NCBI GenBank assembly: GCA_028866275.1
Contig: JAGWIK010000001.1
Location: forward strand, 1 to 64,000
DNA from: Alphaproteobacteria bacterium
Lineage (GTDB): Bacteria > Pseudomonadota > Alphaproteobacteria > UBA9219
Reading direction: 5' to 3'
DNA: 64,000 nt
The notes below the pieces were generated by a model. It was not told the DNA's origin. It searched no databases and worked only from the letters and a program-made list of their open reading frames with translations. The translations under genes and the position numbers were made by a program. Below, one piece after another: positions 1 to 64,000 of this stretch (its first letter is position 1; each line of letters opens with the position of its first letter).

Positions 1-459
1 GTTTCAGACATAACCTGCACTCCACAAATGAAATTGACGGGAAAGGTTGAAGCGGAAACGCGGGGACGGGATGGTGTCCTGCGGGTCGGGTTGGAATCAG
101 TTTTGAAGCGTAGGCTTGGATGTGAACAAAATAGAAACGACGCCAGAATTCGGCGCCGCTGGCTGTTCGACATTTATGGCGGTTTTACGGGCTGCGCAAG
201 CGCATTTTGCTTTTATAAATCAAATAGTTCCGCGACTTTCCATGACTGGTAATAACTTATTGTTTTGTGGTATTCTGCGGTGCCAGACAGGGGCGCGCAG
301 GCTCGTAATTCCCGACTTGCTGTACTGTATTTCCAACATGGAAAGTTACGCCGAAAGTTGCGCTCGGCAGGGAAAAGCTCTAATCATGAACGCCCGTTGG
401 ATTCTCCATTCAACGCGCCCTCTTTTCGCAACGTCAGGCTCAACATCAAGGCAGGTACC

Positions 460-1386
460 ATGAAACTCTCGCGCCGCGTCCGTGACATTCTCGATGGGTA
501 TGAAGGCGAAACGCCGGGAACCAAGGCCAATCTGGCGCGCATGCTGATGGCGGGCCGTCTGGGCGGCACGGGGCGGATGGTTATCCTGCCGGTCGATCAG
601 GGATTCGAACATGGCCCCGCGCGCAGCTTTGCCGTCAACCCGCCCGCCTATGACCCGCATTACCATTACCAGCTGGCGATCGATGCCGGGTTGAACGCCT
701 ATGCCGCGCCTTTGGGGCCGCTGGCCGCAGGGGCCGACACGTTCGCGGGCGCTATCCCGACGATTTTAAAGATGAACAGCGCCAACAGCCTGTCGCGCCA
801 GAAGGAAAATGCCGATCAGGCTGTGACCGCCAGCATCGACGACGCGCTGCGTCTCGGCTGTTCGGCCATTGGTTTTACCATCTATCCGGGATCGGATGCG
901 ATGTACAACCAATACGAAGAATTCCGCGATTTGTCCGCCGAAGCCAAGGCCAAAGGTTTGGCTGTCGTGCTGTGGTCATATCCGCGCGGCGGCGACGTGT
1001 CCAAGGAAGGCGAGCTGGCTGTCGACGTCATCGCTTATGGCGCGCATATGGCGGCTTTGCTGGGGGCGAATATCATCAAGGTCAAATTGCCGTCCGATTT
1101 CCTCGAACAAAAAGAAGCCAAAAAAGTATACGAGGATAAAAAGATACCGGTCGCGACCTTGCCCGACCGCGTGCGCCATATCATGCAATGCTGTTTCGGC
1201 GGCAAACGCATCGTGGTGTTTTCCGGCGGCGCGGCCAAGGGCGAAGACAGCGTGTTGGACGATGCGCGCGCCATTCACGCGGGCGGCGGCAACGGGTCGA
1301 TCATCGGGCGCAACTGTTTTCAGCGGCCGCGCGAAGACGCGATGAAACTGCTCGATCAGCTGGTCGATATTTATAAAGGAAAATAA
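460..1386 (+). CDS. fbaB: Class I fructose-bisphosphate aldolase (DhnA/FbaB type)
   Basis: ORF 265-1386; internal ATG at 460 gives MKLSRRVRDILDGYEG...VILPVDQGFEHGPARSF...GSIIGRNCFQRP, typical of DhnA-type aldolases. Confidence 0.9.
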   Translation: MKLSRRVRDILDGYEGETPGTKANLARMLMAGRLGGTGRMVILPVDQGFEHGPARSFAVNPPAYDPHYHYQLAIDAGLNAYAAPLGPLAAGADTFAGAIPTILKMNSANSLSRQKENADQAVTASIDDALRLGCSAIGFTIYPGSDAMYNQYEEFRDLSAEAKAKGLAVVLWSYPRGGDVSKEGELAVDVIAYGAHMAALLGANIIKVKLPSDFLEQKEAKKVYEDKKIPVATLPDRVRHIMQCCFGGKRIVVFSGGAAKGEDSVLDDARAIHAGGGNGSIIGRNCFQRPREDAMKLLDQLVDIYKGK

Positions 1387-1391
1387 CCCCC

Positions 1392-1946
1392 ATGTTTATC
1401 CAGACCGAAGAAACGCCCAACCCCGCGACGATGAAATTTTTGCCCGGCCGCGCGGTGATGGCATCCGGCACGCTTGATGTCGGTTCGGCGGGTGATGCTG
1501 CAACGTCGCCTCTGGCGCAGGCATTGTTCGCCGTTGACGGCGTGCGCGGCGTGTTTTTGGGGTCGGATTTTATTACCGTGACCAAGGATGACGGTAAAAA
1601 CTGGGCTGCGATGAAACCGCCCGTGCTGACGGTTATCATGGATCATTTCGCGTCGGGCAAACCCGTCGTCGCGGCGGGCGATGAAACCCCTGTTGCCGCA
1701 AACGGGGACGAAGGCCCCATCGTGGCGAAAATCCGCGATCTGCTCGACCATAAAATCCGGCCTGCCGTGGCGCAGGACGGCGGCGATATCACGTTCCAAA
1801 GCTATGAAGACGGCGTGGTGTATTTGAATCTGAAAGGGTCGTGCGCCGGTTGCCCCAGTTCCAGCATGACGCTGAAGGCCGGCGTCGAAAACATGCTGCG
1901 CCATTACGTGCCCGAAGTGCGCGAAGTGCGGCAAGTCAGGCCGTGA
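1392..1946 (+). CDS. NifU-like Fe-S scaffold protein (Nfu N-terminal domain plus CxxC NifU domain)
   Basis: MFIQTEETPNPATMKFLPG N-terminus and GSCAGCPSSSMTLKAGVENML C-terminal motif. Confidence 0.92.
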   Translation: MFIQTEETPNPATMKFLPGRAVMASGTLDVGSAGDAATSPLAQALFAVDGVRGVFLGSDFITVTKDDGKNWAAMKPPVLTVIMDHFASGKPVVAAGDETPVAANGDEGPIVAKIRDLLDHKIRPAVAQDGGDITFQSYEDGVVYLNLKGSCAGCPSSSMTLKAGVENMLRHYVPEVREVRQVRP

Positions 1947-2542
1947 TCGTTCTGTCCATCGATTGTGCGGGGTCGGGCTGCGGCGTGTGCGTCTGGCAGG
2001 ACGGGCGCATTGTCGCCGTTGCGCGCGAAAAGATGGCGCGCGGGCAGGATGCGCGGTTGATGCCCATGATCGTCGATGTTATGGCGCAGGCGGGCTTGGA
2101 TTTCGCGCAGATCGACCGCATCGCGGTCACGCGTGGCCCCGGCAGCTTTACCGGCCTGCGCGTCGGTTTGGCGGCGGCGCGGGGCGTCGGTCTGGCGGCG
2201 GGCAAGCCGGTTATCGGTATCGACCGGTTCGCGATTTATCGCGCGGCGCGGGCGCAGGGCGATGTACTGGTCGTGATCGATTCCAAACGAGCCGACCTGT
2301 TCTGTCAATTTTTTCCCGCCGCCGGCACCGCAGATGAACCACGCCTGATGACGCAAAAAGATATCGACATTTTTGCGGCCGCGCATCCCGGCGTGGCAAT
2401 CGTCGGCGATATCGCGACGCCTGATATCGATGAAGCCGCACTGTGCGCCGCGCTGGCGGTGCGGGCGGAAACAGGCCATGCGGATTTTCTGCCGCGCCCG
2501 CTTTATTTGCGCGCGCCGGATGTCACGTTACCGGGGGCTTGA
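1943..2542 (+). CDS. tsaB: tRNA threonylcarbamoyladenosine biosynthesis protein TsaB
   Basis: GTG start at 1943 overlapping the upstream stop; [16 protein letters not shown]...[20 protein letters not shown] motif. Confidence 0.88.
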
Positions 2543-5500
2543 TCTTAGATTCCTGCACCAGCTGCTGAAGCGGTCGAGATAGAGATAGACGACGGGTGTT
2601 GTAAAAAGCGTCAAGGCTTGCGACACCAAAAGCCCGCCGACGATGGCGATCCCCAAAGGCCGGCGCAGATCCGCGCCTTCGCCCCAGCCCAGCGCCAGCG
2701 GCAATGCGCCGAGCAGCGCGGCCGCCGTCGTCATCATAATAGGGCGGAAACGCAGAAGACAGGCGCGATAAATGGCGTCGCGCGCGGGGATGTTCTGGGT
2801 GCGCCGCGTTTCGACCGCGACGTCGATCATCATAATGGCGTTTTTCTTGACGATGCCGATCAGCAAAATAACGCCGATCAACCCCATGATGTCGAACTGC
2901 ACGTGGCAGACCATCAACGCGGCGACCGCGCCGACGCCTGCGGAAGGCAGGGTCGACAAAATCGTCAGGGGATGCACCAAACTCTCGTACAGAATGCCCA
3001 GCACGATATAGACGGCCAGAATGGCGGCCAGAATCAAAATAGGTTCGTTGGCCAGCGATTGCTGGAATACCTGCGCCGTGCCTTGGAACGCGCCATGAAT
3101 GGTGGCGGGCATATGAATGCGCGCTGATGCGTCGGCGATGGCTTTTTGCGCGTCGCTCAGCGATTTGCCGGGCGCGAGGTTGAATGAAATCGTGGTTGCG
3201 GCGAAATGGCCCTGATGATTGACCGACAAAGGGGTGGCGTCTGTCGCCACATGGGCGATAGCGGCCAGCGGAATCATGGTCTCCGCCGTTGTGCTGATCG
3301 CCGCACCGGTCGATGTGACGCCTTTGCCGGCCGCGGCAATGGCGTTGGTCGCGGCGTTGCGTGCGGCTGCGCTGCCTGTCGTGCCGCCGCTCGAAGCTTC
3401 GGTGCCGCTCAGGCTGCCGCCGGATGTGCTGATGTAAATCTGTTTCAGGCTGTCGGGGTTCTGCAGATATTGCGGCGCGACTTCCATCACGACATGATAT
3501 TGGTTAAGAGGATTATAAATCGTAGACACCTGGCGTTGGCCGAAGGCGTCATAGAGCGTGTTGTCGATTTGAGCGACATTGAGGCCGAGGCGCGCCGCAG
3601 TGTCGCGGTCGATGGTCAGGTTGCTTTCATATCCCGCGTCCTGCTGATCGGAATTGGCGTCGGTGATGACGCTTTCCTGTTTCAGGGCATCGGTCAGTTT
3701 CGGGGCCCATGCGCGGAGTTCATCAAGATTGTCGGATTGCAACGTGTATTGGTATTCGCCGTTGCCGGCCCGGCCGCCCATATGAATGTCCTGTCCGGCT
3801 TGCAAAAACAGCGCCGCGCCCGCGACATGCGATAAAGGTTTCCGCAGCCGGTTGATGACGTCCTGCGACGATACGCCGCGTTCGGCCAGCGGTTTCAGCT
3901 CCATGAAGATAAATCCGCTGTTGGTCGCGCCGCCGCCGGTGAAACCCGCAACGCTGGCGACCGCAGGGTCGCGGCGCAGGATGTTCACGAACTCGATCAT
4001 TTTCTGTTTCATGGCCTGGAACGAAATATCCTGATCGCCCATGACGCCACCCATGATCTGGCCCGTATCTTCCTCGGGGAAAAACCCTTTGGGCGTGGCG
4101 GCGAACAGCCAGACATTCAGCCCGACCGCCGCCAGCAGCACCAGCAAAACCAGCCGCCGGTGCCGTAACGCGCGCATTAACGTCAGATCGTAAGACCGGC
4201 GTAGCCGCGTGAACAGCCCTTCGCTGATATCGTAAAGCCGGTGCAGAAAGGATGGGCGGGCATGGCCATGGCGTTGCCCGCGTTCCAGCCAGCGCGCGCA
4301 CAGCATCGGCGTGGTCGACAAAGACACCGCCAGCGACACCAGAATGGCGACGGACAATGTGACCGCGAATTCGCGGAACAACCGGCCGACAATGCCGCCC
4401 ATCAGCAGGATCGGGGTGAAGACCGCGATCAGCGACAGGCTCATCGACAAAACGGTGAAGGTGACTTCGCGCGCGCCCAGCACAGCGGCTTTGAAACGCG
4501 GCACACCCGCTTCGATATGGCGCGTGATGTTTTCAAGAACGACGATAGCGTCGTCAACGACGAATCCTGTCGCCACCGTCATTGCCATCAAAGACAGATT
4601 GTCGAGGCTATAGCCCAGCAGATACATGACGCCGAACGTGCCGATCAGCGAAACCGGCACGGCGATGCTGGGGATAATGGCGGCGCGCGCGTTGCGCAGG
4701 AATAAAAACACCACCATGATGACAAGAAAGACGGAAAGCACCATCGTGCGTTCGACATCGTGCAGCGACGCGCGAATGGCGGGCGACCGGTCCAGCGCGA
4801 TGGACAGGTTGATGGCGGCGGGGATAGAGGCGCGCAGCGCGGGCAGCGCCGCCTTGATGGCGTCGATGGTGGCGATGATGTTGGCGCCGGGTTCCTTGGT
4901 GATGATCAGGACGATCGACGGTTTGCCGTCGAACAGCCCTTGATGGCGCAAATCCTCGACCGAATCCGTCACATTGGCGACGTCGCGCAAAAACACGGGC
5001 GCATTGTTGCGGTAGGCCACGATCAGGTTTTTGTAGTCGTCGGCATGTCTGGCTTGATCATCGGTATAAAGCTGGAAATGCCGGCCCTGTTCTTCCAGCG
5101 CACCCTTGGGGCTGTTGGCATTGGCGGCGGCCAAGGCTGCGCGGATGTCCTCAAGGCCGATGCCGTAATTGAACAAGGCGTTGGGGTTTAAATCCACGCG
5201 CACGGCGGGCAGGGAACTGCCGCCGACTTCGACCTGTCCCACGCCGTCGATCTGCGACAGTTTTTGCGCCAACACGCTGGAGGCGGAATCGTAAACCTGT
5301 CCGGGTGTCAGGGTGTCCGACGTCATCGCCAGCACGATAATGGGCGCATCGGCCGGGTTCATTTTGCGATAGGTCGGATTGGATTTCAGGCTGGCCGGTA
5401 AATCGGCGCGCGCGGCGTTGATGGCGGCCTGAACGTCCCGGGCCGCCCCGTCGATGTCGCGGTCAAGCCCGAATTGCAAGGTGATGCGCGTATTGCCGAC

Positions 5501-5755
5501 CGTGCTTTGCGACGTCATTTCGGTGACGTCGGCAATCTCGCCCAGATGCCGTTCCAACGGCGTGGCCACCGATGTCGCCATGGTTTCCGGCGACGCGCCC
5601 GCCATGCTGGCCTGCACCATAACCGTGGGGAAATCGACTTGCGGCAAAGGCGCGACGGGCAGCAAGGCGAAAGCCACCGCGCCCGCCAACGCCACGCCTA
5701 AAGTCAATAATGTGGTGGCGACGGGACGCCGGATGAACAACGCGGCGGGGTTCAT
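2528..5755 (-). CDS. RND multidrug efflux inner-membrane transporter, MdtC-like
   Basis: ORF 2528-5791 (start probably [17 protein letters not shown]); HAE1-RND signatures, paralogue of the adjacent gene. Confidence 0.9.
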
Positions 5756-8700
5756 GCCGTGGGTTCCGTCGCGGGTTCGGGTTTGCGCCACCGCCGCGCC
5801 AGATTATCGAATGCCAGATAAATCACCGGCGTGGTGAACAAAGTCAGGGCCTGCGACACGATAAGCCCGCCGACAATGGCGATGCCCAAGGGACGGCGCA
5901 ATTCCGCGCCCATGCCGGTGCCCAGCATCAACGGCAACGCCGCCAGCAACGCCGCCATCGTCGTCATGATGATGGGGCGGAAGCGCAGCAAACAGGCTTG
6001 GTGAATGGCGGCGCGCGGCGGTTTGCCTTCGACGCGTTCGGCTTCCAGCGCGAAATCGATCATCATAATCGCGTTTTTCTTGACGATGCCGATTAACAAA
6101 ACAATGCCGATAATGGCGATAATATCCAGATCATGCCCCGATATCATCAGGGCCAGCAAGGCGCCCACTCCCGCCGACGGCAGGGTGGAAATAATGGTGA
6201 TGGGGTGGATATAGCTTTCGTACAGCACGCCCAGAACGATATAGACGGTAACGATGGCCGCCAGAATCAACAGTAACTCGTTCCCCAGCGATTTGGAAAA
6301 AGCCAGCGCCGCGCCCTGAAAGCTCGTCATGACGCTGTCCGGCAGGCCAATTTTTTTTTCGGCCTGCGTAATGGCATCGACCGCCGCGCCCAGAGACGTG
6401 CCGGCGGCAAGGTTGAAGGAAATCTGCGCGGCCGGAAACTGTCCCAGATGGTTGATCTGCAACGGCGCGGTTTCCTGCTTGATGCTGGCAATGGCCGACA
6501 GCGGAACCTGTCCGCCGCCCGACGACGGCAGGTAAATGGATTGCAGCGACGCCATCGTGGCGGGGGTGTTCAAAATGACGCGATACTGGTTCGACTGGGT
6601 AAAGATGGTGGAGATAATGCGTTGGCCGAACGCGTCATACAGCGCGTTGTCGACGGTGGCCAGCGTGATGCCGAGCCGCCCCGCCGTGTCGCGATCGACA
6701 TCGACGTAATCCGACAGCCCGTCGGCCTGCAAATTGTCGTCGACATCCTGCAATTGCGGCAGGGTACGCAATTTGTCGACAAGGACGGGAACCCATTTGT
6801 TCAATTCGTCGGTATCGGCGTCCTGCACCATGAACTGATACTGCGTGCTGCTGACCGATGTGTCGAGGGTCAGATCCTGCACCGGCTGCATATAAAGTGT
6901 AATGCCGGGGACGGACGCGGTTTCTTTTGTCAGGCGGCGGATAATGTCGGACGCGCTGTCCGAACGCTCGTCCAGCGGTTTCAGCGCGATCTGAAAGCGC
7001 CCGCTGTTCAGCGTCAGATTCGTGCCGTCGACGCCGATAAAGGACGACAGGCTTTGCACGTCGCGGTCGCGCAGGATAACGGCGGCGAGCTGTTGTTGTT
7101 TTTCCGCCATCGCGGCATAGGAAATGCTGCCCGCCGCGCGGCTTATCCCCTGAATAAGGCCGGTGTCCTGTATCGGGAAAAACCCCTTGGGCACATAGAT
7201 ATAAAGAACGACGGTCAAGGCCAGCGTGCCTAGCGCGACCAGCAATGTCAAACCGGCGTGGTCCAGAACCCAATTCAACATGCGGTCATAACCAGCGATC
7301 ACGCGATCGAACCCGCGCTGCGTCGCGCGCAGGAACGCGCCTTCGTCTTCGGGTTTGTGGTGTCGCAGCATGCGTGCGCACATCATCGGCACGAGGGTCA
7401 GGGAAACGACGGCGGAAATCAGAATGGTGACGGCCAGCGTAATGGCAAATTCGCGGAACAATCGCCCGACGACATCGCCCATGAACAGCAAGGGTATCAA
7501 AACGGCGATCAGCGATATGGTCAGCGATACGATGGTAAAGCCGATCTCGCCCGCGCCTTTCAACGCCGCCTCCATCGGTTTCATGCCCTGTTCGATATAG
7601 CGCGAAATGTTTTCGATCATCACGATGGCGTCGTCGACGACAAAACCCGTGGCGATGGTCAGTGCCATCAACGACAGGTTGTTCAGGCTGAAGCCGGCCA
7701 GATACATAATGGCAAATGTGCCGATCAACGACAAAGGCACCGACAGGCTGGGAATGATCGTGGCCGGAACGTTGCGCAGGAAAATGAACATGACCGCGAC
7801 GACCAGCGCGACAGACAGCATTAATTCAAACGCGACATCCATCACCGACGCGCGGATGGTGACGGTGCGGTCGGTCAGAACGGTGACCTTGGCGGCGGCA
7901 GGCAAGGTCGATTCCAGCGAAGGCAAAAGTTTTTTGATGGTATCGACGACGGCGATAACATTGGCACCCGGCTGACGCTGGATATTGACGATAATGGCGG
8001 GCGTGACCGAACCGGTGTGAACGGCTTGCGCGCCGGTGACGCCCATCCATGCGCCAAGCTTGGTGTTTTCCGCGCTGTTTTCAATCGTGGCCACGTCTTT
8101 CAGACGTATGGGCGCGCCGTTATTATAGGCCAGAATAATGTCGCCATATTGCGCGGCGTCGGTCAATTGATCGTTGGCGTTGATGGTGGTGGCGCGCAAC
8201 GGCCCGTCGAAACTGCCTTTGGGCGCATTGGCGTTGGCGTTGGCGATGGTGGACCGCAGATCGTCGATATTCAGCCCGTGTCCGGCCAATGCCTGAATAT
8301 TGGCGATAACGCGCACGGCGGGGCGCTGCCCGCCCGACAGGCTGACAAGGCCGACGCCGGGCAGTTGCGATATTTTCTGCGCCAACCGCGTGTCCGCGAA
8401 GTCTTCAAGCTGCGTCAACGGCAATGTATCCGATGTCACCGCCAGCGTCATGACGGGGGCGTCTGCCGGATTGACCTTGGCATAGATGGGGGGCGCGGGC
8501 AGGTCGGACGGCAACAGATTGCCCGCCGCGTTGATGGCGGCCTGCACTTCCTGTTCCGCGATGTCGAGGCTCAACGATAAATCGAATTGCAATGTCAGCA
8601 CGGACGCGCCCGCCGCGCTGACCGACGACATTTGATTAAGTCCCGGCATTTGTCCGAATTGTTTTTCCAACGGCGCGGTGATGGCCGATGTCATGACGTC

Positions 8701-8868
8701 GGGACTGGCGCCGGGGTAGAAAGTCTGCACCTGTATCGTCGGATAATCGACTTCGGGCAGGGCGGATAAAGGCAGGAAATGCAGCGCGACAAGACCGACC
8801 AGCATGATGGCCGCCATCAGCAGCGACGTCGCAACTGGGCGCAGGATGAAAGGGCGTGATGGAATCAT
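5752..8868 (-). CDS. RND multidrug efflux inner-membrane transporter, MdtB-like
   Basis: 1038 aa; [51 protein letters not shown] overlap with downstream RND gene. Confidence 0.9.
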
Positions 8869-8956
8869 GACCGCACAACAAAAGCCAGGCTGATTTATAT
8901 CAGCTTGTTGTCTTTATGAAACGGGGAAAGTAGGGCTTTATTACGGCATCAACCCA

Positions 8957-10108
8957 TCATTTATGATGGCCGCAACAACTCGGAACCGCGGCGGCGGGCT
9001 GGCGTTTGGACAGCCATGCGAAATAAAGGCCTACAATGCCGAAAACGAGATTAAGCCAGAATGTGTAGTCGACCGAGAACGATGCCATATCGGCGCGCAG
9101 CATCGCGGCAGGTTTGACGGCGGGAACAAGGTGTAAGGTTTCGAATGCCACATGCATGATGTAACCCGTCACAGCCATCGTGATATAAAAAACCACGCCG
9201 ATATAAGCGGCCATCTTCCATCCAAAAGCGCGGCGATAAACGTCCAGCAATGGCAAGGCAATCAGGTCGCCGTACAGGAACGCCAGCACGCCGCCGAAGC
9301 TCGCGCCACCCGCCCATAAAATGGCGGCCAGCGGCACATTGCCGACCGAACAGACAAAACTGGCGGCGGCAACCAATGGCCCGATCAACGCGTCAAGCGG
9401 CGCGCGCGTCGCGTCGGGCGTATGGGCTGCGAACAATCCTTGCCAAAATCCGGCGGGCACGAATACGGCCAATATGCCTGCCACGGCAAAACCGATGATG
9501 ATGTCGCGGCCCAGCATCGACCAGTCCATCATGAAATGGCGCGCAATGGCCATGCGCGCGTCGCGGTTTTGTGGCGCAGGGGCGTGGTGCGGCGCGTCGT
9601 GATGTTGATGCGCGTGGCCGTGTTCATGGCCATGCGCCGCGTTGTTGCCCGCGGCCCTGCGGCGCGCGTCCTCAAGCAAAGCGGCGGGGCAGGTAAGTTT
9701 GACGATAATGCTCATGATGACGACAAGCACGATGCCGCCGACCCATTCCGCCACCATAAATTGCCAGCCCATCAGCAGGTATAAAACCACCCCCAGCTCG
9801 GCGACAAGGTTGGTCGAGGCGAACATGAAAGCCAGCGCCGCGGCAAAGCCCGACCCTTTGGATATAAGCGTGCGCGCGATCGAAACGGCGGCATAGGAAC
9901 AGCTGGAACTTGCCGCGCCGAACCCCGTGGCCAGCGCGATTTCACGCGCGCCGTCGCGGCCCAGCAACGCGGCGATGCGATCCTTGGATACGAAAGCCTG
10001 CAGCGCGGCGGAAATCAACAGGCCAAGCACGAGGCTCCAGCCGACATGCCACAACATGCCGGCGGACATCATCAACGCCTCGCCGAGGCGGTCAAGAAAA
10101 TCGGGCAT
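8957..10108 (-). CDS. ArsP/DUF318-type permease, probable metal efflux (SO_0444-like)
   Basis: GFGAASSSCSYAAVSIARTL, SVGNVPLAAILW, His-rich cytoplasmic loop HGHEHGHAHQHHDAPHH and C-terminal CCGHHK. Confidence 0.82.
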   Translation of the reverse strand: MPDFLDRLGEALMMSAGMLWHVGWSLVLGLLISAALQAFVSKDRIAALLGRDGAREIALATGFGAASSSCSYAAVSIARTLISKGSGFAAALAFMFASTNLVAELGVVLYLLMGWQFMVAEWVGGIVLVVIMSIIVKLTCPAALLEDARRRAAGNNAAHGHEHGHAHQHHDAPHHAPAPQNRDARMAIARHFMMDWSMLGRDIIIGFAVAGILAVFVPAGFWQGLFAAHTPDATRAPLDALIGPLVAAASFVCSVGNVPLAAILWAGGASFGGVLAFLYGDLIALPLLDVYRRAFGWKMAAYIGVVFYITMAVTGYIMHVAFETLHLVPAVKPAAMLRADMASFSVDYTFWLNLVFGIVGLYFAWLSKRQPAAAVPSCCGHHK

Positions 10109-10189
10109 AAGAAAATCCCCAGCTTGGAATGGCGGGCGGCGGAATTATCAGCCTGTAAAAGGCAAATGTCGAGATATTCTCGCGCAGGC

Positions 10190-10417
10190 TTAATGCACGC
10201 TGGCAGGTTCCATTTCGTGCTGGCGCACGGTGGCAAAGGCGACATCGCGTCCCGCGACCATGGCCAAAGGCGTGCCGTCGGCCGCGTGCACGGCATGCAT
10301 GGCTTTGCCTTCGATTATGACCGGCTTGATATAGGCCATGGTTTCGAGCCCATAGGCGCCAAAGCCGGTGGCCGCGCCCTGTTCCGGGCCTGATTGCGAA
10401 TCGCTTGAATAACGCAT
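10190..10417 (-). CDS. DUF1150 family protein
   Basis: 75 aa; ...GLETMAYIKPV...HAADGTPLAMVAGRDVAFATVRQHEMEPASVH matches the alphaproteobacterial DUF1150 pattern. Confidence 0.8.
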   Translation of the reverse strand: MRYSSDSQSGPEQGAATGFGAYGLETMAYIKPVIIEGKAMHAVHAADGTPLAMVAGRDVAFATVRQHEMEPASVH

Positions 10418-10506
10418 ATGGGCATTTCATCATAAATTCGATAAGCAATTGTTAATTGCCGGGTTTGGGCGGCATTTGATGTAATCTTTACCCAATGGGG
10501 GCTTCC

Positions 10507-11610
10507 ATGCGTGTCGGCGTGCCGTCGGAAATCAAAATTCATGAATATCGCGTCGGTTTGACGGCGGAATCGGCGCGCGCGCTGGTCGCGGCGGGACATC
10601 GCGTGTCGGTGCAGGCGGGCGCGGGTGTGGGCGCGGGCATTGCGGATGATGATTACCGCGCGGTGGGGGCGGATATCGCGCCCGATGCGGCGACAATTTT
10701 CGCCACTGCCGACATGATTGTAAAGGTCAAGGAACCGCAATTGCCCGAATGCGCGATGCTGCGGCCCGGGCAGATTTTATTTACCTATCTGCATCTGGCG
10801 CCGGATCCTGCGCAGGCGCAGGCTTTGATGCAATCGGGTTGCGTCGCCATCGCTTATGAAACGGTGACGGATGCCGCGGGGCGGTTGCCTTTGCTGACGC
10901 CGATGTCCGAAGTCGCAGGCCGCATGGCGGTGCAGGCGGGCGCGCATTATCTGGAAAAAAATCAGGGCGGGCGCGGCGTGCTGCTCGGCGGCGTGCCGGG
11001 TGTGGCCGCCGGCAAAGTCGCGATTATCGGCGGCGGCGTTGCGGGCACGAATGCGGCGTTTGTCGCGGCGGGCATGGGCGCGGATGTGACCGTTCTGGAC
11101 AAATCGTCCGAACGGCTGGCCGACATCGACCGGCAATTCGCGGGCCGCGTGCGCACGGTTGAATCTGTCGGCGGCGCGATCGAAGCCTGCGTTATCGACG
11201 CGGATCTTGTCATTGGCGCGGTTCTGGTGGCGGGCGCGGCGGCGCCGAAACTGGTGACGCGGACGATGATATCGCGCATGAAAAAAGGCGCGGTCATCGT
11301 CGATATCGCCATTGACCAAGGCGGCTGCGTCGAAGGCGCGCACCCCACAACGCATACCGACCCGGTTTTCATGATCGACGATGTCGTGATGTATTGCGTC
11401 GCCAACATGCCGGGCGCGGTGGCCCGCACGTCAACCTTTGCCCTGAACAACGCCACGCTGCCTTATGTGCTGGCGCTGGCGAATAAAGGCTGGAAACAGG
11501 CTTTGGCCGACGATACCGGTTTCCGCAACGGCTTGAATGTCGCGGACGGCAAAATAACGCATCCGGCGGTCGCGGCGGCGTTGGGGATGACGGCTGCGGA
11601 TATTTTATAG
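10507..11610 (+). CDS. ald: Alanine dehydrogenase
   Basis: MRVGVPSEIKIHEYRVGLTAESARALVAAGH...GRGVLLGGVPGVAAGKVAIIGGGVAGTNAAFVAAGMGADVTVLD. Confidence 0.92.
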   Translation: MRVGVPSEIKIHEYRVGLTAESARALVAAGHRVSVQAGAGVGAGIADDDYRAVGADIAPDAATIFATADMIVKVKEPQLPECAMLRPGQILFTYLHLAPDPAQAQALMQSGCVAIAYETVTDAAGRLPLLTPMSEVAGRMAVQAGAHYLEKNQGGRGVLLGGVPGVAAGKVAIIGGGVAGTNAAFVAAGMGADVTVLDKSSERLADIDRQFAGRVRTVESVGGAIEACVIDADLVIGAVLVAGAAAPKLVTRTMISRMKKGAVIVDIAIDQGGCVEGAHPTTHTDPVFMIDDVVMYCVANMPGAVARTSTFALNNATLPYVLALANKGWKQALADDTGFRNGLNVADGKITHPAVAAALGMTAADIL

Positions 11611-13047
11611 GCCTGCCAACATCACATATTTCAATTCGACGTAATCGTCGATGCCATAGCGCGATCCTTCGCGGCCCAGGCCCGATTGCTTGACCCCGCC
11701 GAACGGAACGGTGGCGTCGGAAATCAGGCCGGTATTGACGCCGACAATGCCGACCTCCAACGCCTCGGCCACGCGCCAGACGCGCGCCATATCGCGGGCG
11801 TAGAAATAACCGGCCAGCCCGAATTCGGTGCTGTTGGCCATGGCGATAACTTCATCTTCGCCGCGGAATTTGATCAACGGCGCGACGGGGCCGAATGTTT
11901 CCTCGTGCATGACCAGCATGTCCTTGGTCACGCCGGTCAATATTGTGGGTTCAAAGAATGTACCGCCCTGTGCATGCGGCTTGCCGCCCGTGATGATGCG
12001 CGCGCCTTTGGCTGTTGCATCCTTGATATGGGCTTCGACTTTTGCCAAAGCCTGCGCGTTGATCAACGGGCCTTGTTCGACGCCTGTTTCCATTCCGTTA
12101 CCGGTTTTTAATTTTCGCGCTGCCACGGCCAGTTTCTCGGCAAACGCGTCATAAACCCTTTCCTGCACGAAAATGCGGTTGGCGCAGACGCAGGTTTGGC
12201 CGGCATTGCGGAATTTGGCGATCATCGCGCCTGCCACGGCGGCGTCAATATCGGCATCGTCGAACACGATAAAGGGCGCGTTGCCGCCCAGTTCCAATGC
12301 GACTTTCTTAATCGTGCCGGCGGCTTGCTGCATCAACAGGCGGCCCACGGCGGTCGAACCGGTAAAGGCCAGCGCGCGCACATCCGGATGCGTGGCCAGT
12401 TCCGTGCCCACGGGGGCGGGGTTCGATGTCGTGACGATGTTCAATACGCCGCGCGGAAATCCCGCCTGTTCCGCCAAGGCCGCCAAAGCCAGCGCGGATA
12501 AGGGCGTATCTTCGGCCGGTTTGCACACAACCGTACATCCCGCCGCCAGCGCGGGCGCGATTTTACGCGTGATCATCGCATTCGGGAAATTCCACGGCGT
12601 GACCGCGGCCACCACGCCGATGGGCTGTTTTAAAACCAGAATACGCGCGTCGGGCCGGAAAGACGGAATGATGTCGCCGTAAATGCGCGTGGCTTCTTCG
12701 GCGAAAAACGCGATGAATCCCGCGCCATAGGCGATCTCGCCACGCGCTTCGGCCAACGGCTTGCCCTGTTCAAGGGTTAATAATTCGGCCAAAGCGTCGA
12801 TATTCTCCATAATCAACGCGTGCCAGCGGCGCAGAATGGCGGCGCGGTCGCGGGCCAGCAGCTTGGCCCACGCCAGAAAGGCGGTTTTGGCCGCCATGAT
12901 CGCCTGCCGCGCTTCCGTCGCGCCCATATCGGCCACGCGCGCGATTTCCGCGCCTGTGGCGGGGTTGGTGACGGCGAATGTGGCTTTGGCATCCACCCAC
13001 GCGCCGTCGATGAAGCCTTGTGTTCTTATCATGGGGTTTGCGGGCAT
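11605..13047 (-). CDS. gabD: NAD(P)-dependent succinate-semialdehyde dehydrogenase
   Basis: [67 protein letters not shown]. Confidence 0.9.
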
Positions 13048-13123
13048 GTTCGGCCTTTACGTTGGGGAGGCGATGCGGGTAAATTACACCCGAATATCGG
13101 GTTTATCCAGAGCAGGTCGGAAC

Positions 13124-14575
13124 ATGTCATATATTCAAGGTCAAACGGGCGAATGGGAAATGGTCATCGGGCTGGAAGTCCACGCTCAGGTCGTTTCCAA
13201 TTCCAAGCTGTTTTCCGGCGCGGCCACCGCCTTCGGCGCGGCCCCCAATGAACAAGTCAGCCTCGTCGACGCCGCGTTCCCCGGCATGCTGCCCGTGTTG
13301 AACGAAAAATGCGTCGAACAGGCGGTGCGCACCGGTTTGGGGCTGAAGGCCGAAATCAACATGACATCGGTATTCGACCGCAAGAATTATTTCTATGCCG
13401 ATCTGCCCGCCGGCTATCAGATCAGCCAGTTCACCCAGCCCATCGTCGGCAAGGGCGAGATTCTGCTCGATATGGCCGACGGCGAAACGCGCAAGGTCGG
13501 CATCACGCGCCTGCATCTGGAACAGGACGCCGGCAAAAGCATGCATGACCAAAGCCCGACGGAAACCTTTGTCGATTTAAACCGCGCAGGCGTGGCCTTG
13601 ATGGAAATCGTGTCCGAACCCGACATGCGGTCGGGCGAGGAAGCGGGCGCGTATCTGAAAAAACTGCGCGCCATTTTGCGTTATCTGGGTACCTGCGACG
13701 GCAATATGGAAGAAGGGTCGATGCGGTGCGACGTCAACCTGTCGATGCGGCGCAAGGGCGACACGAAACTCGGCACACGGTGCGAGATCAAGAACGTCAA
13801 TTCCATCCGTTTTGTCCAGCAGGCGATTGATTATGAAGCCGCGCGGCAGGTCGACGTGCTGGAATCCGGCGGTGAAATCAAACAGGAAACGCGGTTATGG
13901 GACACCGCCAAGGGCGAAACGCGCAGCATGCGGTCGAAGGAAGACGCGCATGACTACCGCTATTTCCCCGACCCCGATCTGTTGCCGCTGGTGCTCGATC
14001 CGGCGATGGTCGAACGCGTTAAATCGACTCTGCCCGAATTGCCGGATGAAAAGAAAGCGCGGTTCATCAGCGACTATGGGCTGAAACCCTATGACGCGTC
14101 GGTGCTGGTGGCGGAAAAAGCCTCGGCCGATTTTTTTGAACAGGTCGCCAAGGGCAGGGACGGCAAATTGGCCGCCAACTGGGTCACCGGCGAATTGTTC
14201 GGCGCGTTGAACAAAATGGGTAAATCCATCGACGAAAGCCCCGTTTCCGCCGCCGCGCTGGGCGAACTGGTCGGGCTTATCAGCGACCAAACCATATCGG
14301 GCCGTATCGCCAAGGACGTGTTCGAAGACATGCTGGCAACCGGCAAGGGCGCGGCGGCCATCGTCGAAGAAAAAGGCCTGAAACAGGTTACCGACACGGG
14401 CGCGATTGAAAAATCCATCGACGATATTCTGGCGGCCAATGCGGACAAGGTCGCGGAATATAAATCGGGCAAGGACAAGCTGTTCGGTTTCTTCGTCGGT
14501 CAGGTGATGAAGGCGACGGGCGGCAAAGCCAATCCCGCGATGTTGAATGATTTGTTGAAAAAGAAACTGTCCTAG
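13124..14575 (+). CDS. gatB: Asp-tRNA(Asn)/Glu-tRNA(Gln) amidotransferase subunit B
   Basis: Internal ATG at 13124 of ORF 12761-14575; [42 protein letters not shown]-like and [13 protein letters not shown] motifs. Confidence 0.95.
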
Positions 14576-14601
14576 CCCAGTGGCGGGGTTTAAAAGCAAG
14601 C

Positions 14602-14699
14602 GTCATCCCGGCGCAAGCCGGGATCCAGTTTCTCGCTTGTGCCAACGCGGTGATGTAAGAAAAAGTTTCGATCTGGGTCCCGGCTTGCGCCGGGATGAC
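14602..14699. repeat. Inverted repeat pair (26-bp arms, 25/26 match), each arm itself a CCCGGC-GCAA-GCCGGG hairpin
   Basis: gtcatcccggcgcaagccgggatcca (14602-14627) versus tgggtcccggcttgcgccgggatgac (14674-14699); overlapping minus ORF reads CHPGASRDP...LDPGLRRDD, a well-known junk translation of dispersed intergenic repeats. Confidence 0.9.
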
Positions 14700-14722
14700 A
14701 ACTAACCGAAAGAGTGTTTGAT

Positions 14723-15691
14723 ATGACGGTATCCGCCAAACTTATCTCCGCCGAAACCGGCATGCCCGACACCACCGTGTCTGTGCGCAAGGTTTTCGAC
14801 ATCGACAGCGATTGGGAAGTGCCCGCTTTTTCGCAAGGCACGGAACATGTGCCGGTGGCCGATCCGGCCTATCGTTTCGACCCTGACACCACGCTGGCCA
14901 TTCTGGCGGGCTTTGCCTTCAATCGCCGCGTGATGGTGCAGGGCTATCACGGCACGGGTAAATCGACCCATATCGAACAGGTGGCGTCGCGCCTCAACTG
15001 GCCGTGCATCCGCATCAATCTGGACAGCCATGTCAGCCGCATCGATCTGATCGGCAAGGATGCCATTGTCTTGAAAGACGGCAAGCAGGTTACCGAATAT
15101 CGCGAAGGCTTGCTGCCCTGGGCGTTGCAACGCGCCTGCGCTCTGGTGTTCGACGAATATGACGCGGGCCGTCCCGACGTGATGTTCGTGATCCAGCGCG
15201 TGTTGGAAGTCGAAGGCAAATTGACGCTTCTTGACCAGAACCGCGTCATTCATCCGCATCCCGCCTTTCGTTTGTTTGCCACCTCGAACACGGTGGGGCT
15301 TGGCGACACCACGGGGCTTTATCATGGCACGCATGCGCTCAATCAGGGCCAGCTCGACCGCTGGAACATTGTGGCGACGCTGAATTACCTGCCCGCCGAA
15401 GAAGAAGAAGCGATCATCGCGGCCAAAGTCCCCGCCTTCGCCGCCGCTAAAAAAGACGCGCTGCACGGCATGGTGGCCTTGGCGAATTTGACGCGGCAAA
15501 GCTTTATGCATGGCGATATTTCAACCGTGATGTCGCCGCGCACCGTGATTTCATGGGCCGAAAACGCCCAGATTTTCGGCAATCTGGAATCCGCCTTCCG
15601 GCTGACTTTCCTCAACAAATGCGACGAAAACGAACGGCCCGTGATTGCCGAGCTTTATCAACGCTGCATGGGCGTCGAATTGCCGTTATGA
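14723..15691 (+). CDS. cobS: Cobaltochelatase CobS-like AAA+ ATPase
   Basis: [73 protein letters not shown]; alternative GTG start at 14714. Confidence 0.88.
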
Positions 15692-16320
15692 AACCCGCCG
15701 CCATCGACGAATTTTTTCGCCGCCTTGCCGCCCTCAATCCGGAACCGCAAACGGAACTGAATTACGTCAATGCCTATACGTTGTTGGTCGCGGTGGTGTT
15801 GTCGGCACAGGCGACGGATGCGGGGGTTAATCGCGCCACGGCGGCATTATTCAAAAAAATAAAAACGCCGCAGGCGATGCTGAAACTCGGCGAGGCGGGG
15901 TTGAAGGAATATGTCAAAACCATCGGCCTGTTCAACGCCAAGGCAAAAAATATCATCGCTTTGTCGCAAATACTGGTCGATAAATATGGCGGCGAAGTCC
16001 CCGGCACGCGTGACGCGTTGCAGGAATTGCCCGGCGTCGGGCGCAAGACCGCCAATGTCATTCTGAACGTTTTTTTTGGCGAACCGACCATGGCGGTCGA
16101 CACCCATGTGTTCCGGCTTGCCAACCGTACCGGCATGGCGCGCGGCACAACGCCGGAACAGGTCGAAGAAAAACTGGTGAAGGCGATACCGGCCACATGG
16201 ATGCGGCATGCGCATCACTGGCTGATTTTGCACGGGCGCTATGTCTGCAAGGCGCGCGCGCCACGGTGCGATTTATGCGTGGTGCGCGATCTATGCGCGT
16301 TCAAGGACAAAACGGGCTAA
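15688..16320 (+). CDS. nth: Endonuclease III
   Basis: [36 protein letters not shown] and [4Fe-4S] motif [21 protein letters not shown] overlap with cobS. Confidence 0.95.
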
Positions 16321-16324
16321 AAAT

Positions 16325-19087
16325 TTAAACCGCGCCGTGGCAATGTTTGTATTTCTTGCCCGACCCGCAGGGGCACGGCGCGTTGCGTTGCGTGCCCGCA
16401 TAAGGGTCGGCCTGAATGGCGACCACCGGCGCGGCTGCCGGCCCGGCGTCACGCGCGTTGCCGCCGGAGGCGGGGGGTATGCGCACCACCATGCCTTCGG
16501 GCAGCGGGTCCGTGCCCAATACGGCGCCGGCTTCGGCGCCGGTCAGTTCGCGCATATGGTTTTGCTGCATCGCCGCGCGGTTGCGTTCCAGAAGTTCGTC
16601 AAGCGACGGCAAGCTCATGCCTGCATGCATGATGGTTCTGGTGACTTCCTCGCGCACGCTTTCCAGCATCATCTGGAACAGGCCAAAAGCCTCGCGGCTA
16701 TATTCGTTGAACGGGTCGCGCTGGCCATATCCGCGCAAATGGATGCCCTGCCGCACATGGTCGAGCGCCAGCAAATGGTCTTTCCACGCCTGATCGAGCG
16801 TGCCGAGAAGCGCTGCCTTTTCGGCGTGGCGCAGCGCGGCGGGTTCGATGATCGCGGTTTTTTCCGCCAGTTTTTCCTCGGCGGCTTTCTGGATACGTTG
16901 CTCGATCTCCGTTTCGGCAATGCCGTTTTCCGCAGCCCACGCCGCGATGGGCAGGTCGACCGACAGAATGTCGCGCACCCGCTCCGTCAATCCGGCGATG
17001 TCCCATTGTTCGGCATAGGAATGCGGCGGGATGGCCGCAGTCACGAGGTCGTGAATGACGTCGGCGCGCAAATCATGCACGACGTCGGACACATCCGCCG
17101 CGGCCATAATCTCGCGGCGTTGTTCGTACACGACCTTGCGCTGGTCGTTCATGACATTGTCGAATTTCAACAGATTTTTGCGCATGTCGAAATTGCGCGA
17201 TTCGACCTTTTCCTGCGCCTTGGCCAACGCGCCCGTGATCCACGGATGGGCGATTTTTTCGCCGTCGCGCAGGCCAAGCTTGGCCAGAATGTTCTGCGTC
17301 TGGTTGTGCGCGCCGAAAATACGCATCAGATCGTCTTCCAAAGACAGGAAGAAAATCGACGCGCCGGGGTCGCCCTGACGGCCCGAACGGCCGCGCAATT
17401 GGTTGTCGATACGGCGGGATTCGTGGCGTTCGGTGCCGATGACGAACAGGCCGCCCGCGGCCTTGACCTGTTCGCGCGCGACGGCAATTTCGGCCTTGAT
17501 CTGGTCGATGCGGCGGGCGCGTTCGCCTTCATCCGCGACATCGTGCAATTCCTGTTCGACGCGCATGTCGAAATTGCCGCCCAGCTGGATATCCGTGCCG
17601 CGGCCCGCCATATTGGTGGCGATGGTGACGGCGCCGGGGCGGCCCGCCTGGGCGATGATGCTGGCTTCCTGATCGTGGAAACGGGCATTCAGCACGTTGT
17701 GGGGAACGCCGCGTTTTTTCAGAAGCGCCGACAGGCTTTCCGATTTTTCGATCGACACCGTGCCGACCAGAACGGGTTGCATGCGGGCGCGGCATTCTTC
17801 GATACGCTTGATGATGGCGTCGTTCTTTTCCGCCATCGTGCCGTAAACTTCGTCATTCATGTCTTTGCGCGCGACCGGCAGGTTGGTCGGCATTTCGACG
17901 ACATCCAGATTATAGATTTCCGCGAATTCCGCCGCTTCGGTCAACGCGGTGCCGGTCATGCCCGAAAGTTTGGGATAAAGGCGGAAATAATTCTGGAACG
18001 TGATGCTGGCCAGCGTCTGGTTTTCGCGCTGGATGGCGACATGTTCCTTGGCTTCCAACGCCTGATGCAGCCCGTCGGAATAACGGCGGCCTTCCATCAT
18101 GCGGCCGGTGAATTCGTCGATGATGACAACCTTGTTGTCGCGGACGATGTAATCGACGTCGCGCGCGAACATTTTGTGGGCGCGCAGCGCCTGATTGACG
18201 TGATGCACGATATTGACGTTGGCGGCGTCATATAATCCGCCGGGGGCCAGCAGCGCCGCTTCGCCCAGCAATGTTTCGATTTTTTCGTTGCCGGCCTCGG
18301 TCAGGGAAATGGTGCGGCCTTTTTCATCCTTTTCGTAATCGTCGGCGGTCAGGCGCGGAATCAGCGCGTCGACTTTCATATACAGCTCGGACGAATCCTC
18401 GGCGGGGCCGGAAATAATCAACGGCGTGCGCGCCTCGTCGATCAGGATGCTGTCGACTTCGTCGACGATGGCGAAATTGAACGGACGTTGAACCAGATCG
18501 CCTTGCGTGAATTTCATGTTATCGCGCAGATAGTCAAACCCGAACTCGTTGTTGGTGCCATAGGTGACATCCGACGCATAGGCGGCGCGCCGTTCGGCGT
18601 CGTCCAGCCCGTGGACGATGCATCCGGTGGACAGGCCCATGAAATTATGCACACGGCCCATCCATCCGCTGTCGCGCCGCGCCAGATAGTCGTTGACGGT
18701 GACGACATGTACGCCCTTGCCCGACAGGGCGTTTAAATAAGTGGGCAACACGGCGACCAGCGTTTTGCCTTCACCCGTGCGCATTTCGGCGATGCGGCCC
18801 TGATGCAGCACGATGCCGCCGCGCAGCTGCACGTCAAACGGGCGCTGGCCCAGCACGCGCCAGGCCGCTTCGCGGACGGCGGCAAAGGCTTCGGGCAACA
18901 GCTCGTCCAGCGTTTCGCCTTTCGCCAGACGGGCGCGGAATTCCGCCGTTTTGGCGCGCAACGCCTCGTCGCTCAACGCCTTGAACTGCGGTTCCAATTC
19001 GTTAATGCGCGCGACAAGCGCATCCTGCCCGCGCAACAGGCGGTCATTGTGGGAACCGAAGAATTTGCGGGCGAGCGAAGTGATCAT
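16325..19087 (-). CDS. secA: Preprotein translocase ATPase SecA
   Basis: 920 aa; full SecA with [36 protein letters not shown] and C-terminal zinc site [17 protein letters not shown]. Confidence 0.98.
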
Positions 19088-19206
19088 GGAAAGCCTTTAC
19101 CGGAAAATCGAACCATTTACATGGCCATTCCGCACCAGAAATGCAAGGGAATCGGGCGGATTTATGGGGCTTTTTGCCGCTTTTATCGCATCGCGGCGCA
19201 AAACCG

Positions 19207-19959
19207 TTAATTTTGCGTCGCGGTCGCGCCATAACGGCGGTCGCGGCGGCGGAATTCGTCGATGGCGGCGGCCAGATGTTCGGCGGCGAAATCGGGCCAC
19301 AGAACGTCCATAAACACATATTCGGCATAGGCCGACTGCCATAACAGGAAATTCGATATGCGTTTTTCGCCGCTGGTGCGAATGACCAGATCAGGATCGG
19401 GCATACCGCCGGTGAACAGAAACGACTGAAACACATGTTCGTCGATGGCGTCGGGTTGCAATTGGCCGCGTTCGACGGCCTTGGCCAGACTGCGCGCCGC
19501 GGCGGTGATTTCCTGCCGCCCGCCGTAATTCAATGCCAGCGTCAGCGTCAGCGCGCGGTTATCCTGCGTCAAATCTTCGGCATGGTCGATCATTTCGACG
19601 ATGTCGGCGGGTAATTTGCGGCGATCGCCGACGATGCGAACGCGAATATGTTCCTTGTGCAGGCCGGCCAATTCGCTGCGCAGGTAAAAACGCAGCAACC
19701 CCATCAATTCGCCGATTTCATCGGCGGGTCGCCGCCAGTTTTCCGATGAAAAACTGTACAAGGTCAAATGTCCGACGCCCATTTTGCCCGCCGCCGCGAT
19801 GGTGCGGCGCACGGCCTCGATACCGGCGCGATGGCCCATCGGGCGCGGTAAACCGCGCGCCTTGGCCCAACGCCCGTTGCCATCCATGATGATGGCGACG
19901 TGAAGGGGGTGGCCGCTGTTATCTTCGCAGCCTGTTTTTTTGGGGTCGTTCATGGGCAA
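19207..19959 (-). CDS. uppS: Undecaprenyl diphosphate synthase
   Basis: HVAIIMDGNGRWAKARGLPRPMGHRAG; DPDLVIRTSGEKRISNFLLWQSAYAE. Confidence 0.96.
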   Translation of the reverse strand: MPMNDPKKTGCEDNSGHPLHVAIIMDGNGRWAKARGLPRPMGHRAGIEAVRRTIAAAGKMGVGHLTLYSFSSENWRRPADEIGELMGLLRFYLRSELAGLHKEHIRVRIVGDRRKLPADIVEMIDHAEDLTQDNRALTLTLALNYGGRQEITAAARSLAKAVERGQLQPDAIDEHVFQSFLFTGGMPDPDLVIRTSGEKRISNFLLWQSAYAEYVFMDVLWPDFAAEHLAAAIDEFRRRDRRYGATATQN

Positions 19960-19983
19960 TCCCCCGGGTGTGCCGGCGACACC

Positions 19984-20520
19984 CTAAACCTGCATGATTT
20001 CTTTTTCCTTGGCCGCCAGCAGATCGTCGATTTTCTTGATCGCCTCGTCGGTCAGCTTCTGGATTTTATCATTCTGTGTTTTGGTTTCGTCTTCCGACAG
20101 TTTTTCTTTCTTCACCGCATCCATGGCGTCGCGGCGCACATTGCGCACGGCGACGCGCGCGCTTTCCGTATATTTGCCCGCGATTTTCGCCAGTTCCTGA
20201 CGGCGTTCCTGGCTCAATTCGGGCAGCGGCACGCGCACGATCTGGCCGTCGGGTTGCGGGTTCAGCCCCAGCCCCGCATCACGAATGGCCTTCTCGACAT
20301 TCTTGACCAAACCCTTGTCCCACACCTGCACGGTGATCAAACGCGGTTCGGGCACGCCGACCGTGCCGACCTGATTCATCGGCATCATGCTGCCATAGGC
20401 GTCGACCTGCACATGGTCCAGAAGGTTGACGGACGCGCGCCCGGTGCGCAGGCCCGCGAATTCCTTGCGCAGCGCGTCTAACGCTCCATCCATTCTTTGT
20501 TTCGTCTGTTCCAGATCCAT
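19984..20520 (-). CDS. frr: Ribosome recycling factor
   Basis: 178 aa; [36 protein letters not shown]. Confidence 0.97.
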
Positions 20521-20544
20521 TTCCTGTTTCCTTCTTTTTAGTTG

Positions 20545-20680
20545 GGGCGCGACTGCTCTGTGACCGCCGCGCCAACTTTGATGAAGACCGGTGATTCACC
20601 GATTGGATAGAACCGCACAGTGGTTCTATCCAATCGGATCGCGGTCTGGCGCGTCGCTCACAACCGCGACTGCGCCCGCG
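20545..20680. repeat. Palindromic element between pyrH and frr (nested inverted repeats)
   Basis: Perfect 16-bp stem 20599-20614 / 20622-20637 (ccgattggatagaacc...ggttctatccaatcgg) nested inside imperfect arms 20559-20574 / 20647-20662 (14/16). Confidence 0.75.
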
Positions 20681-20717
20681 CTCCATCCATTCTTTGTTTG
20701 GTTTGATCGAGATTCAT
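20658..20717 (-). pseudogene. Duplicated frr 5' end or 19-codon leader ORF ([19 protein letters not shown])
   Basis: ATGAATCTCGATCAAACCAAACAAAGAATGGATGGAGCG versus frr start ATGGATCTGGAACAGACGAAACAAAGAATGGATGGAGCG; RBS-like AAGGAAA also shared; terminates at TGA. Confidence 0.7.
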
Positions 20718-20731
20718 GTCGTTTTCCTTGC

Positions 20732-21448
20732 CTATTCGATAATCGTAAACTTGCCCTTGCCCTGCATCACATCGGCGAACATGCCGTGGGTGAAGATGGA
20801 AAAGACCAGAATGGGAATATGGCTCTGCCGCGCCAATGAAATGGCCGATGTGTCCATGACTTGCAAGTCTTGCGACAAAACGTCGAGATAGCTGAGTTTA
20901 TCATAGCGCGTGGCGTTCTTGTCCTTGGCCGGATCGGCGCTGTACACGCCATCAACCTTGGTGGCTTTCAACAAGGCGTCGCACTGCATTTCCGACGCGC
21001 GCAGGGCCGCCGCGCTGTCGGTGGTAAAAAACGGGTTGCCGGTGCCGGCGGCGAACAATACCACGCGGCCTTTTTCCATATGCCGTTGCGCCTTGCGGCG
21101 GATATAGGGTTCGCATACCGACGCCATCGGGATGGCCGACAACACGCGGGTGTCGACCCCGGCCTTTTCCAACGCGTTCTGCATCGCCAGCGCGTTGATG
21201 ACGGTGGCCAGCATGCCCATGTAATCGGCCGCGGCGCGATCCATGCCTTGCGCCGCGCCCGACACGCCGCGAAAGATGTTGCCGCCGCCGATGACGCCGC
21301 AAACCTCGACGCCCATATCGACGACCGATTTGATTTCACCCGCCACGCGGTTGACGATTTCGGGATCAAGCCCGTAATCGCGCCCGCCCATCAGGGCCTC
21401 GCCCGACAGTTTCAACAGAACGCGTTTGTATTTGGTCTTGGCGGCCAT
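20732..21448 (-). CDS. pyrH: UMP kinase
   Basis: [16 protein letters not shown]...[10 protein letters not shown]...[19 protein letters not shown]. Confidence 0.97.
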
Positions 21449-21615
21449 GGCGGCTTCTTGGGCTAAAGGGGGCATGATTTGTCCATAAAAACAGTCTGTC
21501 GCTGCTATGATTAGCCCATATAGACTTGCCTTTCAATGCGTTAGAAAAAGCTTGATTATAAAGGGGGTAAAGACGTTACCATAGCCCCCTGTTTGTATAA
21601 AAAGAGGGGATAAAA

Positions 21616-22068
21616 TTGAGTTACATTCTTTATATGGAAGATGACGGGCTGCTTGCCCTTGTGCGGCTGGATCAATGGGAAGAAGACGACCACAGCAGTG
21701 ACGAAATCAGGCATGCTGCCAATCTCCCCTCGGCTTTGGCGATAATTGAAGAACATGGCCCGCCAAGCCTGATTATTTCGGATTTCGAATTTCCCGGAAA
21801 AACACCGCGTTCGGGCGGGATAGATCTTTTGGCCCATGTGACCAGACATTATCCCGACATACCGTTCTTTTTCCAGTCCAGCCACGATGTGTTGCCTATT
21901 CTTTCGGCGGTGCAGGCCCAAGGCCTGCACCTGCGCGCGGATCATGTTTATCAAAAAAGCGTGCCGCTATCGCAAATCGTGTTGTATGCGAATTATCTGG
22001 CCGCGCTGCAGCAGGGCAGAGATGTCCCGGTGCCGGACCGACGGCCGCGCGGGCTACGCCTTGCCTGA
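21616..22068 (+). CDS. Orphan single-domain receiver-like protein
   Basis: TTG start; MSYILYMEDDG..., SLIISDFEFPG, PFFFQSS, YQKS fit receiver-domain landmarks; no output domain. Confidence 0.6.
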   Translation: MSYILYMEDDGLLALVRLDQWEEDDHSSDEIRHAANLPSALAIIEEHGPPSLIISDFEFPGKTPRSGGIDLLAHVTRHYPDIPFFFQSSHDVLPILSAVQAQGLHLRADHVYQKSVPLSQIVLYANYLAALQQGRDVPVPDRRPRGLRLA

Positions 22069-22086
22069 GACGGCGGCACGAGAGAT

Positions 22087-22119
22087 AAAGGGGGCCGCAA
22101 AGTCCCCCCCCCTTTTTTT
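22087..22119 (+). terminator. Rho-independent terminator after the receiver-like gene
   Basis: aaaggggg...cccccccccttttttt: GC stem followed by seven T. Confidence 0.75.
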
Positions 22120-22205
22120 GTCCCCGGGTGTTTAATTTTCCCGCGCGTCATTTTTTGAACAAAAAGACGTGGCATAAAACCGGCCATGGGTGCGGAGGAC
22201 GCCGC

Positions 22206-22778
22206 ATGCCAGAGGCCGCTTTTCTGACGGATGGATCGGACGCGATGATGGAAGCAATCCCCGCCATTGAAACAAGACGGAGGTTGACGCGGCCTCGTAA
22301 AAGCGCGCGCGGCCCCACGGTTCTTGTGTTCCAGAGCAATGCCGATTTCGTCAGCGAAAAAATAGATGAATTTTATGATGACCCGGCGACGATGAATGAA
22401 AACGTCATTTATACGACGTCTCTGGACGCCGCGTTTGAGACGCTGTCGACAGAAAAGAACGTCGTTCTGGTTATCTCCGAATTCGGGCCGCCTTTGGGTC
22501 CCGAAAATGACGTTCTCTCCAGTCCGGGCACGGAATTGCTGCAAAAAATCAGAAAAAGCGGGCTGGAAACGGAATTTGCCTTTCTGTCCCTGCGGCCGCC
22601 CGAAATCATCCACGCCCACGTCTCCGGGCTGGGGGTTGCCATGGCCAAAGACCGCATTTTCGGCCCGAAATCGTCGTTACAGGATATTATCCGCCACACA
22701 TTGCCTCGGAATGTCGCCATCGGCGTCGGTTTGACCCCGCAAGCGCTCTGGCCTGTAGCCGCGGGGCCAAGCGGGTAA
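22206..22778 (+). CDS. Second atypical receiver-like protein, degenerate phosphoacceptor
   Basis: PTVLVFQSNADF...NVVLVISEFGPPLGPENDVLSSPGTELLQKIRKSG...FAFLSLRPP...FGPKSS; parallels the preceding ORF. Confidence 0.5.
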   Translation: MPEAAFLTDGSDAMMEAIPAIETRRRLTRPRKSARGPTVLVFQSNADFVSEKIDEFYDDPATMNENVIYTTSLDAAFETLSTEKNVVLVISEFGPPLGPENDVLSSPGTELLQKIRKSGLETEFAFLSLRPPEIIHAHVSGLGVAMAKDRIFGPKSSLQDIIRHTLPRNVAIGVGLTPQALWPVAAGPSG

Positions 22779-22783
22779 AACAA

Positions 22784-22805
22784 AAGGGGGCCATCCGGCC
22801 CCCTT
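22784..22805 (-). terminator. Terminator of the rpsB-tsf operon (possibly bidirectional)
   Basis: Perfect 9-bp stem aagggggcc-atcc-ggccccctt; minus strand continues ttttgtttt. Confidence 0.78.
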
Positions 22806-22828
22806 CGTCTCCTGTTTTATAAATTTTC

Positions 22829-23749
22829 TTACGACGCCATCTTGGCGACTTCGGCGGCGAAATCGTCCGCCGCTTTTTCGATGCCTTCGCCGAGCTGGTA
22901 ACGGACAAAACCGGTCAGCTTGACGGGCGCGCCGAAATCCTTGGCTGCCTTTTCGATCACTTGCGCGATGCGGCTTTCGCCGTCGACGACATAGACCTGT
23001 TCCAGCAACACGACTTCTTCGTAATATTTACGCAAACGGCCTTCGACCATTTTGGCGATGATCTCCTCGGGCTTGCCCGACGCGCGCGCCTGATCGGCCA
23101 GCACGTTGCGTTCGCGGTCCAAGGCCTTGGTGTCGACATCGGCGACGGTAAGCGCTTCGGGGCGCGCGGCGGCGACATGCATCGCGATCTGCTTGCCCAG
23201 TTCCTGCAATTTGGCGGCGTCAGCCGTCGATTCCAGCGCGACCAGAACGCCGATCTTGCCGATATTCGGCGCCAGCGCGTTATGGACATAGGAGGCGACG
23301 ATGCCCTGCGACACCGACAGGCACGCGCTGCGGCGCAGCGTCATGTTTTCGCCGATGGTGGCGACCAGATTGGTCAGGACTTCCTGAACCGTGCCGCCGG
23401 CCGGATGCTTGGCCGCGGCCAGGGCTTCGATCGAACCATCGCTTTCCAGCGCGGATTTGGCGGCCTGCAACGCAAAGGATTGGAACTGTTCGTTGCGGGC
23501 GACGAAATCGGTTTCGGCGTTGACTTCGACAATCGCGGCCTTGGTGCCTTGCGACGCGACGGCGACCAGACCTTCGGCGGCCACGCGGCCCGCTTTCTTG
23601 GCGGCGGCCGACAGGCCTTTTTTACGCAGCCAATCCACCGCGGCTTCCATATCGCCATTGGCTTCGTTCAGGGCTTTCTTGCAATCCATCATGCCGGCGC
23701 CGGTTTTGTCGCGCAGGTCTTTGACCATAGTGGCTGTGATTTCGGCCAT
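22829..23749 (-). CDS. tsf: Elongation factor Ts
   Basis: [46 protein letters not shown]. Confidence 0.98.
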
Positions 23750-23825
23750 GTTCGTATCTCCAAATTCCAGATGTTGGGTAAAGGTACCGGCTGCCGGAAA
23801 CCCGACAGCCGGTAACGCCTAAGCA

Positions 23826-24605
23826 TTAGCCGTTGACGGCGGCTTTCGGTTCGTCGGCGACAATGGTGGTTTCGCTGGCCGGAACGGTTGCCGAAGCACC
23901 GACATCCTTGCCGCTCGACGCCATTTCGGCTTCGATGCCGTCAAGGACGGCCTGCGCTACCAGGTCGCAATACAGGTCGATGGCGCGCGACGCGTCGTCA
24001 TTGCCCGGAACCGGGAAGCTGATATTGTCCGGGTTCGAATTGCTGTCGACAATGGCGACGACGGGAATGCCCAGCTTGGCCGCTTCGGCGATGGCAATGT
24101 CTTCCTTGATGGTGTCGATGACAAAGATCATGTCCGGCAAACCGCCCATATCCTTGATGCCGCCCAAAGCCTTTTCCAGCTTGTCGCTGTCGCGCTGCAT
24201 CTGCAGCGATTCCTTCTTGGTCAGCTGCTTGCCCTGGGTTTCCAGCCGTTCCTGCATGTCGCGCAAACGCTTGATCGACTGCGAAATGGTTTTCCAGTTG
24301 GTCAGCATGCCGCCCAACCAGCGGTGATTGACGTAATACTGGCCGCAACGCTTGGCCGCTTCGGCGACCTTTTCCTGCGCCTGACGCTTGGTGCCGACGA
24401 ACAGGATGCGTCCGCCGCCCGCGGCGGTGTCGCGCATGGCCTGCAGCGCGCGCTGCATCATCGGCACGGTCTGTTCCAGATCGATGATATGCACATTGTT
24501 GCGCACACCGAACAGGAAGGCTTGCATTTTGGGGTTCCAGCGGCGCGTGTTATGGCCGAAATGAACGCCGGCTTCAAAAAGCTGGCGCAAAGCAACGATA
24601 GGCAT
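23826..24605 (-). CDS. rpsB: 30S ribosomal protein S2
   Basis: [46 protein letters not shown]. Confidence 0.98.
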
Positions 24606-24823
24606 CGTCATGGGTATTTCCTTTTCCGGTTAAGCCACCATGTGTTGTTGTAGAAGGGATTTCCCTGCCACCGGACGGCGCATCGCAGGATTTACTGCGC
24701 GTGCCAAACACATGTGCGTTTTGTTTCGCCCCGGAAACATTCCGGAACGGCGTTATTCTTAATCTTTTGCGGTGAAAAAGGCAAATTTTTTGACGTTATC
24801 TATTAACGCATTGAATTTGATTG

Positions 24824-26161
24824 TTATTTCCCGATACAGAAATCCCGGAAAATGATGTCGAGCAGATCCTCGACATCGACGCGGCCCGTAATGCGCCCCA
24901 GTGCGCGCATGGCCAACCGCACATCTTCGGCCCGCAAATCGGGCTGGGCGGTAGCCAGCGCGCGGTCGAGGCTGGCGACGCAATCTTCCAGCGCGGCGCG
25001 GTGGCGGGCGCGGGTCAGAACCGGCGTATCCGCGGCATGAAACCGCGTGTCGATTTCCCGCGCCAGCCTGTCCAGCAAATCGGCAATACCCGCGCCGGTC
25101 AGGGCGGAAACGGCCATTACCCGTTCCGCGTACGCAGGTTCTGTGTGCGCAGGGGCGATATCAATTTTATTTGCCACCACAATCGTGTCGGCATCCACCA
25201 ATGGGCGCAGCGTGTCGTCGATGCCGGGCGCGGCGGCGTCAAGGACAAGCAATTTCAAATCCGCCTGCACGGCGCGGGCGTGGGAACGGCGAATGCCTTC
25301 GGCTTCGATGCTATCCGCGCTGTCGCGCAAACCCGCAGTGTCGGCCAGCGTGACGGGATAGTCGCCGATGTCCAGATGCACTTCGATAACATCGCGCGTC
25401 GTGCCCGCGACCGGCGAGACAATGGCGGCGTCGCGCTGCGCCAGCGCGTTGAGCAGGGACGATTTGCCCGCATTGGGCGCGCCTAAAATCGCAATATAGA
25501 ATCCGTCGCGCAACCGTTCGCCGCGCCGGTTGTCGTTCAAATGGGCGGCGATGGCGGCGCGCAGATCGCGCAGATCGGCGCTTTGCTGGTCGATTAAATC
25601 GTCGGGCAATTCTTCGTCGGCGAAATCAATCGCCGCTTCCATATAGGCAAGGCCGCGCGACAGCCGCGCGCGCCAGTCTTCGTACAATCGGCCCAGCGCG
25701 CCGTCCATCTGGCGCAATGCCTGCTTGCGCTGCGCTTCGGTATCGGCATGGACAAGATCGGCGACGGCCTCGGCCTCGGTCAGATCCATCTTGCCGTTTT
25801 CAAAAGCGCGGCGCGTGAATTCGCCCGGCTCGGCCAGACGGAAACCCGGCAATTGCGATAAGGCGCTGGTCACCGCCGCAATCACGGCGCGGCCGCCATG
25901 CGTCTGGAATTCGACGACATCCTCGCCGGTAAAACTGTGCGGCGCCTGAAAATACAGAACCAGCGCTTTGTCGATATCGGCGCGGTTTTGCGGATCGCGC
26001 AGGGTGCGCATCGCGGCGGCACGCGGCGCGGGCAGGGCGGGTGGCGCGCACAATGTTGTTATTGCTTGCGCGGCATCCGGCCCCGACACGCGAAACACCG
26101 CGACGCCGGCGCGCCCCGGCGCGGAAGCCAGCGCGAAAATGGTTTGATTACGGCTGCTCAT
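24824..26161 (-). CDS. mnmE: tRNA uridine-5-carboxymethylaminomethyl modification GTPase
   Basis: TIFALASAPGRAGVAVFRVSG; GAPNAGKSSLLNALAQRDAAIVSPVAGTTRD; C-terminal FCIGK. Confidence 0.97.
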   Translation of the reverse strand: MSSRNQTIFALASAPGRAGVAVFRVSGPDAAQAITTLCAPPALPAPRAAAMRTLRDPQNRADIDKALVLYFQAPHSFTGEDVVEFQTHGGRAVIAAVTSALSQLPGFRLAEPGEFTRRAFENGKMDLTEAEAVADLVHADTEAQRKQALRQMDGALGRLYEDWRARLSRGLAYMEAAIDFADEELPDDLIDQQSADLRDLRAAIAAHLNDNRRGERLRDGFYIAILGAPNAGKSSLLNALAQRDAAIVSPVAGTTRDVIEVHLDIGDYPVTLADTAGLRDSADSIEAEGIRRSHARAVQADLKLLVLDAAAPGIDDTLRPLVDADTIVVANKIDIAPAHTEPAYAERVMAVSALTGAGIADLLDRLAREIDTRFHAADTPVLTRARHRAALEDCVASLDRALATAQPDLRAEDVRLAMRALGRITGRVDVEDLLDIIFRDFCIGK

Positions 26162-26477
26162 AAGGCGGCAATTGCAGATGACCGACGCGCCGGCCCTGCT
26201 GGATATGCGTGGTCAGGATCTCGTCGATATCGCTTTCGGTTTTCGGGCGATACCACACGCCTTCGGGATAAATCACGATGACCGGCCCCAATTCGCAGCG
26301 GCCCAGACAGCCCGCGCCATTGATGCGGGTGGTATCCAGCCCCATTTCCTTGGCTTTTTTCTTCATATAGTTGCGCAGATGTTCGCCGCCCTTGGACGCG
26401 CAGCACCCGTCCTTGTGCCCGTCGGGGCGACGGTTGGTGCAGCAAAAAACATGGGATTGATAATAGGGTTTAGACAT
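26148..26477 (-). CDS. Thioredoxin-like [2Fe-2S] ferredoxin
   Basis: SHVFCCTNRRPDGHKDGCCASKGGEHLRNYMKKKAKE...GCLGRCELGPVIVIYPEGVWY. Confidence 0.9.
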   Translation of the reverse strand: MSKPYYQSHVFCCTNRRPDGHKDGCCASKGGEHLRNYMKKKAKEMGLDTTRINGAGCLGRCELGPVIVIYPEGVWYRPKTESDIDEILTTHIQQGRRVGHLQLPPYEQP

Positions 26478-27582
26478 TGTGCCGTTCCAGCAAGTCGAAA
26501 ACATAATCGCCCAACGCCAGTGACGCGGTCAGGCCGGGGGATTCGATACCATAAAGGCTGATAAAATGGGCAATTTTATGTGTGCGCATATCCTGTATGA
26601 CAAAATCGCTGTCATGGGGGCTGGTGCGCGCCAATTTGGGGCGAATGCCGCTGTAATCCGGCGACAACGCGCCGTCGGGCAGGCCAGGCCAGTATTGGCG
26701 CACTGTTTGTTCGAACGCCGCGCCGCGCGCCGGATCGACATCATAATCGATATGGTCAACCCATTCGACATCGGGGCCGAACCGCACGCGCCCCGCCATG
26801 TCGCAAAACGCATGCAGCCCCGACGATCCCGGCACGGGCAGCGGATAAATCAGCATCGAAAAAGGCTGTTTGCCCGACAGGCTGAAATAATTGCCCTTGG
26901 CCAGAACCTGTCCCGGCACGGTGGCCGGATCAAGGCCGCGCAGGTTGCGCGCGAAATGTTGCGCGCCCAGCCCTGCGGCGTTGATCAGGGTTTTGCACAT
27001 GATCTGCGACGGCGCGTCGCCGGCGATATCCAGAATAAATCCGTCGGGCGTAATCGCGCCGCCCTGCACAGGGGCGCGCAACGCGATCATCGCCCCTGCC
27101 TGTTCGGCATCGCCTTCCAGGGCAAGAATATACGGGTGCACGTCGATAATGCCGCTGACCGGCACGTGCAGCGCGGCGGCGCAGGATAGTTCCGGTTCCA
27201 TCGCGCGGGCTTCGGCGGGCGTCAGCAGCCGCATGCCGGCGACGCCGTTTTGCGCGGCGTTGGCTTTCAGGGCTCGCAGCGCGTCGATCTCATGCTCCGA
27301 CGTCGCCACGACCAGCTTGCCGCATTGTCTGTGCGGAATGCCCCGCGCCGCCGCATAGCTGTATAACTGGTCGCGTCCGGCGACGCACAGGCGAGCCTTT
27401 AAACTGCCCGGCTTATAATAAAGACCGGCGTGAATGACGCCGCTGTTGCGCGAACTGGTGGCGGAACCCGGCATGGATTCGGATTCCAGAACCAGAACCT
27501 CGCGCCCGCCCTGCGCCAACCTGCGCGCAATGGCCAAACCCACGACGCCCGCGCCGATAACGATTGTGTCGATAACATCCAT
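26470..27582 (-). CDS. lhgO: FAD-dependent oxidoreductase, L-2-hydroxyglutarate oxidase-like
   Basis: IVIGAGVVGLAIARRLAQGGREVLVLESE...TSSRNSGVIHAGLYYKPGSLKARLCVAG. Confidence 0.88.
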   Translation of the reverse strand: MDVIDTIVIGAGVVGLAIARRLAQGGREVLVLESESMPGSATSSRNSGVIHAGLYYKPGSLKARLCVAGRDQLYSYAAARGIPHRQCGKLVVATSEHEIDALRALKANAAQNGVAGMRLLTPAEARAMEPELSCAAALHVPVSGIIDVHPYILALEGDAEQAGAMIALRAPVQGGAITPDGFILDIAGDAPSQIMCKTLINAAGLGAQHFARNLRGLDPATVPGQVLAKGNYFSLSGKQPFSMLIYPLPVPGSSGLHAFCDMAGRVRFGPDVEWVDHIDYDVDPARGAAFEQTVRQYWPGLPDGALSPDYSGIRPKLARTSPHDSDFVIQDMRTHKIAHFISLYGIESPGLTASLALGDYVFDLLERHNV

Positions 27583-27682
27583 GATGACGATACCGCCCTA
27601 AACGGCCTCGTTCGTCAAGGCTGGTCAAAGCGGATCGAATAGGCCAGAATAACGCCCGATCCACCCAAGACAGGGACGCAAG

Positions 27683-28267
27683 ATGACATCGACCGACTCC
27701 GCTTCCTATACAGCCGTTGCCAAAATCCTGCATTGGCTCATCGCCGCCACGATTATTTTTATGATCATATTGGGTTATTGTTTTGATTATATCCCGCGCG
27801 GCGAAACGCGTTTTTATTTTATCCAGCTTCACAAATCGATCGGCATTTCCATCTTGTTGCTCAGCTTTGTGCGGCTGGCGTGGCGGTTGACGCATCATGC
27901 GCCGCCGTTGCCGGCGTCGATGCCGGTGTGGGAACAACGCGCCGCGCATATCGGGCATGTGTTTTTATATGTCATGATGATCGGCGTTCCCCTGTCTGGC
28001 TGGGCGATGGTGTCGGCCAGCCCGATGCATATCCCCACCATTTTGTTCGGGCTTATGCCGTGGCCCGCGATGCCGGGGGCGGGACAGCTAAATAACTTCA
28101 TCAATCTTGATGATTTGCACGCCGTGGCGGCCTATACGCTCGGCGCGCTGGCGGTGGGGCATGCGGCGGCCGCGCTGAAACATCATTTTGTATCGCGCGA
28201 TGATGTGTTGCTGCGCATGATGCCTGCGTGTTTTGCCTCTTGTTTGTCGCGTGCCCGCCAAAAATGA
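27683..28267 (+). CDS. Cytochrome b561 family protein
   Basis: YTAVAKILHWLIAATIIFMIILGY...LHKSIGISILLLSFVRLAWRLTH...LHAVAAYTLGALAVGHAAAALKHHF. Confidence 0.92.
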   Translation: MTSTDSASYTAVAKILHWLIAATIIFMIILGYCFDYIPRGETRFYFIQLHKSIGISILLLSFVRLAWRLTHHAPPLPASMPVWEQRAAHIGHVFLYVMMIGVPLSGWAMVSASPMHIPTILFGLMPWPAMPGAGQLNNFINLDDLHAVAAYTLGALAVGHAAAALKHHFVSRDDVLLRMMPACFASCLSRARQK

Positions 28268-28280
28268 AAGGATGCTTTCC

Positions 28281-28901
28281 ATGAAAAAACCCCTTCTGGC
28301 CACGGCCGCGTTTCTGGCGCTCGCTGTGCCAGCCTATGCCGCATCAAAGCCCGCGCCTGCCCCCGTTTCTGCCGCCACCGCGCCCGCCGCGGCGGATTAC
28401 GCCCGTGAATGGCAGATCGACCCGCTGCACAGCACGCTGACTTTTACAGGCACGCAAAGCGGCCAGAGTTTTTCCGGCGGATTCCAGAAATTTACCGCAC
28501 ATGTTTTGTTGAATCCCGATCATCCCGAAACCGGTAAAATAACCGTGGATGTCGATCCTGCCAGCGCCTATGCCGGCAGCGACGACCGCGACTCCATGCT
28601 GCCCGGCAAGGACTGGTTCGATGTCGCCCATTTTCCTCAGGCGCAATTCGTGTCGACCGCCATCCATCAGGTCGGCCCCGGCCAATATCAGGCCGACGCG
28701 ACCCTGACGATTAAGGGAATTTCCCGTAACGTCACGCTGCCTTTCACGCTTAAGAAAGAAGGCGACCATTGGCGCGCGCAGGGCCATGTCGTACTGTCGC
28801 GCGACGCCTTCGGCATCGGTCTTGGCATGTTCGCCAATGAAAACTATGTCAAAAACGCTGTCGATGTGGCGGTGGATTTATCGGCGAAACCTGCGCCATA
28901 A
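28281..28901 (+). CDS. YceI family periplasmic protein
   Basis: Signal peptide MKKPLLATAAFLALAVPAYA; WQIDPLHSTLTFTGTQSG...DWFDVAHFPQAQFVS...LTIKGISRNVTLPF. Confidence 0.92.
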   Translation: MKKPLLATAAFLALAVPAYAASKPAPAPVSAATAPAAADYAREWQIDPLHSTLTFTGTQSGQSFSGGFQKFTAHVLLNPDHPETGKITVDVDPASAYAGSDDRDSMLPGKDWFDVAHFPQAQFVSTAIHQVGPGQYQADATLTIKGISRNVTLPFTLKKEGDHWRAQGHVVLSRDAFGIGLGMFANENYVKNAVDVAVDLSAKPAP

Positions 28902-28934
28902 ATACCAATCCAGAAGATAACGATCCAGAAACAA

Positions 28935-28962
28935 AAACCCCGCAGCTTGCGCTGCGGGGTTT
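28935..28962 (-). terminator. Rho-independent terminator between convergent yceI-like and pal genes
   Basis: Perfect 12-bp stem aaaccccgcagc-ttgc-gctgcggggttt; T-rich tail on the minus strand. Confidence 0.85.
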
Positions 28963-28988
28963 CGTTTAGCCTTGGCTAACCGTATCGC

Positions 28989-29474
28989 TTATTGGGCGAC
29001 GACGGTCACAGCGCGGCGGTTTTGCGCCCAGGCGGCTTCGTTGTCGCCAACGACAGCCGGACGTTCTTTGCCGTAGCTGATGGTGCTGATGCGCGACGCG
29101 GGGATACCGGCGGCAACCAGATAGTTCTTGGCCGCGGTGGCGCGACGTTCGCCCAGCGCCAAGTTGTATTCACGCGTGCCGCGTTCGTCGGTGTGGCCTT
29201 CGATCGTGACCTTGATGGCCGGGTACTTCTTGAGCCAGGCAGCCTGACGATCAAGCGTCGCCTGGGCTTCGGTGCTCAGATCCGACTTGTTGAACGCGAA
29301 GAATACGCGGTCGCCGACATTGACGACCAGATCTTCCTGCGTGCCGGGACGGGCCGCGCCCATCTTGCCGCCGGCGCCGCCGTTCGCGCCGCCTTCACCT
29401 TCATCCGAGCCAAGCGTGTCGCAAGCGGACACGAGGACCAGAGCCGCCATCAGGCACATAAGTTTCTTTACCAT
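28989..29474 (-). CDS. pal: Peptidoglycan-associated lipoprotein
   Basis: MVKKLMCLMAALVLVSACDTLG lipobox; OmpA-like VTIEGHTDERGTREYNLALGERRATAAKNYLVAAGI. Confidence 0.93.
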   Translation of the reverse strand: MVKKLMCLMAALVLVSACDTLGSDEGEGGANGGAGGKMGAARPGTQEDLVVNVGDRVFFAFNKSDLSTEAQATLDRQAAWLKKYPAIKVTIEGHTDERGTREYNLALGERRATAAKNYLVAAGIPASRISTISYGKERPAVVGDNEAAWAQNRRAVTVVAQ

Positions 29475-29827
29475 CTTTATTTCCCCCTTCAGGAACCTCA
29501 GGCGGTTCGGTCGAATGCGCGAGGCATTTTCCCGTGCCGAGTTGGTTGAGTTGAAATCATGCAGAACCTGCATGACGGTTTTACCTTCTTCACCCGCGCT
29601 TGCGTTTGTCTGTACAACGCGCAAGCTCGAGCGAGGAACGAATCCCGCGCACACGTTAGTCGGGCTATTGCATTGAATCAAGGCCCATTTCGCATGTTTT
29701 AAAGTTTGGGGGCTTTGTCCGTCATCAACGTGGCATGATTGCAACTATTGCCTCCGTCTATGACACATAAAAAACATAATTGCCGTCATGCGGGCGAATG
29801 ACCGTGGAAAAGCCGCCAATAAAAAAA

Positions 29828-29850
29828 CCGCCCCGTTTGCGGCGGGGCGG
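29828..29850 (-). terminator. Rho-independent terminator downstream of the RHH gene
   Basis: ccgccccg-tttgcgg-cggggcgg stem with T-run on the minus strand. Confidence 0.75.
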
Positions 29851-29878
29851 CGGGGTTACAGGTGTGGCAGGCCACTTA

Positions 29879-30409
29879 TCAGGCAAAGCTGGTTTTGTGA
29901 AATGCGGCCATACCGGTGGCGCGCAATGGCGGCGGGTTATGGGACGGTAGGCGCGTAGGATTGATGCCGATGGCCATGCCATAGCCGTGCCCGGCCTTGT
30001 TGTGGCCGTCTTCGGTCGCGGCCTGGCGGAAATAACGCATGATAAAAACGCGAATGGCGGCGGTCAGCGAAGTCGCCGCGCGTTTTTGGCCGCTCACCGC
30101 GGTGCATATTTGATGCATGTTAACACGCTCGCGGCGGCAGATTTCCTGCAGCCCGTCCCACATTTCGGGTTCCAGCCTTACGCTGGTGCGGTTGCCGGCA
30201 ACGGTGACGTTGCGGCTGACCAACGTGCTGCGCATAATTTCCGTCTTGGCGGGCCTGACCGCCCGGGCCGTGTTGGCCAAAGGAGAAGGCGCGTGGGGAA
30301 CATGACCGGTGGAGAAGTTGTTTGTCGATGTATGTGGGGACGGCATAGGCGGGCTCCATGAAAGGGGTGATGATATGCACGTTATTGTGTCGCCGATTCT
30401 TTGCAACAC
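29879..30409 (-). CDS. Ribbon-helix-helix (RHH_4-like) domain protein
   Basis: STLVSRNVTVAGNRTSVRLEPEMWDGLQEICRRERVNMHQICTAVS...SLTAAIRVFIMRYFR. Confidence 0.8.
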   Translation of the reverse strand: MLQRIGDTITCISSPLSWSPPMPSPHTSTNNFSTGHVPHAPSPLANTARAVRPAKTEIMRSTLVSRNVTVAGNRTSVRLEPEMWDGLQEICRRERVNMHQICTAVSGQKRAATSLTAAIRVFIMRYFRQAATEDGHNKAGHGYGMAIGINPTRLPSHNPPPLRATGMAAFHKTSFA

Positions 30410-30557
30410 TCATAGGTTGTATGTGAACACAGGATAATGACTACCGCAAGTTTTATTTATTCCAATATGCAATCATTAGTTGAGTGTGGGCAAAAAGTCA
30501 CAAATAAAGGGCATATATTGTTCGCGTCCGTAATCTGGGCTGGCCTTTATCCGTAAA

Positions 30558-31796
30558 ATGAATCACAAGATTGGCATGGAAAATAGAAAAATCGTTATCA
30601 CAGGCATGGGGGTCGTTTCGGCCCTCGGCAATGATGTTGAAGCTTTCCGCCGGCGGTTGTTCGATGGCGCGGGCGGCATCGGCACGATGACGTTTGACGC
30701 CCGCGGACAAAACGTATCGTTTGCCGCCGCCCCCGTGCAGGATTTCGCCATCGACGCCTATATGGACGCGAAGAAGGCGTCGATGCTCGATCGTTTTTCG
30801 CAATTCGCCGTGGCCGCCGCCGTGCAGGCGTTCCGCGATTCAGGGCTGACGCTGACCGACGAAGCCGCCGAACGCATGGCCGTTATCACCGGCACGGGCG
30901 TGGGCGGGCAGAACACGCTGGAAGAATCTTATTACAAGCTGCTCGACCCGGCGGGGTCGGGGCGCGTGCATCCGTTCACCATTCCGCGCCTGATGGCCAA
31001 TGCGGGATCGTCGCAGATCAGCATGGCGCTGGGCATCCGCGGCCCCGGTTTTACGGTGGCGAGCGCGTGCGCGTCGGCCGTGCATGCGATGGGCGTGACG
31101 TTGTCGATGCTGCGGTCGGGCCTGATCGACAGCGCGGTGACGGGCGGCGCCGAAGCATGCCTGACCTATGGCACGCTCAAAGGCTGGGAGGCGCTACGCG
31201 TCATGGCCCCCGATGTTTGCCGCCCTTTTTCCGCCGGCCGTACGGGCATGGTTTTGGGTGAAGGGGCGGCGATGTTCGTGCTGGAAACCGAGGAAAACGC
31301 CCGGAAACGCGGCGCAAAAATTTATGCGGAATTTGCGGGCTTCGGCATGTCGTCCGATGCCAGGGACATCACCACGCCCGATGCCGCTGGCGCGGCGCGG
31401 GCTATTGTCAATTGCCTGCGCGATGCGCGTTTGTCGCCGGAAGATGTCGATTACATCAATGCCCACGGCACAGGCACGCGCGCGAATGATGCGACCGAAA
31501 CGGCGGCGGTTAAAATCGCGCTGGGCGACCACGCGCGCCGCGTCGCGCTGTCCTCCAGTAAATCCATGCTTGGCCACGCGCTGGGCGCGGCGGGCGCTTT
31601 GGAAATGCTGGCGACCGTTCTGGCGGTGCGCGAAAATATCGCGCCGCCGACGATCAATTATCTGGAGCCGGATCCCGAATGCGATCTCGATTATGTGCCC
31701 AATGCGGCGCGCGCCATGCCGGTCGGCGTTGCGTTGAATAATTCGTTTGCGTTCGGCGGATTGAATGCCGTTGTCGCGGTAAGGAAAATGGCATGA
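30558..31796 (+). CDS. Beta-ketoacyl-ACP synthase (FabF-like)
   Basis: KIVITGMGVVSALGNDVEAF; active-site ASACASAVHAMG; NAHGTGTRANDATE; SSKSMLGHALGAAG. Confidence 0.92.
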   Translation: MNHKIGMENRKIVITGMGVVSALGNDVEAFRRRLFDGAGGIGTMTFDARGQNVSFAAAPVQDFAIDAYMDAKKASMLDRFSQFAVAAAVQAFRDSGLTLTDEAAERMAVITGTGVGGQNTLEESYYKLLDPAGSGRVHPFTIPRLMANAGSSQISMALGIRGPGFTVASACASAVHAMGVTLSMLRSGLIDSAVTGGAEACLTYGTLKGWEALRVMAPDVCRPFSAGRTGMVLGEGAAMFVLETEENARKRGAKIYAEFAGFGMSSDARDITTPDAAGAARAIVNCLRDARLSPEDVDYINAHGTGTRANDATETAAVKIALGDHARRVALSSSKSMLGHALGAAGALEMLATVLAVRENIAPPTINYLEPDPECDLDYVPNAARAMPVGVALNNSFAFGGLNAVVAVRKMA

Positions 31797-32167
31797 ACCT
31801 GCTTCTGATTTTCGCCGGCGGCGGCGCGGGAGCCGTGGCGCGATATCTGATGATGACGGCGGTGGGCCGTTTCATCGGTACGGAATTTCCGTGGCATACG
31901 CTCAGCGTTAATGTGCTGGGCGCGGTTTTCATCGGCGCGCTGACGGAATTCATGGCGTTGCGCGTGTCGGCGATCGAACCCATGCGCTTTTTGCTGGTCA
32001 CCGGATTCCTCGGCGGCTTTACGACTTTTTCCACTTTTTCCCTTGAAACCGCGATGATGTGGGAAAAAGGTGATTATACGCAGGCCGCGCTCTACGCCGC
32101 TGCGTCGGTAATCGGCACCGTGATCGCGGTTTTCGGCGGCACAGCCGCGGCACGCCTTTTTTTATAG
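31793..32167 (+). CDS. crcB: Fluoride ion transporter CrcB/Fluc
   Basis: GGGAGAVARYLMM...FPWHTLSVNVLGAVFIGAL...GFLGGFTTFSTFSLE. Confidence 0.95.
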   Translation: MNLLLIFAGGGAGAVARYLMMTAVGRFIGTEFPWHTLSVNVLGAVFIGALTEFMALRVSAIEPMRFLLVTGFLGGFTTFSTFSLETAMMWEKGDYTQAALYAAASVIGTVIAVFGGTAAARLFL

Positions 32168-32171
32168 AACA

Positions 32172-33833
32172 TCATATGGCGGGTTGGCGGCGGGATTCCG
32201 CCGACTGCGTTTCAAGCGCATCAAGCAGACGCAGGACATCAACCGAGGCTGCATTGACTTTTTCGATGTAAGTCATCGCGGTTTCGTTGTCCCCGGCATT
32301 GAAAGCCTTAACCGCTTCCAACCCACAGCTATGCACCAGGCGGTGCGGTTCGGCCAGCGGATCGAAGGCGGCGAAATTGCGATAAGGCGCCGAGGCGTCG
32401 CTGTAATACCATTTGCCCAGACGGCAGCTGTGATCGCTGGCGACTTCGTCGGCGGCGATTTTCGTGACGCCTGCCGCCATGGTGGCCAAGCGGCGCTTCC
32501 ATGCGACATGATCCATTTTCGCCAGCATCAGGATTTTATCAGGAACATCTTGTTCGACGAGCTGAGCCAGCATCTTGCCCAGATTGGCTTCGACATTCTG
32601 CAAAGCGGTTTCGGTAACCTTGATGCCTTTCAGCGCGGAATCGGTGCTGGCCGAGATATGGGTCATGCTGCGCGCGATTTCGCCCGACGCCGTCGATTGT
32701 TCGTTGACGATACGCGCGACTTCGCGCATTCGATCGACAGATTTTCCCGACAAATCGGCGACATTGTCCATCTCCGCGTTGGCATCGGTAATGGCGCTCT
32801 GCCCGTCATTGACGGCGTGCGTGCCAGACGCGATGATCTGCACGACTTCGGTCATTTCCTGTTGCAATGTTTCGATGCGGCTGCGGATATCCTCGGTCGC
32901 GCGGCCGGTCTGGCTTGACAGGCTTTTGACTTCGTTGGCGACGACGGCAAAACCCTTGCCCGCCTCGCCTGCGCGCGCAGCTTCGATCGTGGCATTCAGC
33001 GCCAGCAGATTAGTCTGCGCCGCGATATTGTCGATTGTGGTGATGATTTCGCCGATTTGCTGCGACGCCTTGGCCAGCGCGTCGATGCGCGTGACGGCTT
33101 GCCGCACATTCTGCGCCACGGCGTCGAAACTGCGGCTCGATCCCTTGACCTTGTCGCTGCTGCCCATGACGGCCTGCATGGCCTGTTCGGAAATATGCGC
33201 GGTTTCATCGCTGCGCGTGCCGATTTCCTGCGCGGTGGCGACCATTTCCTCGGTCGCTGCCGACACCGTTTGCACGCTGCCGACGACGTCATTCATTTCA
33301 GCGATCAGCTTGGCATAGCTAATTGCCATATCATTCAGGCTGATGGAAATGCCGACGCTGCTTTCCAAAATGCTGCGTCCCAGCCGGTCGAGGGTCTGCT
33401 GTTGCGCACAGGCGTCCTTGATGGTTTCGTTGAACGCGTTCGCATAACGCATGAAATCGCCCGGGAATCCCGTGGTGATGATGACACGGTCGAATCGTTT
33501 TTGTGTCATGGCGCGCATGGCGCCGTCCGCCTCGGTGATGAAGGCTTCGACAAGGTCGAGCAGCCGGTTCAATTGCGCCCCCGCCCGTCCGCCCGCGCCT
33601 GCGTTCATGACGCGCGTTTCCAAAAAGCCTTTATTGGCGGCGTCAAGGCAGCGCGCCAATTTGCGTTGTTGCGCCGCGTCGGCGCACAGCCACGCCACGG
33701 CCGCAGCTTGCGCTGCGGCGGCCGCTATCCATAACGGCGCAGAGGCCGCAGGCACGGCAAAACCCGCGCCGGCCAGCGCCAGCGCGGCGCTTGTGGCGAT
33801 CAAGGGCCTAGAGACCGAAAACAAACTGTTCAT
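32172..33833 (-). CDS. Methyl-accepting chemotaxis protein with C-terminal CZB (zinc-binding) domain
   Basis: MCP hairpin [38 protein letters not shown]-terminal [15 protein letters not shown]...[13 protein letters not shown]. Confidence 0.92.
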
Positions 33834-34314
33834 AATTGACCTTTGCGTCTTTGAGAATTTGCGTCAGGGTTGCTGTCGATGCGTTCAATCCCATTTTGCG
33901 GTCGGCGGCTTTGCGCTCGATATCGACAAGCCGAGCATAAACAGGGGCAATTTTTTCGATCGCGCCGCGCCGCGGGCAGCGGCGGCTGGAATGGTAGCCT
34001 GTTACGGCTCCGCTTTCGTCGAAGCGGGGCGTGATATGAGCGAAAACCCAATAATAATCGGCAGCTTTGGTTCGGTTTATGACGTAGGCGAACACTTCGT
34101 TGCCGGTGCTGATGGAGTCCCACACCAGTTTGAATGCGCAACGCGGCATGTCGGGGTGGCGAATGATGTTGTGCGCTTTGCCGATCAACTCGCTTTCACA
34201 ATACCCTGCAACGCGCATGAAAACGTCGTTGACATAGGTGATGCGCCCTTTGGGGTCGGTTTTACTGACGATAATTTCGTTGTCGCTGAAACGAATTTCT
34301 GTGCCGGATGGCAT
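33808..34314 (-). CDS. PAS domain protein (Aer-like sensor module)
   Basis: [81 protein letters not shown]. Confidence 0.9.
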
Positions 34315-34475
34315 GGATATTTCCTATATTGCCGACGCCGCGTTCTAACGCGTGCCGCAATTGCGGGGGGGCGGGGGGAGGGCAGGAACCTGCTGGCGGG
34401 TTCATAGCACCTCTGATTCCACTTGCAAAGGCATTCCATAGTATGCAGGCACGAAATTCGGCGCATTGATTCAGG

Positions 34476-35225
34476 TCAATGTTCCGCCCCGGCCAGCGCC
34501 GTCAGAGCATGGCGCACATCCTCGACCTCCAGCCAGTCGGCCCCTTGCTGCGCGGCCGGCGTATGCTGGTGCCGTACGGGAATTAACGTGCCGCCGACGG
34601 TCTTGATGATGTTCAGGCTGTCGTCGCTATGGGTGTCGTCGCCGATGTAAACGGGGGTGCGTCCGGCAAAAGGTGTTTGCGTCATCAATCGCATAATGCC
34701 GCTGCCTTTGGATAATCCGGATTGCAGAATTTCATAAGTGCGGCCCGCCTTGCGTATGACATAGGCAATGGGGCTGTTCGCCAAAGCCGTGGCAAAGGCA
34801 GGCTTCAAATCCTCGTCGGCGCACGCCAGCGGCAAATGGACGGACAGGCTATAGGCCTTGTCCTCGAAAAGACAACCGTGCCTGTCGGCGACGGCGTGTA
34901 TGGCCGTGCGATCCCCTAACGGCATCGGGGCGGCCAGCGGTCGGGTGTCGCCGCCTGTTTTGATTTCGGCCCCGTGGCTGCCGACGACAGTCAAGGGTAT
35001 GTTGCCGATAAAATCGCCAAGCTTGCCGACGGCGCGCCCGGTGACGACGGCAAAGGCGCAATCGGGTTTGGTGGCGATACGGCGCAGATCGTCCAACAAA
35101 CCGGTGGGCACCCGAATATCGTCGGGATCGGGGGCCAGATCGACCATGGTGCCGTCGAAATCAACCAGAAAAGCGATATCGCGGTAGCGTGTTATGAATG
35201 TCTGGAGGGTGTCGTATGGGGCCAT
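34476..35225 (-). CDS. otsB: Trehalose-6-phosphate phosphatase
   Basis: IAFLVDFDGTMVDLAPDPDDIRVP; GSHGAEIKTGG; YIGDDTHSDDSL. Confidence 0.93.
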   Translation of the reverse strand: MAPYDTLQTFITRYRDIAFLVDFDGTMVDLAPDPDDIRVPTGLLDDLRRIATKPDCAFAVVTGRAVGKLGDFIGNIPLTVVGSHGAEIKTGGDTRPLAAPMPLGDRTAIHAVADRHGCLFEDKAYSLSVHLPLACADEDLKPAFATALANSPIAYVIRKAGRTYEILQSGLSKGSGIMRLMTQTPFAGRTPVYIGDDTHSDDSLNIIKTVGGTLIPVRHQHTPAAQQGADWLEVEDVRHALTALAGAEH

Positions 35226-37537
35226 GTGATAATTTTTTCTTCCTCGGTCATCGGGTCTTCGTCGGCGGCGGATTCCGCCGGCGGGTTCATCTGGTTCAGC
35301 AAGCTGTTTAACTGCCTGCGCCGTTGCAACGTCGACGCGTCGCCCAGAATGTCGGCCGCCCAGGCGAACACGTTATGGACGCGCACCCGTTCGCGCATGC
35401 TTTTCATGCGCGCGGCCTGTTCTTCGTCGCCCATTGTCAGGGCGCGCGACAGGCTGTGCGCCATGCCTTCCTCGTCATACGGGTTGACGATCAACGCGTC
35501 GATCAGCTCGCGCGACGACCCCGCGAACTGGCTCAGCACCAGAACGCCGCGTTCGTCTTCGCGCGCGGCGATGAATTCCTTGGCGACCAGATTCATGCCG
35601 TCATGCAAAGACGACACGATGCAGACATCGGACGCGCGATAGAATTTATAGACGTCGGCCTGGTTGAAATTCTGTTTCAGGATATGGACGGGCTTCCACG
35701 ACCGGGTGCTGAATTTATCGTTGATTTCCTTGCCGATCGTTTCGATTTCGGCGTCGATGCCGGCATAGGCCGGGATAATGGTGCGCGACGGCGACGCGAT
35801 CTGCACCAACGCGACCTTGCCGCGCCATTCGGGGTTTTTATCAAGGAAAATGCCGAAGGCGCGCAGCCTTTCGGGAATACCCTTGATATAGTCGAGCCGT
35901 TCGACGCCGACGATAAGCTTAAGCGCGGGGTCGAGATGAAACCGTTTGGTGAATTCCCGGCGGCATTCGTCGATGTCGGGCACGGCCAGCCCGGCGAAAT
36001 CGGGCCAGGCGATCGAAATCGGATAGGGCCGCACCATGCAGAATTCGCCGCCGCGACGAATGGTGTCGTGTTCGCGGTCGATCAGCGCTTCGACATAAGT
36101 GTCGACGCAGTCGATGAAATTATTGCACAGGAACTGCGTGTGGAAACCGATGATGTCGGCCGCGATCATGCCGTCGAGGAATTCGCTGCGCCACGGCAAA
36201 ATGCCGAAAATCTCGCTGTTCGGCCACGGAATGTGCCAGAAACAGATGATGATGGCGTTGGGCAGTTTTTCGCGGATCATCTTGGGCAGAAGCGCGAAAT
36301 GATAATCCTGAATGAAAATAATCGGCGCGTCCGACTTCGCCTCGGCCAGCACGGCGTCGGCGAATTTGCGGTTGACGGCCTGATAGGCTTCCCAATCCGA
36401 CGCGCGGAAACGCGGCTTGACATAGGCCATGTTGCACAAAGGCCAAACGCCTTCGTTGGCGAATCCGGCGTAAAAACCCGCGGTTTCGGCGTCGTCGAGC
36501 CACAGCCGTTTCAGGCGATAGGACGGGTTGTCGGGCGGCACCATCAACGCGCCGTCGGCATCGGTTACCAGCCTGTCGGCGTCGCTGCTGGCCGCCGCGA
36601 TCCATGTGCCGCTGCAAGCTTTCATAATCGGTTCGATGGCGGTGACAAGGCCGCTGGCCGGCATCGTCCATTCCACGCCCTTGTCGGTCTTGTTGTGGAC
36701 ATAAGGCTGGCGGTACGACACGGTGATAAGCTGTTCCGACGCCATGTGCTCCTTGACGAACTGGAACAGGGTCGAAGCCGACCATTGCGGGCCGCTGAGC
36801 AGGGGTCTTTGTTGTTCGCGTTCGAACTGGCGCAGGCGCTGCTGGATTTCGCGGGTGATGCTGACCATTTCGCGCGGCAGGCCCCGTCCCCGCTTGCCGG
36901 TGCGCACATAATCGCGCAGCCCCAGAACCCAGCGGCTGAAGGTCAGCCGCGCGACGATAACGGTGATGAAGGCGGCCAGCACGCTGACGCCAAGGACGAA
37001 CCACAACACATATTCCCGCGTCTGTTCGCTGCGTCGCACCGCGAACGACATGTCATGCACGATCATGATATAACCGGACCGGGCCGTCGTCGCGGGCGTT
37101 GCCGCAGGCGCGCCGGCAGCCGGATTTTCCGTGTCCGCGGGCGTCAGCGGGAACAACGCCACAAGAACAGGGCCGCCTTTGATGATTTTGCGCATAAACT
37201 GGGGTTTGTCCGATTTCGGCGTGCCGGGACAGGGCAGGTCGGCCGGGAACGCCTTGTTGCGGTAACGGGGCATGTCGCCTGCGGGTTCGCAATAGCCGAT
37301 ACCGATCAGGCGCTGATCATGCGCCAGCTGGGTAAAGCGTCTGGTCAAAATGGTGGCGCGGTCGGCGTTCAGCAAATCGGGTAAATCATCTTCAATGGAC
37401 GAAAAAACCAGCTTCGACCGCATTTGCAGGTCGGTTTCCGACCAGTTCAGGAACAACTGATCCGTCCAGGGCAGCATCAGATAGGCGACAAGGCACAGGG
37501 CCGCGACCAACGGAAGAAGAAAGCGAATGAAAATCAT
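35192..37537 (-). CDS. otsA: Trehalose-6-phosphate synthase with N-terminal membrane/periplasmic sensor-like extension
   Basis: GT20 motifs FIQDYHFALLPKMIREKLPNAIIICFWHIPWPN, GVERLDYIKGIPERLRAF, HDGMNLVAKEFIAAR; about 240 aa N-terminal extension with two predicted TM segments. Confidence 0.9.
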   Translation of the reverse strand: MIFIRFLLPLVAALCLVAYLMLPWTDQLFLNWSETDLQMRSKLVFSSIEDDLPDLLNADRATILTRRFTQLAHDQRLIGIGYCEPAGDMPRYRNKAFPADLPCPGTPKSDKPQFMRKIIKGGPVLVALFPLTPADTENPAAGAPAATPATTARSGYIMIVHDMSFAVRRSEQTREYVLWFVLGVSVLAAFITVIVARLTFSRWVLGLRDYVRTGKRGRGLPREMVSITREIQQRLRQFEREQQRPLLSGPQWSASTLFQFVKEHMASEQLITVSYRQPYVHNKTDKGVEWTMPASGLVTAIEPIMKACSGTWIAAASSDADRLVTDADGALMVPPDNPSYRLKRLWLDDAETAGFYAGFANEGVWPLCNMAYVKPRFRASDWEAYQAVNRKFADAVLAEAKSDAPIIFIQDYHFALLPKMIREKLPNAIIICFWHIPWPNSEIFGILPWRSEFLDGMIAADIIGFHTQFLCNNFIDCVDTYVEALIDREHDTIRRGGEFCMVRPYPISIAWPDFAGLAVPDIDECRREFTKRFHLDPALKLIVGVERLDYIKGIPERLRAFGIFLDKNPEWRGKVALVQIASPSRTIIPAYAGIDAEIETIGKEINDKFSTRSWKPVHILKQNFNQADVYKFYRASDVCIVSSLHDGMNLVAKEFIAAREDERGVLVLSQFAGSSRELIDALIVNPYDEEGMAHSLSRALTMGDEEQAARMKSMRERVRVHNVFAWAADILGDASTLQRRRQLNSLLNQMNPPAESAADEDPMTEEEKIITWPHTTPSRHS

Positions 37538-37782
37538 GCGCGCCTTTCTGTGGTGGGTTATGGGAACTGATACGACAGTTCGCCAAACAGGCTTTGCGCC
37601 GGATGATGTGCCCCCCTCTGCGCACCGTTTGAACCGCGAGGGAGATACGTGAATGTTTTTACATCAACGGGATGGCGCCAAGCGACGTCCGTTCCCGATT
37701 TCCGCCCGGATGAAGCACCCGATTGCCGCGCAAGTCAACCCTTGCGGCCTGTTTTCGTCAGGCAATTTTATGGATTATTTTT

Positions 37783-39363
37783 CTAATTATTTGATAAGTA
37801 ATAAGAAATTTGTGTCAATTTTGTGCTCATCCAACCCTTGATTTTGCCCAGTCCCGCCATCCACGGATGACCGGATTCGGATGCCTGCGCCCAATCCGCC
37901 AAACGGGAAACCGTGCCGTTGGTCCAGCCGAAGCCCGTGACATTGTCCTGATAGCCGGCATTGATGGCTTTGACATTGTGATTGCCTTGGTCGGCATTGA
38001 ATTTTTCGTAAACCGTGCCGTGTTCGCGGAATACGCGCGCGACGGTGTCGATATAATTGCGCCCGATGCGCGCGGCGTCGGCGGCAAAACCGTATTGGCG
38101 CAAGCCGGCGACGACAAAATAAACCAAAGGCGCCCACATATAAGGCCCGTCCCATTGGCACCCCGTGACCCGGTCGGTGCTTTTGATGCCATAGGGCGTT
38201 TCAAAACGGTTCAGATTCTTGCGGAATGACTGGGCCTGCGCGCGCGTGGCAATGCCTGCCCATAGCGGATAAGCCGATGTCAGATAGGGGAAATCCGACG
38301 GACGTTCCGTTACATAATTATAATTCACGAACAGCCCGGCTGTTTCGTTCCATAAATAACGTTGTATCTGGCCGCGCAGCCTTTCGGCTTCCTGCCGCCA
38401 GTCTTGCGCCTGCGCGGGGCGTCCCAGCTCGGTATTGATGTCGGCCAGAATTTGGGCCTGCATGTAAAGCAGGGAATTCAGGCAGACGGGATTGAAGTCC
38501 AGCGTTTCCAGACCGTAAAAGCCCATATGCATCGACGGGTCGAAACCCGACTCGCGCACGCCGCGATCGCCCGCGAAGGCGTCCCCCGTCAATCCCGCCG
38601 AGGCATCGTCGTAAAAACGGCGGCGCAGCGGATCATCGACGGGCAGGGCGCGCAAATGGGCGGCGATGATTTCATAGTGCGACTGCGCTTCGCCGTTGCG
38701 TTCGCTGAACACAACTTCCGGACAGGGGCCCAATGCGGCCTGATCGGCATTGCCATAATGGAAAAGCCCGGTTTTTTCTGTATAACGCTGGGCTTTCCAG
38801 AATGTCGTGTAATTGACGGCCAGCGCCGCTTCGGCGCGCGTCAAAAAACCGCGCCTGTCCTGGCCGTTCAATCCGGTGGCGGCCTCCATCGCCATCGGGC
38901 CCAGAAGCGGGGGCTGCGACCGGGACAGATAATAAGTGCGATTGGCATTAAGGATTTTGCCGCCGTAATTTTCGATCTCATAGCATAAATTCTTGACCAT
39001 ACCGCGGGCCGTGGCGGCGTGCCCGTCGCGCATTAGGCCGATTGCGATCCAATAACTGTCCCAGCCATACATCTCATTGAAGCGTCCGCCCGGCACGACA
39101 TAGTCATGGGGCAGGTATAAAATGCCGTGTTCCTTGATGTCGCCCGCATCGTCGGGCAGATAACGGACATCGATGGGCGTTTTATCGCCGGTGGCCTGCT
39201 TCCGCGCGGTGACGCGGCGTTTGATGTCGTCGATATCTTCGCTGCGCGGGACGTACAAAAAAGCGCGTTTGCCGTCAACCTTGGGATCGGGGGCGATGTC
39301 CAGCGGCGACCGGCGCAGAATTTCCCACGATTTTTTGATATAGGTTGCCAGCGTATGATCCAT
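37783..39363 (-). CDS. treF: Alpha,alpha-trehalase, GH37, no signal peptide evident
   Basis: Trehalase signatures PGGRFNEMYGWDSYW and QWDGPYMWAP. Confidence 0.9.
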   Translation of the reverse strand: MDHTLATYIKKSWEILRRSPLDIAPDPKVDGKRAFLYVPRSEDIDDIKRRVTARKQATGDKTPIDVRYLPDDAGDIKEHGILYLPHDYVVPGGRFNEMYGWDSYWIAIGLMRDGHAATARGMVKNLCYEIENYGGKILNANRTYYLSRSQPPLLGPMAMEAATGLNGQDRRGFLTRAEAALAVNYTTFWKAQRYTEKTGLFHYGNADQAALGPCPEVVFSERNGEAQSHYEIIAAHLRALPVDDPLRRRFYDDASAGLTGDAFAGDRGVRESGFDPSMHMGFYGLETLDFNPVCLNSLLYMQAQILADINTELGRPAQAQDWRQEAERLRGQIQRYLWNETAGLFVNYNYVTERPSDFPYLTSAYPLWAGIATRAQAQSFRKNLNRFETPYGIKSTDRVTGCQWDGPYMWAPLVYFVVAGLRQYGFAADAARIGRNYIDTVARVFREHGTVYEKFNADQGNHNVKAINAGYQDNVTGFGWTNGTVSRLADWAQASESGHPWMAGLGKIKGWMSTKLTQISYYLSNN

Positions 39364-39372
39364 CTATGGAAT

Positions 39373-40374
39373 CTATCCCGCAATTGTTTCGGAAATGTTA
39401 CCCGCATCGCGCGCGTGCACTTCGATAGTGATGTGCGACAGCGCGGGCATGTCGGCCAAACGCGCTTTATAGGCATCGGGCGCCTGCGGCGCGGTGGCCA
39501 GCAGCGAAATAATGGCGCCGTAATGGCCCGGCCCGATTTGCCAGATATGCAGGTCGGTGACCATATCGCCGGCACTTTCAAGGCGGCGGCGAATGTCTTG
39601 CGGCAATTCTTTGCGCGGGACCATGTCAAGCAAAACGCGCCCGGCGTCGCGCATCAGCCCGTACGACCAGTTGGCGATAACCGCCGCGCCGACCATGCCC
39701 ATGACGGCATCCATCCACACCCAGCCGAAAGCCCATCCCGCCCCCAGCCCGGCGATCGCCAGCAATGACGTCGCCGCATCGGCGACAATGTGGATATAAG
39801 CGGCGCGCAGGTTGTTGTCGTGGTGATGGTGCCCGTGATGATGATCGTGGTGGTGGTCGTCTTCGTGAGGGTGATCGTCATCATGATGGTGGTCGCTTTC
39901 ATGGTGGCCGTCATGCAAAAACGCCGCGCTGGCGATATTGACGGCAAGGCCCAAAGCGGCCACCGCAATCGCTTCGCCAAAAGCAATAGGCACGGGATGC
40001 AGAAGGCGCGCGACGCTTTGGCCGACGATGAAAAGAGAAATCAGCGCCAGAATGACGGCGCTGGAAAAACCGGCCAGATCGCCCATCTTGCCGGTGCCAA
40101 AGGCGAAGGCCGGGTCGTTTTTGTGCCGCCGCGCATAGGCATAGGCGAGGGCCGAGATCAGCAAAGCGCCGGCATGCGTCGACATATGCCAGCCATCGGC
40201 GACCAAAGCCATCGATCCGAAAATCGTGCCGCCGGTTATTTCGGCGATCATCATGACGGCCGTCAGGGCGATGACAAAACGCGTCCGCCGTTCGTTGCGG
40301 TCATGATGCGCGCCGAGGAAAACATGCGTGTGTTGGTGGGCGGCGGCGGCATGGGGGTGTGTGGAAACAGGCAT
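39373..40374 (-). CDS. Cation diffusion facilitator (DmeF-like)
   Basis: MALVADGWHMSTHAGALLISALAYAYARRH; extended His-rich loop HHHDDDHPHEDDHHHDHHHGHHHHD. Confidence 0.9.
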   Translation of the reverse strand: MPVSTHPHAAAAHQHTHVFLGAHHDRNERRTRFVIALTAVMMIAEITGGTIFGSMALVADGWHMSTHAGALLISALAYAYARRHKNDPAFAFGTGKMGDLAGFSSAVILALISLFIVGQSVARLLHPVPIAFGEAIAVAALGLAVNIASAAFLHDGHHESDHHHDDDHPHEDDHHHDHHHGHHHHDNNLRAAYIHIVADAATSLLAIAGLGAGWAFGWVWMDAVMGMVGAAVIANWSYGLMRDAGRVLLDMVPRKELPQDIRRRLESAGDMVTDLHIWQIGPGHYGAIISLLATAPQAPDAYKARLADMPALSHITIEVHARDAGNISETIAG

Positions 40375-40480
40375 GTGACACGATGTGAAAGGGGGAATGT
40401 GCCGTTAACCATAGCAAATAATTTACACCAATAAAGGGTCTGGATGCCCGTCCCGCCCCCGTCCTGCCCCCGTCTCGCTC

Positions 40481-40510
40481 TTGAGTTATCGAATAAAGTA
40501 GGGCTATAAA
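40481..40510 (+). promoter_or_regulatory. Candidate sigma70-type promoter upstream of dotH-like gene
   Basis: TTGAGT - 17 nt - CTATAA(A). Confidence 0.3.
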
Positions 40511-40528
40511 CCTCCTATTAACTTTCAT

Positions 40529-41770
40529 ATGGTCAAAAAGAGAGTTGAACGGATTGTTTTTCTGATTCGGGGATGTCTTTTGCCGTACCAATTGCCTGTG
40601 AATAAAAGGAGTTCCTCCTTTTCCCGTTCCTTGCTGCTTGCCGGGGTGCTGGTTCTGGCCGTGTCCGTTGCCGCGCCGGCGCGGGCCGCCGATACCGGCG
40701 TTGCCATGCCGACAAGCCTTGGGCCTGTTGCGGCTTCTGCCGCCGGACAGCAGGGACAGGTTGCGTATCCGTCAACAGCCCCCGCGCTGACATCGCCGGC
40801 CGCCGCCGCGCCTGTGTCGGCCCCGGCCGCCTCGACAGCGGGGGGGATCAACATCCCGACTCCGCCGCCGGCGTCCTCGCCCGCTTTTACGTCGGATGCC
40901 AATCAACTGGCCGCGCAGGCCGAACAGGCTGCATTGCAAGCGCAGACGCAGGCCGATGTCGCCGCCCAAAAGCGCGATCAGGAACATAATATCCAGTCAT
41001 TCGACAAGGCCGAACAGGGTTTGTTGCCTCTGTCGCCGGATCAGGTGCGCGGCCTGATGCTGCGGCTGGAACAGACGCAAAAGGCTGCGGAATTTCCCTA
41101 TGCCGGCCCGCCCAAGGGCGAAACGCGGATCTCGACGCTGTCGCTGGATCCCGGCGTGGAGCCTCCGCAAATCAATCTGGCCAGCGGTTACGTCACGACA
41201 ATTACAATGGTCGATGCGACGGGACAGCCTTGGCCCATCCTGGACGTGGGTGTCGGCGGCAATTTCGAAGTCTCCCCCACCCCGTCGGGCAGCCATATCG
41301 TGCGCGTGATGCCGTTAACGCGCGTCGGCACCGGCGATCTGTCGATCCTTCTGAAAGATTTGCCGACGCCGGTGATTTTCCGCCTGTCGGCGGGCGGCCC
41401 GACCGTTGATCTGCGTTATGATGCGCGCATCGCCAAGATGGGGCCGGGGGCTAAAATCCCGTTGATCAGCCGTCCGCGGCTCGAGGCGGGCGACCAGACC
41501 ATGACGCTGATTTTGGAAAATGCGCCGCCGTCGTCGGCCACGGTGATGAAGGTTGCGGGACTCGATGATCGCACCAGGGCGTGGGAGGTCGGCGGCAAGG
41601 TTTATGTGCGGACGCCTTTGACCCTGCTGTCGCCGGCATGGAACGCCAGCGAATCTTCCGACGATGGCATGACGGTTTATGAAATCGGCGATGCGCCTGT
41701 TCTTTTACTGTCCGACAACGGCGCAATGGTGCGCGCCCAAATTTCGCGGGACGTCCAACATGACAAATGA
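40529..41770 (+). CDS. dotH: Type IVB secretion DotH/IcmK-like protein
   Basis: Signal peptide SFSRSLLLAGVLVLAVSVAAPARA (GTG start at 40598 also possible); VTTITMVDATGQPWPILDVGVGGNFEVSP...LLKDLPTPVIFRLSAGGPTVDLRYDARI fits the IcmK/DotH family. Confidence 0.82.
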   Translation: MVKKRVERIVFLIRGCLLPYQLPVNKRSSSFSRSLLLAGVLVLAVSVAAPARAADTGVAMPTSLGPVAASAAGQQGQVAYPSTAPALTSPAAAAPVSAPAASTAGGINIPTPPPASSPAFTSDANQLAAQAEQAALQAQTQADVAAQKRDQEHNIQSFDKAEQGLLPLSPDQVRGLMLRLEQTQKAAEFPYAGPPKGETRISTLSLDPGVEPPQINLASGYVTTITMVDATGQPWPILDVGVGGNFEVSPTPSGSHIVRVMPLTRVGTGDLSILLKDLPTPVIFRLSAGGPTVDLRYDARIAKMGPGAKIPLISRPRLEAGDQTMTLILENAPPSSATVMKVAGLDDRTRAWEVGGKVYVRTPLTLLSPAWNASESSDDGMTVYEIGDAPVLLLSDNGAMVRAQISRDVQHDK

Positions 41771-43316
41771 ATTTCACGAACACGATGGCGGCGACGATTT
41801 CAACGAACATGAAATCGGCGTGGGCGACGAAGGCGCTGCGCCGGGCGGCGTCACCGGGCGTTTGACGTCGGCGTGGAAGACCCAGCCTGTCTTCAAGCTG
41901 ATGATGCTGATTTTTGCCGTCTTCGTCGTCGGCATTGCGGCATTTAATTTTCTCGGCGGCAGCAGCAACAGCGGCAACGATATAGCCCATCTGGCGCGCC
42001 CCCCCGGCATTAAGGAAGCCCCCGGCGGGGCGGTGTCGCCTTATATGCGCCAACAAACCGAAATGGCCAATCAGGAACGATCGGCCCAAGCCATCGCCAA
42101 TGGCGGCAGCGCTATTCCCACGCCGATCGGCCAGACGGCGGATGTCGGCAATATGGGCAACGACAAAGACGCCGCGCTGAACGAATTGCGCGCCGAAACC
42201 GAGCAGTTGAAGCAGCAGGTGCAGCAACAGCAGGTGCAGCAGGTGCAGCAGCAACAGCAGGTTCAGCAGCAACAGCAGAACCAGAATTTCGACAACACGC
42301 TGGCCGAAGCGATGCAACGCCAGATGCAGCAATTGATGGACAGCTGGGCCCCCAAAGGCATGAAGGACGTCACGGTGACGAGCCCCGAACAGGTTAAAGC
42401 CGAAGACGCCGCGGCGGCCAAGGCCGAAGCGGCGGCGACGGCCGCGACGCCTGCCGCCGCGACGGCCACCGAACAGAAAAAGATTCTGGTGTCGGCGGGA
42501 ACGGTCAGCTATGCGCAAATGTTGACCGAAGCCAATTCCGATGTGCCCGGGCCTATTCTCGCGCAAATCGTTTCCGGCCCCTTGTCCGGCGCGCGCGCCA
42601 TCGGCTCGTTCCAGGTTTCGCAGGGGTATGACGAATATCTGGTGTTAAAGTTCAGCATCGCCGACAAGAATGGCAGGGATTACAAGATCGACGCCATCGC
42701 GCTCGATCCCAATACGACGCTGGGCGGCATGGCGACCGAGGTTGACGATCGTTATCTGGTTCGGGTTGTTTTGCCCGCCGCTGCCGGATTCCTGCAGGGC
42801 ATGGGGGAGGCGTTGGGACAAGGCACATCCTCGATCACCACCAACGGCACGACGACGATTGCCAACACGACGGGCAATGGCTTCAAGCAGGGTTTGTATA
42901 ACGGCATGGGGCAGGCCGCCAACACCATGGGCCAGTTTTTCCAGAATCAGGCCAACCTGACCAAGCCATTGGTTCGTGTCGCCGCGGGCACGCCGATGGG
43001 CCTGTTCTTTACCGCGCCGGTTTACGATGTCGATGTTGCCACCACGCCGGTCAGTGCGACCCAGACCAATGCCGGGCTTTACCCGGGCGCGACCGTTACG
43101 GGTTACGGCAATGCCGCCGCCAATCCCTATGGTGCCAACCCCTATGGCGCCAATCCATACGGCGCCGCCGGCGCCACCGGAACGGCATCCGGTTCGCCCT
43201 ATCCCAATTACAACAACCCCGCTTATGGCTATACGAATACCGGCGTGACGCGCACCACGACGCCGGGGTATTTGTCGCCCTACAACGGGTACAGCCAGTT
43301 TACGACGGGGCAGTAA
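41760..43316 (+). CDS. dotG: Type IVB secretion DotG/IcmE-like protein with VirB10/TrbI-like C-terminal domain
   Basis: N-terminal TM, Q-rich coiled linker, VSAGTVSYAQMLTEANSDVPGPILAQIVSGPLSGARAIGSFQV...DAIALDPNTTLGGMATEVDDRYLVRVVLPAAAGFLQGMGEAL. Confidence 0.85.
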   Translation: MTNEFHEHDGGDDFNEHEIGVGDEGAAPGGVTGRLTSAWKTQPVFKLMMLIFAVFVVGIAAFNFLGGSSNSGNDIAHLARPPGIKEAPGGAVSPYMRQQTEMANQERSAQAIANGGSAIPTPIGQTADVGNMGNDKDAALNELRAETEQLKQQVQQQQVQQVQQQQQVQQQQQNQNFDNTLAEAMQRQMQQLMDSWAPKGMKDVTVTSPEQVKAEDAAAAKAEAAATAATPAAATATEQKKILVSAGTVSYAQMLTEANSDVPGPILAQIVSGPLSGARAIGSFQVSQGYDEYLVLKFSIADKNGRDYKIDAIALDPNTTLGGMATEVDDRYLVRVVLPAAAGFLQGMGEALGQGTSSITTNGTTTIANTTGNGFKQGLYNGMGQAANTMGQFFQNQANLTKPLVRVAAGTPMGLFFTAPVYDVDVATTPVSATQTNAGLYPGATVTGYGNAAANPYGANPYGANPYGAAGATGTASGSPYPNYNNPAYGYTNTGVTRTTTPGYLSPYNGYSQFTTGQ

Positions 43317-43456
43317 CCGGCGCGCATCCGCCGCGCTTTATATTGCCATGTTGAGATTCGGTGGCGTGTCGCCTAATATTGCGGCCTCGCCGGTTTGCCT
43401 CTCTTTTCACACAGTGCCTTGCCTTCTAATCGGGTTCGACCCCCAGGAGCTGCCAG

Positions 43457-44578
43457 ATGAACGACACCTTTGAATCTCACGAATCGGAAACCGATGCCGA
43501 ACATGCGGAAGTGCATGAAGCCCCGTCCGATTACGAATTCGCCGATGAACACAGCGCGACTGCGGAACATAGCGAAGAAGTCGAAGCCGTTGCCGAGACC
43601 AAAGGCCGTTCGCCCATCCTGCCGATCGCCGCGGCGATTGTGGGGGTTGCAGCGCTGGGCGGTGTGGCGTGGTGGCAATTTTCTTCGAATACGGCACCCG
43701 CACCGCCATCCATGACGGCCGCGCAGCCTTTCGTGCCTGTCGCCGTCAATCCGGCGACGCAAGCGTCTGCCGCGCCTCAGGCCGCAACGCCCGCCGCGCA
43801 ACCCGTCGAACCGGTGACGCCAACGCAAAATGCCGCGCCGTCTGCAATGGCCCCCGCGCCTGTGGCGCCCGTTCCTGCGACCTCCGTCCCTGTGGCTGCT
43901 GCGCCCGCCGCAGCACCTGAAACGTCCGTCGCGCCTGACAAGATGGCGAATGTGGCACCGTCCGTGCCGCCATCGGCGACGCCTGTGGAGAAATCGGTCG
44001 AAAAACCCGTCGATGCCGCTGCCGTGCCGCCTGCCGCGACAACGGCTGCGATGCCGGCGCCTGCGGCGTCGGTTCCTGCGGCCTCGCCTTCCGATCAGGC
44101 GCGCATCGATGCATTGACCGCACGCATGAACAATCTGCAATCGACGCTCGACCAGATCACGCAACAACTCGGCCAGATCAGCAAAACCGTCGACGCCGGA
44201 CATAACGCCGCCGCCGACGCATCAAACATGCCCTTGTCGCTGGGCACGGAAAATGTTGCCGAACGCCACGTCGCGCCGGTCGGGCCTGCTGCGCATCATA
44301 CGCACCACCATGTGACGCACACCGCATCCACACACCGCCATGTCGCCAAAGCCCGCCACGAAAGAACAAAATCGGCCATGGCAAAAAAAACCGTGACGAC
44401 CAAATGGGTGTTGCGCGCCGCCAGCCCCGGCCAGGCCTGGGTGGCGACAGACCCGACATCGGTTGATTTGAAACATCTGCAGGTCGGCGATACGTTGCCG
44501 GGCATCGGCCGCGTCGAAACCATCAACAATGTCGGCGGCACATGGACGGTTGTCGGCAGCAAGGGGTCGGTGCAGTAA
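43457..44578 (+). CDS. Type IVB secretion DotF/IcmG-like protein
   Basis: Acidic cytoplasmic N-terminus, single TM (ILPIAAAIVGVAALGGVAWW), Ala/Pro linker, coiled coil, C-terminal WVLRAASPGQAWVATDP...VGDTLPGIGRVETINNVGGTWTVVGSKG; position after dotG-like gene. Confidence 0.6.
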   Translation: MNDTFESHESETDAEHAEVHEAPSDYEFADEHSATAEHSEEVEAVAETKGRSPILPIAAAIVGVAALGGVAWWQFSSNTAPAPPSMTAAQPFVPVAVNPATQASAAPQAATPAAQPVEPVTPTQNAAPSAMAPAPVAPVPATSVPVAAAPAAAPETSVAPDKMANVAPSVPPSATPVEKSVEKPVDAAAVPPAATTAAMPAPAASVPAASPSDQARIDALTARMNNLQSTLDQITQQLGQISKTVDAGHNAAADASNMPLSLGTENVAERHVAPVGPAAHHTHHHVTHTASTHRHVAKARHERTKSAMAKKTVTTKWVLRAASPGQAWVATDPTSVDLKHLQVGDTLPGIGRVETINNVGGTWTVVGSKGSVQ

Positions 44579-44630
44579 ACGCGATCCGGCACTGCCGCCA
44601 GCCGGTTTCGCGCCCATAAAATGGGTTGGG

Positions 44631-45761
44631 TTATCTCTTGCCCAAGGCTTCCTTGACGCGCGACAGGAAGGATTCGCTTTCGGGGTGGGTTTTATGGGCA
44701 TCGGCCTCGGCGGCGAATTCCGCCAGCAATTCTTTTTGCCGTTTGGTCATATGTACCGGCGTTTCGACCGCAATTTCGACGTATAAATCGCCGCGATTGT
44801 TCGACCGCAGAACAGACATACCCTTGTGCCGCAACCGTGCGCGATGGCCCGATTGCGTGCCCTGGTCGATTTTGACTTCCGCCGTTTCGCCGTCGATGAC
44901 GGGGACTTCGATCGTGCCGCCCAGAGCCGCCACAGTCATGGCCACCGGCACGCGGCAATATAAATTCGCGCCGTCGCGTTGGAACACGGGGTGCTGCGCC
45001 ACGCCCAATATCACATATAAATCACCGGCATGGCCGCCGCGCGCGCCGGCTTCGCCTTCGCCCGCCAAACGAATGCGCATGCCGTCCTCGACCCCCGCCG
45101 GGATTTCGACGTCCAGCGTGCGTTGTTGCCGCACGCGCCCCAAACCGCCGCATTTCTTGCACGGGTTCTGGATAACGCGCCCCGCGCCCTGACAGGTGGG
45201 GCAGGTGCGTTCGACTGTGAAGAATCCTTGTTGCGCCCGTACGCGGCCATGGCCTTTGCACATGCCGCATTCGACCGGCGATGTGCCCGCCGCCGCGCCA
45301 GAGCCTTTGCAATCGTCGCATGTGGCCGAATTGACAATATCGATGCGTTTTGTGGCGCCCGTAAAGGCTTCTTCCAGCGTGATGTCGAGATCGTAACGCA
45401 AATCCGCGCCGCGTTGCGCGCCCTGTTGCGCCGATTGCCGCCGCCCGCCGCCCAGAATCTCGCCGAACATTTCGTCGAAAATGTCGGAAAAACCCGCGCC
45501 GAATTCGAAACCGCCGAAACCGCCGCCGCCGCCCTGTTCGAACGCGGCATGGCCGAAACGGTCATAGGCGGCGCGCCGCTGGTCGTCGCGCAAGACGTCA
45601 TAGGCTTCGTTGATTTCCTTGAATTTATGCTCGGCTTCGTGATTGCCGGGATTGCGGTCGGGGTGATATTGCATCGCCAGCTTGCGATAGGCTTTTTTCA
45701 GCTCGTCGGCCGACGCTCCGCGCGCTGCGCCCAGAAGCTCGTAATAATCTTTCTTGGCCAT
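44631..45761 (-). CDS. dnaJ: Chaperone DnaJ
   Basis: [41 protein letters not shown] region; four CxxCxGxG-type zinc motifs. Confidence 0.96.
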
Positions 45762-45958
45762 TGTTCCATAACCTTTATTGCGACAGGCCTATATAGGGGC
45801 GGGGCAGGGGGAAGGCAAGGCGTCCGCGCCCCGCGCCGCGCTATTCCGACGGAAATCGTCCTATATTGGCGATCTTATAAAATTCACCCGGTGCTTGCAA
45901 ATCCGGCGATAAGTGATACAAGCCCACGCGAGAAGCGGATATTTCCGGGGAATAAAAG

Positions 45959-47977
45959 ATGTTGCCGTTCATGTTGCAGGGTATAGGCGCGTTGCTGGTT
46001 CTGGCCGTTGCGGCTGCGGCGTCCGGACGCAAAGGTTCCGGTTTCGTCTATCCCCTCGCCTTGTTGGCCTGTCTCGCCCTGCTGGGCGCGGATGCGATGT
46101 CGTTGGTCGGCGTTATGCCGGCGGAAAAATGCGCGCTTCCTTTCGGCCTTCCCCATGTCGGCGTGCATCTGCGGCTTGACCTGTTATCGGCCGCGTTCGG
46201 CGTCGTCGTCAATCTGGGTGGCGCGCTGGCCAGCCTGTACGGCATCGGATACGGGCGCGGCGAACGCGAACCGATGCGCGTGCTGCCGTTCTTTCCGGCC
46301 TTCATCGCGGGTATGAATCTGGTGCTGCTGGCCGACGACGCCTTTACCTTTCTGGTGGCGTGGGAATTTATGTCGCTGACGTCGTGGGCGATGGTGGTGT
46401 CGAACCACCGCGAAGCCGCCAACCGCGCCGCCGCCTATATCTATTTGCTTATGGCCAATGCCGGCACGGCGGCCTTGTTGTTTGCGTTCGGCGTTCTGGC
46501 GGGCGCGGGCGGCGATTACGGCTTCGACGCCATCCGTGCGGCGGCGCATCCAGGGTGGGTCGTCGGCGTCGCGGTGGCGATGGTATTGATCGGCGCAGGG
46601 TCGAAGGCGGGCGTCATGCCGCTGCATGTCTGGCTGCCGCAGGCGCACCCCGCCGCGCCCAGCCATGTGTCTGGTTTGATGAGCGGCGTGATGACCAAAG
46701 TGGCGATTTATGCCTTGATCCGCGTCATTTTCGACTTGTGCGGCAGCGGCGCGCATGCCGTGGCGTGGGGCTGGTCGGTTCCGATGCTGGTGCTGGGCGG
46801 TGTGACGGCGGCTTTTGGCATCCTGTATGCGTTGATGCAGCGCGACATTAAAAAATTGCTGGCCTATTCGACGGTGGAAAATATCGGATTCATCCTCGCC
46901 GCGCTGGGACTGGCCTTGGCTTTTCGCGCCAGCGCAATGCCCGTGGCGGCCGCGGTGGCGATGACGGCGGCATTGTTGCATGTCTTCAACCACTCTTTAT
47001 TCAAGAATTTGCTGTTCATGGGGGCGGGCGCGGTCGATCATGCTATGGGTACGCGCGACATCGAAAAAATGGGCGGGCTTATTCACCGCATGCCCGCGAC
47101 CGCGGTGATGGTTCTGGTCGCCTGCGCCGCCGCTGCGGCCTTGCCGCCGCTCAACGGCTTTGTGTCGGAATGGATGATTTTCCAATCCGTGCTGGCCAGC
47201 CCCGCGCTGCCGCAATCGATCATGCATTTCCTTGTACCGGCGGTGGGTATTCTGCTGGTGCTGGCGGCGGCTTTGGCGGCGTCGGGTTTCGTGCGCTTCT
47301 TCGGCATTGCCTTTCTGGGGCGCGCGCGCAGCGCCGAAGCCGGCCACGCTCACGAAGCCGATGGTTTTTCGCGCGCCGCGATGGGCGGTCTGGCGGTTCT
47401 GTGCGTCGTCGCCGGACTTGTGGCCGCGCCGTTGGCAACTGTTCTGGCTCCCTTGGTGCAGACCTTGACGGGGGGCGCGTTGCCCGATCAACAAACCGGC
47501 CCGGCCTTGTTGTCGCTGACGCCGTTCGACGCCGCGCGTAGTTCCTATAACGCGCCCTTGCTGCTGTTCTTTATCCTGTCGTCGGGATCGCTGACGGCAT
47601 GGATCATTCATATGTTCGCGTCGCGCCGCACCCGCCCTGCGCCCATCTGGGATTGCGGTTTTCCCTATGCCAACCCGATCGCGCAATATACGGCGTCGAG
47701 CTTCGCCCAGCCGATCCGCCGCATTTTCGGTTCCGTGCTGTTCCGCGCGCGCGAAGATATTGATATGCCGGCGCCGGACGAGATGCGCGCCGCGTCGATC
47801 AAGGTTCCCATGGTCGACCTGTTATGGAACCGGCTGTATGTGCCGGTGACCAAAGCCGTGTGGATTGTGGCCGACAAAGTCAATGCCGTGCAGGGCTTTT
47901 CGATCCGCCGCTATCTGGTTCTGATGTTCGCGGCGTTGATTATCCTTCTGGTCGTGGTGGCGTTATGGCATTCCTGA
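45959..47977 (+). CDS. hyfB: Hydrogenase-4 component B-like / complex I antiporter-like subunit
   Basis: WEFMSLTSWAMVVSNHREAANRAAAYIYLLMANAGTAALLFAFG; GSKAGVMPLHVWLPQAHPAAPSHVSGLMSGVMTKVAIYALIR. Confidence 0.9.
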   Translation: MLPFMLQGIGALLVLAVAAAASGRKGSGFVYPLALLACLALLGADAMSLVGVMPAEKCALPFGLPHVGVHLRLDLLSAAFGVVVNLGGALASLYGIGYGRGEREPMRVLPFFPAFIAGMNLVLLADDAFTFLVAWEFMSLTSWAMVVSNHREAANRAAAYIYLLMANAGTAALLFAFGVLAGAGGDYGFDAIRAAAHPGWVVGVAVAMVLIGAGSKAGVMPLHVWLPQAHPAAPSHVSGLMSGVMTKVAIYALIRVIFDLCGSGAHAVAWGWSVPMLVLGGVTAAFGILYALMQRDIKKLLAYSTVENIGFILAALGLALAFRASAMPVAAAVAMTAALLHVFNHSLFKNLLFMGAGAVDHAMGTRDIEKMGGLIHRMPATAVMVLVACAAAAALPPLNGFVSEWMIFQSVLASPALPQSIMHFLVPAVGILLVLAAALAASGFVRFFGIAFLGRARSAEAGHAHEADGFSRAAMGGLAVLCVVAGLVAAPLATVLAPLVQTLTGGALPDQQTGPALLSLTPFDAARSSYNAPLLLFFILSSGSLTAWIIHMFASRRTRPAPIWDCGFPYANPIAQYTASSFAQPIRRIFGSVLFRAREDIDMPAPDEMRAASIKVPMVDLLWNRLYVPVTKAVWIVADKVNAVQGFSIRRYLVLMFAALIILLVVVALWHS

Positions 47978-48930
47978 ACTCCAACCTTGTCGCGCAACTG
48001 GCGCAGATGTTTCTGGTCGTCCTTGTCGCGCCGTTGGTCACCGGCGTCGTGCGCAAGGTCAAGGCGCGGTTGTTGCGCCGCCGCGGCGCGTCGGTGCTGC
48101 AACCCTATTACGATTTGTGGAAATTGATGCGCAAGGAAACGGTGCCCGCGCCCAACGCGTCGTGGCTTTATCACGCCGCGCCCTATGCCCTGTTCGCGCT
48201 GACATGGGTGGCGGCGGCCTTGGTGCCGACTTTCGCCACGGGGCTGGGTTTCAACTGGGCGGCGGATCTGATCGTCATCGTCGGTTTGCTGGCGGCGGCG
48301 CGTTTCGCGCTGGCGCTGGCGGGCATGGATATCGGAACCGGCTTCGGCGGTCTGGGCGCGTCGCGCGAAATGATGATTTCCAGCTTCGCCGAACCGGCCA
48401 TGCTGATGGTGATGTTCGCGCTGGCGCTGGAAGCGGGCACGACGCAGTTGTCGTCGATTGCCGGATATCTGATTGCGCATCCGGCGGCGTTGCACATTTC
48501 ACTGGCGCTGGCTCTGGTGTCCTACATCATCGTGCTGCTGGCTGAAAATGCGCGCATTCCCGTTGACAACCCGTCAACGCATCTGGAACTGACGATGGTT
48601 CACGAAGCGATGGTTCTGGAATATTCGGGCCGCCATCTGGCGATGATCGAAGCGGCGGCGTTTTTAAAGCTTGTGCTTTACATGTCGATTTTCTCCTGCC
48701 TGTTCGTGCCGTTCGGTATGGTGACGTCCGACCGCACCGTGGCGACAATGGCGGCGGGGGCGGCATTGTATGTCGGTAAATTACTGTTGGGCGCGGCGGC
48801 GTTGGCGGTTGGCGAAACCAGCGTGGCTAAAATGCGCGTCTTCCGCGTCGGCGAATTTCTGGGCGTCGGTCTGGTGCTGGGGCTGTTGGCGCTGTTGCTG
48901 CATTTCGTCGCGGCGGCGGGGGTGAATTGA
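47965..48930 (+). CDS. hyfC: Hydrogenase-4 component C-like / NuoH-like subunit
   Basis: VVRKVKARLLRRRGASVLQPYYDLWKLMRKETVPA; ENARIPVDNPSTHLELTMVHEAMVLEYSG. Confidence 0.92.
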   Translation: MAFLNSNLVAQLAQMFLVVLVAPLVTGVVRKVKARLLRRRGASVLQPYYDLWKLMRKETVPAPNASWLYHAAPYALFALTWVAAALVPTFATGLGFNWAADLIVIVGLLAAARFALALAGMDIGTGFGGLGASREMMISSFAEPAMLMVMFALALEAGTTQLSSIAGYLIAHPAALHISLALALVSYIIVLLAENARIPVDNPSTHLELTMVHEAMVLEYSGRHLAMIEAAAFLKLVLYMSIFSCLFVPFGMVTSDRTVATMAAGAALYVGKLLLGAAALAVGETSVAKMRVFRVGEFLGVGLVLGLLALLLHFVAAAGVN

Positions 48931-48931
48931 C

Positions 48932-49600
48932 ATGAATACGCTTGGGTTCGATATTTCGCATTTCCTTGCCGGCGGCATGGTTGTCATCAGTTTTATGCTT
49001 TTGTATCAGCGCCGGTTGTCGAGCCTGCTCGACATCTTCGCTATTCAGGCGGCCGTGCTGGCCTTCGCCGTGGCCTGGCAGGCGCATATCCAGAACGCGC
49101 CGCATCTCTATATCACCGCTTTTATCGCGCTGACGGTCAAGGCGGGCGTTATTCCCGCCGCATTGCGCCGCATCACGCGCAAGCTGAAGATCCACCACGA
49201 AATCGACGAAGTCGTCGGCATGGGGCGGTTGCTGTTGTCGGGCGTCGCGCTGGTCGCGCTGGCCATTCTGGTCATGACGCCGGTGACAATGGATGCCTCG
49301 GCCTTCACGCGCGAAGATCTGGCCTTCGCTTTGTCGGTCATGCTGCTGGGCTTTTTGATGATGATCAGCCGCCACAACGCGGTCAGCCAGATCGTCGGAT
49401 TCATGTCGATGGAAAACGGGCTGGTGCTGGCCGCAACCGGGGCCAGCGGCATGCCGTTGGTGGTCGAAATCAGCGTCGCTTTTTCCATCCTGATCGCCTT
49501 GTTCGTGTTCGGCACATTCATTTTCCGCATTCGCGAACGTTTCGATACGGTCGATGTCAACGCGCTTGACCGTTTCCGGGGAGAAAGAAACAATGGTTGA
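48932..49600 (+). CDS. hyfE: Hydrogenase-4 component E-like membrane protein
   Basis: Position between hyfC- and hyfF-like genes; YQRRLSSLLDIFAIQAAVLAFAVAWQAH...RITRKLKIHHEIDEV...MENGLVLAATGASGMPLVVEISVAFSILIALFVFGTFIFRI. Confidence 0.85.
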   Translation: MNTLGFDISHFLAGGMVVISFMLLYQRRLSSLLDIFAIQAAVLAFAVAWQAHIQNAPHLYITAFIALTVKAGVIPAALRRITRKLKIHHEIDEVVGMGRLLLSGVALVALAILVMTPVTMDASAFTREDLAFALSVMLLGFLMMISRHNAVSQIVGFMSMENGLVLAATGASGMPLVVEISVAFSILIALFVFGTFIFRIRERFDTVDVNALDRFRGERNNG

Positions 49601-51044
49601 ATTAAGCACGGTTTCCAGCGCGGTCTATACCGTCGCCATTCCGGCTGTTGCCGCCTTGCTTTTGGCCGTCATGCGCGGCTATCGCACGTCGGCGTGGCTG
49701 AACGTTCTGGCGTCGTTCCTGACGTTTGTGGCCGGGGTTGCTTTATTCTGGACGCCGCGCCCGCTCAACGACATTTTCATCGTCGACGATTTTAATATCT
49801 ATCTTCTCGTTCTCAATACCTTTGTCGGCTTTACCACCAGCCTGTTCAGCGCCAGCTATATCCGCCACGAACTGGAAGACAAACGCCTGACGCCGCGCAT
49901 GCTGCGTTTCTACCATTCGATGTTTCAGGTCATGATGGGGGCGATGAATCTGTCGCTCATCGCCAACAATATGGGCCTGATGTGGGTCGGGCTGGAAGTC
50001 GCCACTTTGGTCACCGTGTTGATGGTCGGCATTTACCGCACCGAAGCGGCGATCGAAGCGGCGTGGAAATATTTCATCCTCGCCAGCGTCGGCATCAGCC
50101 TGGCGTTCTTCGGCACGATTCTGATTTATCTCGCGGCCCAGAAAGTATTGGGCGAAGGCCTGCCGTCGATGGCGTGGAGCCGTCTGGTCGCCGCCGCGCC
50201 GTCGCTCGACGCGCCGCTGCTCAGCCTCGCTTTCATTTTCTGCCTTGTCGGGTACGGCACCAAGGTCGGGCTTGCGCCTTTGCATGCGTGGTTGCCCGAC
50301 GCCCATGCCGAAGGGCCGACGCCGGTTTCTGCGGTGCTGTCGGGGTTGTTGCTCAATGTCGCTTTGTACGCCTTGCTGCGCGTCAAAATCGTGCTGTCGG
50401 CCAGCACCGCGCCCTTGCATCCGGGGCCGATTTTGATGGTCATGGGATTGTCTTCGCTGTTGTTCGCGGCGTTCATGTTGTACCGGCGGCGCGACATCAA
50501 ACGCTTTTTCGCCTATTCCTCGATCGAGCATATGGGCATCATTACCTTTGCGTTCGGCATGGGCGGGCCGCTGGCCAATCTGGCGGGGTTGTTGCATATG
50601 ACGATGCACAGCCTGACAAAATCCGGCATTTTCTTTGCCGTCGGCCATATCGCGCAAACCAAAGGCACGCAGAAATTCGCAGGCATTCGCGGCCTGAGCG
50701 TCAGCAACCCGATGCTGGCCTGGGGGCTTGCGCTTGGCGTGTTGGCCATTTCCGGCCTGCCACCCTTTGGCGTGTTCATGAGCGAATTCCTGCTGGTCAC
50801 CACGACCTTCGCGCGCGAACCCGCGCTGGCCGTTTTGCTGGTGCTGGGGCTGGTGGTCGCGTTCGGCGCGATGCTGATGCGGCTTCAGGATGTGTTGTTC
50901 GGCGAACCGACGCCGGAAAACCACAAAACCTATGCGTCGCCTTTGCCGTTTCTGGCGCATTTCGCGCTGGTGCTGACGGCGGGCATTTTTCTGCCTGAAC
51001 CGCTTTTGCGCTGGTTCGGGCAGGTTTCAGCCTTGCTGAAATAA
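49593..51044 (+). CDS. hyfF: Hydrogenase-4 component F-like / antiporter-like subunit
   Basis: MWVGLEVATLVTVLMVGIYRTEAAIEAAWKYFILASVGISLAFFGTILIY; GTKVGLAPLHAWLPDAHAEGPTPVSAVLSGLLLNVALYALLR. Confidence 0.92.
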   Translation: MVELSTVSSAVYTVAIPAVAALLLAVMRGYRTSAWLNVLASFLTFVAGVALFWTPRPLNDIFIVDDFNIYLLVLNTFVGFTTSLFSASYIRHELEDKRLTPRMLRFYHSMFQVMMGAMNLSLIANNMGLMWVGLEVATLVTVLMVGIYRTEAAIEAAWKYFILASVGISLAFFGTILIYLAAQKVLGEGLPSMAWSRLVAAAPSLDAPLLSLAFIFCLVGYGTKVGLAPLHAWLPDAHAEGPTPVSAVLSGLLLNVALYALLRVKIVLSASTAPLHPGPILMVMGLSSLLFAAFMLYRRRDIKRFFAYSSIEHMGIITFAFGMGGPLANLAGLLHMTMHSLTKSGIFFAVGHIAQTKGTQKFAGIRGLSVSNPMLAWGLALGVLAISGLPPFGVFMSEFLLVTTTFAREPALAVLLVLGLVVAFGAMLMRLQDVLFGEPTPENHKTYASPLPFLAHFALVLTAGIFLPEPLLRWFGQVSALLK

Positions 51045-51054
51045 GGGGGCTTTC

Positions 51055-52581
51055 ATGTTTTTTTCCACCCAACCCGTTTCGACCAAGCCGTGGCCGCGCT
51101 ATATCGTCGATGCCGCGACATGGAACAAATGCGCCGACGCTTTTGCGGCGGGTACGCACAGCCTGTTCGGTCTGTGGGCCGACAGCCATCTGGACAATCC
51201 GGCGGCGGGTGCTGAAATCCATATGGCCATTTATGAAAACGCCACGCACAAACTGGCCGTGGCGACATTGCCCGCGCCGGATGGCGTGTTTCCGTCGGTC
51301 GCGCGCAAACATGCGCCCGCCGCGCGGCTGGAACGCACGATTATGGATATGCACGGGCTGCGCGCCGAGGGCGCCGTCGATACCCGCGCCTGGCTCGACC
51401 ACGGCAAATGGCGACAGGCGCAGCCGCTGGCCGTCCAGCCCGCGCCGCGCGGCGATGTTGCCACCGCCGTGGCCGATTACGCGTTTTTACCGGTCGACGG
51501 CGAAGGGCTGCACGAAGTCCCCGTCGGCCCCATTCACGCCGGCATCATCGAACCCGGCCATTTCCGTTTTTCCGCCAATGGCGAAGCGGTGGTGCGGCTC
51601 GAAGAAAAACTGGGCTATGTCCACAAAGGCATTGAAAAACTGTTTATCGGCGCGGATATCGCGCGCGGCGCCAAACTGGCGGGCCGCATTTCGGGCGACA
51701 GCACGGTGGCCTATGCCTTTGCCTATGCCCGGGCCGTCGAACAGGCGACCGGCACGGTTGCGCCGCCGCGCGCGCTTTATCTGCGCGCCCTGATGGCCGA
51801 ACTGGAACGCATCGCCAACCATTTCGGCGATGTCGGCGCGATCTGCAACGACGCGGCCTTTGCCTTTATGCTGGCGCATACCGGCATTTTGCGCGAAGAA
51901 ACGCTGCAACTGTGCCACGCCCTGTTCGGACACCGTTTGATGATGGATGTCATCGTGCCCGGCGGGGTGACGGCGGATATCGATGCGGCGGGCGCGGATA
52001 AAGTGCGCGCGTGGATGGCCGCGGCCGAAAAACGCTTCGATAAATTGATGCGCATATACGACGATGCCGCGTCGCTGAAGGACCGCACGAACAACACCGG
52101 TCATGTATCGCGCAAACTGGTCGACCGTTTCGGCGCGGGCGGTTATGTCGGCCGCGCGTCGGGCCGCGCTTTCGACGCGCGCAAAAATCTGCCCTATGCG
52201 CCTTATGACACATTGAATTTCGACATGCCGGTGCTGCATACCGGCGATGTCAATGCGCGGTTGTGGATCCGGCGTATCGAAATCGCGCAAAGCTTCGCGA
52301 TGATCGCGCAACTTCTCGACGCGATGCCTGCGGGCGCTCTTTGCGCGCCTGTCGCCGCGACAACGGCTGGCGAAGGCATCGGCGTGGTCGAAGCGTTTCG
52401 CGGCGATGTGTTGGTGTGGCTGCGCCTCGGCGCCGACGGCAACATCGCGCGTTGCCATCCGCGCGATGCGTCGTGGTTTCAATGGCCGCTGCTCGAAGCG
52501 TCGATCGAAAACAACATCATCGCGGATTTTCCGCTGTGTAATAAATCCTTCAACTGTTCCTATGCGGGGCATGATCTATGA
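51055..52581 (+). CDS. hyfG: HyfG-like / NuoCD-like large subunit lacking the canonical N-terminal Ni-Fe CxxC (Ehr-like)
   Basis: LGYVHKGIEKLFIGADIARGAKLAGRISGDSTVAYAFAYARAVE...ELERIANHFGDVGAICND; C-terminus DFPLCNKSFNCSYAGHDL. Confidence 0.88.
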   Translation: MFFSTQPVSTKPWPRYIVDAATWNKCADAFAAGTHSLFGLWADSHLDNPAAGAEIHMAIYENATHKLAVATLPAPDGVFPSVARKHAPAARLERTIMDMHGLRAEGAVDTRAWLDHGKWRQAQPLAVQPAPRGDVATAVADYAFLPVDGEGLHEVPVGPIHAGIIEPGHFRFSANGEAVVRLEEKLGYVHKGIEKLFIGADIARGAKLAGRISGDSTVAYAFAYARAVEQATGTVAPPRALYLRALMAELERIANHFGDVGAICNDAAFAFMLAHTGILREETLQLCHALFGHRLMMDVIVPGGVTADIDAAGADKVRAWMAAAEKRFDKLMRIYDDAASLKDRTNNTGHVSRKLVDRFGAGGYVGRASGRAFDARKNLPYAPYDTLNFDMPVLHTGDVNARLWIRRIEIAQSFAMIAQLLDAMPAGALCAPVAATTAGEGIGVVEAFRGDVLVWLRLGADGNIARCHPRDASWFQWPLLEASIENNIIADFPLCNKSFNCSYAGHDL

Positions 52582-53096
52582 AAGACATGATGCTCAAATC
52601 GCTGGTGACGCCCGCCGTCACCATTCCCGCCCCCAAACCCGACGACGCGGCTTTGGCCGAGCTGGCGCGCGCCGTCAACGAACGGTCGCGGCAATTACTG
52701 GGCCATTCGCTGGCCATTCGCGAAGTCGATGCCGGGTCGTGCAACGGGTGCGAATTGGAAATTCACGCCATTAACAACGCCATTTACGATGTCGAACGTT
52801 TCGGCATTAAATTCACGGCGTCACCCAAACATGCCGATGTTTTGCTGGTGACGGGGCCGGTCACCGAAAATATGAAATTCGCGCTGCAACGTGCCTATGA
52901 CGTCACGCCCGACCCCAAATGGGTCGTGGCCGTCGGCGATTGCGCCTGTACCGGCGGTGTGTTCGCGGGTTCCTACGCCTGCGCCGGCAGCGTCAAAGAC
53001 ATCGTGCCGGTCGATCTGCATATCAAAGGCTGCCCGCCGACGCCTCTCGACCTGTTGCGCGGGTTGCTGGCTTTGATGGAAACCGTTTCACGCTGA
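52578..53096 (+). CDS. hyfI: HyfI-like / NuoB-like Fe-S small subunit
   Basis: VDAGSCNGCELEIHAINN, GDCACTGGVFAGSYA, HIKGCPPTPLDLLRGLL: cluster cysteines present. Confidence 0.9.
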   Translation: MKDMMLKSLVTPAVTIPAPKPDDAALAELARAVNERSRQLLGHSLAIREVDAGSCNGCELEIHAINNAIYDVERFGIKFTASPKHADVLLVTGPVTENMKFALQRAYDVTPDPKWVVAVGDCACTGGVFAGSYACAGSVKDIVPVDLHIKGCPPTPLDLLRGLLALMETVSR

Positions 53097-54317
53097 TTTG
53101 CGTTTCCGCCGCCCAGCCCATCGCCGCGCCAGACGCACGATTCTGCGCCGCCGCGGTTTCAACGGCACGATCTGCGCCGTGTCGGCCGGTTGCGCCATGA
53201 TGTGATTCAAGATATCGGGAATTTCAAACACGGCGCGATTGTCCAAACGCGCGACGTTGGCGCGCATCGCATCCAGTCGCCCGTCGGCGATTATCGCGCG
53301 CAGCGTACGCGCGATGGACCGGAAACTGCCCACGGCGACGCCCGTTCCCGTCTGTTCGATCACTGCGACATTGGGGCGTTCCTGGATCATCGTCGCCGCG
53401 TTGCGTTCGACGATGACGGGCAAACCCATATGCCACGCTTCGCTGATGCTGCCGGGGCCGGGCTTGCCGATGAAAAAATCCGCCAGCCGCATATAGGCCG
53501 CGACATCGCGCGTGTACCCGACGGCGTGGCAGGACGGCACGTGCTGCAACGCGGCGCGCAATTCGTCGTTGCGGCCGCACATGACGATGCTTTGAATGTC
53601 GGGCTTTGCTTTCGCCAGTTTTTCGACAATCAATTTGGCGTCTTTCGACCCGTATCCGCCGAACATGATGATCGCCGTCATTTTGTCCCCGGCCAGCCCC
53701 AAATCGCCGCGCGTTATCGTGGCGGTGTTTTGGTAGAAGGACGGCCGCAAAATCATGCCGGACGTTTCAAAAATGCGCTCGGGGCGATACCATCCGGTTT
53801 CGCGGGCCTGCCTGGCCGCCAGCGCCGTGCCGCAAATGATATATTGATCCTGTTCTTCCTGCCAGAAATGCGGCGGCGAATCCGCCATATCGGTCATGAT
53901 CGTGACATAGGGCGTGTGCGGGCAAACCGCGCGCAACGACCGGAACATCACGCGATTGAAATTGGGGATCAGCGACACCACGGCGTCGATATCGCCGCTG
54001 TTTGCCCAGTGTTCGCGCAACACTTCCTCGATGCGCGACGCGCATAATGTGATCAGGCTTTGCATACCGCGCAGGAAAGGCCGCGACCCATAAGTCAGAC
54101 CCATTTTCAACGCGGCATTATAATAATCCTGCGCCGGCTTGCCGGTCAGGATGAACAAAGGATCGGCGGATTTCAAAACTTCCTGCAAATTGACGATCTC
54201 GACGCGCCATCGCGGATGCCGGTCGGCCAAAACCGCGCTCAGCGCTTCCGCCGCGGCGCGATGCCCGCCTCCGGCGTCGAAAAAGATAAGCTGAATATAA
54301 CGTGTCTCGCCCTGCAT
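53088..54317 (-). CDS. Glycosyltransferase, MGDG synthase/MurG-like
   Basis: LIFFDAGGGHRAAAEALSAVLADRHPRWRVEIVNLQE; ADFFIGKPGPGSISEAWHMGLPVIVERNAATMIQERPN. Confidence 0.82.
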   Translation of the reverse strand: MQGETRYIQLIFFDAGGGHRAAAEALSAVLADRHPRWRVEIVNLQEVLKSADPLFILTGKPAQDYYNAALKMGLTYGSRPFLRGMQSLITLCASRIEEVLREHWANSGDIDAVVSLIPNFNRVMFRSLRAVCPHTPYVTIMTDMADSPPHFWQEEQDQYIICGTALAARQARETGWYRPERIFETSGMILRPSFYQNTATITRGDLGLAGDKMTAIIMFGGYGSKDAKLIVEKLAKAKPDIQSIVMCGRNDELRAALQHVPSCHAVGYTRDVAAYMRLADFFIGKPGPGSISEAWHMGLPVIVERNAATMIQERPNVAVIEQTGTGVAVGSFRSIARTLRAIIADGRLDAMRANVARLDNRAVFEIPDILNHIMAQPADTAQIVPLKPRRRRIVRLARRWAGRRKRKSA

Positions 54318-54389
54318 GGCGTCTTTATACCTCAAGTTGCGGCAAAACACCTGTGAAAAGGTAAGCCGTCCTGCCGGAGGCTGGTAAGC

Positions 54390-55121
54390 TTAGCCCGCCT
54401 TAATGTCCTCGCGCCCGATTTCCTTGATCGTCCCATGTTCAAGGAAGAAGAAGCGGTTGCAGTACTGCAAAACCGTTTCCATGCTGTGCGATGCGAAAAC
54501 GAAAATACCTACCGACTGCAACAGGTTTTCCATGCGCGCCTTGGCTTTATGCTGGAATTCGGCATCGCCGGTGCCGAACATTTCATCCACCAAAAGAATA
54601 TCGGGTTTTGTCGATGTCGCCACCGCGAACAAAAGCCGCGTCGTCATGCCCGCGGAATAGGTGCGCACCGGCAATTGCAGGAAGTTGCCCAATTCAGTGA
54701 AGGCTTCGATATCGGCCAGATTGGCGGCGATCTCGGCCTTTTTCAACCCCAGCAACATCGACATGCGCGTGATGTTTTCATAGCCGGACAGATCCGGATC
54801 CATGCCCGCGCCGAGGTCGAGCATCGTGGCGACGCGCCCCTGCCGTGTGATGCGCCCGTGCATGGGGGTATAAACCCCGGCCATTGTGCGTAATAATGTG
54901 CTTTTGCCTGCGCCGTTATGGCCGATCAACCCGACGGCGTCACCTTGCCTGATCTCGAATGTGGCGCCGCGCAACGCGGTCACGATCTGCACATGGCCGG
55001 CCTCGGTTTCGATGCGCCCGCCCGTGCCGATGCGGATCAACTGGTTGCGCAACGACATATTGCGGCTGTTGTAAATCGGGTACTGAATGGTGACGTCGTC
55101 GAATGTCAACAAAGCTGTCAT
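54390..55121 (-). CDS. ABC transporter ATP-binding protein, Wzt/KpsT/TagH type (no C-terminal glycan-binding domain)
   Basis: Walker A GHNGAGKSTLLRTMAGVY; YSAGMTTRLLFAVATSTKPDILLVDEMFGTGDAEF. Confidence 0.92.
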   Translation of the reverse strand: MTALLTFDDVTIQYPIYNSRNMSLRNQLIRIGTGGRIETEAGHVQIVTALRGATFEIRQGDAVGLIGHNGAGKSTLLRTMAGVYTPMHGRITRQGRVATMLDLGAGMDPDLSGYENITRMSMLLGLKKAEIAANLADIEAFTELGNFLQLPVRTYSAGMTTRLLFAVATSTKPDILLVDEMFGTGDAEFQHKAKARMENLLQSVGIFVFASHSMETVLQYCNRFFFLEHGTIKEIGREDIKAG

Positions 55122-55122
55122 G

Positions 55123-55902
55123 TCATACCCAGAACGCGATGCGGTTGCGCTTGGCGTTGAACAGCGCGAAGGTTAGCGCGCCGCCGATCGCCAGCATGCC
55201 GATATTGATGGCATAGATAAACATCGGCGTCGGCGTCCCCAGCAAGGGATAGCGGACGATCTCGATCATATCGGCCAACGGATTGAACCACATATATTTG
55301 CCGAACGACGGCAACGCGCCCGGCCGGTACATCACGGGGCTCATGAACATAATCAACGGCATGACCATCGACACCAGATATTCCAGATCGCGGAATCGCG
55401 CGCCCAGCGTGCCGATCAGAAGCGACATCCAGTAAAGATTTAAAACGACCAGCAGCAATGCAGGGGCGGCCATCAACATATGGGCGTTGAAATGCACGCC
55501 CAGAATAAGCGCGACGATGAAAAACAACGGAATGTTATGGGCAAGATTCAAAACATGACGCAAGACAAGCTGCGCCGGATACAGTGACAAAGGCAGGTTC
55601 AGGTTGCGGATGATATTGGCCTGACGGGTAAAGGCGGTTGTCGATTCATTAATGCAGGCCGACATGAACTGCCACAGGATAAGTCCGACGGTCAGCATGG
55701 GGATATAGGTGGTGCGGTCTATCTTGAACAGCGCGCTCCAGATAAAACCCATGCCGACGACGCCGATGGCGGTGCTCAGCGTGATCCATAACGGGCCTAA
55801 AACGCTGCGTTTATAGCGGGCGCGGATGTCGCTCCACGCCATATAGAAAATAAGGCCCGGCATGCGGGCGGTGCGGCAAAGATCGGCAAGTCCGGGCGAC
55901 AT
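55123..55902 (-). CDS. ABC-2 type polysaccharide/lipid-glycan export permease (Wzm/TagG type)
   Basis: MAWSDIRARYKRSVLGPLWITLSTAIGVVGMGFIWSALFKID. Confidence 0.92.
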   Translation of the reverse strand: MSPGLADLCRTARMPGLIFYMAWSDIRARYKRSVLGPLWITLSTAIGVVGMGFIWSALFKIDRTTYIPMLTVGLILWQFMSACINESTTAFTRQANIIRNLNLPLSLYPAQLVLRHVLNLAHNIPLFFIVALILGVHFNAHMLMAAPALLLVVLNLYWMSLLIGTLGARFRDLEYLVSMVMPLIMFMSPVMYRPGALPSFGKYMWFNPLADMIEIVRYPLLGTPTPMFIYAINIGMLAIGGALTFALFNAKRNRIAFWV

Positions 55903-55982
55903 GGAACTGTGAACAGATGAACAAAAAACGGTACGATTTTGTCCTATCTTTCGCCCCGAAAAACAAGGATTTTATTGCGCCG

Positions 55983-56816
55983 CTATTCCGGGCAATCGAA
56001 CGCGCAATCATGCGTCAGATTGGGCAATTTGCGCCGCGCCTCGACGACGTCGGCCAGATCGATCTCGGCCATGATGATGCCGGGCTGTTCGCCTGCTTCG
56101 GCCAGAATCTGGCCGTTTGGCGCGACAATCAACGAATGGCCATAGCTTAACCGCTGCGCGTTATGCATGCCGCATTGACCGGGTGCGATGACAAAGCATC
56201 CGGTTTCGATGGCGCGCGCCCGCACTAAAACATGCCAGTGCAAACGCCCCGTCGTGGCGACAAAGGCGGCGGGTATCGTCAAAATCGACGCACCCGCCTT
56301 GGCCAGCGCGCGATGCAGCTGGGGAAAACGCAGGTCATAGCAAATGGTCATGCCGATCTTGCCCCACGGCGTATCGGCGATCACGGCTTTGCTGCCGGGA
56401 CGGTAATTGCGCGACTCGCGATACACTTCGGTATCGCTTAACGTCGCGTCGAACATGTGAATCTTGTCATACCGCGCCGCGACCTCGCCCCTGGGTGAAA
56501 ACAAAAAACTGCGGTTGGCCAGCCGGTCTTCGCCTACCGAAACCGGAATGCTGCCGGCCAGAATCCACGCGCCCGTCTTGCGCGCCTCGGCGCGAAAAAA
56601 CGCCACCGCCTGATGGTCTTCCTCGCGCGGTGACTGGGCAAGCAGGGCGTCGCGTTCCGCGCCGATCAGGCTGACATTTTCGGGCAGGGCGATAAAGTCG
56701 GCGCCGCGTTTACGCGCTTCGCGGATGAAATGCCGCGCGCGATCAAGATTGGCGGCAAGGTCGGGCGTGCTGTTGGTTTGTATGCACGCGACGGTAAGTG
56801 TGTTTTGGGTCATCAA
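55983..56816 (-). CDS. Carbon-nitrogen hydrolase (Nit1/omega-amidase-like)
   Basis: DFIALPENVSLIG; YDKIHMFDATLSD; GMTICYDLRFPQLHRALAKAGASILTIPAAF (E-K-C triad context). Confidence 0.92.
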   Translation of the reverse strand: MMTQNTLTVACIQTNSTPDLAANLDRARHFIREARKRGADFIALPENVSLIGAERDALLAQSPREEDHQAVAFFRAEARKTGAWILAGSIPVSVGEDRLANRSFLFSPRGEVAARYDKIHMFDATLSDTEVYRESRNYRPGSKAVIADTPWGKIGMTICYDLRFPQLHRALAKAGASILTIPAAFVATTGRLHWHVLVRARAIETGCFVIAPGQCGMHNAQRLSYGHSLIVAPNGQILAEAGEQPGIIMAEIDLADVVEARRKLPNLTHDCAFDCPE

Positions 56817-56891
56817 ACATGTCCGTATGTGGTGAAAGGGAAATCAAAGCCTTTCACATCCGACATCGCCCCATGTGCCGCACGGCCATTT

Positions 56892-57149
56892 TTATGCCTT
56901 AAGTATGGGATCCAATTTGCCTGCCGCGTCCAGCGCGTATAAATCGTCGCAACCGCCGATATGCCTGCCGCCGATAAAAATTTGCGGAATGGTGCGTCGC
57001 CCGCCCGATTTTTCCATCATTTCGGCCAGCTTCGCCTCGTCGGTGCGCACATTGATATCCTCAAACGCCACGCCTTTTTTCTTCAACAACATCTTGGCGC
57101 GGTCGCAATAAGGGCAGTTCGGGCCGGAATAAACGGTAATCTGGGCCAT
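56892..57149 (-). CDS. grxC: Glutaredoxin 3
   Basis: ITVYSGPNCPYCDRAKMLLKKKGV...GGRRTIPQIFIGGRHIGGCDDLYAL. Confidence 0.95.
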   Translation of the reverse strand: MAQITVYSGPNCPYCDRAKMLLKKKGVAFEDINVRTDEAKLAEMMEKSGGRRTIPQIFIGGRHIGGCDDLYALDAAGKLDPILKA

Positions 57150-57163
57150 GATCAATCCTGATT

Positions 57164-57520
57164 TTAATCCTGATTATTGGGGCGTTGATATTTGTAACCC
57201 AGCGCGTTCATCAAAGGAAGGGTGACGGCCAGAAGGACGAGGCCAAGGACGATCATCACCCACGGCAGTGCGGCGTTGATGAAGCGATGCACAAACAGAT
57301 CGCCCCATGCCCATGGGGTGTGCGGCGCATAACCGCACCAGTCGGGGCCGAAAATATGGTGGACAGAGCCGCAAAAAGTCCAGGCCAGCATGTCGCCATG
57401 CACCAGCCCGACAACGGAACCGATGATGAAATAAATGACGCTGGCGATAACCAGGAAAAACCCGACGCCGCTGACCTTTTCCAAAAAGCGCACGGCTGGG
57501 GTGAAAATGGCTTTGTCCAT
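57164..57520 (-). CDS. Small hydrophobic protein of unknown function
   Basis: Two hydrophobic segments flanking CGSVHHIFGPDWCGYAPHTPWAWGD; no family recognised. Confidence 0.55.
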   Translation of the reverse strand: MDKAIFTPAVRFLEKVSGVGFFLVIASVIYFIIGSVVGLVHGDMLAWTFCGSVHHIFGPDWCGYAPHTPWAWGDLFVHRFINAALPWVMIVLGLVLLAVTLPLMNALGYKYQRPNNQD

Positions 57521-57741
57521 GGGGTTCCTCTCCTGCGCAAGCAAAGGGCAAGATTATGGCATTTTGGGGGTGGATGCTAGAGGCAACCATTAATTTTGAG
57601 TTTGGACTCAATTTAATCGGGAATTTTACACGCGCCGCGCCTCTTGACGGCCAAAGCCCGTATTGATACGGACGTGCGCGCTATTTGCGCCATAATCGGG
57701 ACGCAACCGCCGATAGTCTCTGGCATGGAACGGGCCACCAA

Positions 57742-58914
57742 ATGTTGAAAAATGCGAGGCTGGCCTTTTCCCGTATTGCAACCGCGCCGGATGCTTTTGC
57801 GCGGCCGGAATCGCGCCTGGTCGCGGTGGATTTCTGGCGCGGCCTGGCTTTGCTGATGATTTTTGTCGATCATGTGCCTGCGGGCTTCTTTTGCGCGTTT
57901 ACTCCGCATAATTGGGGTTTTTCCGACGCCGCCGAAATTTTTGTTTTTCTCGCCGGTTTTAACGCCGTTCTATCATTCAGCCCTTCTTTTCTGGGGCAGG
58001 GCTTTGTGTGCGGAATGTTAAAGGTTGCCCGGCGCACATGGCAGTTATTTTGCGCGCATATCCTTCTGGTCTTTGCGGGGGCGGCTTTGTTCGCGGCGGC
58101 ACAGCCCTATGCCGACGTCACGCTTGTGATGCACCGGTTGAATTTCACGCCTTTTTTTACCGAAACGGGCGTTGCCCTTGCCCGCCTGTTCAGGCTCGCT
58201 TACTTGCCCAATCTTATGGATATTTTGCCGATTTACATTGTCTTTATTGGTTTCTTTCCGTTGTTATGGCTGTTGTTGCGCCTGTCGCCGTGGCTGGCTT
58301 TGGCGGCATCGGGCGGCCTGTGGCTGTGGGCGCGGCTGGCGCATGCCGGCATGCCCAACTATCCCGACGGCACGACATGGTTTTTTAACCCGCTGGCGTG
58401 GCAATTCATATTTGTGCTGGGCGCGTTCGTTTTTTCCATGCGGGCGCAGGCCGGGCGTTGGGCCGGCAATCGCTATGTCCTGGCATGTTCGATCGCCATG
58501 CTTGGCGCGTCTTTTATCGCCGCGGCGCCATGGACGCAGATCCCTGCGTGGTCGTCATACCATCTTTTGCCCAAAGATTTTGTCACCGAATATGACAAAC
58601 GCAACCTTGCCTTTTTGCGTATTGCGCATTTTGTGGCCGTGGCCGTTGTCGCATACCGGTTGTTGCCGCCGTCTGCGGCCTTCTGGAAAAGCACCGTGGC
58701 CAACCGTATCGCGTTGTGCGGGCGGCACAGCCTGCCCGTTTATTGCGCCGGCGTTTTGGCCGCCATTGCAGTCGACATCTACCGGGATACGCTGCATCCG
58801 GGCTTGGGCGCGATCGTGGCGATCGAAATATTTGGGCTTGTCCTGCTTTTGCTGCTCGCCGTGGGCCTCGACCGGGCGCAAAGAATCCTTCGCCGCGCTA
58901 ACGCCCCGATATAA
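57742..58914 (+). CDS. OpgC-like membrane acyltransferase family protein
   Basis: RLVAVDFWRGLALLMIFVDHVPAGFFCAFTPHNWGFSDAAEIFVFLAGFNAVL; C-terminal RHSLPVYCAGVLAA. Confidence 0.85.
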   Translation: MLKNARLAFSRIATAPDAFARPESRLVAVDFWRGLALLMIFVDHVPAGFFCAFTPHNWGFSDAAEIFVFLAGFNAVLSFSPSFLGQGFVCGMLKVARRTWQLFCAHILLVFAGAALFAAAQPYADVTLVMHRLNFTPFFTETGVALARLFRLAYLPNLMDILPIYIVFIGFFPLLWLLLRLSPWLALAASGGLWLWARLAHAGMPNYPDGTTWFFNPLAWQFIFVLGAFVFSMRAQAGRWAGNRYVLACSIAMLGASFIAAAPWTQIPAWSSYHLLPKDFVTEYDKRNLAFLRIAHFVAVAVVAYRLLPPSAAFWKSTVANRIALCGRHSLPVYCAGVLAAIAVDIYRDTLHPGLGAIVAIEIFGLVLLLLLAVGLDRAQRILRRANAPI

Positions 58915-58920
58915 ACGGGC

Positions 58921-61176
58921 TTACCGGAACTTGTTGCTCCGGTTGAACCCGTTGGGGGCCATTTTGCCCGTTTGCGCGCGTTCGCCCTTCCATTGGCGAA
59001 TATCGGTTTCGGTGCGGGTGCGGTCGCCCGCCTGCCAGGTTAAACCTTCTTTCAAAACAAAAGTTTTAACGTCGGACAGCGCGCCGCCGCTGTATTTTTG
59101 CAGCATCACGCCGCGCCCGCGGCCCATTTCGGGCAGATCGGCGACAGGAAATACCAACAATTTGCGATTGGTGCCGATCACGGCGACATGGTCGCCCGCC
59201 ACGGGGGCGAAAGCCACGGCTTTTTCCGGCGCATCGACATTCAGAACTTGCTTGCCGTTCTTGGTCTGGGCCAGAACATCGTCGGTTTTAACGACAAACC
59301 CGCGGCCATCGGACGACGCCACGATGAATTTCTGGTCGGGCTTATACAAAACCATGCCCAGAATATCGGCATCGCCGGGCAGGTCGACCATCAACCGCAC
59401 CGGTTCGCCGAACCCGCGACCCGGCGGCAATTTATCCCCTGCCAGCGTGTAAAACCGTCCATTTCCGGCGAACAGCAAAATCTTATCGGTCGTTTCGGCG
59501 TTCAGGACAAACCCTTCCTCATCGCCTTCCTTGTATTTGATCGCCCCGCGCGCCGCTGCGTCTTCGGCGATGTGACCGCGCATCGCGCGGATCCAGCCCT
59601 TGGCCGAACACACCACCGTGATGTTTTCGCGTTCGATCACCGCTTCGACCGGCACGGCCAGTTCGGCAGGCGCGTCGCCGATCTCGGTGCGGCGTTTGCC
59701 CAGCGGCGTATTTTTGCCGAATGTTTTTTTCAACTCGGCGATTTCGGCATCGATATGCTGCCAGCGCAGTTCCTCGCTTTTCAGCAACTTCTTCAATCCC
59801 GCCTGTTTTTCCGACAGCGATTTTTGTTCGCCGCGGATTTCCATTTCTTCCAGCTTGCGCAACGACCGCAACCGCATGTTCAAAATGGCCTCGGCCTGCG
59901 CGTCGGTCAGGTCGAACGCCTTGATCAGAACCGGCTTGGGCTCGTCCTCGGTGCGGATGATCTTGATGACCTTGTCGAGATTGAGATAGGCCGCCAGATA
60001 CCCCGCCAGCACTTCCAGCCGCGCTTCGATCTGCGCCAATTGATATGTCGAACGGCGGATCAGAACGTCCTGCCGATGATCCAGATAGGCGCGCAGGACG
60101 GCGCGCAAATCCATCACGCGCGGCACGCTGTCTTTATCAAGCACGTTCATGTTCAGCGAAATGCGCACTTCCAGATCGCATTGCCGGAACACCGATTCCA
60201 TCAAGACGGCGGGGTCGACATTGCGGCTTTTCGGCGTCAGCACCACGCGCACGTCGTCGGCGGATTCGTCCTGCACATCGTCCAGCAGCGGCAATTTGCG
60301 CGCCTGCAGCAATTCGGCCATTTTCTCGATCAGGCGCGATTTCTGCACCTGAAACGGAATTTCCGTGACGACAACCTGCCACGTGCCCTGTTTCAATTCT
60401 TCCTTGTGCCAGCGCGCGCGCAGACGGAACGATCCCTTGCCGGTTTTATAGGCGTTGATGACGGCGTCGCGCGGTTCGACCAGAATGCCGCCGGTGGGGA
60501 AGTCGGGGCCGGGCATAAAGCCGACCAATTTTTCGATGCCCGCGTTGGGCGTGTGAATCAAATGGCGCAGCGCGTCGCATATTTCCGCGACATTGTGCGG
60601 CGGGATGCTGGTCGCCATGCCGACCGCGATGCCGTTGGTGCCGTTGGCCAGCAAATTGGGGAACGCCGCGGGCAACACCACGGGTTCCGCGCCGCTGCCG
60701 TCATAGGTGGCGCGGAAATCGACCGCATCCTCGTCGATGCCGTCCAGCAGCAATTTGGCCACGGTGGTCAAACGCGCTTCGGTATAACGCATCGCCGCCG
60801 GATTATCGCCGTCGATATTGCCGAAATTGCCCTGTCCTTCGACCAGCGGGTAACGCTGGCTGAAATCCTGCGCCATGCGCACCATGGCCTCGTACACCGC
60901 CGTGTCGCCGTGCGGGTGGAATTTACCGATGACGTCGCCGACCACGCGCGCCGATTTTTTCGGCGGCAAATTGGGTTCCAGCTTCAATTCGCGCATCGCA
61001 TACATCAACCGGCGATGCACGGGCTTCATGCCGTCGCGCACATCGGGCAGGGCGCGATGCATGATGGTCGACAGGGCATAGGACAAATACCGTTCCGACA
61101 AAGCCTCGCGCAAAGGCTTGTCGAGAATATCCTGCGGCGGTTCGGGCGGGGTGGTTCTGGAAGCGTTTCTGGTCAT
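58921..61176 (-). CDS. parC: DNA topoisomerase IV subunit A
   Basis: [77 protein letters not shown]-type motif. Confidence 0.96.
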
Positions 61177-61246
61177 AAAGGGTGGTTATCAGCAAAAGTG
61201 ATTCGGGCAAAGGCTTTTGGCGGGAAATCTATGTTAACGCCGGAAA

Positions 61247-62023
61247 TCAGGCGACTTCGGCCGCGGTATTATCGTTTGTTTCTGTGGCTTTCCGATAAAA
61301 CCCCGCCAGCCGTTGCCGCGCCAGCGGCAGATCGCCGTCCTGCGGAATTAAATAGCGCGCCTGCGGATTGGCAAAAACATGCCGCGACAGGAAATGCGCG
61401 GTCATGTCCAGCCCTTGGGCGATATCCTCGGCATCCCACGCCCCGCCGCCCAGCAAAAAGGCGGGCAGGGGGAATAATTTGTCATGATAGGGCGCGCCAA
61501 CTTCGCGCGACACCGCGCGTCCGGTGCGCGGGCTGATATAGGCCAGATTGTCGGCATCGCCGCCGGCGGCGCATTGGGTCAAATCCAGCCCGTACCCCAA
61601 CGCCTGCAACAAATTCATTTCCCATTTGACGTAAACCGGCGCCCATAAATCGGCATCGCGCAAGGCCAGCAACGTCGCCAGCCCGGCATAAATGCCGGGC
61701 ATCGGCTGGCGTTCGGGCAGGCTGGCCTCGGTCACGGCGCAGGCGCTGGAAATCAGCGCGATTATTTCCGGCGCATCGAGCCATAAAGCCCCCGTCGCCA
61801 TTGCCAGATCGAGCGTATAAGTTCCCAGCTGGTCGGTCGTGCGCGCGCGCCATTGCGCCTGTACGCGGTTGCCGGGCTGCAACACGGGCCGCGCGGCGCG
61901 GCCTTGCCCGCCATGCACCAAACCCGCATGCCGCCCATGCGCGGCGGTCAGCAATGTCACCACCGCGGCATTTTCACCGTGCGGGCGGGCGGCAAGGACA
62001 ATAGCTTCGTCGGTCCATTCCAT
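61247..62023 (-). CDS. recO: DNA repair protein RecO
   Basis: MEWTDEAIVLAARPHGENAAVVTLLTAAHGRHAGLVHGGQGRAARPVLQPGNRVQAQWRART. Confidence 0.92.
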   Translation of the reverse strand: MEWTDEAIVLAARPHGENAAVVTLLTAAHGRHAGLVHGGQGRAARPVLQPGNRVQAQWRARTTDQLGTYTLDLAMATGALWLDAPEIIALISSACAVTEASLPERQPMPGIYAGLATLLALRDADLWAPVYVKWEMNLLQALGYGLDLTQCAAGGDADNLAYISPRTGRAVSREVGAPYHDKLFPLPAFLLGGGAWDAEDIAQGLDMTAHFLSRHVFANPQARYLIPQDGDLPLARQRLAGFYRKATETNDNTAAEVA

Positions 62024-62157
62024 GAAAGATGGGGCTGGCTGCTGGGGTTGGGTAAATTCGATTTCCATTATAACAATGATTCTTGTTTTTCTCTTCTCTA
62101 TCTTTTCCCAACCCTCTAACCTCTGGCTTCCAGCCCCCAGCCCCCTTTTTCTGCCCC

Positions 62158-63801
62158 ATGTCCATCGCCATCCACTATACCGCCATCAAACCGCCGACCG
62201 GCACGGAACGCGAAGTCTTCGGCCTGCAGGTCGCGATTGCGGACTGGGTCACGGCCTATATGCGCCACGCGCGCAGCGAAACCCTGACTTTTCTGATCGG
62301 CGACGCGCAGGAAAGCGACGAAATCCGGAAAATCGCGGCAACGGCGGGCGTCGATGCGCGACGGCTGGCCTTGCTCGACCGCCGCTTTCCCGAACGCAAT
62401 ATGGCGTCGCTGGCCACCGTGTTCCGGCCCGAACCCGACACGCGCAATTTATTGTGGCAACGCCAGTTTTACGGCAATTTTTCCTTCTGCGGCCTTGCCC
62501 ACGCCATCAGCGGCACGGAAGCGGGCGACGTGTTGCAGGATTATATCCTCGCGCCGTCGGAACCCGGCGACGCCATCGTCTGTCCGTCGCATGCGGTGCG
62601 TGATGCCGTGCGCGCTTTTTGGGATCATTACGCCGATTACCTGCACCGCCGTTTTGGCGCGACCTATAAATGCCCCGTGCAATTGCCCGTCATCCCGCTG
62701 GGCGTCGATATAGAAAAATTCGAACGCCGCGCGACGCCCGACAAACGCGCCGCGCAACGCCGCGCGTTGAATATCGCCGACGATGAAATTGTTCTGTTGT
62801 GGGTCGGGCGGCTCAGCGCGGCGATCAAGGCGCATCCGCTGGCGATGTTCCGCGCGGCGGAACTGGCGGCGGAAAAAACAGGAAAAAAAATCCATCTTGT
62901 CATGCTTGGTTATTTCGTGCCCGCCGAGGCCGATATTCAATTCCGGGAATTGGCCGCCGCGATGTGCGCCGCCGCGCGCGTCACGTTCGTGGCCGCCGAC
63001 GATCAACGCTTTCCCGACGGGCTGTGGGCGGCGGGCGACATCTTTTTGTCGCTGGTCGATAATTGTCAGGAAAGCTTCGGCCTGACGCCGATCGAAGCGA
63101 TGGCCGCCGGCCTGCCGCGCGTCATCAGCGACTGGGACGGTTACCGCGACAGCGTCACAGACGGTCAGGACGGTTTTCTGATCCGCACGATCCAGCCGCC
63201 GCCCGGCAACGGTTTCGATTTGACGGCGCAGGTTCTGAACGGGCGTGAAGTCTATGGCGGTTTTCTGGCCAAAACCGCGCTGACCGTCGCGGTCGATGCC
63301 GAACAGGCGGCGGATCGCATCGCGCAGCTGGCGCAGAACAAGGATTTGCGCGCGTCGATCATCGCCAAGGCGCGGGCGCGCCTTCATGCCACCTATGGCT
63401 GGAAACAGGTCATCGGCCGGCACGAAGATTTGTGGCAGGAACTGGCGGTGCGCCGCCGCCTGTCGCCGCATGAAAAACGCGTATGGGCGTCGGCGCTGCC
63501 GACGCTGCCCGACCCTTATATGATGTATGAATCCTATGCCGCCGCGCGGCTGGCCGAAAGCGACCGCGTTATGGTGGCGGCTTCGGCGGCGCAGATGGAA
63601 GCTTTGTGGGCCAATAAACTTAACACCTACGGGGCCGACAGTCTGGTCGCGCCCGCCAGCATCGCGGCCCTTCTGGGGTTCATCGTCGAACAAGGCGGCG
63701 CCGATATCGCCGGTATTTTTACGCAATTTCCCGCGCTCGACCGGCCCGCTTTGTGGCGCACGCTGGGGTGGCTGCTGAAACTGGGGATTATCGCCAAATA
63801 A
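62158..63801 (+). CDS. Group 1 (GT4-like) glycosyltransferase
   Basis: VLLWVGRLSAAIKAHPLAMFRAAELAAEKTGKKIHLVMLGYF...DIFLSLVDNCQESFGLTPIEAMAAGLPRVISDWDGYRDSV. Confidence 0.88.
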   Translation: MSIAIHYTAIKPPTGTEREVFGLQVAIADWVTAYMRHARSETLTFLIGDAQESDEIRKIAATAGVDARRLALLDRRFPERNMASLATVFRPEPDTRNLLWQRQFYGNFSFCGLAHAISGTEAGDVLQDYILAPSEPGDAIVCPSHAVRDAVRAFWDHYADYLHRRFGATYKCPVQLPVIPLGVDIEKFERRATPDKRAAQRRALNIADDEIVLLWVGRLSAAIKAHPLAMFRAAELAAEKTGKKIHLVMLGYFVPAEADIQFRELAAAMCAAARVTFVAADDQRFPDGLWAAGDIFLSLVDNCQESFGLTPIEAMAAGLPRVISDWDGYRDSVTDGQDGFLIRTIQPPPGNGFDLTAQVLNGREVYGGFLAKTALTVAVDAEQAADRIAQLAQNKDLRASIIAKARARLHATYGWKQVIGRHEDLWQELAVRRRLSPHEKRVWASALPTLPDPYMMYESYAAARLAESDRVMVAASAAQMEALWANKLNTYGADSLVAPASIAALLGFIVEQGGADIAGIFTQFPALDRPALWRTLGWLLKLGIIAK

Positions 63802-63872
63802 ATATCTGGCGCGTTACCCTTGAAAGGGTAAAATAACCCGCCATATCAAGATAAACATCAGGAGATACCGCC

Positions 63873-64000
63873 ATGGGCGCAGCCACAAAACCCGTCACCG
63901 ACGCAACCTTTGAAGCCGAAGTCCTGCAATCGGCCCAGCCCGTGCTGGTCGATTTCTGGGCCGAATGGTGCGGCCCGTGCAAAATGGTCGGGCCGGTTCT
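63873..64000 (+). CDS. trxA: Thioredoxin, truncated by window end
   Basis: [42 protein letters not shown]. Confidence 0.93.

What the first reader, a model, noticed from the sequence alone, without database searches (positions are those of the whole stretch)
40529..44578. Isolated type IVB secretion core trio (dotH-dotG-dotF-like) without the rest of the apparatus
Three consecutive plus-strand genes look like DotH/IcmK, DotG/IcmE and DotF/IcmG, in the same order as the Legionella icmK-icmE-icmG segment. In Dot/Icm systems these belong to the outer-membrane/core and envelope-spanning part. Here they are bounded by a CDF metal transporter and dnaJ, with no DotC, DotD, DotA, DotI/L, DotB or DotO recognisable in the window. 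Either the system is scattered over the genome, as reported in some intracellular bacteria, or this is a minimal envelope conduit reused for another purpose.
Basis: partly seen in the sequence, partly recalled or inferred. Interest (0 to 1): 0.75.

Follow-up and report, generated by a model that had tools for sequence, protein, structure and literature searches.

The report
Scattered Dot/Icm-type secretion system piece
The three genes are real parts of a Legionella-like secretion machine, and they only look isolated: the other core parts sit elsewhere in the same genome, because one ancestral gene cluster has broken into about eight pieces in this bacterial genus.

Summary
ORFs at 40529-44578 are DotH, DotG and DotF of a type IVB (Dot/Icm, MPF_I) secretion system; their best Protein Data Bank hits are the Legionella proteins of the same names. 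"Without the rest of the apparatus" holds only for the 64-kb window. The same 2.19-Mb genome also encodes DotA, DotB, DotC, DotD, DotE, DotL, DotM, DotN, DotO, a probable DotP and two tandem DotI, at seven other places on six other contigs. In sister genera and families these genes form one same-strand cluster: I-I2-H-G-F-E-P-N-O-M-x-L-...-D-C-B. DotH occurs in 23 of 25 good genomes of the order. The cluster has come apart more than once; in the window's genus dotI-dotI2 stayed beside aconitase while dotH-G-F moved. Most likely it is a complete chromosomal T4BSS translocating proteins, since seven DotH-bearing genomes lack all three relaxase families tested; that function is inferred. The organism appears alphaproteobacterial, order not established. 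A paper (PMC9418006) already reports such systems in some Micavibrionales. It is a known kind with an unusually dispersed layout.

The parts
40529..41770 (+). dotH (icmK/traN-like), outer-membrane core component; signal-peptide-like N-terminus
   Evidence: PF12293 E=4e-71; PDB 6x62 IcmK/DotH E=1e-37; DotH in 23 of 25 order genomes
41760..43316 (+). dotG (icmE/traO/VirB10-like), envelope-spanning core component, about 518 aa (half the length of Legionella DotG); likely start 41760, first listed ATG 41679
   Evidence: PF03743 E=1e-12; NF033900 E=7e-52, TraO model E=1e-27; PDB 9ngw/7muc IcmE E=2e-26; start read from sequence
43457..44578 (+). dotF (icmG-like), one apparent TM segment, variable linker, conserved C-terminal W-LRA-PG-AWV...GD...PG-G-V motif
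   Evidence: NF038218 E=7e-7; alignment of 16 homologues; profile against PDB best hit Legionella DotF 7muc_AF E=3e-5
39373..40374 (-). flanking CDF cation-efflux transporter (context, not part of the system)
   Evidence: PF01545 E=1e-32
44631..45761 (-). flanking dnaJ (context, not part of the system)
   Evidence: PF00226/PF01556/PF00684

Best explanation
The trio is a fragment of a chromosomal type IVB (Dot/Icm-like, MPF_I) secretion system with a full core set, and that system's once continuous gene cluster has been broken into about eight pieces in this genus. SHOWN by sequence: in this genome dotH-dotG-dotF (the window), dotI-dotI2 (C46), dotE-P-N (C13), dotO (C14), dotM plus a conserved 158-aa gene (C9, 70-72 kb), dotL (C45), dotA plus accessory genes (C49) and dotD-C-B (C9, 0.3-3 kb); and in sister lineages most of the same genes in one cluster, I-I2-H-G-F-E-P-N-O-M-x-L-...-D-C-B. 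INFERRED from the known families: DotC-D-H-G-F form the outer-membrane and envelope-spanning core; DotA, DotE, DotP and the two DotI (DotI2 standing in for DotJ) form the inner-membrane part; DotB and DotO power assembly and secretion; DotL-M-N, perhaps with the 158-aa protein, recruit substrates. INFERRED and less certain: the main job is moving proteins into neighbouring cells rather than conjugative DNA transfer. The separate pieces would then have to be expressed and assembled together.
For: Identity of the trio. Rest of the machine: DotB TIGR02524 410 bits against 244 for plasmid TraJ; DotC PF16932 E=1e-75; DotD PF16816 E=7e-29; DotI PF11393 E=5e-49 and 3e-38, one copy above the NF038072 DotI cut-off; DotL NF041447 TrbC E=2e-107; DotO E=1e-186 to Gluconobacter pGOX1 DotO; DotA TIGR04346 E=7e-97; DotM NF033890 E=1e-51, DotN NF038221 E=4e-24, DotE as TraQ NF033883 E=3e-13. 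Walker A motifs in DotB, DotO and DotL. Synteny: (G023, G024, G013, G014, G010), continued downstream (G024, G023, G014). DotI beside aconitase in G000, G024, G023 and G028. DotH-DotI linked in 11 genomes and unlinked in 9 (positions); the DotH tree puts the window's genus in one clade, 100/98, with at least 4 changes of linkage, 2 forced by well supported branches. DotI in 28 of 32 order genomes and 0 of 7 from other orders. Seven DotH-bearing genomes have no PF03432, PF08751 or PF03389 relaxase, and G027, where no DotH or DotI was found, has a relaxase.
Against: Expression, assembly and substrates are unknown. DotF and DotP are assigned on weaker evidence: DotF below the curated cut-off, DotP by 33% identity to a positional homologue over 131 aa with no family hit. 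The accessory parts IcmS, IcmW, IcmQ, IcmF, DotU, DotV, DotK, IcmT and IcmX were not searched genome-wide; the unnamed genes scanned gave no such hit. Relaxase families MOBH, MOBC and MOBV were not tested, and the window's own genome has four small PF03432 relaxase genes on short contigs, so DNA transfer through this machine is not excluded. Because the window's genome is a draft in 78 contigs, the distances between its fragments are not known.
Confidence: 0.8

Rival explanations
1. The trio is a minimal, self-sufficient envelope conduit reused for something else.
For: The trio stands alone in its neighbourhood and has been moved as a unit within the genus.
Against: All other core genes, including the ATPases DotB, DotO and DotL, are in the same genome and in one cluster with the trio in sister lineages. 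G027 lacks both DotI and DotH, as expected if they are lost together.
Confidence: 0.04
2. It is a conjugation machine (IncI-like MPF_I), either an old integrated element or a helper used by mobilizable islands in the genome.
For: MPF_I conjugation plasmids carry homologues of these genes. The window's genome has four small PF03432 (MOBP-type) relaxase genes on short contigs.
Against: No relaxase was seen among the cluster genes identified. Seven DotH-bearing genomes lack PF03432, PF08751 and PF03389. The system is almost fixed in the order and DotB is closer to the Dot/Icm model than to plasmid TraJ.
Confidence: 0.2
3. Assembly or binning artefact: the trio or the other pieces come from another organism or a misjoined contig.
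For: The genome is a 78-contig draft.
Against: The same separation of dotI from dotH is seen in five other congeners, including one assembly with 10 contigs, and in G028, G011 and G015. Trio GC is 0.62 against 0.60 for the window. Contamination is given as 1.26%.
Confidence: 0.03

Closest known systems
Dot/Icm T4BSS of Legionella and Coxiella
   Same: DotA, B, C, D, E, F, G, H, I, L, M, N and O found by sequence, DotP likely; gene order I-H-G-F-E-P-N-O in sister lineages matches the Legionella icmL-K-E-G-C-D-J-B order (Legionella order from general knowledge); tandem DotI copies as PMC11338181 reports for Coxiella, which lacks DotJ
   Different: DotG about half the Legionella length (about 518 against 1048 aa); DotI2 in place of short DotJ; lytic transglycosylase and unnamed conserved genes in the set; eight loci in this genome; IcmS, W, Q and F not tested
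pT4SSi reported in seven marine Micavibrionales and in Comchoano (PMC9418006)
   Same: Dot/Icm-type system outside Legionella; Comchoano genomes also have some components away from the main cluster (for example IcmE)
   Different: There most components remain clustered; identity of the present order with Micavibrionales is not shown here
IncI/MPF_I conjugation systems (R64 type; Gluconobacter pGOX1)
   Same: Homologous DotA, O, H, G, I, D and C; similar gene neighbours
   Different: pGOX1 is typed conjugative with a MOBF relaxase; TrwC-family (PF08751) relaxases are absent from all 25 order genomes; no relaxase seen in the clusters here

Membership tests
Type IVB secretion system (MPF_I / Dot-Icm superfamily) | Core complex DotC, DotD, DotH, DotG, DotF | tested here: met
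   (DotF on weaker evidence)
Type IVB secretion system (MPF_I / Dot-Icm superfamily) | ATPases DotB and DotO and coupling ATPase DotL with nucleotide-binding motifs | tested here: met
Type IVB secretion system (MPF_I / Dot-Icm superfamily) | Inner-membrane DotA, DotE, DotI, DotP | tested here: met
   DotP only by position and 33% identity
Type IVB secretion system (MPF_I / Dot-Icm superfamily) | Ancestral gene order shared with icm/tra clusters | tested here: met
   met in sister lineages, broken up in the window's genome
Effector-translocating Dot/Icm (as in Legionella/Coxiella) | Coupling complex DotL-DotM-DotN | tested here: met
   (DotM and DotN below curated cut-offs in this genome; DotN above cut-off in G024)
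Effector-translocating Dot/Icm (as in Legionella/Coxiella) | Adaptors IcmS, IcmW, IcmQ and IcmF/DotU | not tested
Effector-translocating Dot/Icm (as in Legionella/Coxiella) | No dedicated relaxase | tested here: inconclusive
   no relaxase seen in the clusters; PF03432, PF08751 and PF03389 absent in 7 DotH-bearing genomes, but four unlinked PF03432 genes in this genome and other MOB families untested
Effector-translocating Dot/Icm (as in Legionella/Coxiella) | Translocates effector proteins into another cell | not testable with these tools
   needs experiment
IncI-type conjugation system | Relaxase and oriT linked to the transfer genes | tested here: inconclusive
   no relaxase seen among the cluster genes identified in G023, G024, G013, G014; not every gene was scanned and oriT was not searched

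The most novel reading that the evidence does not exclude
A vertically inherited, relaxase-free Dot/Icm system that is near-universal in an apparently alphaproteobacterial order and works although its genes are dispersed over the chromosome, perhaps injecting proteins into bacterial or protist partners, with a new coupling-complex subunit (the 158-aa protein encoded beside dotM) in place of IcmS/IcmW.
Probability: 0.25. Interest if true: 0.7.

Novelty: new member of a known kind. Interest (0 to 1): 0.4.

Why it matters
The apparatus looks incomplete locally but is complete globally, so surveys that require co-localised genes would undercount T4BSS in such genomes; the first Micavibrio genome paper, for instance, found no evidence of a type III or IV system (PMC3189940), though whether that organism belongs to this order is not shown. 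The lineage offers a natural series from one intact cluster to about eight pieces, with dotH-dotI linkage changing at least four times on the DotH tree, which is useful for asking why secretion operons stay together or fall apart. The conserved unnamed genes in the cluster are candidate new T4BSS components.

Tried and rejected
AAA_10 (PF12846) found no DotO in this genome; a plasmid DotO as query did, so the negative was a limit of the profile. The other hits of the DotB model are much weaker and were taken as other T2S/T4P-type ATPases, without further test. A minimal conduit, a boundary misassembly and contamination were considered and rejected (see rivals). Whether DotH is nearer to Legionella or to plasmid homologues could not be decided from scores (about 133 against 139 bits, different programs).

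Full report
1. The observation. Three plus-strand ORFs at 40529-44578 are DotH (PF12293, E=4e-71), DotG (TrbI domain E=1e-12; NCBIfam IcmE/DotG E=7e-52 against 1e-27 for plasmid TraO) and DotF (NCBIfam IcmG/DotF E=7e-7). Against solved structures DotH hits only Legionella IcmK/DotH (6x62, E=1e-37), DotG hits Legionella IcmE/DotG first (9ngw, E=2e-26), and a profile of 16 DotF homologues has Legionella DotF as its best hit (7muc_AF, E=3e-5); most other hits of that profile are coiled coils, but its weak third segment pairs the conserved C-terminal motif of the family with Legionella DotF 210-252. dotG probably starts at 41760, overlapping dotH by 11 bp (sequence). The flanks are a CDF transporter and DnaJ on the other strand.

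2. The rest of the machine. The genome (G000, 2.19 Mb, 78 contigs, 100% complete, 1.26% contamination) contains: dotD-dotC-dotB at C9:262-3003 (PF16816 E=7e-29; PF16932 E=1e-75; TIGR02524 410 bits against 244 for plasmid TraJ); two tandem dotI at C46:14856-16243; dotL at C45:49379-51835; dotO at C14:78116-81106; dotA at C49:5266-8313 (TIGR04346 E=7e-97); dotE-dotP-dotN at C13:28088-30304 and dotM at C9:70000-71256, found with one joined query of four relatives' proteins and named by profiles except DotP. DotB, DotO and DotL have Walker A motifs. With the window this makes eight loci on seven contigs.

3. Why it looks isolated. In five genomes of sister genera or families the genes follow each other on one strand: dotI-dotI2-dotH-dotG-dotF-dotE-dotP-dotN(-dotO-dotM) (G024, G023, G013, G014, and in G010 to dotN, with small genes not always called). 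In G024, G023 and G014 the cluster goes on with a small unnamed gene, dotL, further genes, a 282-aa-type protein, a lytic transglycosylase, a further protein (thioredoxin-like in G024, PF13098 E=1e-4, below cut-off) and dotD-dotC-dotB (dotD was not called in G024, and dotB of G014 was not identified in the stretch read). In the window's genus this cluster is in pieces. dotI-dotI2 still lie beside aconitase, as they do in G024, G023 and G028, so it is dotH-G-F that moved. In several congeners the trio lies between dnaA and secA (DnaA and SecA named by sequence inspection only); in the window it lies between the CDF gene and dnaJ, with the secA homologue at 16-19 kb and the dnaA-like gene near 72 kb of the same contig, so local rearrangement continued. 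In G006 dotH-dotG are even inverted relative to dotF. From the positions, dotI and dotH are linked in 11 genomes, unlinked in 9 and undetermined in 3. On a DotH tree the window's genus forms a clade (100/98) and the label needs at least 4 changes, 2 of them forced by well supported branches; the tree is of one protein and many inner branches are weak.

4. Distribution. DotI is found in 28 of 32 genomes of the order and in none of 7 from other orders of the class; DotH in 23 of 25 order genomes at least 90% complete. In G027 neither was found. Near-universal presence suggests old inheritance, but no tree against outside systems was made.

5. What it does. The set fits a working T4BSS: core complex, inner-membrane parts, assembly and secretion ATPases, coupling proteins. 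MPF_I machines serve conjugation or effector injection. No relaxase was seen among the cluster genes identified. The relaxase families PF03432, PF08751 and PF03389 are all absent from G002, G011, G013, G023, G025, G026 and G029, which have DotH, while G027, without DotH, has one. This favours protein translocation, but MOBH, MOBC and MOBV were not tested, and the window's genome has four small unlinked relaxase genes on short contigs whose elements could use the machine. The target cell is unknown.

6. What is known. Dot/Icm-type systems outside Legionella are reported, including in seven marine Micavibrionales and in Comchoano, where IcmE or IcmX/W can lie apart from the cluster (PMC9418006). 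Coxiella has a tandem DotI in place of DotJ and icmHF far from the rest (PMC11338181). The Micavibrio ARL-13 paper found no evidence of a type III or IV system (PMC3189940). The order of the present genome could not be named; the nearest named records are 'Alphaproteobacteria bacterium' and 'uncultured proteobacterium' MAGs. The system is therefore filed as a new member of a known kind; what is unusual is the degree and the repeated occurrence of its dispersal.

Noticed in passing
window 45959-53096: Plus-strand cluster of hydrogenase-4-like membrane subunits (HyfB and HyfF at E about 1e-234) with NuoD/NuoC-like and NuoB-like subunits; the large subunit scores as complex I 49 kDa rather than as a full NiFe hydrogenase, so whether it is a hydrogenase is open.
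   Followed up: partly
L076:9310-9786 (G000 C9:71310-71786): 158-aa gene after dotM, homologous to the gene between dotM and dotL in relatives (40-46% identity to two of them) with no Pfam or NCBIfam hit: candidate new coupling-complex component.
   Followed up: partly
L029:505-4372 (G000 C49); L069, L071, L072: Lytic transglycosylase and a 282-aa protein of no known family are conserved in the clusters of relatives (52-65% identity) and lie near dotA in this genome.
   Followed up: partly
L020:4972-7593 (G000 C9): 873-aa protein with T5SS/PEP-CTERM-associated repeats downstream of dotD-C-B, opposite strand; a second short ORF at 3000-3425 has a nearly identical C-terminal end.
   Followed up: no
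G000 C22, C32, C37, C62: Four small PF03432 relaxase genes (260-296 aa frames), possibly on mobilizable islands.
   Followed up: no
L064 (G006 C146:32001-48252): dotH-dotG are inverted relative to dotF and secA, so even the trio is broken in this congener.
   Followed up: no
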